Shown here: positions 1 through 37,472 of the stretch, in pieces
Numbering within the stretch: position 1 is the first letter of the stretch
How the letters are laid out: every line of letters starts with the position of its first letter
Assembly (NCBI GenBank): GCA_022842905.1
Contig: JALHOS010000021.1
Coordinates: 1 to 37,472, forward strand
DNA length: 37,472 nt
Direction of reading: 5' to 3'
Origin: Myxococcaceae bacterium
GTDB taxonomy: Bacteria > Myxococcota > Myxococcia > Myxococcales > Myxococcaceae
Translations under genes and position numbers: made by a program
The notes under the pieces: model-generated
Seen by the model: the letters and a program-made list of their open reading frames with translations, nothing else
What the model was told of the DNA's origin: nothing
The model's database searches: none

Positions 1-250
1 GCGTCGCCGTGGCGAAGCCTTCCCACTCGGTGCGGCCCGGCTCGTTGATGTGCACGTGCGAGTCGACGATGCCCGGCGTGACGAGCAAGTCCCCTGCTTC
101 GACGAGCCTCGCGCCCAGAGGCACCGCAGCGTCGAGCGGCCGCACCGCGACGATCCGTCCACCTCGAACGAACAGCGACGCCGGCTCCGGGTGCTCGGCC
201 AAGCCCACGAGCACGCGCTGCCCGCGAATGACCAGCTCGACGTTCATCAT
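1..250 (-). CDS. allB: Allantoinase, N-terminal part (cut by window edge)
   Basis: Only the first 83 residues are in the window; the gene continues past position 1. The visible part has the small N-terminal beta-sandwich of cyclic amidohydrolases, then the metal-binding segment HVHINEPGR at about residues 65-73 (H65 and H67 expected to bind zinc), followed by TEWEGF, a combination typical of allantoinase rather than dihydroorotase. Allantoinase opens the allantoin ring to allantoate in purine breakdown. The ATG at 250 overlaps the TGA of puuD (ATGA), so the two are probably translationally coupled; a second ATG follows at 247. The urate-oxidising neighbour supports allantoinase over other amidohydrolases. 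Confidence 0.88.
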   Translation of the reverse strand, partial: MMNVELVIRGQRVLVGLAEHPEPASLFVRGGRIVAVRPLDAAVPLGARLVEAGDLLVTPGIVDSHVHINEPGRTEWEGFATAT

Positions 251-1437
251 CGACCGGCTCCTTGCGCCTCGAGCCACGTGATGAGCTCCGCGCGCTCGTC
301 GTCCGTCATTTGCGTGAGGTTCGCCAGCGGCATGGCCTTGCTCTTCACCTGCGGCAGCATCTGGCTGGCGTACTGCTTGAGCTGCTCGGGCGTTTCGTAG
401 GAGAGGCCCTTGGGTGCGGCGGTCACTGACGGGTGTGTGGGCTTGAGCGCGTGGCAGGGCGTGCAGCGCTGCAGGACAATCACCTGCGCGCGCAGATCGC
501 TGACGGCACCAGCCGGAGCCTGCGCAGACGCCTGGGCCGACGCGGGCAGCGTCAGCCCCACGACCCCGGCCAGCGCCAGCACGGTCCCCGCGATCGCCCA
601 GGCGGGCGTCTGAAGCCGCTTGTTCATGAACAGCTTGATGCCGACCCCGAACGTCACCAGGCAGGCCAGCACGGCCCAGGGCGCGGCGCTGCCGTAGGTG
701 CTCGGGAAGTGGTTGCTCAGCATGGTGAAGAGCACCGGCAACGTCAGGAAGTGGTTGTGCGTGGACCGCGCCTTCGCGCGCAGCCCGAGGCTCGTGTCCA
801 CCGGCTTGCCCTGCTCCGTCGCGGCGATCATCGCTCGCTGCGCGGGGATGATCCGGAAGAAGACGTTGCTGGCCATGATCGTCCCCAGCATGGCGCCCAC
901 GTGCAGGAAGGCGCCCCGCCCGGAGAACACGTGGGACAGGCCGTACGCGGTCGCGCTGATGAGCCCCAGCCCGAGCAGCCCAAAGGCCCGGAGGTTGCCA
1001 ACGAGCGGCGTACGCGCGAGCCCGTCGTACACGACGACGGCGGCCACCAAGAGCCCGGCGCTCAGCGCGACGGCTTGGCCCTGCGTGAGCGCGAGCACTG
1101 ACGAGTCGATCAAGTACGACGCGCCCTGGAGCCAATAGACGATCGCCAGCAGCAGGAAGCCGGTGATCCACGTCGAGTACGACTCCCACTTGAACCAGTA
1201 GAGCGTCGGCGGCAGCTCGTTGGGCTGAAGCGACTTGCGCTTGATGACCTCGTAGAAGCCGCCGCTGTGGGTCATCCACAGCTCGCCGACCACGGTTCCT
1301 TCACGGGGCTTGGTCGGCTGCGACAGGTGGCTGTCGAGCCACATGAACAGGAACGAGTCGCCGATCCACATGATCCCCGCGATGACGTGGGCCCAGCGGA
1401 CGAGCAGGTGCAACCACTCTTGGAGGAGCGAGAGCAT
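247..1437 (-). CDS. puuD: Membrane-bound urate hydroxylase PuuD with C-terminal cytochrome c domain
   Basis: The 396-residue protein begins with a hydrophobic segment (WLHLLVRWAHVIAGIMWIGD) and has about eight membrane helices, as in the PuuD (DUF989) family, which oxidises urate to 5-hydroxyisourate and passes electrons to the respiratory chain instead of making peroxide. The C-terminal domain carries a c-type haem site CTPCH (C325, C328, H329) and a likely axial methionine in KAMPL (about M369). An Ala/Gln-rich linker joins the two parts. It starts at ATG 1437, 12 bp after the hydroxylase gene, and overlaps allB by ATGA. HIU hydrolase and OHCU decarboxylase, needed between the two steps, are not in the window. 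Confidence 0.92.
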   Translation of the reverse strand: MLSLLQEWLHLLVRWAHVIAGIMWIGDSFLFMWLDSHLSQPTKPREGTVVGELWMTHSGGFYEVIKRKSLQPNELPPTLYWFKWESYSTWITGFLLLAIVYWLQGASYLIDSSVLALTQGQAVALSAGLLVAAVVVYDGLARTPLVGNLRAFGLLGLGLISATAYGLSHVFSGRGAFLHVGAMLGTIMASNVFFRIIPAQRAMIAATEQGKPVDTSLGLRAKARSTHNHFLTLPVLFTMLSNHFPSTYGSAAPWAVLACLVTFGVGIKLFMNKRLQTPAWAIAGTVLALAGVVGLTLPASAQASAQAPAGAVSDLRAQVIVLQRCTPCHALKPTHPSVTAAPKGLSYETPEQLKQYASQMLPQVKSKAMPLANLTQMTDDERAELITWLEAQGAGR

Positions 1438-1449
1438 GAGCCGGGCGAC

Positions 1450-2121
1450 TTAGCGCCGGCCGCGCCACGGAGCCAGGTTCGCCGTGAGGGGATCGAAGGG
1501 AGGCGGCTTGCCCGGTAGCCCGAACTGGAGCGGCCCAGCGCAGTCCGCGTCGTACGTGCCGAAGATCCGATCCCAGATCACCAGCACCCCGCCGAAGTTC
1601 GCGTTTCGCAGCCGAGCGCTCTGCGCGTGGTGCCCGCGGTGCAAGAGCGGCGAGTTGAACACCCAGCCCGCTCGGTCGAACCAGGTGGGCGTGCGCGAGT
1701 GCAGGACGAAGACGAAGGCCGTGTGGAGCGCGTAGGCCAGCAGGTACACCTTGAAGGGAACGCCGAGCACGGCCAGCGGGAGGTGGCTGCCGAGGATCAG
1801 CACCGGGCTGAGCGCTGACGTCCGAAACGACACCGTCAGCTCACAGTGGTGGGCCTGGTGGTGCACCTCGTGGAGCCGCCACAGCCAGCCGACGCGGTGC
1901 TCGAGCCGGTGCTGCGCGTAGTACAGGACGTCGAGCGCGAGCAGCGCGCCGATCACGGCCCACGCGGACACCGGCCGAACGTCCGGCCCGTGCACCCAGG
2001 TGAAGAGCCAGCCGTACACGCCCAGGATCGGCCCGCTGACGATCAGCGCCACCGCCGTCGTCAGGGCACCGCAGCTCAGGTTCGACCACCGGCTCTTCGT
2101 CAGCGCGTTCATGACCTGCAT
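1450..2121 (-). CDS. Sterol desaturase / fatty acid hydroxylase family membrane protein
   Basis: This is a 223-residue membrane protein with the histidine clusters of the di-iron hydroxylase superfamily: HRLEH (71-75), HEVHHQAHH (84-92) and HRGHH (161-165), set between hydrophobic helices. Family members hydroxylate or desaturate lipids such as fatty acids, sterols and carotenoids; the substrate cannot be read from sequence. I chose ATG 2121; TTG 2139 and ATG 2112 are alternatives and none has a clear ribosome binding site. It is the first gene of a probable operon with puuD (12-bp gap) and allB. Why a lipid hydroxylase would lead a urate operon is unclear. Confidence 0.85.
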   Translation of the reverse strand: MQVMNALTKSRWSNLSCGALTTAVALIVSGPILGVYGWLFTWVHGPDVRPVSAWAVIGALLALDVLYYAQHRLEHRVGWLWRLHEVHHQAHHCELTVSFRTSALSPVLILGSHLPLAVLGVPFKVYLLAYALHTAFVFVLHSRTPTWFDRAGWVFNSPLLHRGHHAQSARLRNANFGGVLVIWDRIFGTYDADCAGPLQFGLPGKPPPFDPLTANLAPWRGRR

Positions 2122-2152
2122 GAACGCACGACCAGTCAATTCGCTGGCGGAA

Positions 2153-2170
2153 TGAATCGTTCGTGAATCA
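2153..2170 (-). promoter_or_regulatory. Candidate operator: direct repeat TGAATC spaced one helical turn
   Basis: On the + strand TGAATCGTTCGTGAATCA contains TGAATC twice with starts 11 bp apart. It also reads as an imperfect inverted repeat (TGAATC/GAATCA, five of six positions pairing). It sits in the 78-bp gap between the metH stop and the hydroxylase-puuD-allB operon, where that operon's promoter should be. No convincing -35/-10 pair was found. The regulator is unknown. Confidence 0.3.
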
Positions 2171-2199
2171 ATACGCCACAGCTATCGACCAACCGCCCG

Positions 2200-5100
2200 T
2201 CACTGCACGTTGAAATAGAACGCCTGCGGGTGGTGGAAGACGAGCGCCGACACCGAGGCCTCGGGATCCATCATGCAGCCGTCGGTCAGCCGCACCCCGA
2301 GCTCCTCGGGCTTGAGCAGCCGGAACAGCTTCTCCTGGTCCTCGAGGCGCGGGCAGGCCGGGTAGCCGAAGGAGTAGCGCTTGCCCTGATACTCGGCGCG
2401 GAAGCGCTCCAACATGGTCAGGTCCGGCTTGTCGGGGAACCCCCACATGCTGCGGATCTGGCTGTGCACGAGCTCGGCGTACCCCTCGGCGGTCTCCAGC
2501 GCGAGCGCCTGGACGGCGTGCATCTTCACGAAGTCGCCCTTCTGCTTGAGCTCCTCGGCGAGCGCGCGAATGCCGTCGCCCGCCGTCGTGACGAACAGGC
2601 AGAGCGCGTCCACCGGCTTCCCGTCGACCAACGGCGCGACGAAGTCCGACAGGCACACCTGGCTCTCCTTGTCCTGGCGGGTGAATTCGAAGGTCTCGAG
2701 CTTCTGGCCAGACTTGCCGTCGAAGACGTGGATCGCGTTCCCGTCGCTGGCGGCCTTGAAGAACTGCAGCACCGAGCGCGCCTTCATGCGCGGCTTGAGC
2801 AGTGCCTTGACCTCGTCGAGCTGCGCCTTGAGCTCGAGCGCCTTCCTGCCGTCGTCCGTGTCCTTGAGCCGTGCCTCTTCGGGCGTGCCGAGCAGCCGCG
2901 CCGCGCTGCCCTTGAGCCCAAAGTGCCGCCCGTAGAGCATGACCGGGTTGATGAAGCGCCAGATGTGCTCCAGCGGCGTGTTGGTGATGACGTGGCGTTC
3001 GAAGTCCGGCGGCGGCGGGAGCTTGCCGAGCACCTCGATGTCCTTGGCCCGGCTCGTGTTCACTGGGCCGGCGGCGGGCGCGGGGCGGTTGGCGACCTCG
3101 AGCTTGAGCCGCTCGCGTCGCTCGGCGAGCTCTCGGTTGAGCCGCTCGAGCGCGGCCGGGTCCACCACCGTCTTGGCCAGATCCAAGCCCGACATGGCGT
3201 CGTTCGCGTAAGCGACCGTCCCGGCGGGGTACGCGGGGGCGATGTTCTTGTCGACGAAGTTGCGCGACAGCGCCGCGCCGCCCACCAAGATCGGCACTGT
3301 GACGCCCGCGCGGTGAAGATCCTCGGCCGTCGTCACCATCTGGTGCGCGCTCTTCACGAGCAGCCCCGACAGGCCGACCATGTCCGGGCGGTGCTCCTTG
3401 ACCGCGGCGATGAGCTGCTCGGGCGGCACCTTGATGCCCAGGTTCACCACCTCGAAGCCGTTGTTCGCGAAGATGATCTCGACCAGGTTCTTGCCGATGT
3501 CGTGGACGTCACCCTTCACGGTGGCGAGCAGCACCTTCCCGCGCACGGCCGTCGCCGACTTGTCCATCTTCGGCTCGAGGTAACTGACGGCCGCCTTCAT
3601 CACCTCGGCGCTCTGGAGCACCTCCGCGACGATGAGCTCGTTGTTGCCGAACAGCCGGCCGACCTCGTCCATGCCCTTCATCAGCGGGCCGTTGATGATG
3701 GCCAGCGGCGCGGTGTCCTTGAGCTTCTCGTCGAGGTCGGCGATCAGCCCGTCTCGCGACCCTTCGATCACGTACTGCCTGAGCCGCTCATCGAGGGTCA
3801 GGTTCGACGCGATGACCTTGGCGGTGGGCTTCTTGGCGCGGAAGTGCGCGGCAAACGGGGCGATCGGATCGGCGCCGCGGTTCGACAGCAGGTCCTCACA
3901 GAGCTTCTTCTCGTCTTCGTGGATCTGCGCGTAGCGCTCGAGCTTCTCCGAGTTCACCAGCGCCATGTCCAGGCCAGCCTGAACGCAGTGGTACAGGAAG
4001 ACCGAGTTCAGGACTTCACGACCGGCGGTCGGCAGGCCGAAGGACACGTTGGAGATGCCGAGCACCGTCTTGCACCGCGGGAAGCGCTGCTTGATGAGCC
4101 GCACGCCTTCGATCGTCTCCACCGCCGAGCCGACGTACTGCTGATCACCCGACGCGCAGGGAAAGACGAGCGGGTCGAAGTAGATGTCTTCGGGCTGCAC
4201 GCCGAAGTCGCGCGTGAGGATCTCGTAGCTCCGCTCGGCCACCGCGAGCTTCCGGGCGCGCGTCACCGCCATGCCCGTCTCGTCGATGCAGCCGACCACC
4301 AGCGCGGCGCCGAACTTCCGCGCCAGCGGCACGACCGCCTCGAAGCGCTCGAGCCCGTCCTCGAGGTTGATGGAGTTGATGATCGCCTTGCCCTGCGAAT
4401 ACGTCAGCGCGCGCGCGATCACCTTCTCGTCCGTCGAGTCGATCATCAACGGCACGCGAACCTTCTTCACCACCACGTCCAGGAAGCGCTCCATGTCCTC
4501 GAGCTCTTCGCGGTCCGGGTTCGCCAGGCAAATGTCGATGACGTGGGCGCCCTTCTTCACCTGCGCCCGGGCGATCTCCGACGCGTCTTCGATCTGCCCG
4601 GCGACGATCAGCTCCTTGAACTTCTTCGAGCCGATCACGTTGGTGCGCTCCCCGACGATGATCGGGCGCGCGTCTTCGATCTCACAGCAGTCGACGCCGG
4701 ACAGCCGAGACCGCGCCGGTGGCGCGGCGCGCTTGGGCACGATGCCGCGCACGGCCTGCGTCATCGCCTCCACGTGCCCCGAGTGCGTGCCACAGCACCC
4801 GCCGACGACCGACACCCAGCCGCTCTCGGCGAAGCGGCGCAGCACCCGCGCCACCATGTCCGGCGTCTCGAGGTACTTGCCGTTCTCGTCCGGCAGGCCC
4901 GCGTTCGGCACGCAGGACACCGGGAAGCGGGACATGCCGGCCAGCGTGCGAATGTGGTCGGTCATGAACTCCGGGCCCGTCGCGCAGTTCAGCCCCAGGT
5001 AGAGCAGGTCCAGGTGCTCGAGCGACGTCGCCAGCGCCTCCACCGACTGGCCGGCGAGCATCGTCCCCATGGGCTCGATCGTCCCGGACACGGCCACCGG

Positions 5101-5724
5101 CACCGAGTCGCCCGCCCGCGCGAACGCCTGCTGCGCGCCGATCAGCGCCGCCTTCACGTTCCGCGTGTCCTGCGCCGTCTCGATCAGCAGGTAGTCCACG
5201 CCACCTTCGAGCAGCGCGAAGGCCTGCGCTTCGAAGTTCTCCACCAGTTCCTCGAAGGTGGTCCCGCCGGTCACGCTGATCGCCTTGGTGGTGGGCCCAA
5301 TGGAGCCCGCGACCCACCGCGGCCGGTCCGCCGTCGAAAACGTGTCCGCGGCTTCACGCGCGAGCTGCGCCGCCCGCACGTTGAGCTCGTGCGCCCGCGC
5401 CCCGAGCCCGAACTCGGCCAACACCATGGGCGTGCCGCCGAACGTGTTCGTCTCGGTCACGTCGGCGCCCGCCGCGAAGTACGCCTCGTGAATGCCGCGG
5501 ACGATCTCCGGCCGCACGGCGACCAGGTACTCGTTGCAGCCCTCGTACTCGGCGCCGCCGAAGTCCGCCGCCTTGAGGTTCTTGGCCTGCAGCATGGTCC
5601 CCATGGCGCCGTCGAGCACCAGCACCCGCTGCGTCATGGCGGCCTTGAGCGCGGCGATGCGGGCCTTGCGGGCCTCACGCGCGGACGGGGTGAGCGACGG
5701 AGGGACCTTGGGGATCGCAGTCAT
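2200..5724 (-). CDS. metH: Cobalamin-dependent methionine synthase
   Basis: The 1174-residue protein is close to the usual MetH length (about 1,200). Modules in order: homocysteine domain (LVLDGAMGTMLQ near 35-46; zinc cysteines in GLNCATG near 245 and GGCCGTHSGH near 306-307), pterin domain (IVGERTNVIGS near 354), four-helix cap, B12 domain with GDVHDIGKN near 735-745 that supplies the cobalt-binding histidine, and AdoMet reactivation domain (GYPACPR near 1116). It transfers the methyl group of 5-methyl-tetrahydrofolate to homocysteine in the cytoplasm. ATG 5724 overlaps the upstream regulator's TGA (ATGA). The frame stays open about 176 codons further upstream, but that part lies over the regulator and does not resemble MetH. 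Confidence 0.97.
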   Translation of the reverse strand: MTAIPKVPPSLTPSAREARKARIAALKAAMTQRVLVLDGAMGTMLQAKNLKAADFGGAEYEGCNEYLVAVRPEIVRGIHEAYFAAGADVTETNTFGGTPMVLAEFGLGARAHELNVRAAQLAREAADTFSTADRPRWVAGSIGPTTKAISVTGGTTFEELVENFEAQAFALLEGGVDYLLIETAQDTRNVKAALIGAQQAFARAGDSVPVAVSGTIEPMGTMLAGQSVEALATSLEHLDLLYLGLNCATGPEFMTDHIRTLAGMSRFPVSCVPNAGLPDENGKYLETPDMVARVLRRFAESGWVSVVGGCCGTHSGHVEAMTQAVRGIVPKRAAPPARSRLSGVDCCEIEDARPIIVGERTNVIGSKKFKELIVAGQIEDASEIARAQVKKGAHVIDICLANPDREELEDMERFLDVVVKKVRVPLMIDSTDEKVIARALTYSQGKAIINSINLEDGLERFEAVVPLARKFGAALVVGCIDETGMAVTRARKLAVAERSYEILTRDFGVQPEDIYFDPLVFPCASGDQQYVGSAVETIEGVRLIKQRFPRCKTVLGISNVSFGLPTAGREVLNSVFLYHCVQAGLDMALVNSEKLERYAQIHEDEKKLCEDLLSNRGADPIAPFAAHFRAKKPTAKVIASNLTLDERLRQYVIEGSRDGLIADLDEKLKDTAPLAIINGPLMKGMDEVGRLFGNNELIVAEVLQSAEVMKAAVSYLEPKMDKSATAVRGKVLLATVKGDVHDIGKNLVEIIFANNGFEVVNLGIKVPPEQLIAAVKEHRPDMVGLSGLLVKSAHQMVTTAEDLHRAGVTVPILVGGAALSRNFVDKNIAPAYPAGTVAYANDAMSGLDLAKTVVDPAALERLNRELAERRERLKLEVANRPAPAAGPVNTSRAKDIEVLGKLPPPPDFERHVITNTPLEHIWRFINPVMLYGRHFGLKGSAARLLGTPEEARLKDTDDGRKALELKAQLDEVKALLKPRMKARSVLQFFKAASDGNAIHVFDGKSGQKLETFEFTRQDKESQVCLSDFVAPLVDGKPVDALCLFVTTAGDGIRALAEELKQKGDFVKMHAVQALALETAEGYAELVHSQIRSMWGFPDKPDLTMLERFRAEYQGKRYSFGYPACPRLEDQEKLFRLLKPEELGVRLTDGCMMDPEASVSALVFHHPQAFYFNVQ

Positions 5725-6614
5725 GGCTTGGTTCCAGTGAGGAGAAATGGACGAAACGCGTGCGCGCCGTCGCGCGGCGCATCGAAGAAGTGGACCTGGC
5801 GGAAGCCCGCCTGCTCGACGACGAGCCGCAGCGCCGGCGGTTCGAAGCCCAAGGTGACGTGCCCCAGCCGCTCGAGCACCCAGCGCTCGCCGTGGGGCAT
5901 GAGCTCGAGCACGATCACCCGCCCCGAAGGCTTGAGCAGCCGCGCCGCTTCCCTGAGCACCGACGCCGCGTCGTTCACGAAGTGCAGGCTCTGCGACAGG
6001 ACCACCAGATCCGCCTTGCCCGCGGCCAAGGGCAGCGCCTGGAGATCCGCTTCGATGAAGCGCACGTTCTTCAGGCCTTCGCGCGCCACCCGCGTCCGAG
6101 CCTGCGCCAGCGCGGTCTCGCTCCGGTCGATCGCCGTGACCTTCTTCGCCCACCGCGCCAGCTCCACGGTCAGCACACCGGTCCCGCAGCCGAAGTCGAG
6201 CACGTCCAGCTTCGGGAGCAGCGACGCCAGCGCCGCGGACCACAGCGGCCACGACTGCCCCGGCTCGAGCAGCCGCTCGTTCAAGGTCGCGCGATCTTCC
6301 CGGCGGCGCAGCAACTCCTCCAGCCTCGCCCCGTCGCCGTGCTCATCCGCCCCACCCCGGGCCAGCCGAATCAGCGGCCAGCGCTCGTCGTCCTCGCCGA
6401 CGGCCAGCGAGTAGTACGTGTACCCGCCGGTCCGCTCTTCGCGAATGAGCTCCAGCGCCTTGAGCTTGCCCAGGTGGTGCGACACCGACGACTGGGCGAC
6501 CCCGACGACGGACACCAGCTCCGACACGTTGAGCGGCGCCTGGCCCACGAGCTTCAGAATCCGCAGCCGCGTCTCGTCGCCCAGCACTCGGAATGCGTCG
6601 GACAGGGCCTGCAT
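5721..6614 (-). CDS. ArsR-family regulator fused to SAM-dependent methyltransferase (SahR-like)
   Basis: The 297-residue protein has an N-terminal ArsR winged helix (SDAFRVLGDETRLRILKL, recognition helix about 39-54 including SSVSHHLGKL) and a C-terminal class I methyltransferase fold with the SAM-binding loop LDFGCGTG (139-146) and a motif-II-like acidic AIDRSE. ArsR regulators with such a domain that sense S-adenosylhomocysteine or SAM and control methionine-cycle genes are known in Proteobacteria (SahR type). Direct overlap with metH supports this role. ATG 6614 was chosen because it starts the ArsR domain and lies just after a palindrome; ATG 6683 would add 23 unconserved Cys/His-containing residues and overlap the patatin start. 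Catalytic methyltransferase activity is uncertain. Confidence 0.85.
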   Translation of the reverse strand: MQALSDAFRVLGDETRLRILKLVGQAPLNVSELVSVVGVAQSSVSHHLGKLKALELIREERTGGYTYYSLAVGEDDERWPLIRLARGGADEHGDGARLEELLRRREDRATLNERLLEPGQSWPLWSAALASLLPKLDVLDFGCGTGVLTVELARWAKKVTAIDRSETALAQARTRVAREGLKNVRFIEADLQALPLAAGKADLVVLSQSLHFVNDAASVLREAARLLKPSGRVIVLELMPHGERWVLERLGHVTLGFEPPALRLVVEQAGFRQVHFFDAPRDGAHAFRPFLLTGTKP

Positions 6615-6622
6615 ATCGGCGC

Positions 6623-6646
6623 ATCGACATACGTCGATTTCGACGT
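6623..6646. promoter_or_regulatory. Overlapping palindromes: candidate operator of the ArsR-methyltransferase/metH operon
   Basis: Two perfect inverted repeats overlap. ATCGACATACGTCGAT (6623-6638) has 6-bp arms around 4 bp; ACGTCGATTTCGACGT (6631-6646) has 7-bp arms around 2 bp. The block lies 8 bp upstream of the regulator's ATG (6614) and 35 bp before the divergent patatin-like gene. ArsR dimers usually bind such A/T-centred palindromes at their own promoter, so autoregulation and control of metH are likely. The short distance suggests a leaderless or very short leader transcript. Confidence 0.6.
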
Positions 6647-6681
6647 GCCCGCAAGCCGAAGTCTGGCTATGGGCGGCCACC

Positions 6682-7545
6682 ATGAAGCTGTCGAGCCTCC
6701 TGGCGGGGAAGAAGGTCGGGGTCGTCCTGTCGAGCGGCTACTTCGGCTTCTTCGGGCACGCCGGCTTCGTCGCGGCGCTGGAGGAAGCGGGGATCGTCCC
6801 GTCGGCGTGGGCGGGCTCGTCGGCCGGTGGCCTCGTCGCCGCGTTCGGCGCCGCGGGGGTGTCCGCCAAGACGATCGAAGGGCACCTGTCGGCGCGGACG
6901 AAGGACGACTTCTGGGATCGCGATCTGCGCGGGGCGTTGCTCGCGAGCGTGCGCCGACACCACGGCGCGACCGGCCTGCTCAAGGGCGACCGCTTTCGCG
7001 CGCTGCTCGAGCGACTCCTGCCGGTCCACCGCTTCGAGCTGCTGCGAACGCCGCTGGCGATCGTCGCGACGGACCTGAGCGCGCAGCGGCCGCGGCTGAT
7101 CACGAGCGGGCCCCTGGCGCCCGCGCTCCACGCCACCTGCGCGTACCCGGGCATGTTCCGCGCGGTGCGGCTCGACGGCGCGCTGCTGTGGGACGGCGGC
7201 ATCATCGACAAGGCCCCGGCCCTGGCGCTCGCCGATCACGCCCCTGCGCTCGACGCGCTGCTGGTCCACTACCTGCCGAGCAACAACGCGGGCCCCAAGG
7301 AGCCGACCGGAGGCCTGGCCTACGTGCAGGGGCTCTCCGCCGGGTTCGATGCGCTGCGGCGCGATCATTTTCGCCTGCAGCTCGAGGTGCTCGCCGGCCG
7401 TGGGCTGCCCACGTACGTCGTCACCTCGTCGCTCCCACGGCTGGGGCCCGACAAGCTCGCGCGAGGGGCGGCCGTCGTGAAGCAGGCGCACGCGTCGGTG
7501 GCCAAGGCACTGGCGAGCGCCCCGCGTTCGTTCCAAGCCGACTGA
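6682..7545 (+). CDS. Patatin-like phospholipase family protein
   Basis: The 287-residue protein has the serine lipase elbow GSSAG (45-49, nucleophile Ser47) and the dyad aspartate in WDGG (about Asp171), the Ser-Asp pair of patatin hydrolases. The oxyanion loop, normally Gly-rich, reads SSGYFGFFGHAG. No signal peptide or membrane helix is seen, so it is probably cytoplasmic or peripheral; members cleave acyl groups from phospholipids. The start is ATG 6682, the first codon of the conserved beta-strand region; the frame is open upstream to 6418 but runs over the regulator gene. It is divergent from that gene and ends 12 bp from the convergent nadD stop, with no terminator seen between. Confidence 0.85.
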   Translation: MKLSSLLAGKKVGVVLSSGYFGFFGHAGFVAALEEAGIVPSAWAGSSAGGLVAAFGAAGVSAKTIEGHLSARTKDDFWDRDLRGALLASVRRHHGATGLLKGDRFRALLERLLPVHRFELLRTPLAIVATDLSAQRPRLITSGPLAPALHATCAYPGMFRAVRLDGALLWDGGIIDKAPALALADHAPALDALLVHYLPSNNAGPKEPTGGLAYVQGLSAGFDALRRDHFRLQLEVLAGRGLPTYVVTSSLPRLGPDKLARGAAVVKQAHASVAKALASAPRSFQAD

Positions 7546-7557
7546 GCGACCAGGCCG

Positions 7558-8115
7558 TCAGCCGTTGCGCAGCCCGAAGAGCCCGCGCGCGCGCGCCACT
7601 TCGAGGACGGCCTTCGGGACCAGATCTTTGGGCGCTTCGCCCGCCTCGAGCCGACGACGGATCTCCGACGACGACACTTCGGCCAACGGCGGGCCGATCG
7701 CGCGCGGCGCGGGGTAGCCCGCCCGGTGCAGCACGACGATGTCCACCAGCGCCTGCACGCGGTCCCACGCCTTCCACTTGGGCAGATCCGCGAGAATGTC
7801 GGAGCCGATCACGAACCCGAACTTCGTGCCGGGGTGCCGCGGCAGCAGCCACTCGAGCAGCTCGATCGTGCGCCCTTCGCCGCCGACGTGGGCTTCCGCC
7901 TGGCTGACGCGCAGCCAGGGCCCCAAGTCCTCGGCCATGGCCTCACACATGGCCACCCGGTCTTCGAACGGCGCGAGCGCCTTGCCGAAGGGGTGCTGCG
8001 CCGAAGGGACGAGCCAGACCTGATCGAAGTCGAGCGTCGCGCGAACGTAGAGCGCGGCCATCAAGTGGCCGACGTGCGGCGGGTTGAAGGAGCCTCCGAG
8101 CAAGGCGACGCGCAT
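7558..8115 (-). CDS. nadD: Nicotinate-nucleotide adenylyltransferase
   Basis: The 185-residue protein has the nucleotidyltransferase signature GGSFNPPHVGHL near the N-terminus and SSSEIRRRL (equivalent to the ISSTxIR motif) near residue 145. It adenylates nicotinate mononucleotide in NAD synthesis. It is the last gene of a four-gene minus-strand chain: its ATG (8115-8113) shares one base with the TGA of the preceding gene (TGATG). nadD usually lies near proA/rsfS; here the partners differ. It faces the patatin-like gene tail to tail. Confidence 0.95.
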   Translation of the reverse strand: MRVALLGGSFNPPHVGHLMAALYVRATLDFDQVWLVPSAQHPFGKALAPFEDRVAMCEAMAEDLGPWLRVSQAEAHVGGEGRTIELLEWLLPRHPGTKFGFVIGSDILADLPKWKAWDRVQALVDIVVLHRAGYPAPRAIGPPLAEVSSSEIRRRLEAGEAPKDLVPKAVLEVARARGLFGLRNG

Positions 8116-8792
8116 CACTTCACCGAGATCTTCGTCTTGGCAGGGCCGGCGTTGAGCGGCTGCGGCGCGAGCACTTCCTGCCCGTCGAGCCCCACGGCGC
8201 TGAAGGTGATCTGCCGATCGGCGGTGGACAGCAGGCCTACCGTGGGCGCCTTGCCGCCCTTGAGCCGACCCGGCGTGACGAAGAAGCGCGGGCCGATCTG
8301 CACGACCTTCGCTTCGGTTTCCTTCCCGTGCACCAGCACCACGGCGTTGAGCATGTCGTCCTTCGCCAGATCGTTCTTGTCGTGGACGACGCAGCAGAGC
8401 ACGTCGCCCAGCATGTCCATGGCCTTCTTGGGCACGTTCGGATCTTGGTAGCTCAGGCTGCCGCGCTCCGGCGTTCGCAGCACGCGGTCCTTCAGCCGCG
8501 CGGCCTCCTCGGCCTGGCGGACGATCTCGTAGGCCGTGCCGAAGGCCGCCGGCCGGTCGACCTGCTCCAAGCCGATGAGCCAGCGCGTCACGTCTTCGAG
8601 GAAGTGGTCGCTCGTGTAGTCGGTGGCGGCCCGCGCGCCTTCTCGTCGCCACTTCACCCAGTCGTCCAGATCGTCGTACCGACCGCCCGCGAACAGGAAG
8701 CGGCGCGCACCCTTCGACGCAAGCACCTTGAGCGCCGCGTCGAACAGCTCCACGTCCCCCTCGCTGTCCGAGAACACCCCGATCACCGACAT
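8115..8792 (-). CDS. Uncharacterised protein with degenerate phosphoesterase-like N-terminus
   Basis: I do not recognise a named family for this 225-residue protein. Its first 50 residues (IGVFSDSEGDVELFDAALKV, then RRFLFAGGRYDDLDDW) resemble the opening of calcineurin-like phosphoesterases of the YfcE/MJ0936 type, in which the metal residues would be DxH and GDxxD. Here the histidine is replaced (SDSEGD) and the second motif reads AGGRYDDLD, so metal-dependent catalysis is doubtful. The C-terminal third (VVQIGPRFFVTPGRL, GLLSTADRQITFSAVGLDG) matches the beta-sheet layout of that fold. No signal peptide is seen. It follows the NamZ-like gene after 2 bp and overlaps nadD by one base. Confidence 0.7.
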   Translation of the reverse strand: MSVIGVFSDSEGDVELFDAALKVLASKGARRFLFAGGRYDDLDDWVKWRREGARAATDYTSDHFLEDVTRWLIGLEQVDRPAAFGTAYEIVRQAEEAARLKDRVLRTPERGSLSYQDPNVPKKAMDMLGDVLCCVVHDKNDLAKDDMLNAVVLVHGKETEAKVVQIGPRFFVTPGRLKGGKAPTVGLLSTADRQITFSAVGLDGQEVLAPQPLNAGPAKTKISVK

Positions 8793-8794
8793 GG

Positions 8795-9976
8795 TCAGTC
8801 GCGGTACAGAAGATACTGCGAACGCAGCGGCAAGAACGCATCGCGCTGCGAGTCGAACCCGGCGACGAGCGCGCCGAGCGGCTCGCCGGCCTCGATCCCC
8901 AGGCGGACCTGATCCGTGCCGCAGAGCAGATCGAACGCCGGCACGTCTTCGACGAACTCGTACGCGTCCGCGCGCCATTCGAACCGGCCGCGCCCGAGCG
9001 CGTGACACGCCGCGAACACCGCGACGCCGGTCAGGAGCGGCCTGAACGCCTCGCGGTCGGTCACGTGAATGAAGGCGCCCTCACAGCTGAGCCCCTTGTG
9101 CTTGTCGAAGGTCGGCGTGAACGCACAGGGCCGAAACCGAACGCCGGGCAGCCCGAGGGCGTTCAGGTGCTTGGCGACCTCGGCACCATCGAGCCACGGC
9201 GCGCCGAACTGTTCGAACGGTCGGCAAGTGCCTCGGCCTTCGGACACGTTCGTGCCTTCCCCCAAGCACATGCCCGGGTAGACGAGCGCGGTGTCCGGCG
9301 TCGGCATGTTTGGCGAAGGGGAGACGAAGTGCCGGCCCAGCGAGTCCCAGGGCTGCGAGCGGCGCAGGCCTTCACAGGGGATCACGTGCAGCTCGCAGCC
9401 GAACCCTTCGCGCTCGTTGAACAGCCGCGCCAGCTCGCCCGCCGTCATGCCGTGCCGGTTGGGCAGCGCGTAGAGCCCCACGAAGCTGCGGTAGCGCTCG
9501 CCGACGAGGTTGCCTTCTACCTGGCTCAGGCCGATCGGGTTCGGGCGGTCCAACACGTAAAAGGCGAGCTTGGCCTGTGCCGCGGCCTTCATCGCCAGCG
9601 CCATCGTGTACACGTACGTGTAGTAGCGGCTGCCGACGTCCTGCACGTCGAACACCAATGCGTCGAGGCCGCGCAGCCAGTCGGCCTTCGGCGTGAGCGA
9701 TTCGAACGTGCTGCCGTACAGGCTGTAGACGGGGACGCCGGTGTGCCGGTCCTTCGCCACGTCGCCGACGGCTTCCATGTACTGCGCTTCCCCGCGCACC
9801 CCGTGCTCGGGCCCGAACAGCGCGCCGAGCGTCACGCCGGGCGCGGCCGCGAGCAGATCGGCGAGGTGTCGAAACGACGCGTCGACGCTCGTGGGGTTGA
9901 CGATCGCTCCGACGCGCTTGCCCTTGAGCGGTACGAAGTTGCCGGCCGCGAGCACGTCGAGTCCGGTGCGAACCAT
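8795..9976 (-). CDS. DUF1343 family protein, NamZ-like exo-beta-N-acetylmuramidase
   Basis: This 393-residue protein covers the DUF1343 (YbbC/NamZ) family, whose Bacillus member removes N-acetylmuramic acid from peptidoglycan fragments. Conserved segments are GPEHGVRGE (55-63), DVQDVGSRYYTY (110-121), LDRPNPIG, SPNMPTPDTALVYPG and SEGRGTCRPFEQ. Unlike the secreted Bacillus enzyme it has no signal peptide, so it should act in the cytoplasm on recycled muropeptides. The ATG at 9976 shares a base with the stop of the TPR gene; a GTG at 9979 would give a 4-bp GTGA overlap. Confidence 0.85.
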   Translation of the reverse strand: MVRTGLDVLAAGNFVPLKGKRVGAIVNPTSVDASFRHLADLLAAAPGVTLGALFGPEHGVRGEAQYMEAVGDVAKDRHTGVPVYSLYGSTFESLTPKADWLRGLDALVFDVQDVGSRYYTYVYTMALAMKAAAQAKLAFYVLDRPNPIGLSQVEGNLVGERYRSFVGLYALPNRHGMTAGELARLFNEREGFGCELHVIPCEGLRRSQPWDSLGRHFVSPSPNMPTPDTALVYPGMCLGEGTNVSEGRGTCRPFEQFGAPWLDGAEVAKHLNALGLPGVRFRPCAFTPTFDKHKGLSCEGAFIHVTDREAFRPLLTGVAVFAACHALGRGRFEWRADAYEFVEDVPAFDLLCGTDQVRLGIEAGEPLGALVAGFDSQRDAFLPLRSQYLLYRD

Positions 9977-11427
9977 CACTTCCCCTTCTTCCCCTTCAGC
10001 TCGAACTCGAGGACGACCTCGCGCTTCTTCTTGGCGTACTGCGCCTGAGCGAGCAGGCCGTACAGGTGCCCCGCCAAGACGGGCTCACCCACGGTGTCGT
10101 CGACGATCTCCGCCTTCGCCAGCCCTTCCGCGTCGATCTTGACGCGGGCCTTGAGCACCCCGCCCAGGTCCTTCTGCTTGCGCCGCAGCTCCTGAAAGAG
10201 CGCGTCGAGCGACGTGCCCACCTTGCCGTTGACGACCTCCAACGTGCCCGACAGCGGCTTCTTGGGCAGCTTGAGCTCGGCGGCCAGCTTCGTGAGGGCG
10301 GCCTGCGCTTCCGCGGCCTGAGGCCCCTCGAGCGTCGACGCCGTCATGAACAGCCCCAGGGCCTGCGCCAGCGAGCGCTGCTCCTGCTTGATCAGCGCGG
10401 TGCGGTACACCGGCTCGGCGGACTTCGGCGCCCGCGCCGTGGCGTCTTCGAGCTGCTTGAGCGCGCCCTCCGTGTCCTTCTTGGCGAGCCTGAGCTCCGC
10501 CAGCCGCAGCGCCGGCGCGGGAGCGGCCTTGTCCAGCGACGCCTGGAGCCCCACCGTGCGCTCCTCGCCGTCCGCGTTGTTCGCCTCGCGGTAGAGGCCC
10601 GCCAGGCGCTCCACGATCGGCAGCTCGGGGTTCCCAAGCCGGAGCAGCTCTTCATACGCCTTGGCCGCCTCGTCCTTTTCTCCACGTTCGAAGCGGGTGT
10701 CGGCGATCAGCCGGCGCACTTCGCGGTTCCTGGGCTGCACGGCGGCCAGCTTCGTCGCCAGGTCGAGCAGCTCCGGCCCCTTCTCTGCCTGCGCGAGTTC
10801 GAAGAGCGCTTGAAGGACGACCGGCTGCTCCGGCCAGGCCGCCAGCGACTTGGCCAGCTCGGCCTTCGCGTCCGGCTTGTTTTGCGCCTTGAGCGCGAGC
10901 CCAAGGCCGGTGCGGGCGAGCGGGTCGTCCGCCTGCTCGAGCACCTTGCGGTACGCCGCCTCGGCCCCCGTGAAGTCTTCGGCGAGGCGGGACAGATCGG
11001 CCAGGCCCAACAGCGCGGGGTAGAACTTGGGATCCCGCTTGAGGACCAGGTCGAACTCGGTCTTCGCCTTGTCCTTCATCTTCCAGCCAATGTACGCGCG
11101 CCCCATGCCGTAGCGGATCCACGGGTTCTCGGGGAAGACGGGGAGCATGCCGTTGAGCTGGTTCCAGCCGTCGTCGGCGGGCATGACGGAGAACGCGTTG
11201 AAGACGCGCGGCATCGCGTCGCCGGGGCGCTGGCGCATGAGCGTCTGGTACTGCACGCGCAGGTAGTCGAGCTGGCCGGTCACGCGCGCCGACTCGATTC
11301 GCCGTAGCTCCGCCTGCACTTCGGTGATCGACGCCTTCTCTCCGGGGACGTCCGCGGCGGCGGGAGCGGCTCCAGCGGTGAGGGCGGAAGTCAGGAGGAC
11401 GACGACGAGGACAGGTCGAGCGGTCAT
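9976..11427 (-). CDS. Exported TPR-repeat protein with TonB-like C-terminal domain
   Basis: The 483-residue protein has a signal peptide (about 1-24, hydrophobic VLVVVLLTSALTAGAAPAAA). It is then almost entirely tetratricopeptide helices (for example NPWIRYGMGRAYIGWKMKDK, FYPALLGLADLSRLAEDF), suggesting a periplasmic scaffold. The last 100 residues (LKARVKIDAEGLAKAEIVDD, GHLYGLLAQAQYAKKKREVV) resemble the TonB/AgmX-type domain common in myxobacterial surface-motility and envelope proteins. ATG 11427 was chosen because it begins the signal peptide; an upstream extension to 11514 lacks one. It is first in the chain TPR, NamZ-like, hypothetical, nadD. Confidence 0.82.
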   Translation of the reverse strand: MTARPVLVVVLLTSALTAGAAPAAADVPGEKASITEVQAELRRIESARVTGQLDYLRVQYQTLMRQRPGDAMPRVFNAFSVMPADDGWNQLNGMLPVFPENPWIRYGMGRAYIGWKMKDKAKTEFDLVLKRDPKFYPALLGLADLSRLAEDFTGAEAAYRKVLEQADDPLARTGLGLALKAQNKPDAKAELAKSLAAWPEQPVVLQALFELAQAEKGPELLDLATKLAAVQPRNREVRRLIADTRFERGEKDEAAKAYEELLRLGNPELPIVERLAGLYREANNADGEERTVGLQASLDKAAPAPALRLAELRLAKKDTEGALKQLEDATARAPKSAEPVYRTALIKQEQRSLAQALGLFMTASTLEGPQAAEAQAALTKLAAELKLPKKPLSGTLEVVNGKVGTSLDALFQELRRKQKDLGGVLKARVKIDAEGLAKAEIVDDTVGEPVLAGHLYGLLAQAQYAKKKREVVLEFELKGKKGK

Positions 11428-11473
11428 GGAAACCCACCGTAATGCAACCGCGTCGGTTTGCGAGCGACGCAGG

Positions 11474-12376
11474 TCAATGACCGCGGCGGGCGGTCGGCGG
11501 CCACACGAGCGCAAAGGACCGCGGGGCGGGCTCGACCAGGACCACCTGCCGGCGCTTGCGGGCCAACTCCACCGCAGGACGCCACCAGCTCGTCGCCTTC
11601 AGATCGCCGTCGTCTTCGGCGAGCTCCGGCACGATCAGATCCAGCTCCACGTACGCGCCCTGCGCGAGCTCACTGAGCGCCGGTCCAAACGAGTACGGCC
11701 GGTAGTCGGCCAGCGGGTAGAGATCGTTGTGCAGCGCGCCGCCGTAGAGCACCAGCACCCGATCCGGCGTGCCACCCTCGCCCGCCTCCTTCGCGTCCTG
11801 GGCCTTCTCCTCGACCTTGCGCCTGACCATTTCCAACGTCTTGAGCGGGTCGAGCTCGCCCTTTTCGTCGAGCATGGACCGGTAGTCGTCACATTCGACG
11901 AGGAGAATGTGGTTCGTCATGCCGAGATCCGAGGTTCGGTAGAGCAGGCTGGTCAGTTCGTCTTCGGTCTCCTTCGGCCGCTTCGTCGTCTTCTCGACCT
12001 GCGCCACCGCCTTCTTTTCGACGACGCCACAGCTGCCGCGCGTCATCCACGTCTCGGCGATGAAGCTCGTCCCGCGGCCTTGGAGGGACGGCAGCAGCTC
12101 GGTCATGAAGCGCTTGATCGTGCTGACGACCCGCGGGCGATCGGTGCGCGCGTGGTACTCGCCGAGCGCCAGCAGCGCCGGCTGTGCGTGAAGCACCTGC
12201 GCGAAGGCGGCCTGGGCCGTGGAGAACGCCTGGCACGGGGCTTCGCCACACCGAACCCCGCCGTCGGCGTGTGCAGGCACACTCGCTTGGAGCCCGACCA
12301 CCAACACCAGAGGGAGCGCACCCACGGCCGGCATTTTCTCACGCACCGCGCGCCACGCGAACCACCGCCTCTCCAT
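11474..12376 (-). CDS. Exported GExH protein, ChaN/Tiki-like putative haem-binding fold
   Basis: The 300-residue protein has a basic n-region and a hydrophobic signal segment (VGALPLVLVVGL) ending near A35-H-A37. The mature part begins with ALLALGEYH (GEYH at 72-75) and has a late GGALH (212-216). A GExH near the start and a Gly-x-x-His near the end are hallmarks of the Tiki/TraB/ChaN superfamily; ChaN of Campylobacter is an iron-regulated haem-binding lipoprotein. The similarity is motif-level only, and erythromycin-esterase-like proteins are an alternative. ATG 12376 supplies the positive n-region; ATG 12334 is possible. It lies 28 bp after the membrane hydroxylase gene and is third in the operon that begins at the Fur box. 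Confidence 0.68.
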   Translation of the reverse strand: MERRWFAWRAVREKMPAVGALPLVLVVGLQASVPAHADGGVRCGEAPCQAFSTAQAAFAQVLHAQPALLALGEYHARTDRPRVVSTIKRFMTELLPSLQGRGTSFIAETWMTRGSCGVVEKKAVAQVEKTTKRPKETEDELTSLLYRTSDLGMTNHILLVECDDYRSMLDEKGELDPLKTLEMVRRKVEEKAQDAKEAGEGGTPDRVLVLYGGALHNDLYPLADYRPYSFGPALSELAQGAYVELDLIVPELAEDDGDLKATSWWRPAVELARKRRQVVLVEPAPRSFALVWPPTARRGH

Positions 12377-12404
12377 TTGCAGTGGGCAGGAGCGGCTGAA
12401 GCGC

Positions 12405-13403
12405 TCAACGCGGCGCCACGGGGCTCGGCGTGCGGCCAGTGGATGAAACGCCGCGCACCCGTCCGAGGACCGCGAGGACCGGGTCGAGCAGTAGGGACGC
12501 GACGCTGTGGCCGTGGTTCCTGACCCCTGGCGCCAGGCCAAACTCGAGCCGGCGCCGCGGGCCGGACACGAGCAGGGTGCCGAACGCCCAGTCCCAGAAC
12601 GCCAGCGCCTCGCCGAAGTTCCGATCGTGGTGCCGTGGATCGACGCTGTGGTGCAGCTGGTGCTGCGCGGGGCTCACCAGCAGGTGCTCGAGCGCTCGGC
12701 CGTAGGACACCCAGACGTGCGAGTGGCGCAGGTTGGCGCCAGCGGCGGTCCACACGAAGCCCAGCGCCTCGACGCCCGCGATCTCCCACGCGGCGATCCT
12801 CCCGTGAAACGCCCAGCTCGACACGCCGGCCGCGAGCCCCACTGCCAGCGCCGATGCCCCACGCATGATCAGCGCCTCGAGCGGGTGTGTGCGGTGCAAG
12901 GTCAGCGGGGTCAACACCTCGGCGCTGTGGTGGACCTGGTGCAGGGCCCACAACACGGGCAGGCGATGCGCCGCGCGGTGGACTCCGTACCTCGTCAGAT
13001 CGCGCAGCAGGAACGCCGCGACGCTGAACCCAGCGACCGCCCAGCCGCGGGACACGTCGGCCAAGGGGCCGCGATCGAGCAGCGCCGACAGCCCGAGCGC
13101 GAGCTTGACGGCGACGAGCTGCGCGGACCACACGGCCGGCACGAAGAACAGCGCGCCCAGAAGCGCGCGCGCCACGAGCAGTCGAACGTCGAGCAACGAA
13201 GACGGGTGGAGGAAGAGGTGCACGGGCAACACGAAGCCCAGCAGCCCGCTCCGCTGTCGCAGTGACGGGGTGAAGGCCCACACCGCGCCGGCGACGAGCG
13301 CCGCCCCGAGAAGGTGGAGCCCGAACAGCCTCCCAGACGGCCCCAGCACCGCGGCCAACTCCGCTCCGAACGCGTTCAGGAGCTGCTGCGTCCACTCAGT
13401 CAT
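12405..13403 (-). CDS. Sterol desaturase / fatty acid hydroxylase family membrane protein
   Basis: The 332-residue protein has several membrane helices and the di-iron histidine clusters HRAAH (142-146), HQVHHSAEV (155-163), HRTH (170-173) and HQLHH (248-252), plus the family's FWDWAFGTL near the end. It is a predicted membrane oxygenase or desaturase acting on a lipid; the substrate is unknown. It overlaps the imelysin-like gene by 8 bp, so translation is probably coupled and both should be expressed from the Fur-box promoter. It is longer and clearly different from the relative at 1450-2121. A di-iron enzyme made under iron limitation would be surprising unless it modifies an iron-binding lipid or siderophore; that is inference. 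Confidence 0.87.
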   Translation of the reverse strand: MTEWTQQLLNAFGAELAAVLGPSGRLFGLHLLGAALVAGAVWAFTPSLRQRSGLLGFVLPVHLFLHPSSLLDVRLLVARALLGALFFVPAVWSAQLVAVKLALGLSALLDRGPLADVSRGWAVAGFSVAAFLLRDLTRYGVHRAAHRLPVLWALHQVHHSAEVLTPLTLHRTHPLEALIMRGASALAVGLAAGVSSWAFHGRIAAWEIAGVEALGFVWTAAGANLRHSHVWVSYGRALEHLLVSPAQHQLHHSVDPRHHDRNFGEALAFWDWAFGTLLVSGPRRRLEFGLAPGVRNHGHSVASLLLDPVLAVLGRVRGVSSTGRTPSPVAPR

Positions 13404-14571
13404 TGTCGCCTTCGAGCGCCTGCGGCAGCGCGACGTCCAGCACCATGACGAAGTCGCCCTTGAGGATCGTCGTCAGCGCCTTGATGGAGTCGTAGAGCGC
13501 CTGCACGGACGCAGCGTTCTGCTGGAGCGCGACCGCCAGATCGTCCCCGGGGATCGCCGTCAGCTTGCCCTTCACGTCGCCGAGGGCCTGGACCAGCCGG
13601 GTCGCCACCGACTGAGCGCCAACTTCCCCCAGCAGATCGTCGAAGCCCCGACCACCTCCGGCAGCGCAGCCGAGGAGCAGCTCCTCCAGCCCCGCAACGT
13701 TCGCGACGATCGCGGCCTTGGACCGACCACTGGGGCGCGCTTCGAGGCGGTCCAGACACGGCGGACTGGCGCACTCCCGCAGGCCGAGTGCAGGGGCCAG
13801 CTTGAGATCCTTCATGACGCTGTCGACGTAGAACGCGCCGTCCGACAGCGCGTTCAGCGCGGCCTGGGGCGAAGTAAAGGGCGTGCGGCCAGGTCCAGCC
13901 TGCCGCAGCGAGTCACCGAAGGCACTGCGCCACGCGTTCCCGAGCGCCTGAGCCCTGGCGCTCACGTCTGCGGCGACCGCCGAGGCGTAGGCGCGGCGCC
14001 GCGCCGAGCGCTCCGTCGAGGACAGCGCCGCCCAGCTTCCGCTCGTGACGATCGCCGAGGTCGCCGCACAGCTCGTGGCGTCGCCGTCGGCCCACAGCAG
14101 CGCCTCGACGGCCGCGAGCCCGCGCCGGTTCACCAGCAGCCGCGGGACGTCCGCGTAGCCCTGCGCGACGATCACCTCGTCCACCGCGCAGGCGCTGAAC
14201 AGCGGCCACGCGTAGATGGGATCGCGCAGATCCGCCCCGCCCGGCTGCGTCGACGACGCCGCAGGGCCCACCTGGAGCTGCTCGAGGGCCTGCCACTCGT
14301 CGAACGCGGTGATGAACGCAGTGCGCGCCGCAGCACGTTGCGCGTCTCCGACCTGCACCCAGCTCGCGCTCGCCTGCGCGAGGCCGGCCGCGGCCCGTTC
14401 GAAAGAGCTGATCCGCCCCTCCACGCAGCTCGTCAAAGCGCTCACCACGGCGGCGCGGTCGCCCTTGGCTGGGCCCGCGTCGTTCCCTCCTCCGGGCGCG
14501 CGGCAACCGCTGAGGCCCATCGCTGCCGACAGAGCCATGACGAGCAGGTGTTGACACCACGGTCGTCGCAT
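13396..14571 (-). CDS. Imelysin-family (M75-like) iron-regulated lipoprotein
   Basis: The 391-residue precursor has a lipoprotein signal with lipobox LSGC (Cys23). The mature part is helical with imelysin-type landmarks: FDEWQALEQLQVGPAA, then DPIYAWPLFSACAVDE, matching the W-P-x-x-x-x-C-x-V/I-D segment of imelysin-like proteins, and LLVNRRGLAAVEALLW. The classical GxHxxE motif is absent, as in several iron-regulated family members thought to bind ligands rather than cut proteins. Imelysin proteins commonly neighbour TonB receptors and iron-uptake genes. ATG 14571 touches the Fur-box match, so the leader must be very short. The frame is open upstream to 15315 over the divergent gene, which is an artefact. 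Confidence 0.85.
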   Translation of the reverse strand: MRRPWCQHLLVMALSAAMGLSGCRAPGGGNDAGPAKGDRAAVVSALTSCVEGRISSFERAAAGLAQASASWVQVGDAQRAAARTAFITAFDEWQALEQLQVGPAASSTQPGGADLRDPIYAWPLFSACAVDEVIVAQGYADVPRLLVNRRGLAAVEALLWADGDATSCAATSAIVTSGSWAALSSTERSARRRAYASAVAADVSARAQALGNAWRSAFGDSLRQAGPGRTPFTSPQAALNALSDGAFYVDSVMKDLKLAPALGLRECASPPCLDRLEARPSGRSKAAIVANVAGLEELLLGCAAGGGRGFDDLLGEVGAQSVATRLVQALGDVKGKLTAIPGDDLAVALQQNAASVQALYDSIKALTTILKGDFVMVLDVALPQALEGDND

Positions 14572-14590
14572 GATTTTGAGACTCACTATC
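14572..14590. promoter_or_regulatory. Fur box (14 of 19 match)
   Basis: GATTTTGAGACTCACTATC matches the classical 19-bp Fur consensus GATAATGATAATCATTATC at 14 of 19 positions, with an inner TGAGACTCA palindrome. It stands between the imelysin-like gene (minus strand, ATG immediately adjacent) and the Delta-60 lipoprotein plus FecA-type receptor (plus strand). All five genes fit iron starvation functions, so repression by Fur with iron is a well-supported inference; direct binding is not shown. Confidence 0.75.
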
Positions 14591-14612
14591 AATTTCACGG
14601 ATTGGTTGTCTA
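14585..14612 (-). promoter_or_regulatory. Putative promoter of the imelysin-hydroxylase-GExH operon
   Basis: Read on the minus strand, TAGACA (14612-14607, five of six to TTGACA) is followed after 16 bp by GATAGT (14590-14585, four of six to TATAAT). The -10 lies inside the Fur box, the usual arrangement for Fur repression. The start site would fall about 7 nt before the ATG at 14571, giving an almost leaderless transcript. Confidence 0.4.
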
Positions 14613-14638
14613 CCGCATCAGCTTTGGGAGGAAAAGTA

Positions 14639-16045
14639 ATGAGAGCTTGGGCGCTGAGTGTGGTCGGGCTCGTGCTGGCTGGGTGCCCGACGGGTGTGGG
14701 TTCCGACGCAGGTGACGCGGCGGTCCCCTCGGACGCGGGCGCGCTCGACGGTGGCGCCGACGCGGGCCTCGTCGACCTCGATGTGATCGTGGTGCGCTTC
14801 AACGCCGACGGTACGCCGGACGACACGTTCGGCGCCGGGGGGGTCGTGCGCGTCGACCTGGGCCAGGCGACGGCGGCGTCGAACCGCGACGCGGCGTGGA
14901 GCGCGGCGCTCGGCGCGACCGATCGCATCGTCATCTTTTCCACGACCAAGGGGCTCGGCGCGCGCACGGACACCGACCGCGTCATCACCCGCCTCGACGC
15001 GAACGGCGTGCTGGACTCGAGCTTCGCGCAGGGAGGCCACCACCGCCTCGACCTCGCCGGCGCGGCGGATACGAGCCGACACGGGGTGGTCCAGCCGGAC
15101 GGGAAGATCCTCGCGTCGGGGTACGCGGCGATGCCGACCGGCGTGGGCAGCCAGGTGTCCAACCGCCCGGTGCTGCTGCGCCTCAACGCCGACGGCACCC
15201 CGGACACGACCTTCGGCGACGCGGGGGTCGTGGCGACGCCCTTCTTCGTCCCCGCCGACGCGGGGGCCTGGGGCATGTCCGAAGCGTACGCCGTCGCGCT
15301 CGACAACGGCCGCACCCTCGCCGCCGGCTACGGTCGCGCGAACCCGAGCGGCACGGTGGACATCATCGCCATGCGGTACACGAGCACTGGCGCGGTGGAC
15401 ACGACCTTCAACGGTGGCGCGCCGCTCGTCCTCGATCTCGTCGGCAACGATGAGCGTGGGCGAAACCTGGCGCTGCTCAACGACGGGCGCGGGGTGATCG
15501 TCGGGAGCGGCAGCCCAGGCACCGGCCAGCTCGACGCGTTGGTGGCCATGGTGACGCCCAGCGGCGTGCTCGACCCCACGTTCGGCGGCGGCAGTGGCTA
15601 CCGGCTCTTCAGCTTCTCGCGCCCCGATGAAGCGCTCTTCGGCGTCGCGCTCAACCCAGGCGGGACGCAGCTCGCCGCGGTCGGCTACCGCGCCGGTGGA
15701 GGCGAAGACGACGACGCCACGCTCGTGCTCCTGCCCACCCTGTCCGGCGGCCCCGCGGAGTTCGCGCAGCCCGTCGAGCTGTCGGCTTCGGGCGCGGATC
15801 GGTTCTGGACGGTGACCTACGACGGCGCAGGCAAGCCGGTCGCGGCGGGCTTCATCCGCGAAGGCACGGACAGCCGCCTCGCGGTGGCGCGGTTCAACCC
15901 CGATGGCACGCGCGACCTGAGCTTCGGCACGCAGGGCCTGGCGACCCGCAACGTCGTCGCCAAGGGCGCAGACGAAATGGCCCGCGCCGTGGTGATCCAG
16001 TCCAACGGGAAGATCGTCGTCGTCGGTGTCGCCGAGGTGCCGTGA
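14639..16045 (+). CDS. Delta-60 repeat lipoprotein
   Basis: The 468-residue precursor has a lipobox LAGC (Cys16), then an Asp/Ala/Gly-rich linker typical of myxobacterial lipoproteins. About six Delta-60 repeats follow, each with a core like LNADGTPDTTFGDAGVV; other copies read DANGVLDSSF, TSTGAVDTTF, TPSGVLDPTF and NPDGTRDLSF. They probably form a beta-propeller-like surface domain. The ribosome binding site GGGAGGA lies 8 nt before ATG 14639. Its stop TGA shares a base with the ATG of the TonB-dependent receptor. This tight link and the Fur box suggest an outer-surface lipoprotein that helps the receptor bind its ligand; no family precedent known to me proves this. Confidence 0.85.
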   Translation: MRAWALSVVGLVLAGCPTGVGSDAGDAAVPSDAGALDGGADAGLVDLDVIVVRFNADGTPDDTFGAGGVVRVDLGQATAASNRDAAWSAALGATDRIVIFSTTKGLGARTDTDRVITRLDANGVLDSSFAQGGHHRLDLAGAADTSRHGVVQPDGKILASGYAAMPTGVGSQVSNRPVLLRLNADGTPDTTFGDAGVVATPFFVPADAGAWGMSEAYAVALDNGRTLAAGYGRANPSGTVDIIAMRYTSTGAVDTTFNGGAPLVLDLVGNDERGRNLALLNDGRGVIVGSGSPGTGQLDALVAMVTPSGVLDPTFGGGSGYRLFSFSRPDEALFGVALNPGGTQLAAVGYRAGGGEDDDATLVLLPTLSGGPAEFAQPVELSASGADRFWTVTYDGAGKPVAAGFIREGTDSRLAVARFNPDGTRDLSFGTQGLATRNVVAKGADEMARAVVIQSNGKIVVVGVAEVP

Positions 16046-18210
16046 TGAGGCGGCGCGGGAGCAGCCTCGCGTTGCTGCCGCTCCTGCTGGCCACGCACGC
16101 GGCGTTCGCGCAGGAACCGCTAGACGCCGGCACGCCAGCCGAGACGGTCGTCGTGGGCACCCCGCTGGGTCGAACGGCGGGCAGCGCCCAGGTGCTCAAG
16201 GCCAGTCGCCTGACGCGGCTGAACTTGGACGACGCGCACGCGGTGCTCCAGCAGGTGCCTGGCGTCTACGCGCGCGGAGAAGACGGGTTCGGGCTGCGCC
16301 CCAACATCGGCCTGCGCGGCGCGAGCTCCGATCGCAGCAAGAAGGTCACGTTGCTCGAAGACGGGGTGCTGCTGGGCCCCGCGCCCTACTCCGCGCCCGC
16401 AGCCTACTACCTGCCGCTCGTCGGCCGCATGGTGTCGGTGCGCGTGCTCAAAGGACCCGCGGCGATCCAGTACGGGCCGCAGACCGTCGGAGGAGCGATC
16501 GACTTCGTCACCCGAGACGTCCCGGTCGCGCTCAGCGGCGCGGGTCAGCTCGCCGCGGGCTCCTACGGGACGATGAAGCTCCTGGGCTGGCTCGGCGCCG
16601 GCGACGAACACGGCGGCTTCCTCGTCGACGTCGCGCACCTCGGCACCCAAGGGTTCAAGCGGCTCGACGGCGGCGGCGACACGGGCTTCAGCCGCACCGA
16701 TCTGCTGCTCAAGGCTCGGGCTGAAGCGCGGGTCGGCGGCGCCCGGCACCGCTTCGAGCTGAAGACCGGGCTCTCGCTCGAGCGCTCGAACGAGACGTAC
16801 TTGGGCCTCACCGACGCCGACTTCGCCGTTGACGGCCTGCGCCGCTACGCCGCGAGCAAGGACGACGTCATGACCTGGCAGCGGCTCCAGCTGGCGCTCA
16901 CCCACCGCGTCGAGGTCGGCCTCGTCGAGTTGACGACGACGGCGTACCGCCACGATCTCGGCCGCACGTGGAACAAGGTGAACCGGTTCCGCGGCGCGGA
17001 CCTCGCGGCGGTCCTGGCCAACCCGAGCAACCCCAGGAACGAGCTGTTCGCCCAGGCGCTGCGCGGCGAAGCCGATGCGGCGACCCCCGCGGAGGCGCTG
17101 CTCATCGGCCCCAACCGGCGCGTCTACGTCTCTCAAGGCGTGCAGACTCAGCTCCGCGCGCGCTTCAACACCGGGCCGCTGACCCACGCACTCGAAGCCC
17201 AGCTCCGCTACCACTTCGACTCCATCGACCGGCGACACTCGGAGAGCGCGTACGCGCTCATCGGAGGGAGCCCGGAGCGCCTGGACGAACCCGAGCAGCT
17301 GACCGCTTCAGGGCAGGACGCCACCCACGCCGTCGCCCTGTACGCCACCGACGCGCTGGGCCTGGGGCCGGTGACGCTCACGCCGGGTCTGCGCACGGAG
17401 CTCATCGCTTCCACGTCCACCGACCGGCTGGCCGCGACGCAGTCCAACGCCTGGACCGCCGTGCTGCTCCCGGGGATCGGAGCGCACTGGCAGATCATCG
17501 AGCCGCTCGGGGTCTTTGCTGGCGCCTATCGAGGCTTCTCTCCGCCCACGCCCGGGCAGCAAGCCGCCCAGCCTGAGCTGTCCTTCAACGTGGAAGCCGG
17601 AGCGCGCTGGGGCCGCCGCGGCGAGAAGCTCGAGCTCTTGGGCTTCTTCAACGACTACGCAAACCTCACGTCGACCTGCACGTTCTCGTCCGGCTGCCAC
17701 GAGCAGGACCTCGACCGACAGCTCAACGCGGGCCAGGCGATGATCGGCGGCCTCGAGGTGCTGGCGGAGAAGACGTTCTTCTTCAAAGGCATCAGCGTGC
17801 CGCTGACCGCGACCTACACGCTGACCAAGACGCAGCTGCTCGGAAACTTCACGTCCACCGACCCGACCCTGGGCCGAGTGCGCCCCGGCGACGAGCTGCC
17901 TTACGTCCCCGCGCACCAGCTCGCGCTCGGCGCGGGCGTCGACACCCAGCGCTTCTCGTTGCACGCGCAGCTCAGCTTCATCGACGCCATGCGGGAGCGC
18001 GCTGGCCAGGGCGAGGCCGATCCACAGGACCTCACCCACGCCGTCGCGACGCTGGACGCGCGGCTGCAGATCTCCGTCACGGAGCAACTCCGCTTGACGC
18101 TCGACGCGCGGAACCTGTTCGACACCCGCGCGATCGTCTCGCGGCGGCCCTTCGGCGCGCGCCCCAACGCACCGCGGACGATTCTGGCCGGGCTGTCGTT
18201 TCAATACTGA
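16045..18210 (+). CDS. TonB-dependent outer membrane receptor, FecA-like
   Basis: The 721-residue precursor has a signal peptide (MRRRGSSLALLPLLLATHAAFAQ in two parts: basic start, then hydrophobic core), a TonB-box-like ETVVVGT (about 33-39), a plug domain with IGLRGASSDRSKKVTLLEDG and GPAAIQYGPQTVGGAIDFVT, and a beta-barrel ending in a C-terminal tyrosine (SFQY). The plug is of the FecA (ferric dicitrate receptor) type. Energy from TonB-ExbBD, not in this window, drives uptake. ATG 16045 overlaps the lipoprotein stop by one base; GTG 16042 is the alternative. No N-terminal FecR-signalling extension is present. The ligand, whether a ferric chelate or haem, cannot be told. Confidence 0.9.
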   Translation: MRRRGSSLALLPLLLATHAAFAQEPLDAGTPAETVVVGTPLGRTAGSAQVLKASRLTRLNLDDAHAVLQQVPGVYARGEDGFGLRPNIGLRGASSDRSKKVTLLEDGVLLGPAPYSAPAAYYLPLVGRMVSVRVLKGPAAIQYGPQTVGGAIDFVTRDVPVALSGAGQLAAGSYGTMKLLGWLGAGDEHGGFLVDVAHLGTQGFKRLDGGGDTGFSRTDLLLKARAEARVGGARHRFELKTGLSLERSNETYLGLTDADFAVDGLRRYAASKDDVMTWQRLQLALTHRVEVGLVELTTTAYRHDLGRTWNKVNRFRGADLAAVLANPSNPRNELFAQALRGEADAATPAEALLIGPNRRVYVSQGVQTQLRARFNTGPLTHALEAQLRYHFDSIDRRHSESAYALIGGSPERLDEPEQLTASGQDATHAVALYATDALGLGPVTLTPGLRTELIASTSTDRLAATQSNAWTAVLLPGIGAHWQIIEPLGVFAGAYRGFSPPTPGQQAAQPELSFNVEAGARWGRRGEKLELLGFFNDYANLTSTCTFSSGCHEQDLDRQLNAGQAMIGGLEVLAEKTFFFKGISVPLTATYTLTKTQLLGNFTSTDPTLGRVRPGDELPYVPAHQLALGAGVDTQRFSLHAQLSFIDAMRERAGQGEADPQDLTHAVATLDARLQISVTEQLRLTLDARNLFDTRAIVSRRPFGARPNAPRTILAGLSFQY

Positions 18211-18216
18211 CGACGC

Positions 18217-18900
18217 TCAGCGCGCGGACGGCTGCAGCGGGCGCAAGCCGGTCTTCGGCGGATCGGCCTTCGCCCGAAGGCGCGCGGCTTCGTCGTGCCG
18301 ACCTTGGCGTTCGAGCACCTCCGCGAGGCGACGCCAGACCAGCCGCTGGGTCGTCACACTCCCGCCGAGTTCTCGGAGGACGCGCTCGGCGCCCTTCAAG
18401 TCCCCCGCGCGCTCCAGAGCGCTGGCCCACTGGAGTTTGCCGCCGAAGTCCTGCGGGTGGCCCTCGACATGTCGACGGTACTGGGTGGCCGCGTCGGCGA
18501 ACCGCCCTTGCTGGAAGAGCAAGCCGGCCAGGCGCAGCCGCGCGTCCTGGTAGTCGTCCCGTAGCGCCAGCGACACACCGAGCGCCGCTTCGGCTTGGCT
18601 GGCAGCGCCCCGCTCGAGCAGCGTCAGCGCCAGGAGGAAGTGCGCCCGCGGGTTCTCCGGGGCCAGGCTGCGCGCGGTGTCGGCGTGCTGCTCCGCGCGG
18701 TCCAGCTCCCGGCCCAGCTTGAGCCGCAGCCGCGTCGCCTCGAGGCGTGGCAGCTCCCAGGTCGGCTGGAGCCGCACCAACTCGTCGGCGAGACCCAGCG
18801 CCTGCTCGTCGCGCCCTTCGGCCTCGAGTTGCAGCAGCCTCGCCAGCTCGCCGCCGTCAGAGGCCACGATCGCCACCGTCACGCCGAGCCACCCGAGCAC
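18217..18900 (-). CDS. TPR-repeat protein
   Basis: This 227-residue protein has four to five tetratricopeptide-like helix pairs (for example NPRAHFLLALTLLERGAASQ, YQDARLRLAGLLFQQGRFAD, AGDLKGAERVLREL). The first 14 residues (LGWLGVTVAIVAS) are hydrophobic and may anchor or export it. It starts with GTG 18900 and no clear ribosome binding site. It converges on the FecA-like gene with a 6-bp gap and diverges from mutS2. TPR proteins are scaffolds; the partner is unknown. Confidence 0.75.
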   Translation of the reverse strand: MLGWLGVTVAIVASDGGELARLLQLEAEGRDEQALGLADELVRLQPTWELPRLEATRLRLKLGRELDRAEQHADTARSLAPENPRAHFLLALTLLERGAASQAEAALGVSLALRDDYQDARLRLAGLLFQQGRFADAATQYRRHVEGHPQDFGGKLQWASALERAGDLKGAERVLRELGGSVTTQRLVWRRLAEVLERQGRHDEAARLRAKADPPKTGLRPLQPSAR

Positions 18901-18989
18901 GCGCGGGCGTCTAGCACGTTCAACCTGCTCACCGGCGAGCCACAGTGCGCTATGCCGGCCGCCTTCGCCGAACTCGTTGGGAGTGGACC

Positions 18990-21410
18990 GTGGACGTCAG
19001 TGATCGAACGAACGCCGCCTTGGGCTTCGAAGACGTGAAGCGCGCGCTCGCGGGGCGCTGCCGCACGGAGATGGGCGCGAGCCGAGCGCAGGCGCGACCG
19101 CTCCTCGCCGATCGCGACGAGGTGCTCCGATCGCTCGAGCTCATCGCCCAGACCCGCCGGCTCCGCCAAGAGCCGCTGTCCTTGCCGATCGGTGGGCTCA
19201 AAGACGTGCGCGCCGGCGTGGAGCAAGCGGCCAAGGGCGGCATGCTGGAGCCGCGGGCGCTGCTCGAGACCTGCCAGTGCCTGTTCGCCTTCGAGCGCAC
19301 CGCCGACGTGCTCCGCGAGCGGCAGGAGCGCTACGCCGGCCTCTACGAGCTGGCGCGCCAGTTGCCGCTGCTGGGCAAGCTCGCGACGAAGTTGGACCGC
19401 GCGATCGAGCCGAGCTTCGAGATTTCCGACCGCGCCAGCCCCGCGCTGCGCGACGCCCGAGAGCATGCGCGCGGGCTGCACCGCCGAATCCGCCAGCGCC
19501 TGGACGAGCTGTTGCGCGACACGCGCTTCGCCGCGACGCTGCGCGAGAGCTACTACTCGGTGCGGAACGATCGCTACGTCGTCCCGGTCCTCGCCGGCCA
19601 GCAGCGCGAGGTCGACGGCATCGTCCACAACGCGTCGCAGTCGGGCCAGACGCTCTTCGTCGAGCCGCAGGAGCTGATCGGCCTGGGCAACCAGCTGGCG
19701 ATCGCCCAGTCGTTGGTGCTCGAAGAAGAGCGCAAGGTGTTGCTCGAGCTGTCGAACCTGGTCGGGCGTGAGGCGAGCGGCATCATCCGTGGGGTCGAGG
19801 CCTGCGCGCAGCTCGACGAGCTCGAAGCCGCCGCGTCGCTCGCCACCGATCTGAACGCCAACGCCCCGACGGTGGAGCCCGCCGACGGCCGGTTGACGCT
19901 CAAGGGGCTGCGTCACCCGCGGCTGCTGCTCAAGGCGCTCGCCGAGCCAGGACCGGCCGTCATCGCCAACGACGTGGACCTGGGCGATCAAGCGCGGGCG
20001 CTCGTGGTGTCGGGTCCGAACGCCGGCGGCAAGACGGTGACGCTCACCGGCGTCGGCCTGTCGGCGCTCATGCTGCGGGCGGGCCTGCCGATCCCCTGCG
20101 ACGAAGGGTCGCGCATGCCGCTCTTCAGCCAGGTGCACTCGGCGGTGGGCGACCAGCAGAGCTTGGAGGCGGGGCTGTCGACGTTCAGCGCGCACGTCGT
20201 GCAGCTCCGGGACATGACGCAGGTCGCGCGGCGCGGCGCGTTGGTGCTGATCGACGAGATCGCCGCCGACACCGATCCGCGGGAAGGCGCCGCGATCGCG
20301 ACGGCGGTGCTCGAGGATCTGTTGGGCAAGGGCGCGCTCGTGCTGGTGACGACGCACCTCGAGGAGCTCAAGGCGCTGGCGCACCTCGACCCGCGCTTCG
20401 TGAACGCCCGCGTGGGCTTCGACGCCAAGCGCATGGCGCCCACCTACCGCCTGCAGCTCGGGTTCGCCGGCGCGTCGTCGGCGATCGACATCGCCCGCCG
20501 GTCGGGGTTGAGCGAGGCGATCTGCGCGCGGGCCGTGGATCTGGCGACGAACGCCGGCGGTGCGCTTTCGAAGGCGCTGCAAGCGGCCGAAGACGAGCGT
20601 CGGCGCCTGCACGAGCAGCGCGAACAGGCCACGACCGACGCGTCGGGGGCCCGGCGGCTGCGCGCGGAGCTGGAGCAGCGCCTCGAAGAAGCGTCGGCGA
20701 CGCAGCGCAGCCAGGAGCTCAAGTACCGGGAGTCGCTCCGCGCCGAGCTCGAGTACGCACGCACGCAGCTTCGCGAGCTGATCGAGAAGCTCGAGCGCGC
20801 CAAGGGAGAGGGGGCGCTCAAGGCGGCCAAGGCGGCGTCCGCGGAGCTCACGGCCCGAATCAACGAGCAGACCCAAGGTGAGCGCGTGCTGCGCCAAGCC
20901 AGCCAGGCTCCTGAAGACCTCGCGCCCCTCAAGCTCGAGGTCGGCGCCAAGGCGCGGCACCTGGCGCTGGGAACCGAGGTGGAGATCGTCGACGTCGGGC
21001 AAGACACGCTCACCGTCATGGCCGGCACGTTGCGCATGCGGGTGGCGCCGCACGAGCTGGGACCCACGCAGCGAAAGCAGCCGGCTCCGTCGACCATGCC
21101 GGGGATGGGATCGAAGGCGCAGGACCGGCTCAAGCGGGCTGAGGCCGCTGCCAAGAAGCCGCTGACCCTCGCCAGCCCGAAGCTCGACGTGCGCGGCCAG
21201 CGCGCCGAGGACGCCGTTCGCCTCATCGAGCGGTTCTTGGATCGAGCGGCACAGGACGGCGAGGAGGCCGCCCTCATCGTGCACGGGCACGGCACGGGCG
21301 CGCTCAAGGCCGGGATCCGCGAGTACCTGCAGCAGTCGCCCTACGCGAAGGACTTCCGCTCCGCCGATGCGGCCGAGGGTGGCGACGGCGTGACGATCGT
21401 CGTGCTGTGA
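18990..21410 (+). CDS. mutS2: Endonuclease MutS2
   Basis: The 806-residue protein has the MutS2 layout: a start ALGFEDVKRALAGR, a core helical domain, an ABC-type ATPase with Walker A GPNAGGKT (342-349) and Walker B LVLIDEIAADTDP, a long charged coiled coil (about 520-640), and a C-terminal Smr nuclease domain starting LDVRGQRAEDAV (732) with HGHGTGALKAGI. The mismatch-recognition domain of MutS is absent. MutS2 suppresses homologous recombination or resolves collided ribosomes, depending on species. GTG 18990 is chosen because GGGAG stands 6 nt before it; an ATG at 18945 would add 15 unconserved residues. dus follows after 10 bp. Confidence 0.94.
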   Translation: MDVSDRTNAALGFEDVKRALAGRCRTEMGASRAQARPLLADRDEVLRSLELIAQTRRLRQEPLSLPIGGLKDVRAGVEQAAKGGMLEPRALLETCQCLFAFERTADVLRERQERYAGLYELARQLPLLGKLATKLDRAIEPSFEISDRASPALRDAREHARGLHRRIRQRLDELLRDTRFAATLRESYYSVRNDRYVVPVLAGQQREVDGIVHNASQSGQTLFVEPQELIGLGNQLAIAQSLVLEEERKVLLELSNLVGREASGIIRGVEACAQLDELEAAASLATDLNANAPTVEPADGRLTLKGLRHPRLLLKALAEPGPAVIANDVDLGDQARALVVSGPNAGGKTVTLTGVGLSALMLRAGLPIPCDEGSRMPLFSQVHSAVGDQQSLEAGLSTFSAHVVQLRDMTQVARRGALVLIDEIAADTDPREGAAIATAVLEDLLGKGALVLVTTHLEELKALAHLDPRFVNARVGFDAKRMAPTYRLQLGFAGASSAIDIARRSGLSEAICARAVDLATNAGGALSKALQAAEDERRRLHEQREQATTDASGARRLRAELEQRLEEASATQRSQELKYRESLRAELEYARTQLRELIEKLERAKGEGALKAAKAASAELTARINEQTQGERVLRQASQAPEDLAPLKLEVGAKARHLALGTEVEIVDVGQDTLTVMAGTLRMRVAPHELGPTQRKQPAPSTMPGMGSKAQDRLKRAEAAAKKPLTLASPKLDVRGQRAEDAVRLIERFLDRAAQDGEEAALIVHGHGTGALKAGIREYLQQSPYAKDFRSADAAEGGDGVTIVVL

Positions 21411-21420
21411 CGAGGGCGTC

Positions 21421-22395
21421 GTGACGGGCGACTCCGAACTCAGGCTTGGCACGCTGGCGCTGTCCTCCCGCTGGCTTCTTGCGCCGCTCGAGAGCGTGAG
21501 CGACTGCGCGTTTCGCCGGCTCTGCTGGCAGCAGGGGGCGGGACTCACCTTCACGGAGATGATCCGCGCGCGGTCTCTGGCTCGAAAGAACAAGTCGACG
21601 CTGGAGCTCATCGACACCTACGACGCAGACGTGCCCACGGGAATCCAGCTGCTGGCGACCAGCGCCGGCGAGCTCGCGGACGCGCTGGGCGTGCTGGCCG
21701 AAGCGTCGAAGGACGCCCCGCACCTCAGGAACGTCTGCGCCGTGGATCTCAACTTCGGCTGCCCGTCGCCGGAGATCATCCGCATCGGCGGAGGCCCGGC
21801 CCTGCTCAAGCGGCGCGGCAAGCTCAAGGAGCTCTTCGAAGCCCTGCGACGGTTTCAACGCAGCCAAGCGCTCTCGATCGGCGCGGTCGGCGCGAAGATC
21901 CGCTTGGGCCTCAACCGTGCGGAGCAGGATCAGAAGGTGTACCTGCCGATCGTCGAGCTGGCGAACGAGCACCTGGACTACCTGACCGTGCACGCTCGGC
22001 ACGCGCGCCAGAACAGCGACGAGCCCGCAACCTGGGCCGCGATCACCGAAGCGCGGGCCAGGGCGACGATCCCCCTCATCGGCAACGGCGGCGCGCTCGA
22101 CGCGGCGTCGGCACAGCGGATGAGAGAGGAGACAGGCTGCGCCGGGGTGCTGATCGCCCGCGGCGCGATTCGATCGCCATGGATCTTCCGCGCCTTGAGC
22201 GGCCGAGGTTCGAGCGAGCCCTCGACCGACGAGCTGGAACAGGCCCGCGTCGCGTACCTGACGGCGGCAGCCGCCCACCACACCAAGCCCAAGTTCGTCA
22301 CCTGGCACACCGAGGGCTTCGAGCGCATGGCCCGCCGCCTGCGAGGCGCGCCTGCACGCGGCGACGCGACTTGCCCCCCATCAACCAACGGCTGA
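21421..22395 (+). CDS. tRNA-dihydrouridine synthase family protein
   Basis: This 324-residue FMN enzyme begins with LLAPLESVSDCAFRRLC, the variant of the Dus opening APMxGVTDxxFR. It has VDLNFGCPSP with the active-site cysteine, GAKIRLGL with the FMN/RNA lysine, TVHARHARQ, IPLIGNGG and IARGAIRSPWIF, all standard Dus positions. It reduces uridine in tRNA D-loops. Which Dus subgroup it belongs to is unclear, because the sequence diverges from DusA, DusB and DusC at the N-terminus. The start is GTG 21421, 10 bp after the mutS2 stop, so the two are probably cotranscribed. Confidence 0.88.
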   Translation: MTGDSELRLGTLALSSRWLLAPLESVSDCAFRRLCWQQGAGLTFTEMIRARSLARKNKSTLELIDTYDADVPTGIQLLATSAGELADALGVLAEASKDAPHLRNVCAVDLNFGCPSPEIIRIGGGPALLKRRGKLKELFEALRRFQRSQALSIGAVGAKIRLGLNRAEQDQKVYLPIVELANEHLDYLTVHARHARQNSDEPATWAAITEARARATIPLIGNGGALDAASAQRMREETGCAGVLIARGAIRSPWIFRALSGRGSSEPSTDELEQARVAYLTAAAAHHTKPKFVTWHTEGFERMARRLRGAPARGDATCPPSTNG

Positions 22396-22489
22396 CGCAC
22401 ACTCGGCGAGAACGCCTACATCGCCAGGCGCGCGGCGTGCTGCCACAGTGCCGGCCCTCACCGATTCACTGCGAGGGGCGCTCAGCACC

Positions 22490-22867
22490 ATGGACTCGAA
22501 GAAGCAGAGCCGGACCGCGCGCGGCGGAAGAGTCCGCGTACTGGCGCTGATCGGCGCCGCGAGCTTGGCGCTGGGCGCCTGCCGGAACGATCCCCCAGGC
22601 GATGGCAAAGACGGGGGCACTGGGGGCAGTGGTGGCGAGACCGGCCAAGGCGGAGCCGGCGGTGGAGGCGGCAGCGGTGAGCAGGCGTTCGTTCGCTGCG
22701 CCGCGGGCAGCCGCTTCAGCGTGTGCCCAGACGACAACGCACCAGTGCGCCAGGCCGGCGCTCGCTTCGAGGCGGTCGGCGCCGTGGAGCGAGTCGGCCC
22801 GAAGGACGCTCAAGGACCCAACCGCGCCGTCAACGGCGCTTCCACTTCGACGATCGTCGTCCCCTGA
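22490..22867 (+). CDS. Small Gly-rich lipoprotein
   Basis: I do not recognise this 125-residue protein. It has a basic n-region ([13 protein letters not shown]), a hydrophobic stretch and a lipobox LGAC near residue 30, then a Gly/Ser/Gln-rich linker, and a short mature domain with two cysteines (VRCAAG and SVCPDD) that may form a disulfide. ATG 22490 was chosen; GTG 22448 upstream would add 14 residues. It lies 14 bp before the collagen-like gene and probably shares its transcript, so a role on the cell surface with that protein is plausible. Confidence 0.65.
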
Positions 22868-22881
22868 AGGAACCAAAACTC

Positions 22882-24990
22882 ATGATTCGCTCACTGTTCA
22901 CCGCCGCCCTCTTGCTCGTCGCCAGCCCCGCGCTCGCCGCCGAGCTGGTCATGTACAATGCCGCGCTGCTCGACAAGGGCGCCCCGGCCGCCAACGGCAG
23001 CTACCTCATGGAGTTCGTGCTGTTCGACGCGAGCACGGGAGGAACGCAGCTCGCGACGACGGGGCAGCTCAGCGTCGAAGTCACCAACGGCCGGTTCTCC
23101 CACGACATCGGCGCGCTGTTCTCCGGCAGCCCGGCGCAGCAGTGGCTCGAGCTGCGGGTGGCTCCGGTCGGCGGGGGCATGCCTGACGTGCTGCCCCGCA
23201 TGCGGATCGCGGCGCAGCCGCTCGCGGTCCGCGCGACGTACGCGGATCGTGCCAACGCGGTGGACTGGGCGAACGTGAGGAACGCGCCGACGCCGATCCA
23301 AGGCGCGACGGGACCGACGGGCGCGGCCGGCCCCACGGGCGGCGCAGGGCCGACCGGCGGAGTTGGACCGACGGGCGCAGCAGGCCCGACAGGTCCACAG
23401 GGGGTGTCCGGGCCTACGGGCGCAACGGGCAACACCGGCGCGGACGGAGCCACTGGCGCGACCGGAGCTACCGGGCCGACCGGCGCCACGGGGGCACAGG
23501 GTGAATTGGGGCCCACGGGTCCGCAAGGCGCGAATGGCGGGACCGGTCCCCAGGGCGCGATTGGCCCCACCGGCCTTCAAGGCGCGGACGGCGCGACGGG
23601 TCCCCAGGGCGCGATTGGTCCCACCGGCCCGCAAGGCGCGAACGGCGCGACCGGTCCCCAGGGCGCGATTGGCCCCACTGGTCCGCAAGGCGCGAACGGC
23701 GCGACGGGTGCCCAGGGCGCGATTGGTCCCACCGGGCCGCAAGGCGCGAACGGCGTGACGGGTCCGCAGGGCGCGATCGGCCCCACTGGCCCCCAAGGCG
23801 CGAACGGCGTGACCGGTCCTCAAGGGGCGATTGGCTCCACCGGCCCCACAGGCCCGCAAGGCATCGCTGGCGTGACCGGACCAACAGGGGCGACGGGGGC
23901 GACAGGCCCTGGTGGCATCGCGGGCACGCAGAACTACATTCCAAGGCTGACCAGCACCAACACGCTGGGCAACTCGCTCATTCAAGACAACGGCACCAAC
24001 CTGGGCGTCAACATCGTGCCTTCGGTCTCGCACGGGTTTTACGTGTTCAAGCAGCAGCAGACGGTCAACGGCGACGGGCAGTCGTCGTTGTTCGGCTATC
24101 GCACGCGCGATTCACAGAACGACGGAACGGGCTACAGCCAGGTCACGACCAACCGGGCGGCGGGCGGCTTCAACTTCTGGGGCGACAGCTACACGTTCGG
24201 TAGCGCTGGCTTCAACTACAACGACTACCACCGGTGCGGTGGCTCCCTCGGCGCCGACGTCAACGGTACCTACTGGGGTTCGCTCGGGTATCGCAGCAGC
24301 GGCCTGTTGAACTACGCGGTCTACGGGAGCGCGGCGTACACGGTTGGCGCCGGGCGCCGACTGACGCCGTGGGCGACTGGCGTCGGGGCGGGCCTGTACG
24401 GTGACCTCATGGGTGGCTGGATCCGCGGCGACGTGATGGGCCTGATGACGTCGGGTCAGCTGTTCGCGGCCTACAACCAGGGCGACACCTTCACGACTGG
24501 CAAGAACGTCGAGCTCGTGCGCACCCAGGCGGGGACCATGGCGCCTGCGTACTCGGTCACCTCGGCCGACTCGAAGGTCTACGGCGACGGGAAGGCGAAG
24601 CTGTCCGACGGCCGGGCGCGCGTGAACTTCGACCCCGGCTTCGCCGCGCTGATCGACCCGAAAGAACTCCCCACGGTGACGGTGTCGCCGACGGGCGGCT
24701 GGGCCAACCTGTACGTCGTCAGCGTGGACGCGAAGGGCTTCACCGTCGCCGAGGCCGCTGGCGGCCACAGTGGCACTGCCTTCAACTGGATCGCCGTCGC
24801 CAAGGGAGCTGCGCGGACCAAGCCGGTGCCCAGCCAACTGCTCGAAGCGGACTTCGACCGGACCATGACCGACGTCATGTTCAACGAAGGCAACACCCAG
24901 CAGTCGGGCAAGCCCCTGTGGTGGAACGGCAGCCGCCTCGTCACCACGACGCCGCCGCGTTCCACGCCGGCCAAGCCCGAGAAGCGCTGA
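22882..24990 (+). CDS. Secreted collagen-like repeat protein
   Basis: The 702-residue precursor has a signal peptide ([15 protein letters not shown]) and an N-terminal beta-rich domain (about 20-130, starting [18 protein letters not shown]). About 70 Gly-x-y triplets (141 to about 350, mostly [12 protein letters not shown] and GAI) should form a collagen triple helix. The C-terminal half is Gly/Tyr/Asn-rich and ends with a compact domain ([29 protein letters not shown]) like those at the tips of tail-fibre-like and adhesin proteins. Thr in place of hydroxyproline is typical of bacterial collagens. The start is ATG 22882 with AAGGA upstream. A trimeric adhesive fibre is the likely form; its target is unknown. 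Confidence 0.85.
23545..23814 (+). repeat. Five tandem 54-bp units within the collagen-like tract
   Basis: Units start at 23545, 23599, 23653, 23707 and 23761, each coding for [18 protein letters not shown] or a close variant, with a partial sixth unit after 23814. Differences are mostly single codons (for example L for P or D for N in unit 1; a GAQ start in unit 4; V for A in units 4 and 5). The near-identity points to recent unit duplication, so the copy number may vary between strains. Confidence 0.9.
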
Positions 24991-25026
24991 AGCCTGCGCC
25001 CTGCCCTCCTGATCGCCGCGGCGGCG

Positions 25027-25971
25027 TTGCTCGTCGTCGCCGCGGTGGCCTTGCAGTCCGCGCACGAGTTGGCGCCGGCCCCACGAGCGCAGGCACCGAC
25101 GAGTCGTTCCATCGTCGAGTTCCTCGCTGCCGATGAGCTCGAAGGCCGGGGCGTTGGAACTCCGGGCGAGGCCAGAGCGGCGGCGTTCGTGGAACAGCAC
25201 TTGAGGCGCGCCGGCTTCGTGCCGGTGGGCGGAACCGGTCGACAGCCGGTACGCCTCCGCCTCGACGGCGGCGTGATCGAGTCAGCCGGGAACGTGGTCT
25301 TCGCCTTGGACGCGGGCGCGAACCGAACCGTGCTGCTGGGCGCGCACTACGATCACCTCGGGCTCGGCGGTCCGCTGTCCCGCGAGATCCTCACGCAAGC
25401 CGTGCACAACGGCGCCGACGACAACGCTTCTGGCGTCGCGCTGCTGCTCCGCCTCGCCTTCCGGCAGTCCGCACTTCCCGCGAAGGACCGCACCAACCTC
25501 GTCGTCGTGGCGTTCGGCGCCGAAGAAGAAGGGCTCCACGGCAGCGCGGCGCTCCTCGACGCGGGGTGGATCGACCCGAACACGCTCGTGGCCGCGCTCA
25601 ACTTCGACATGGTCGGTCGGCTGGACGCGCTGGCCCCTGTCCTCGCGCTGGAAGGGGTCCAGGAGTTCCCGGCCTGGCGCCAGGTCCTCTCGGCCGTCCC
25701 TCCGCCTTCCTTCACCGTCCGAACCGAAGGCCACATCGTCCCCGGTGGTTCGGATCACTGCACCTTCGCGACGGCGGGCGTGCCGGTCTTGAGCTTCTCG
25801 ACCGGTCAGACGGACGACTACCACCGCCCGAGCGACGACGTGGAACGGCTCAACTGGCAGGGGCTCGGGGCGATCGAGCGGTATGCCGGCGCGGTGCTCG
25901 ACGCCTTGGTGCTGGTGCCCGTCGACCTGCGGCAACGCCCGGCAGACGCGGGCGTGTCAGCTGCCAACTGA
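25027..25971 (+). CDS. M28-family zinc metallopeptidase, exported
   Basis: From TTG 25027 the protein has 314 residues. Zinc ligands of family M28 are complete: HYDHLG (H107), NGADDNASG (D131), GAEEEGLHG (E166 and E167), NFDMVGR (D194) and GSDHCTF (H244). It is an aminopeptidase-like enzyme; the hydrophobic start suggests export or membrane anchoring. The start is unclear: the frame is open back to the TGA of the collagen-like gene (24988-24990), with no ATG or GTG between. A CTG at 24994 would give a better signal peptide (L-R-P-A-L-L-I then hydrophobic) than TTG 25027. It ends 10 bp from the convergent rnr stop. Confidence 0.8.
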   Translation: MLVVAAVALQSAHELAPAPRAQAPTSRSIVEFLAADELEGRGVGTPGEARAAAFVEQHLRRAGFVPVGGTGRQPVRLRLDGGVIESAGNVVFALDAGANRTVLLGAHYDHLGLGGPLSREILTQAVHNGADDNASGVALLLRLAFRQSALPAKDRTNLVVVAFGAEEEGLHGSAALLDAGWIDPNTLVAALNFDMVGRLDALAPVLALEGVQEFPAWRQVLSAVPPPSFTVRTEGHIVPGGSDHCTFATAGVPVLSFSTGQTDDYHRPSDDVERLNWQGLGAIERYAGAVLDALVLVPVDLRQRPADAGVSAAN

Positions 25972-25981
25972 GGCCGTCGCG

Positions 25982-28666
25982 TCAGCGCTTGCCGCGCCGA
26001 GGTCCACCTCGTTTGCCGGGCTTCTCCGCCGGCGCCGGGGCCTTCCCTTTTCCACCCTTGGCCTGCCACAGGCGGTCGAGCACGGCGCGCGCGTCGAAGC
26101 CGTTTCCGGTGGGGGCCTCGCTGGCCGCGCGCGGTGGCCGCGACGGTTGCGCTTCGGCCTGAGGGGCCCGCGTCGGTTGGCGGCGGTCCTCACGCCCGGT
26201 CGAGCGCGACGCGCCGCGAGGAGCGTCACGACGAACCCACGGCTTGCCGCCCCGCTCTCGTCCAGCCGGCCGAGGCCCACGCCGATCCGACGTCTCCACG
26301 GACGGCTCACCTCGCGCAGGCAGGCGCCGAGGGACCCGAGCCGCCGCCTCGCCGTCGAAGGACACCGCGACGAAGTCGAGCTGCTTGCGCTTGAGGTTGA
26401 CGTGCTCGAGCAACACGCGGACCTTCTGGCCCACCTTGACCACCCGCCCGTCCCCAAACGTCAGGCGGTGCTTGGCCATGTCGAAGGCGAAGCGCGGGAA
26501 CACCGACTCCCCGCGGACCAGCCCTTCGACGAAGAGATCCTCGAGCTCGACGTAGAAGCCCGCCTCGGACAGCCCGGCGACCGTCGCCGGGAACTCCTCG
26601 CCGACGCGGTCCTTCATCAACAAACACGAGTAGAGCGCGTTCACTTCGCGCTCGACCTGCATGGCCGCGCGCTCGCGCTCACTGGACTGCTGCGCCATGG
26701 CCTCGAGCGCCTCGACGGCGCGAGCGTCCTTGCGGTGGTGCTTGCCACGACGGCCCGCGGCCGAGGCGGCCGGCTGAGCCCCCTGCGCCCAGAAGCGCTT
26801 GAGCAGCCGGTGCACCAGCAGGTCGGGGTAGCGCCGAATCGGCGAGGTGAAGTGCAGGTAGTCGGACGCGCCCAAGCCGTAGTGGCCGCGCTCCTGCACC
26901 GAGTAGATCGCCTGCATCATCGACCGCAGCGCGAGCTGGTGGAGCGCGCGTTGTTCCGCGTGGCCGACCAGCTTGGCCAGCACCTGGTTGAGCTCAGCGG
27001 AGCTCAAGGGGCCAGCCTTGACGGGGACGCCATAGGCGCCGAGCAGGCTGGTGAAGACCGCCAGCTTGTCGGGGTCCGGCTCGCCGTGGAAGCGGTTCAC
27101 CGTAGGCAGCCCCTGCGCCTGGCAGAAGCGGGCCACGGCCTCGTTGGCCGCGAGCATGCACTCTTCGACCAGCCGGTGGCTCTCCCAGCGCTCGCGGCGC
27201 ACGAGGCGCGCCGGCAGCCCGTCTTCACCGAGCTCGACGCGGGTCTCGGGCAGATCGAAGTCGATCGCCCCGCGCTTCAGGCGCATCGTCGTCAGGCACT
27301 GCGCCAGGGCGTGGGCGCGCCGGAACAGCGGCGCCAGCTCGGTGCGCCCGGGGACGAGCTCGCCCGCGAGGACCTGGTGCACCTCGGTGTACGTGCACCG
27401 CGCCGCGCTCCGCATGACGCCGGGGTACACCTGGGAGTTCGTCGTGACGCCGCCGCGGTCGATGACCATGTCGGCCACCATGCAGAGCCGGTCGACGTCG
27501 GGCTTGAGCGAGCAGATGCCGTTGGACAGGCGCTCCGGCAGCATGGGCAGCACGCGGCCGGGCAGGTACACGCTCGTGGCCCGACGCAGCGCTTCGGCGT
27601 CGAGCGCGGTGCCCTCGCGGACGTAATGCGACACGTCGGCGATCGCGACCACGAGCCGCCAGCCCTCGGGCCGGTCTTCCACGAAGATCGCGTCGTCGAA
27701 GTCCCGCGCGTCCTCGCCGTCGATGGTGACGAGCGGCAAGGACCGCAGATCGCGCCGCCCTGCCCCGCGCGCTTCGTCGTCCGACACCTCGAGGTGGATC
27801 TCGTCCGCCTCGTCCATGACGTCCGGTGGGAACTCGTCGTGGAAGCCCTTCGCATACGCGACGGACAGCACTTCGACCGAATGATCACTCTGGGCGCCGA
27901 GGCTGCCGGCGACTTCTCCGTGGAGCCCGCCGCGCCCGGACAGCACGCTGTCCCCGACGCCGAGCCGCACCTTCACCAGATCGCCGGGGCGAGCCAGCTG
28001 CGTCGCCGGCACGGCGATGGGCCCCAGTTCTGATTCCCTGGGCAACACGAAGGCCACGCCGCGCTCTTCCTGGTACTCGCCAATCACCTGCTGCCGCGTG
28101 CGCTGCACGATCTCGACGACCCGGCCCATGGTGCGGCCGTCGCGCCCGGGCACCACCTCGATCTTGACGCGATCATGGTCGAGCGCGCGCCGCGCCTGAT
28201 CCACCGGCACGAAGATGTCGGCGGCCTTCCCGACGAGCGGTTTGACGAACGCAAAGCCGTCGCGGTGATGGTGAATGACGCCGTCGATGATCGTGCCGCG
28301 TTTCGCGTCGGCCTTGTGGCGCGGCGAAGGGGCGCCCGGGCCACGCGGTGCTTGCGGCGCGAACGGCGCGCGAGCGGGCCCTTCGCTTCGATCGCTCCGG
28401 CTGGGCCGTGCGCTGCTCGGCGCGCGACCTCTCTTCGGCGGCCCTGACCAGGCGGGGCCCGAGCGCTTCGAATACTCCCGCTCCGGCACCAGGAAGCGCT
28501 TGCCGACCTGCGCCAAGCGGCCTTCTTTGACGAGCGCCCTGAGCGCGCGTTTCAGTGCTTGTTGGGCCCCGGGACTCATTGCCCCCGCCCGCGCCAGCTC
28601 CTTCAACCCCACCGGCCTGCCCGCGCTGCTGACCAGCGCGTACAGCCGTTCCACGTCAACCGTCAC
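25982..28666 (-). CDS. rnr: Ribonuclease R
   Basis: This 894-residue exoribonuclease has an N-terminal winged helix (VERLYALVSSAGRPVGLKEL), cold-shock domains, the RNB catalytic domain with DGEDARDFDDAI (about 314-325; aspartates bind magnesium) and SNGICSLKPDVDR, a C-terminal S1 domain (GEEFPATVAGLSEAGFYVEL) and a tail of roughly 110 Arg/Pro/Ala-rich residues. It degrades structured RNA 3' to 5' in the cytoplasm. The GTG start at 28666 is supported by GAGGAG about 7 nt upstream. The long low-complexity tail exceeds the short lysine tail of the E. coli enzyme. Confidence 0.95.
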   Translation of the reverse strand: MTVDVERLYALVSSAGRPVGLKELARAGAMSPGAQQALKRALRALVKEGRLAQVGKRFLVPEREYSKRSGPAWSGPPKRGRAPSSARPSRSDRSEGPARAPFAPQAPRGPGAPSPRHKADAKRGTIIDGVIHHHRDGFAFVKPLVGKAADIFVPVDQARRALDHDRVKIEVVPGRDGRTMGRVVEIVQRTRQQVIGEYQEERGVAFVLPRESELGPIAVPATQLARPGDLVKVRLGVGDSVLSGRGGLHGEVAGSLGAQSDHSVEVLSVAYAKGFHDEFPPDVMDEADEIHLEVSDDEARGAGRRDLRSLPLVTIDGEDARDFDDAIFVEDRPEGWRLVVAIADVSHYVREGTALDAEALRRATSVYLPGRVLPMLPERLSNGICSLKPDVDRLCMVADMVIDRGGVTTNSQVYPGVMRSAARCTYTEVHQVLAGELVPGRTELAPLFRRAHALAQCLTTMRLKRGAIDFDLPETRVELGEDGLPARLVRRERWESHRLVEECMLAANEAVARFCQAQGLPTVNRFHGEPDPDKLAVFTSLLGAYGVPVKAGPLSSAELNQVLAKLVGHAEQRALHQLALRSMMQAIYSVQERGHYGLGASDYLHFTSPIRRYPDLLVHRLLKRFWAQGAQPAASAAGRRGKHHRKDARAVEALEAMAQQSSERERAAMQVEREVNALYSCLLMKDRVGEEFPATVAGLSEAGFYVELEDLFVEGLVRGESVFPRFAFDMAKHRLTFGDGRVVKVGQKVRVLLEHVNLKRKQLDFVAVSFDGEAAARVPRRLPARGEPSVETSDRRGPRPAGRERGGKPWVRRDAPRGASRSTGREDRRQPTRAPQAEAQPSRPPRAASEAPTGNGFDARAVLDRLWQAKGGKGKAPAPAEKPGKRGGPRRGKR

Positions 28667-28939
28667 CTGTGCTCCTCGTCCTGCATGTTTCGTCGTTGCT
28701 GAAGGGTCCTGCGTTCGCTTGCTCGAGACCCGGAAAGTGAGTCGCCGCGCAGGGAGCTGATCATGCCCAACGTCTTGGCTGGGTCACGACCGGCAACTCG
28801 AGCCTGCGGCGATCGACCGCCCGCGTCGACGCGAGCGGCGCCACACCCTGACCCAGATTGGGCGCCCAAGTCAAAGCACTTCACTGCCCAACCGCTGGGG
28901 AGGGAGACACGCGACAACGAGGAACACGCCGACGAATGC
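28667..28939 (-). other. Intergenic region upstream of rnr with 12-bp palindrome
   Basis: No convincing gene lies in these 273 bases. The rnr ribosome binding site is at the left end. Near the right end is the perfect palindrome TTGGGCGCCCAA (28858-28869). On the minus strand it overlaps and directly follows TTGACT (28874-28869), a possible -35 element, but no good -10 element lies at the right distance (TCAGGG at 17 bp). A protein-controlled promoter with a leader of roughly 180 nt is possible. No tRNA or clear terminator was seen. Confidence 0.3.
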
Positions 28940-30310
28940 CTACGGCTGATGCTCCGGGGCCTTCACGTTCGCGATCACCTTGAAGCTGCGCGCGACCTGC
29001 ATGGGGTTGAGCGCCTTGGCCAAGAAGAACTCGATCTCCTGCACGCCGGGGTTGCGTGGCGTGAAGAAGAACTCGCGCGTCGTGGCGCCGCTGGCGGGGT
29101 ACTTGGCGTGGACCTCGCGCAGGCTCACGCGCTTGGCGGTCTGCGGTTCGATCGACCACACGAAGCCCTGCTTCTCGGTGAGCGTCACGGTGAGGCCGTT
29201 GTTGACCTTGACGTCGATCTCCTTCTGCGCGCCGGTGCCCGACGCCTCGACGCTGACGACCTGGATCGAGTCCCGCGCCACCGGCGGGAAGTCAGGCGCG
29301 CGGAGCTCGGCGTTCTCGACTTCGATTCGCCCGCCCCAGGCCGACTGCTTCTCGACGATCCCGGTGACGACCATGATCTCGCCCAGGTTCTTCTTGAGCC
29401 CCTTGGCGCCCTTGCCCTCGAGCGTGAAGGTCACCTGGTGCCGCGTCCCGGCGTTGGACAGCACGAGGAAGAACTCGTCGCCGCTCATCTCCAGGGTGCC
29501 GCGCAGCGACGCGACGCCCTTGACGCCGACGCCCATGCCCGTGGCCGCCATCATCTCGACTTCGCCAGGCATCAGGAACCGCTGCTTGGTCTCGGGCGCG
29601 GCTTCAACGACGAGCGCTTCGGGCTTCTTGGCCGAATAGCGCCGTACGTCGACGGTGCCGCCGTAGTTGTGGGTGCGCCGAATCAGGCCGCTCACGGACA
29701 CGCGGTGCTCGAGGTACGCGGGCAGCACTTCCTGATCCGGGCCCTGCAACAGGAACCACAGCTCTCGCTTGTCGCGGCCGATCACCTCGAGGTACGGAAA
29801 GCCCTGGTACACGATGAGGCGGCCCTTGAGGCTCCCCTCGCCGCTCAAGCCGCGCGTGCCGACGGTCAGCGCCTGCTCCATCTCGCGCTTGTTCATCGCC
29901 TCGGCCTCGACGGGCAGCTTCGTCGCGCGCGGCAACGGCTTGTCGGGCAGCGGCCCCATCCACCCGTCCTTGCGGGGCGCGGACAGGTTCGGCGCGGGCA
30001 GCGGTCGATCGGCCTTGGTGACGTCCTTGCCGCTCCGCGGTGCGCTGGCCTGCGGGGCCTTGCCGCCGTCAGCCTTGGACTTGGCGGGAGGGGCGCTGGG
30101 CGGGGGCGCGGGCTTCGCTTTGCTCTGCGCCTTGTCGTCGCCGCCGGACCGTCCGGCCTTCTCGGAAATGCCCTTGCCCTTCGAGGCTGCGGGCTTCGAA
30201 GCCTTCTCAGCGACCCGCGCGGCCTTGGGCGCCGGCTTACCGCCCGGGCCAGCCTTGGCCGACTTCGCCGGCTTCTTGCTCTTCGCGCTACCCTTCGCGT
30301 TCTTGGCCAA
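28940..30310 (-). CDS. Uncharacterised protein with basic Lys/Ala/Pro tail and beta-rich C-terminus
   Basis: I do not recognise this 456-residue protein. Residues 1 to about 125 are a disordered Lys/Ala/Pro-rich tail resembling histone-H1-like or nucleoid-binding tails. The middle is beta-rich (GSLKGRLIVYQGFPYLEVIG, GVASLRGTLEMSGDEFFLVL), possibly two related OB-like or Ig-like domains. The end (FVWSIEPQ, then REFFFTPRNPGVQEIEFFLA and ARSFKVIANV) resembles the chagasin-type Ig fold but lacks the inhibitor's NPTTGY loop. No signal peptide. I chose TTG 30310 because AAGGAG lies 6 nt before it; GTG 30328 would add six residues. It is divergent from moeA. Confidence 0.7.
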   Translation of the reverse strand: MAKNAKGSAKSKKPAKSAKAGPGGKPAPKAARVAEKASKPAASKGKGISEKAGRSGGDDKAQSKAKPAPPPSAPPAKSKADGGKAPQASAPRSGKDVTKADRPLPAPNLSAPRKDGWMGPLPDKPLPRATKLPVEAEAMNKREMEQALTVGTRGLSGEGSLKGRLIVYQGFPYLEVIGRDKRELWFLLQGPDQEVLPAYLEHRVSVSGLIRRTHNYGGTVDVRRYSAKKPEALVVEAAPETKQRFLMPGEVEMMAATGMGVGVKGVASLRGTLEMSGDEFFLVLSNAGTRHQVTFTLEGKGAKGLKKNLGEIMVVTGIVEKQSAWGGRIEVENAELRAPDFPPVARDSIQVVSVEASGTGAQKEIDVKVNNGLTVTLTEKQGFVWSIEPQTAKRVSLREVHAKYPASGATTREFFFTPRNPGVQEIEFFLAKALNPMQVARSFKVIANVKAPEHQP

Positions 30311-30363
30311 CGTGCTCTCCTTGCCCACCCCAGCCTGCCGTTCTCGAAAAACGAAGCGGCCGG

Positions 30364-30392
30364 CACTAGCGCTTCTGCCAGGCGCTTGTCAA
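30364..30392 (-). promoter_or_regulatory. Possible promoter for the basic-tailed protein
   Basis: On the minus strand a perfect -35 TTGACA (30392-30387) is followed at 17 bp by CTAGTG (30369-30364), a poor -10. It lies in the AT-richer divergent gap between this gene and moeA, about 55 bp before the TTG start. The -35 match is good, the -10 weak. Confidence 0.3.
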
Positions 30393-30450
30393 TCCAAACG
30401 TTCGCAATTCCTATTGGTTTTTCGATGCTGATCCGCCAAGGAGCGGGCTG

Positions 30451-31701
30451 ATGGGGTCGCTGCTCACAGTCGAGGAAGCGCAGCGGCGCGTCTTGGCGCT
30501 GGTGGAGCCGCTCGGGGTCGAGCGGGTGGCGCTGCGCGGGGCGCGGGGACGAGCCTTGGCCGAACCCTGCGCGGCGCGGCTGACGCTGCCGCCGTGGGAC
30601 AACAGCGCGATGGACGGGTACGCGGTGCGCGCGGGGCAGGCGCAGCCCGGCGCCGTCCTGCCGGTGGCCTTCACGATCCCCGCGGGCCGACAGACCCCGC
30701 CGGCGCTCCCCGAAGGGTGTTGCGCGCGGATCATGACGGGCGCCCCCATGCCTGCGGGCGCGGACGCCGTCGTCATGCAAGAGCGCGTGCAGGTGGTCGG
30801 CCAAGGTGTGCAGTTCGCGGAGGCAACCGCGGTGGGCCAGCACGTGCGCCGGCGCGGTGAAGACACGATCGAAGGGGCGCCCCTCCTCGCCGCGGGGACG
30901 GCACTAGGCGTCGGTGAGCTGTCGGCCCTGGCGAGCCAGAACGTGCCGTGGGTGGCGGTTCGGCGTCGACCTTCGGTCGCGATCTGTACGAGCGGGGACG
31001 AGCTGGTGCCGCTGGGCGCCCTGCCCCAGGGAGGCATCGTCGACAGCAACAGCCCGGCGCTGGCGTTGGCCGTCGAGGCCGCAGGTGGCCTCGCGGTTCC
31101 GCTGGGCATCGCCGCCGACTCGCTCGACGATCTCGCGCGGCACGTCCGGCGTGGGTTGGAGCACGACGTGCTCCTCGTCGTCGCTGGTGCGTCGGTCGGA
31201 GACAAGGACTTCACCCGCGCGGCCCTCGAGCAGGAAGGCGCCAGCTTGGACTTCTGGCGCGTGGCCATGAAGCCCGGCAAGCCGCTGGCGGCGGGGCGCG
31301 CGGGCAAGACCCTCGTCTTCGCCCTCCCCGGCAACCCCGTGTCCGCCCTGGTCACCTTCGAGCTCTTCGTCCGGCCCTGTCTGCTGGCCGCCCAAGGCCT
31401 TCCGTGGGCGCCCCTCCGGCTCCCGGCAAGGACCACCCAGGCACTCAGAAAGCCCAAGGACATCAGTCATTTCGTGCGTGCGCAGGCCACTTGGAAGCAG
31501 GGGCACCTCGAGGCGACGCCGCTGCCCCAGCAGTCGTCCGGCGCGCTGACCTCGCTGTGCGGCGCCACCTGCCTCATCGAGCTGCCGGCAGCCGTCACTG
31601 AAGTCGCCGCGGGAGGCGACGTCTGCGTGCTTCCGGTGAGTTGGAACGACGGGCTGATTTCTGTGCAATCTTTGTCCAACGTTGACATACAGCGGTCGTG
31701 A
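30451..31701 (+). CDS. moeA: Molybdopterin molybdenumtransferase
   Basis: The 416-residue protein matches MoeA in length and motifs: PPWDNSAMDGYAV (47-59), RIMTGAPMPAGADAVVMQE, SGDELVPLG, DSNSPAL, AGASVGDKDF (usually GGVSVGDxD), KPGKPLA and ALPGNPVSA. It inserts molybdenum into adenylated molybdopterin during cofactor synthesis in the cytoplasm. ATG 30451 follows AAGGAG by 8 nt. No other moa/mob genes are in the window. It ends 38 bp before the ATG of ribA. Confidence 0.95.
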   Translation: MGSLLTVEEAQRRVLALVEPLGVERVALRGARGRALAEPCAARLTLPPWDNSAMDGYAVRAGQAQPGAVLPVAFTIPAGRQTPPALPEGCCARIMTGAPMPAGADAVVMQERVQVVGQGVQFAEATAVGQHVRRRGEDTIEGAPLLAAGTALGVGELSALASQNVPWVAVRRRPSVAICTSGDELVPLGALPQGGIVDSNSPALALAVEAAGGLAVPLGIAADSLDDLARHVRRGLEHDVLLVVAGASVGDKDFTRAALEQEGASLDFWRVAMKPGKPLAAGRAGKTLVFALPGNPVSALVTFELFVRPCLLAAQGLPWAPLRLPARTTQALRKPKDISHFVRAQATWKQGHLEATPLPQQSSGALTSLCGATCLIELPAAVTEVAAGGDVCVLPVSWNDGLISVQSLSNVDIQRS

Positions 31702-31739
31702 ACTGCCGCTCTCTCAACCACGAAAACCAAGACGCGATC

Positions 31740-32426
31740 ATGGCCAAGGACCTCAGCCCAGAGCTGCTGCCGACCCGCCGGCACACCAACCACCTCGAGC
31801 GCTTCGCCGAGTCGGATCTCCCCACACACCGGGGCACGTTCCACACGGTCGTCTTCCGCGACCGGCGGGATGGGCGAGAGCACGTGGCGATGGTCATGGG
31901 CGACATTCGGCACCACGAAGGCGTGCCGGTGCGGATCCACTCGGAGTGCCTGACGAGTGAAGTGTTCGGCAGCCTCCGCTGTGACTGCCGCGCGCAGCTC
32001 GATCGCGCCATGGACTTCCTGGCGCAGCACGGTCGCGGCGTGCTGCTGTACCTGCGGCAAGAGGGCCGCGGCATTGGCCTGGGCAACAAGATCCGCGCGT
32101 ACCAGCTGCAGCAGCAAGAGGGGCTGGACACCGTCGAGGCGAACTTGCGGCTCGGCTTTCCCGACGATCTGCGGCGCTACGACGTCGCGGGGGAAATGCT
32201 GCGCTCGCTGGGCGTTCGCAGCGTCGATCTCATCACCAACAACCCGCTGAAGATCGCCGGGCTCGTCGACGAGGGCATTCCCGTGCGCCGAAGAATTCCC
32301 TCGCGTACCCTCACCAATCCGCTAAACGTGGGCTATCTCAAGACGAAGCGCGATCGTTCGGGGCACCTCATTGAGTTCCTCACCGAGGAAGACTCGCAAG
32401 GCGAAGCCAAAGCCAGCGGGGAGTAA
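31740..32426 (+). CDS. ribA: GTP cyclohydrolase II
   Basis: This 228-residue enzyme has the zinc site Cys70-x10-Cys81-x-Cys83 (ECLTSEVFGSLRCDC), the catalytic/GTP-binding segment LRQEGRGIGLGNKIRAY and NNPLKI. It is the stand-alone RibA type, without a fused RibB domain, and catalyses the first step of riboflavin synthesis from GTP. About 25 N-terminal residues precede the core. I chose ATG 31740; GTG 31698 would overlap the end of moeA. Its last 56 bases overlap the start of the MBL-fold gene. Confidence 0.95.
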   Translation: MAKDLSPELLPTRRHTNHLERFAESDLPTHRGTFHTVVFRDRRDGREHVAMVMGDIRHHEGVPVRIHSECLTSEVFGSLRCDCRAQLDRAMDFLAQHGRGVLLYLRQEGRGIGLGNKIRAYQLQQQEGLDTVEANLRLGFPDDLRRYDVAGEMLRSLGVRSVDLITNNPLKIAGLVDEGIPVRRRIPSRTLTNPLNVGYLKTKRDRSGHLIEFLTEEDSQGEAKASGE

Positions 32427-33273
32427 GCCACGCGGCGCTGCCGCCTCGGCGGGCCTGTCGGTCCGATTCTGGGGCGTGCGCGGGTCGATACCCTCCCCCG
32501 GGCCGGCGACCGCCAAGTATGGCGGCAACACCCCCTGCCTCGAGGTGGCGTTCGCCGACGAGCGGATCATCTTCGACCTGGGCACTGGCGTGCGTGAGCT
32601 GGGCGCCGAGTGGCCCGGGCCGTCTGACGTGCACGTCTTCGTCTCGCACTACCACTACGATCACCTGCAGGGGCTGCCCTTCTTCGGGCCGATCTTCGAC
32701 CCGCGCAACCGCTTCCACTTTCGCGGGCCGACGCGCAACAACCGAACGCTCAAGGACGTCGTGTCCGGGCAGATGCAGCAGCCCTTCTTCCCCGTCACGG
32801 CGGAGATGGTCTTCCGCGCCCAGGTCGACTACCAGCCGTTCAGCGCGGGCGATCGGCTGCGGCTGGGCGAAGGGGTGGTCTCGGCGATCGAGGCGCACCA
32901 CCCGGGCGGCAACCTGACCTACCGCGTGGACTACCGCGGCGCGTCCGTCGTGTACGCCACCGACACCGAGCACGGGACCGAACGCGACGCGCAGCTCGTC
33001 GAGTTTTCGCGCGGCGCCGATCTCCTCATCTACGACGCGATGTACACGGAAGACGAGTACATGGGCCGAATCGGCTCACCGAAGATCGGCTGGGGGCACT
33101 CCACGTGGGAAGCCGGCGTGCGGCTCGCCAACGAGGCGCAGGTCGGCACGCTCGCGCTGTTTCACCACGATCCAACCCGCACCGACGAACAGCTCGACGA
33201 GCTGATGCGGACCGTCAAGCGGCACCGCAAGGCGACGATCGCCGCGCGTGAAGGCCTGACGGTGCGGCTCTGA
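32371..33273 (+). CDS. MBL-fold metal-dependent hydrolase
   Basis: From TTG 32371 the protein has 300 residues. After a basic Lys/Arg/Pro tail, the core begins VRFWGVRGSIPSPGPATAKY and carries the metallo-beta-lactamase motif HYHYDH (93-98), later EAHHPGGN, YATDTEH and FHHDP, so the metal ligands appear intact. It is of the COG1235/PhnP-like type; the substrate (a phosphodiester or cyclic nucleotide are candidates) is unknown. No ATG is available upstream of the core, so TTG 32371, which overlaps ribA by 56 bp, is the best start. Confidence 0.82.
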   Translation: MSSSPRKTRKAKPKPAGSKPRGAAASAGLSVRFWGVRGSIPSPGPATAKYGGNTPCLEVAFADERIIFDLGTGVRELGAEWPGPSDVHVFVSHYHYDHLQGLPFFGPIFDPRNRFHFRGPTRNNRTLKDVVSGQMQQPFFPVTAEMVFRAQVDYQPFSAGDRLRLGEGVVSAIEAHHPGGNLTYRVDYRGASVVYATDTEHGTERDAQLVEFSRGADLLIYDAMYTEDEYMGRIGSPKIGWGHSTWEAGVRLANEAQVGTLALFHHDPTRTDEQLDELMRTVKRHRKATIAAREGLTVRL

Positions 33274-33339
33274 AGGTCGCTCGCAGGTCCCCCGCGCTGG
33301 CCGCGTAGGCGCGTCTTCTCGCGACCCGTGTTCGACCTC

Positions 33340-33359
33340 GCCCCCTCAAACGCGGGGGC
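33340..33359. terminator. GC-rich stem-loop between the MBL gene and the flagellar operon
   Basis: GCCCCC (33340-33345) pairs with GGGGGC (33354-33359) across an 8-nt loop. There is no T-run after it on either strand, so intrinsic termination is doubtful; a Rho-dependent or merely structural role is possible. Nothing else recognisable was found in 33274-33508, which should also hold the flagellar promoter. Confidence 0.3.
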
Positions 33360-33508
33360 CCCGCACCGCGCGCTTCACGCCGCAGTCCGGATCACCCGAC
33401 CTTCCGCCCCTTTGCGTGCGGCCTCCCCGACGGCGCCAGCGAACTGACGCGCCAACGCGGCCTGAACGCGGCTGCGCGGCGTGCCGAAGACGAGCGCAGA
33501 GGTGGCCG

Positions 33509-33721
33509 ATGATCGTCCTCACCAAGCTCGACGGCCAGCGGGTCGCCGTGAACGAAGACCTGCTCGTCTTTGCCGAGAAGACCCCGGACACGGTCATCAC
33601 CATGACGTCCGGCCAGCGGCTCATGGTCAAGGAGAGCCTGGACGAGATCGTGCGCATGGCCGCGGACTTCCGCGCGCGCGCAAGCCCAGCCAGGGTGCCC
33701 GAAGGAGTGCCGCATGGATAA
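33509..33721 (+). CDS. flbD: Flagellar protein FlbD/SwrD family
   Basis: This 70-residue protein begins MIVLTKLDGQRVAVNEDLL and contains TVITMTSGQRLMVKES, the typical FlbD/SwrD sequence. In Bacillus the family raises flagellar motor torque; it usually sits beside motA and fliL, as here. ATG 33509 has AGAGG about 8 nt upstream. The end overlaps motA by 8 bp, so the two are probably translationally coupled. It is the first gene of the flagellar block. Confidence 0.92.
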   Translation: MIVLTKLDGQRVAVNEDLLVFAEKTPDTVITMTSGQRLMVKESLDEIVRMAADFRARASPARVPEGVPHG

Positions 33722-34493
33722 GACGACAATCCCCGGCATCGCCTTCGCCATTGGCATGATCCTCTTGGGCCAGAAGCTCGAAGGTGGCCACGCCGGCTCG
33801 CTGATTCAATTCACCGCCGGCCTCATCGTCTTCGGCGGCACGCTGGGGGCCTGCATGGTGGCCCAGCCGCTGCCGGACTTCATCGCCGGGCTCAAGATGG
33901 GGAAGGAAACGCTGACCGAGAAGGCCAGCGACATGGCGCAGCTGATGACCCAGTTGGTCGAGCTGGCGACGATCGCCCGGCGAGATGGCGTGCTGGCGCT
34001 CGAAGGCAAGCTCGCCGAGATCAAAGACCCGTTCCTCAAGCGGGCGCTCCAGTTCCTGGTGGACGGCGTCGAGGCGTCGGTCGCGCGCAACGCGCTGGAG
34101 ATCGAGATCGAAGTCGAGGCCGAAGAGAAGCTCGTCGGCGCGAAGCTGTACGAGAACTTCGGCGGCTTCGCCCCGACGGTCGGCGTGCTCGGCGCCGTGC
34201 TCGGCCTCATTCACGTCATGGAGAACTTGGACAACCCCGACGCGATCGGCCCCGGCATCGCCGTCGCGTTCGTCGCGACGATCTACGGCGTCGGCGCGGC
34301 CAACCTGGTCGCGCTGCCCATGGCGAACAAGCTCAAGCGCAAGGTGGCCCTCGAGAAGGAACGCAAGACGCTCATCGCCGAGGGCGTGCTGTCGATTCAG
34401 GAAGGGCTCAACCCGCGCATTCTCGAAGAGAAGCTGCGCGCCTACGCCGGCAGCCACGGCAAACACGCCCACGGCGGCGAAGCGAAGAAGTAG
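33714..34493 (+). CDS. motA: Flagellar motor stator protein MotA
   Basis: The 259-residue protein has four membrane helices: two at the N-terminus (IPGIAFAIGMILLG, FTAGLIVFGGTLGACMVA) and two later (FAPTVGVLGAVLGLIHVM, GIAVAFVATIYGVGAANLVA). They flank a cytoplasmic loop rich in charged residues that contacts FliG. The conserved proline in FAPTVGVLG is present. The C-terminus is His/Lys-rich (GSHGKHAHGGEAKK). With MotB it forms the ion channel that drives the flagellum. motB starts 2 bp after its stop. Confidence 0.95.
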   Translation: MDKTTIPGIAFAIGMILLGQKLEGGHAGSLIQFTAGLIVFGGTLGACMVAQPLPDFIAGLKMGKETLTEKASDMAQLMTQLVELATIARRDGVLALEGKLAEIKDPFLKRALQFLVDGVEASVARNALEIEIEVEAEEKLVGAKLYENFGGFAPTVGVLGAVLGLIHVMENLDNPDAIGPGIAVAFVATIYGVGAANLVALPMANKLKRKVALEKERKTLIAEGVLSIQEGLNPRILEEKLRAYAGSHGKHAHGGEAKK

Positions 34494-34495
34494 CC

Positions 34496-35275
34496 ATGGC
34501 CAAGAAGCACAAACATGAAGAGCACGAGAACCATGAACGGTGGGTCGTCTCTTTCGCCGACTTCATGACCCTGCTCTTCGCCTTCTTCGTCGTCATGTAC
34601 GCCTCGAGCCGCGTCGACACGAACAAGCTCGTCGAGACGACGGAGTCGGTGCGCTGGGCGCTCAACTACAAGGGCGAAGGCGGCATCAACCGCCTGTCGA
34701 TCTTCAAAGGCCCGCCGACGGAGGGCGGCTGCGCGGCGAACTTAGGCACGGTGCCGCAGTCGAACACCATGAACCGGGAGCTGATCGAGAAGTCGCGGCG
34801 GCGCATGGAGCGCTCGCTCAAGCCCTTCCTCATGGACCGCAGCCGGTCGTCGATGGTGTCCATCGAGGTCGAGAAGGGACGGCTCCGGCTCAGGCTGGCC
34901 GCCCAGCGCTTCTTCGACGCCGCCAGCGCGTCGCTGCGCCCCGAAGCCCTGGCGGTGCTCGACGCGATCGGGGTCGAGGTCAAGGCCACCGGGCAGAACG
35001 TGCGCGTCGAAGGCCACACCGACGACGAGCCGATCTCCTCGACCCGCTTCCGCAACAACTGGGAGCTGTCCGCCGCCCGCGCGGCCACCGTCGTGTCCTA
35101 CCTGGAGCAAGCACACGATCTCCCACCGACACGCCTCGCCGCCGCTGGGCTGGGGTCGTCGCAGCCCTTGGTGTCCAACGACACCCAGGCCAACCGCGAC
35201 CTCAACCGCCGCATCGAGCTGGTGCTGGAGCTCCCGCCGGACGATCCGCGCGCTTTTGCGACGTCACCGCCCTGA
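34496..35275 (+). CDS. motB: Flagellar motor stator protein MotB
   Basis: The 259-residue protein has a charged His-rich start (KKHKHEEHENHER), a single membrane helix SFADFMTLLFAFFVVMYASS with the ion-binding aspartate (Asp22), a plug/linker region, and a C-terminal OmpA-like peptidoglycan-binding domain with VEGHTDDEPIS (about 171-181) and RNNWELSAARA. It anchors the stator to the cell wall. Start ATG 34496, 2 bp after motA. Proton or sodium use cannot be decided from sequence alone. Confidence 0.95.
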   Translation: MAKKHKHEEHENHERWVVSFADFMTLLFAFFVVMYASSRVDTNKLVETTESVRWALNYKGEGGINRLSIFKGPPTEGGCAANLGTVPQSNTMNRELIEKSRRRMERSLKPFLMDRSRSSMVSIEVEKGRLRLRLAAQRFFDAASASLRPEALAVLDAIGVEVKATGQNVRVEGHTDDEPISSTRFRNNWELSAARAATVVSYLEQAHDLPPTRLAAAGLGSSQPLVSNDTQANRDLNRRIELVLELPPDDPRAFATSPP

Positions 35276-35315
35276 CGCGTCAGGGGCACAGGCGTTGCTG
35301 AAGCGACTGCCTGCC

Positions 35316-36029
35316 ATGAGCGACGCCAAGGAAGCCAAGAAGGACGAGGCCGCGACCGTCGAGCCCGAAGCAGACGGCAAGCCCGGCGCGGCCAAGGGCG
35401 GCGGTGCGAGCAAGCTGCTCCCGGCCCTGGTGGGGGTCAACAGCCTGCTGCTGGTGGGCGTGCTGGGGTTCCTGGTCTTCCAGACGCTCAAGAAGCCGGC
35501 CGCCCCCGCGCCCGACGCGCACGACGAGCCGGCGGCCCACGCCGAAGCGGGCGCCGAAGAGCACGGCGAGAAGAAGGACGCGGAAGGCTCGCACGAGAAG
35601 AAAGAAGAGAAGAAGCCCGAGAAGAAGGCGGAGAAGAAAGAAGACAAGAAGGCCGAGAAGAAGGACGCCAAGGAAGAGCACGGCGCGGCCGACAAGGCGG
35701 CGGGCCACGGCGAGCCCGGCAGCGTGTCCGGCCCGCTGGTGAAGATCAGCGACTTCGTCGTGCACCTGCGCAACCCGGAGATGGACCGCTACGCGCGCAT
35801 GTCTTTCGACGTGGAGGTGATCGGCGAGTCGGACAAGGACCGGCTCAACGAGAACCTGCCGAAGGTGCGTGACGCCTTCATCTCGTACCTCTCGGATCGC
35901 ACCGTCGAGGACCTCCGCGGCTCCGAAGGCCTGGGCCGGACGAAGGACGCGCTGCAGACCAGGCTGCGCGAGCTGGTCCCCGAAGCGCGGGTGCGGGCGC
36001 TCTACATCTCCGACTTCGTCGTTCAGTGA
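35316..36029 (+). CDS. fliL: Flagellar basal body protein FliL with long Lys/Glu-rich linker
   Basis: The 237-residue protein has a short cytoplasmic part, one membrane helix (about 34-57, LVGVNSLLLVGVLGFLVFQT), then about 75 residues of Lys/Glu/Ala repeats (KKEEKKPEKKAEKKEDKKAE, about 95-114) before the FliL domain (138-237, PLVKISDFVVHLRNPEMDRY). FliL supports stator function around the basal body. It is longer than common FliL proteins (about 150-180) because of the linker. ATG 35316 is chosen, 40 bp after motB; an in-frame start at 35256 would overlap motB. Confidence 0.92.
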   Translation: MSDAKEAKKDEAATVEPEADGKPGAAKGGGASKLLPALVGVNSLLLVGVLGFLVFQTLKKPAAPAPDAHDEPAAHAEAGAEEHGEKKDAEGSHEKKEEKKPEKKAEKKEDKKAEKKDAKEEHGAADKAAGHGEPGSVSGPLVKISDFVVHLRNPEMDRYARMSFDVEVIGESDKDRLNENLPKVRDAFISYLSDRTVEDLRGSEGLGRTKDALQTRLRELVPEARVRALYISDFVVQ

Positions 36030-36042
36030 GGACGGCCCTGCC

Positions 36043-37086
36043 ATGCCCGGCGTGACCCTGAACCCCGACGAGATCACCGCGCTGATGGACGCGGTGCAGG
36101 ACGGCCGCGTGAAGGCCGATCGGCCCGCGGCTCGCGGCGCCGCCGTCGCGTACGATCTGACCAACCAGGACCGCGTGATCCGCGGCCAGCTGCCGACGCT
36201 CGACGCGATCAACGAGAGCATCGCCACGGGGTTCTCCATGGCGCTGGCCGGGCGCACCCGCCTGGCGCTCACGGTCGGCAGCGGCCCGGCATCGCAGCTG
36301 AAGTTCGGCGACCTCTCGTCGCTGCTCGCCCCACCCGCGACGGTGTGCGTCCTCTCGTTGGGCAAGGCCGGCGGGCAGGCCCTGGTGGTGCTCGAGCCGG
36401 GGCTGGCCGACAAGCTGATCGCCGCGGCGCTGGGCGAGAAGCCGACCAAGGGTGAAGGAGACGAAGCGGCGCCGCCCCCCGCCCGCGGCAAGCGTGAGCT
36501 GACCCAGGTGGAGCGCGGCGTCCTCAAGCGGCTGCTGGGGCTCTTCACGGACGCCATGACCCACGCGTGGGCGCCGGTGCTGCCGTTCAAGCCCGAGGTC
36601 TCGCGCTTCGAAGCGGATCCCCGACTCGCGGTGATCGCCCCCAACAACGACGCCGCGGTCATGTGCAGCTTCGAACTCGACGGCGCCCTGCGCGGCGTCA
36701 TGCAGCTGGTGCTCCCGTACACCGCCATCGAGCCGGTCAAGAAGGCGCTCATGTCGCCGCCGAAGGCCGCCAACGACTCGGATCAGGGGTTCGGCACTCG
36801 GCTCGCGGACGAGCTCCTCGAGGTCAAGGTGCAGCTGCGCGCGCTGTTGGGGAAGACGACGCTGAGCGTGCGGTCACTGCTCGATCTCGAGCCCGGCGCG
36901 GTGCTGACGCTGGGCACGAGCGAAGGGGTGCCGCTGCCGGTCTTCGTCGAAGGCCGCGGGAAGATGACGGGGCAGCCCACGGTGGTCGGTGGGGCCATGG
37001 CGCTCACGCTCGACTCCGGCCCCGTCCGCGAGCTGCGCCGGCCGTTCGAACAAGAGACGACACACCCGCTGCCCCACGCCGCCTGA
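36043..37086 (+). CDS. fliM: Flagellar motor switch protein FliM
   Basis: The 347-residue protein has the CheY-P binding motif near the N-terminus (NPDEITALMDAV, 7-18), the CheC-like middle domain that binds FliG (about 40-240), and a C-terminal SpoA domain (LEVKVQLRALLGKTTLSVRS) that pairs with FliN. With FliG and FliN it forms the C-ring that switches rotation. The retained EITALM suggests that chemotaxis signalling reaches this motor. Start ATG 36043, 13 bp after fliL; GAGGA is a somewhat distant ribosome binding site. Confidence 0.94.
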   Translation: MPGVTLNPDEITALMDAVQDGRVKADRPAARGAAVAYDLTNQDRVIRGQLPTLDAINESIATGFSMALAGRTRLALTVGSGPASQLKFGDLSSLLAPPATVCVLSLGKAGGQALVVLEPGLADKLIAAALGEKPTKGEGDEAAPPPARGKRELTQVERGVLKRLLGLFTDAMTHAWAPVLPFKPEVSRFEADPRLAVIAPNNDAAVMCSFELDGALRGVMQLVLPYTAIEPVKKALMSPPKAANDSDQGFGTRLADELLEVKVQLRALLGKTTLSVRSLLDLEPGAVLTLGTSEGVPLPVFVEGRGKMTGQPTVVGGAMALTLDSGPVRELRRPFEQETTHPLPHAA

Positions 37087-37093
37087 GGACGCC

Positions 37094-37387
37094 ATGAGCG
37101 CTGACACCACCACCGAAGAAGTCCCGACCCGCAGGCTGGATCTCCTCCTGGACGTGCCGCTGGAGGTCACCGTCGAGCTGGGCCGCTCGCGCATGACGAT
37201 CCAGGACCTGCTCGCGCTCTCACCCGGCTCGGTGCTCGAGCTGGACAAGGTCGCCGGCGAGCCGCTCGACATCGTCGTGAACGATCGGCTGATCGCTCGC
37301 GGCGAGGCCGTCGTCATCAACGACAAGTTCGGCATTCGGATCACCGACATCATCAGCAAGACCGAGCGCATCGCCCGGCTGCGCTGA
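37094..37387 (+). CDS. fliN: Flagellar motor switch protein FliN
   Basis: This 97-residue protein is a single SpoA domain (DVPLEVTVELGRSRMTIQDL, then GSVLELDKVAGEPLDIVVN and FGIRITDII), the normal FliN form, with a short Thr/Glu-rich start. It completes the C-ring with FliM and FliG and helps dock export cargo. ATG 37094 lies 7 bp after the fliM stop, and GAGGAC upstream serves as ribosome binding site. Confidence 0.95.
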   Translation: MSADTTTEEVPTRRLDLLLDVPLEVTVELGRSRMTIQDLLALSPGSVLELDKVAGEPLDIVVNDRLIARGEAVVINDKFGIRITDIISKTERIARLR

Positions 37388-37431
37388 GCCGCCCTGCCCC
37401 CCGCTTCTCTCTCTCCCGCACGAGCGCCGCC

Positions 37432-37472
37432 ATGCCCGAAGCCACGCCCGCCTCCCCGACGCCCGCGTCGAC
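37432..37472 (+). CDS. Start of a further flagellar gene (possibly fliO), cut by window edge
   Basis: An ATG at 37432 opens a frame of 13 visible residues, MPEATPASPTPAS, that runs off the window. Gene order after fliN usually gives fliO or fliP; an Ala/Pro/Thr-rich start fits FliO better. The call rests on position only. Confidence 0.35.
   Translation, partial: MPEATPASPTPAS

Follow-up and report, generated by a model that had tools for sequence, protein, structure and literature searches.

I found that a gene encoding an ArsR-methyltransferase fusion protein precedes metH in a Myxococcaceae bacterium, and that a conserved palindrome lies just before its start codon. The protein is probably a repressor of metH with a SAM- or SAH-type ligand, which would autoregulate the regulator-metH operon. 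A narrow methionine-synthase switch is thereby a well-supported prediction, and the same putative metH switch is carried by most of the Myxococcaceae genomes searched (60 of 68). The window, i.e. the whole stretch of DNA analysed (37,472 nucleotides), belongs to a 7.85-Mb draft genome in 667 contigs. The features concerned are as follows.

2200 to 5724, minus strand: metH, B12-dependent methionine synthase of 1174 aa (S-methyl_trans, Pterin_bind, B12-binding_2, B12-binding, and Met_synt_B12 domains)
5721 to 6614, minus strand: regulator gene, ArsR-methyltransferase fusion (metH-type, SahR/SamR-like), with 61 orthologs
6613 to 6618, minus strand: third half-site CGATAT, 10 bp beyond the core and running into the start codon
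6623 to 6638, minus strand: candidate operator core ATCGACGTATGTCGAT, two half-sites
6626 to 6631, minus strand: putative -10-like element TATGTC inside the operator
6631 to 6646, no strand assigned: second palindrome ACGTCGATTTCGACGT of the initial annotation, private to the window's genome
6649 to 6654, minus strand: -35-like element TTGCGG
6682 to 7545, plus strand: patatin-like phospholipase gene facing the operator

The regulator has 297 aa, from the ATG at 6614 to the stop codon at 5721-5723 on the minus strand, and this stop codon overlaps the start codon of metH as ATGA (5721-5724), as the initial annotation had stated. The same annotation had read the protein as a SahR-like ArsR-methyltransferase fusion with a SAM-binding loop, and Pfam bears this out: the N-terminal ArsR-family HTH (HTH_5, residues 13-58) exceeds the curated cut-off, and the C-terminus is an intact class I methyltransferase domain (Methyltransf_11/25/31, about residues 135-237), which together make a protein of the SahR/SamR type. 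Neither the SAM-binding loop VLDFGCGTG nor the acidic residue that follows strand 2 (AID163) is disrupted. The SAM-binding residues D140, G142, G144, G146, and D163 are invariant across nine sequences, and D163 is almost invariant among 50 sequences. The sole cysteine of the protein is located in the SAM loop, and a metal-thiolate site of the ArsR/SmtB metalloregulators is absent (only sites of the thiolate type are meant here). The AlphaFold2 model, based on 50 aligned sequences, has a pLDDT of 88.8 and a pTM of 0.60, and predicts a winged helix and a Rossmann-type domain. When the PDB was searched by sequence, the two parts of the protein, ArsR and methyltransferase, matched separate chains, and none of the best 60 of 109 matches covered both; in a PDB fold search the best chains (Rv2258c) fitted the domains and not their arrangement (TM 0.46, rmsd 17). 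Since ArsR proteins sense many things, the regulator might sense homocysteine, adenosine, or methionine, with the methyltransferase fold being a dimerisation relic. However, this is improbable, as the SAM loop and the strand-2 acidic residue are invariant or nearly so at 29 to 72 percent identity.

I searched 116 genomes, including that of the window, for orthologs (matches of at least 59 percent identity over nearly the full length). Besides the 60 genomes of the same family, one from another family of the order has an ortholog; a 62nd genome (G094), in which the regulator gene is split over two contig pieces, was left out. The closest named relatives of the regulator are found in Myxococcaceae and related Myxococcales MAGs (Myxococcus, Corallococcus, Archangium, Pyxidicoccus, Citreicoccus, and Hyalangium), and M. 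xanthus is among the species with the locus (L311). Of the 25 loci of distant matches (L332-L356), nine were screened with a crude motif filter for frames of at least 230 aa resembling metH, ahcY, or ArsR, and none matched.

The first palindrome, ATCGAC/GTCGAT with a 4-nt spacer (6623-6638), begins 8 bp before the regulator ATG. A corresponding site lies just before the regulator start codon in all of the 61 orthologs analysed, and its 16-bp score ranges between 14.6 and 31.9 bits. The consensus of these sites is ATCGAY-RTAT-GTNGAT-NNNN-CGATAT, with half-sites recurring every 10 bp; the third one, at positions 20-25, carries 1.24-2.0 bits over the 41 distinct 26-bp sites into which the 61 fall. 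The site search used ATCG plus T7 as its anchor, a pattern taken from first alignments, so the invariance of these positions is partly by construction; besides them, A8, A14, and A22 are invariant. With a matrix built without its own sequence, the window's site scores 27.6 bits as a 16-mer and 41.6 bits as a 26-mer. The best same-strand match reaches at least 26 bits with the 26-bp matrix in the 51 close loci of the named collection, many of which come from one species and thus form no second independent sample. In the 7.85-Mb genome the exact first palindrome occurs once, and the degenerate pattern ATCGAYRTATNTNSAT with one mismatch allowed matches at one place, the window operator (reversed control, 0). 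A loose genome-wide search with two mismatches gave 170 matches per strand against 60 for the control and was too loose for use; within the window the same tolerance gave 2 matches against 1.59 expected, i.e. no enrichment.

The initial annotation had described two overlapping perfect palindromes 8 bp before the ATG. Both are exactly present, and only the first is conserved. The second one, ACGTCGA/TCGACGT with a 2-nt spacer (6631-6646), is enriched in the window when two mismatches are allowed (5 matches against 0.48 expected; none of 100 shuffles reached 5). The exact match is only that at 6631, and the other four lie elsewhere with two mismatches each. In the frame of this palindrome, pairing at 6 or more of the 7 positions was seen in one of the 61 orthologs, the window's own, and for this reason it was rejected as an operator. 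On its side of the core, no position from -8 to -3 exceeds 0.5 bit, and position -2 (1.08 bits) is mostly G across the orthologs and A in the window. Thus, ATCGAC-N4-GTCGAT alone of the two looks like the operator, and its conserved partner is the third half-site over the start codon rather than the second palindrome.

Upstream of the operator, the strongest conservation is T-T/G-G at positions -16 to -14 (1.54, 0.92, and 1.83 bits). This -35-like TTG/TGG lies at a 17-bp spacing from a -10-like TATGTN within the operator, where A8 is invariant and T9 is found in 38 of the 41 distinct sites, T7 being part of the anchoring pattern. A simple consensus promoter scan reported no promoter and did not call the -35-like element. 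A simple Shine-Dalgarno-like motif was found at none of the 61 regulator starts vs 41 of the 53 overlapping metH starts (raw counts). From these features I infer that the regulator transcript is leaderless and that its promoter is covered by the operator, which would therefore result in repression. The SAM/SAH riboswitch as a control element was rejected, as no Rfam riboswitch of this or another type was found in the window at gathering scores.

It is proposed that a dimer of the regulator binds to the 16-bp operator, perhaps with a second dimer on the third half-site 10 bp away. Because the operator spans the -10-like box and the start codon, RNA polymerase would be unable to use the promoter. 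The mRNA would begin at the ATG or no more than a few bases from it, and metH would be translated by coupling. The methyltransferase fold may serve as a sensor for S-adenosylhomocysteine (SAH) or S-adenosylmethionine (SAM). SAH, building up once methyl groups are spent, would be the most likely one to bind and to free the repressor from the operator, so that metH would be made and homocysteine remethylated; I regard SAH as the ligand with about even confidence.

The claim of the initial annotation that the operator controls metH is supported by two lines of sequence evidence. Firstly, metH lies directly downstream of the regulator in 60 of the 61 orthologs, the remaining one running off its contig, and the ATGA overlap is kept in 53 of the 61 genomes. 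Secondly, 21 genomes have a split metH (metH1/metH2; the window's own metH is unsplit), metH2 being the pterin/B12 half of the methionine synthase, and the metH2 start is readable in 20 of them (G001 was excluded). Where metH2 is coupled to metH1 (26-55 bp from the metH1 stop codon to a motif just inside metH2), none of the 17 has its own operator at 14 bits or more. In contrast, all three uncoupled metH2 genes (G015, G047, and G059), which lie 186 bp or 724 bp from metH1 or have no metH1 within 1.5 kb, are preceded by the full site with the same -35 spacing. The recurrence of the operator at the uncoupled metH2 genes and its absence from the coupled ones is the best evidence that metH is the purpose of the operator, although the three may be non-independent events because they all belong to one genus (g16). 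A wider strict-pattern scan of 67 family genomes found at least 12 further stretches, three of which precede metH2; for the other nine, inspected by eye rather than by a family search, no methionine gene was seen among the listed frames.

Does the operator also serve other genes of the methionine cycle? Each of metF, metK, and ahcY has a match in 44 genomes, and 30 loci per gene were scanned at a 10-bit threshold. The metF scan gave one weak match (10.6 bits), the metK scan three loci (25.4, 17.1, and 12.6 bits), and the ahcY scan three loci (25.4, 14.8, and 14.8 bits). Both of the 14.8-bit matches overlap operators of another type belonging to an ahcY-linked regulator (see below). The 25.4-bit matches of metK and ahcY are a single place in genome G023, about 70 bp before the likely start of metK in a metK-ahcY operon. 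In the window's own genome, the metF (L106), metK (L156), and ahcY (L185) loci have no metH-type operator by either the matrix or the strict pattern. The initial annotation had expected copies of the palindrome near these genes and had taken their absence to count against its reading. Since the site is conserved across relatives, the absence is better explained by a narrow regulon than by a lack of function, and the regulator is not a general methionine-cycle regulator in its own genome. Of the proposed methionine-cycle switch, the metH part is supported, the metF, metK, and ahcY parts do not hold in the own genome, and the metK-ahcY operon of G023 is an exception among relatives.

The narrow regulon bears on the ligand. 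The same autorepressor might use SAM as the ligand and co-repressor, with ample SAM shutting metH off, as proposed for SamR of Xanthomonadales; I consider this a tentative alternative, to be given less credence than SAH. SamR is inferred to sense SAM and not SAH, because the SAM-cycle genes other than metK lie outside its regulon (Leyn et al., PMC4239095). A similar argument counts against SAH here because ahcY lies outside the regulon: a metH-type site of at least 20 bits was found at one of the 30 ahcY loci in the scan (the regulator is missing from some of their genomes), which comes close to the SamR case. Moreover, ahcY of the own genome has its own regulator, which could be the SAH sensor. 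On the other hand, the metK-ahcY operon of G023 has a metH-type operator and no ahcY-linked regulator among the matches listed, which is equally compatible with the sensing of SAH and of SAM, and the published effector data, as given in PMC4239095 and PMC8877191, concern SAH.

The window's own genome appears to have a further, related switch, which lies at the enzyme that comes next in the cycle and has another DNA target. A second ArsR-methyltransferase regulator (G000:C258) with the same domain order lies directly before ahcY, and such ahcY-linked regulators were found in 22 of the 68 family genomes among the matches listed. The two regulators share 32 percent identity and belong to separate clades. 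In a 44-row maximum-likelihood tree, the metH-type proteins, the ahcY-type proteins of Myxococcaceae, and the ahcY-linked proteins of family f5 are each united at 100/100, as are three rows from alpha-proteobacteria at 100/99. A Leptospira row attaches to the metH-type clade at 87/74 on a long branch, its placement being unsure. This tree has long branches and raised a program warning, and its rows do not include the Desulfovibrio SahR and the Xanthomonas SamR. The ahcY-type operator is about TTGCATTCATGCGCATGAATGCATA. Its matrix was built from 17 distinct sites among 22 loci. Left out were two duplicates, as well as the poorly fitting L183 (25.9 bits) and L184 (21.6 bits), and also L274, which has a site of the type seen in family f5. 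The own ahcY-type site scores 34.4 bits with a matrix made without it, and neither matrix finds the operator of the other type in the own genome (below 10 bits). The separation is incomplete in the family: two of the 61 metH-type operator regions score 15.5 and 10.0 bits with the ahcY matrix, and two of the 21 ahcY-type regions score 14.8 bits with the metH matrix.

It might be speculated that in some Myxococcaceae supply is sensed as SAM by the metH-type regulator and waste as SAH by the ahcY-type regulator, so that they jointly read the SAM:SAH ratio through separate DNA targets, although I consider this rather unlikely. If true, two paralogous sensors would read the methylation index of the cell. 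In any case, the myxobacteria, including M. xanthus, gain a defined and small candidate SAM-cycle switch, and in some genomes two paralogous sensors occur naturally within the same cell, each with an operator of its own. The SAM-or-SAH question, which is open for SamR, may thus be approached by direct comparison between the paralogs.

As the initial annotation had pointed out, the site also faces the patatin-like gene (6682-7545, plus strand). It is possible, and in my view on the doubtful side, that the shared operator also controls this divergent gene and links lipid turnover to the methyl cycle. The patatin gene is the divergent neighbour of the regulator in 35 of the 61 genomes, lies elsewhere in the genome in 18, and was not found in eight. 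In genus g11, three of the four genomes with a distant patatin gene still have a 25-31-bit operator before it. However, these three operators stand barely above their flanks (19 of 24 vs 186 of 245 columns, or 79 vs 76 percent), and no operator lies within 250 bp of 14 of the 17 unlinked patatin genes scanned, among them that of G010, the remaining genome of g11. The 18th unlinked gene (G056) begins at a contig end and fell outside the scan, and G047 offers only 99 bp of upstream sequence. In 15 of the 19 linked genomes scanned, 94-110 bp separate the operator from the estimated start of the patatin gene, a distance which also counts against patatin control. From the 14 unlinked copies without an operator, the patatin gene was rejected as a general member of the regulon.

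The locus resembles a published one from Vitiosangium cumulatum. In the (2-hydroxy)sorangiadenosine cluster, sora13 is listed as a MetH of 1171 aa, sora14 as a SAM-dependent methyltransferase of 299 aa, and sora15 as a patatin of 292 aa, and the MetH and the methyltransferase are read as serving adenosine supply (PMC7321100, Table 4). The order is the same as in the window and the sizes are about the same, the likeness resting on these two traits; in contrast to their reading as terpene-cluster genes there, the trio recurs across the family here. I infer that the MetH and the methyltransferase of the sora cluster are the target and the switch, respectively. As assumed for sora14, the regulator could chiefly be an enzyme, a methyltransferase which supplies SAH or methylates a substrate; its methyltransferase fold is intact, and the 299-aa neighbour of MetH is annotated as such in PMC7321100. 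This is highly improbable, because the ArsR HTH lies above the curated cut-off and a conserved site lies over the regulator's own start codon. Read as a switch and its target, sora13-15 would be housekeeping rather than biosynthetic genes, and the "methyltransferase" a regulator.

SahR, a member of the ArsR family, regulates the SAM cycle in response to SAH (Leyn et al. 2014, PMC4239095, which cites Novichkov et al.). Desulfovibrio SahR responds to SAH (PMC4239095, PMC8877191), and SahR autoregulation is supported in Ensifer aridi (PMC8877191). ATC-N10-GAT is common to the sites of SamR and of gamma-proteobacterial SahR (PMC4239095). A literature search for a myxobacterial SahR, covering few subscription journals, found none. 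The regulator of the window shares with SahR the ArsR HTH and methyltransferase fold, a site before its own gene, a SAM-cycle target, and the ATC-N10-GAT symmetry. In contrast, its identity to the homologs from alpha-proteobacteria and Leptospira is about 30 percent, it belongs to its own clade, and its site ATCGAYRTATGTNGAT shares only the ATC-N10-GAT frame, the 20-bp SahR palindrome being absent. For the homologs of Rhizobium, Methylobacterium, and Leptospira, which lie beside metF or ahcY, the site is ATAAAGATATCTTTAT or ATATCAAGATATCTTGATAT. The Rhizobium homolog precedes metF, that of Methylobacterium aquaticum precedes metF and metH (frames read by eye in an unannotated record), and that of Leptospira precedes ahcY, metH lying two genes further along. 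A SahR-like palindrome which likewise reaches into the start codon is that of Methylobacterium bullatum, CATAAAGATATCTTTATG. The core regulon of SahR comprises sahR, ahcY, metH, metF, and metK, whereas the predicted regulon in the own genome consists of the regulator and metH only.

The likeness to SamR of Xanthomonadales lies in the placement with metH1 and metH2, a site of the ATC-N10-GAT type, and ahcY being outside the regulon (PMC4239095). Both the co-location with metH1-metH2 and the ATC-N10-GAT operator are present in the metH-type family, the window's metH being of the unsplit form. Unlike SamR, which was compared here by its description and not by its sequence, the regulator has metH alone as its predicted target. 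Because the regulon and the exact motif differ from those of SahR while the metH1/metH2 placement resembles that of SamR, I call the metH-type regulator a variant of the SahR/SamR kind.

It was found that the own genome carries a second ArsR-methyltransferase regulator (G000:C258:3959-4801, L009), located directly upstream of ahcY. This ahcY-linked regulator has a predicted operator of its own, which is unlike the metH-type operator, the conserved predicted site just before the start codon of the metH-linked regulator. A third type of site, about ATATCCGTCCATCCGGAT, accompanies the ahcY-linked regulators of family f5 and of some f3 genomes of the order, and lies at or shortly upstream of the start codon (L092-L097, L168-L170, and L173). 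In genome G023, a metK-ahcY operon is preceded by a metH-type operator (G023:C106:2694, L139/L182), and an ahcY-linked regulator was absent among the matches listed for this genome. Since the Pfam SAH-hydrolase model matches the ahcY product in two pieces rather than one in some genomes, including the own genome, the family may have two forms of SAH hydrolase.

The operator was also found away from the regulator. In three loci (L369, L375, and L387), the methionine synthase is split, and the detached second half, the pterin/B12 half (metH2), has a predicted operator-promoter module of its own. In three others (L203, L241, and L242), which come from 3 of the 4 genomes of genus g11, the operator is retained upstream of the patatin gene despite the distance from the regulator.

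In the window, metH is followed on its own strand by two further genes:

250-2139, minus strand, downstream of metH; one gene product has a fatty acid hydroxylase domain, the other a urate oxidase N-terminal domain

Under the title Comamonas sp. KCTC 72670, one record (L313) contains a Myxococcaceae-like contig with a regulator of 65 percent identity, so the organism title is probably wrong.

The trio of MetH, the regulator, and the patatin gene resembles sora13-sora15 of a terpene-nucleoside cluster, as far as Table 4 of PMC7321100 describes them, and the 'methyltransferase' among these three entries is probably the regulator.
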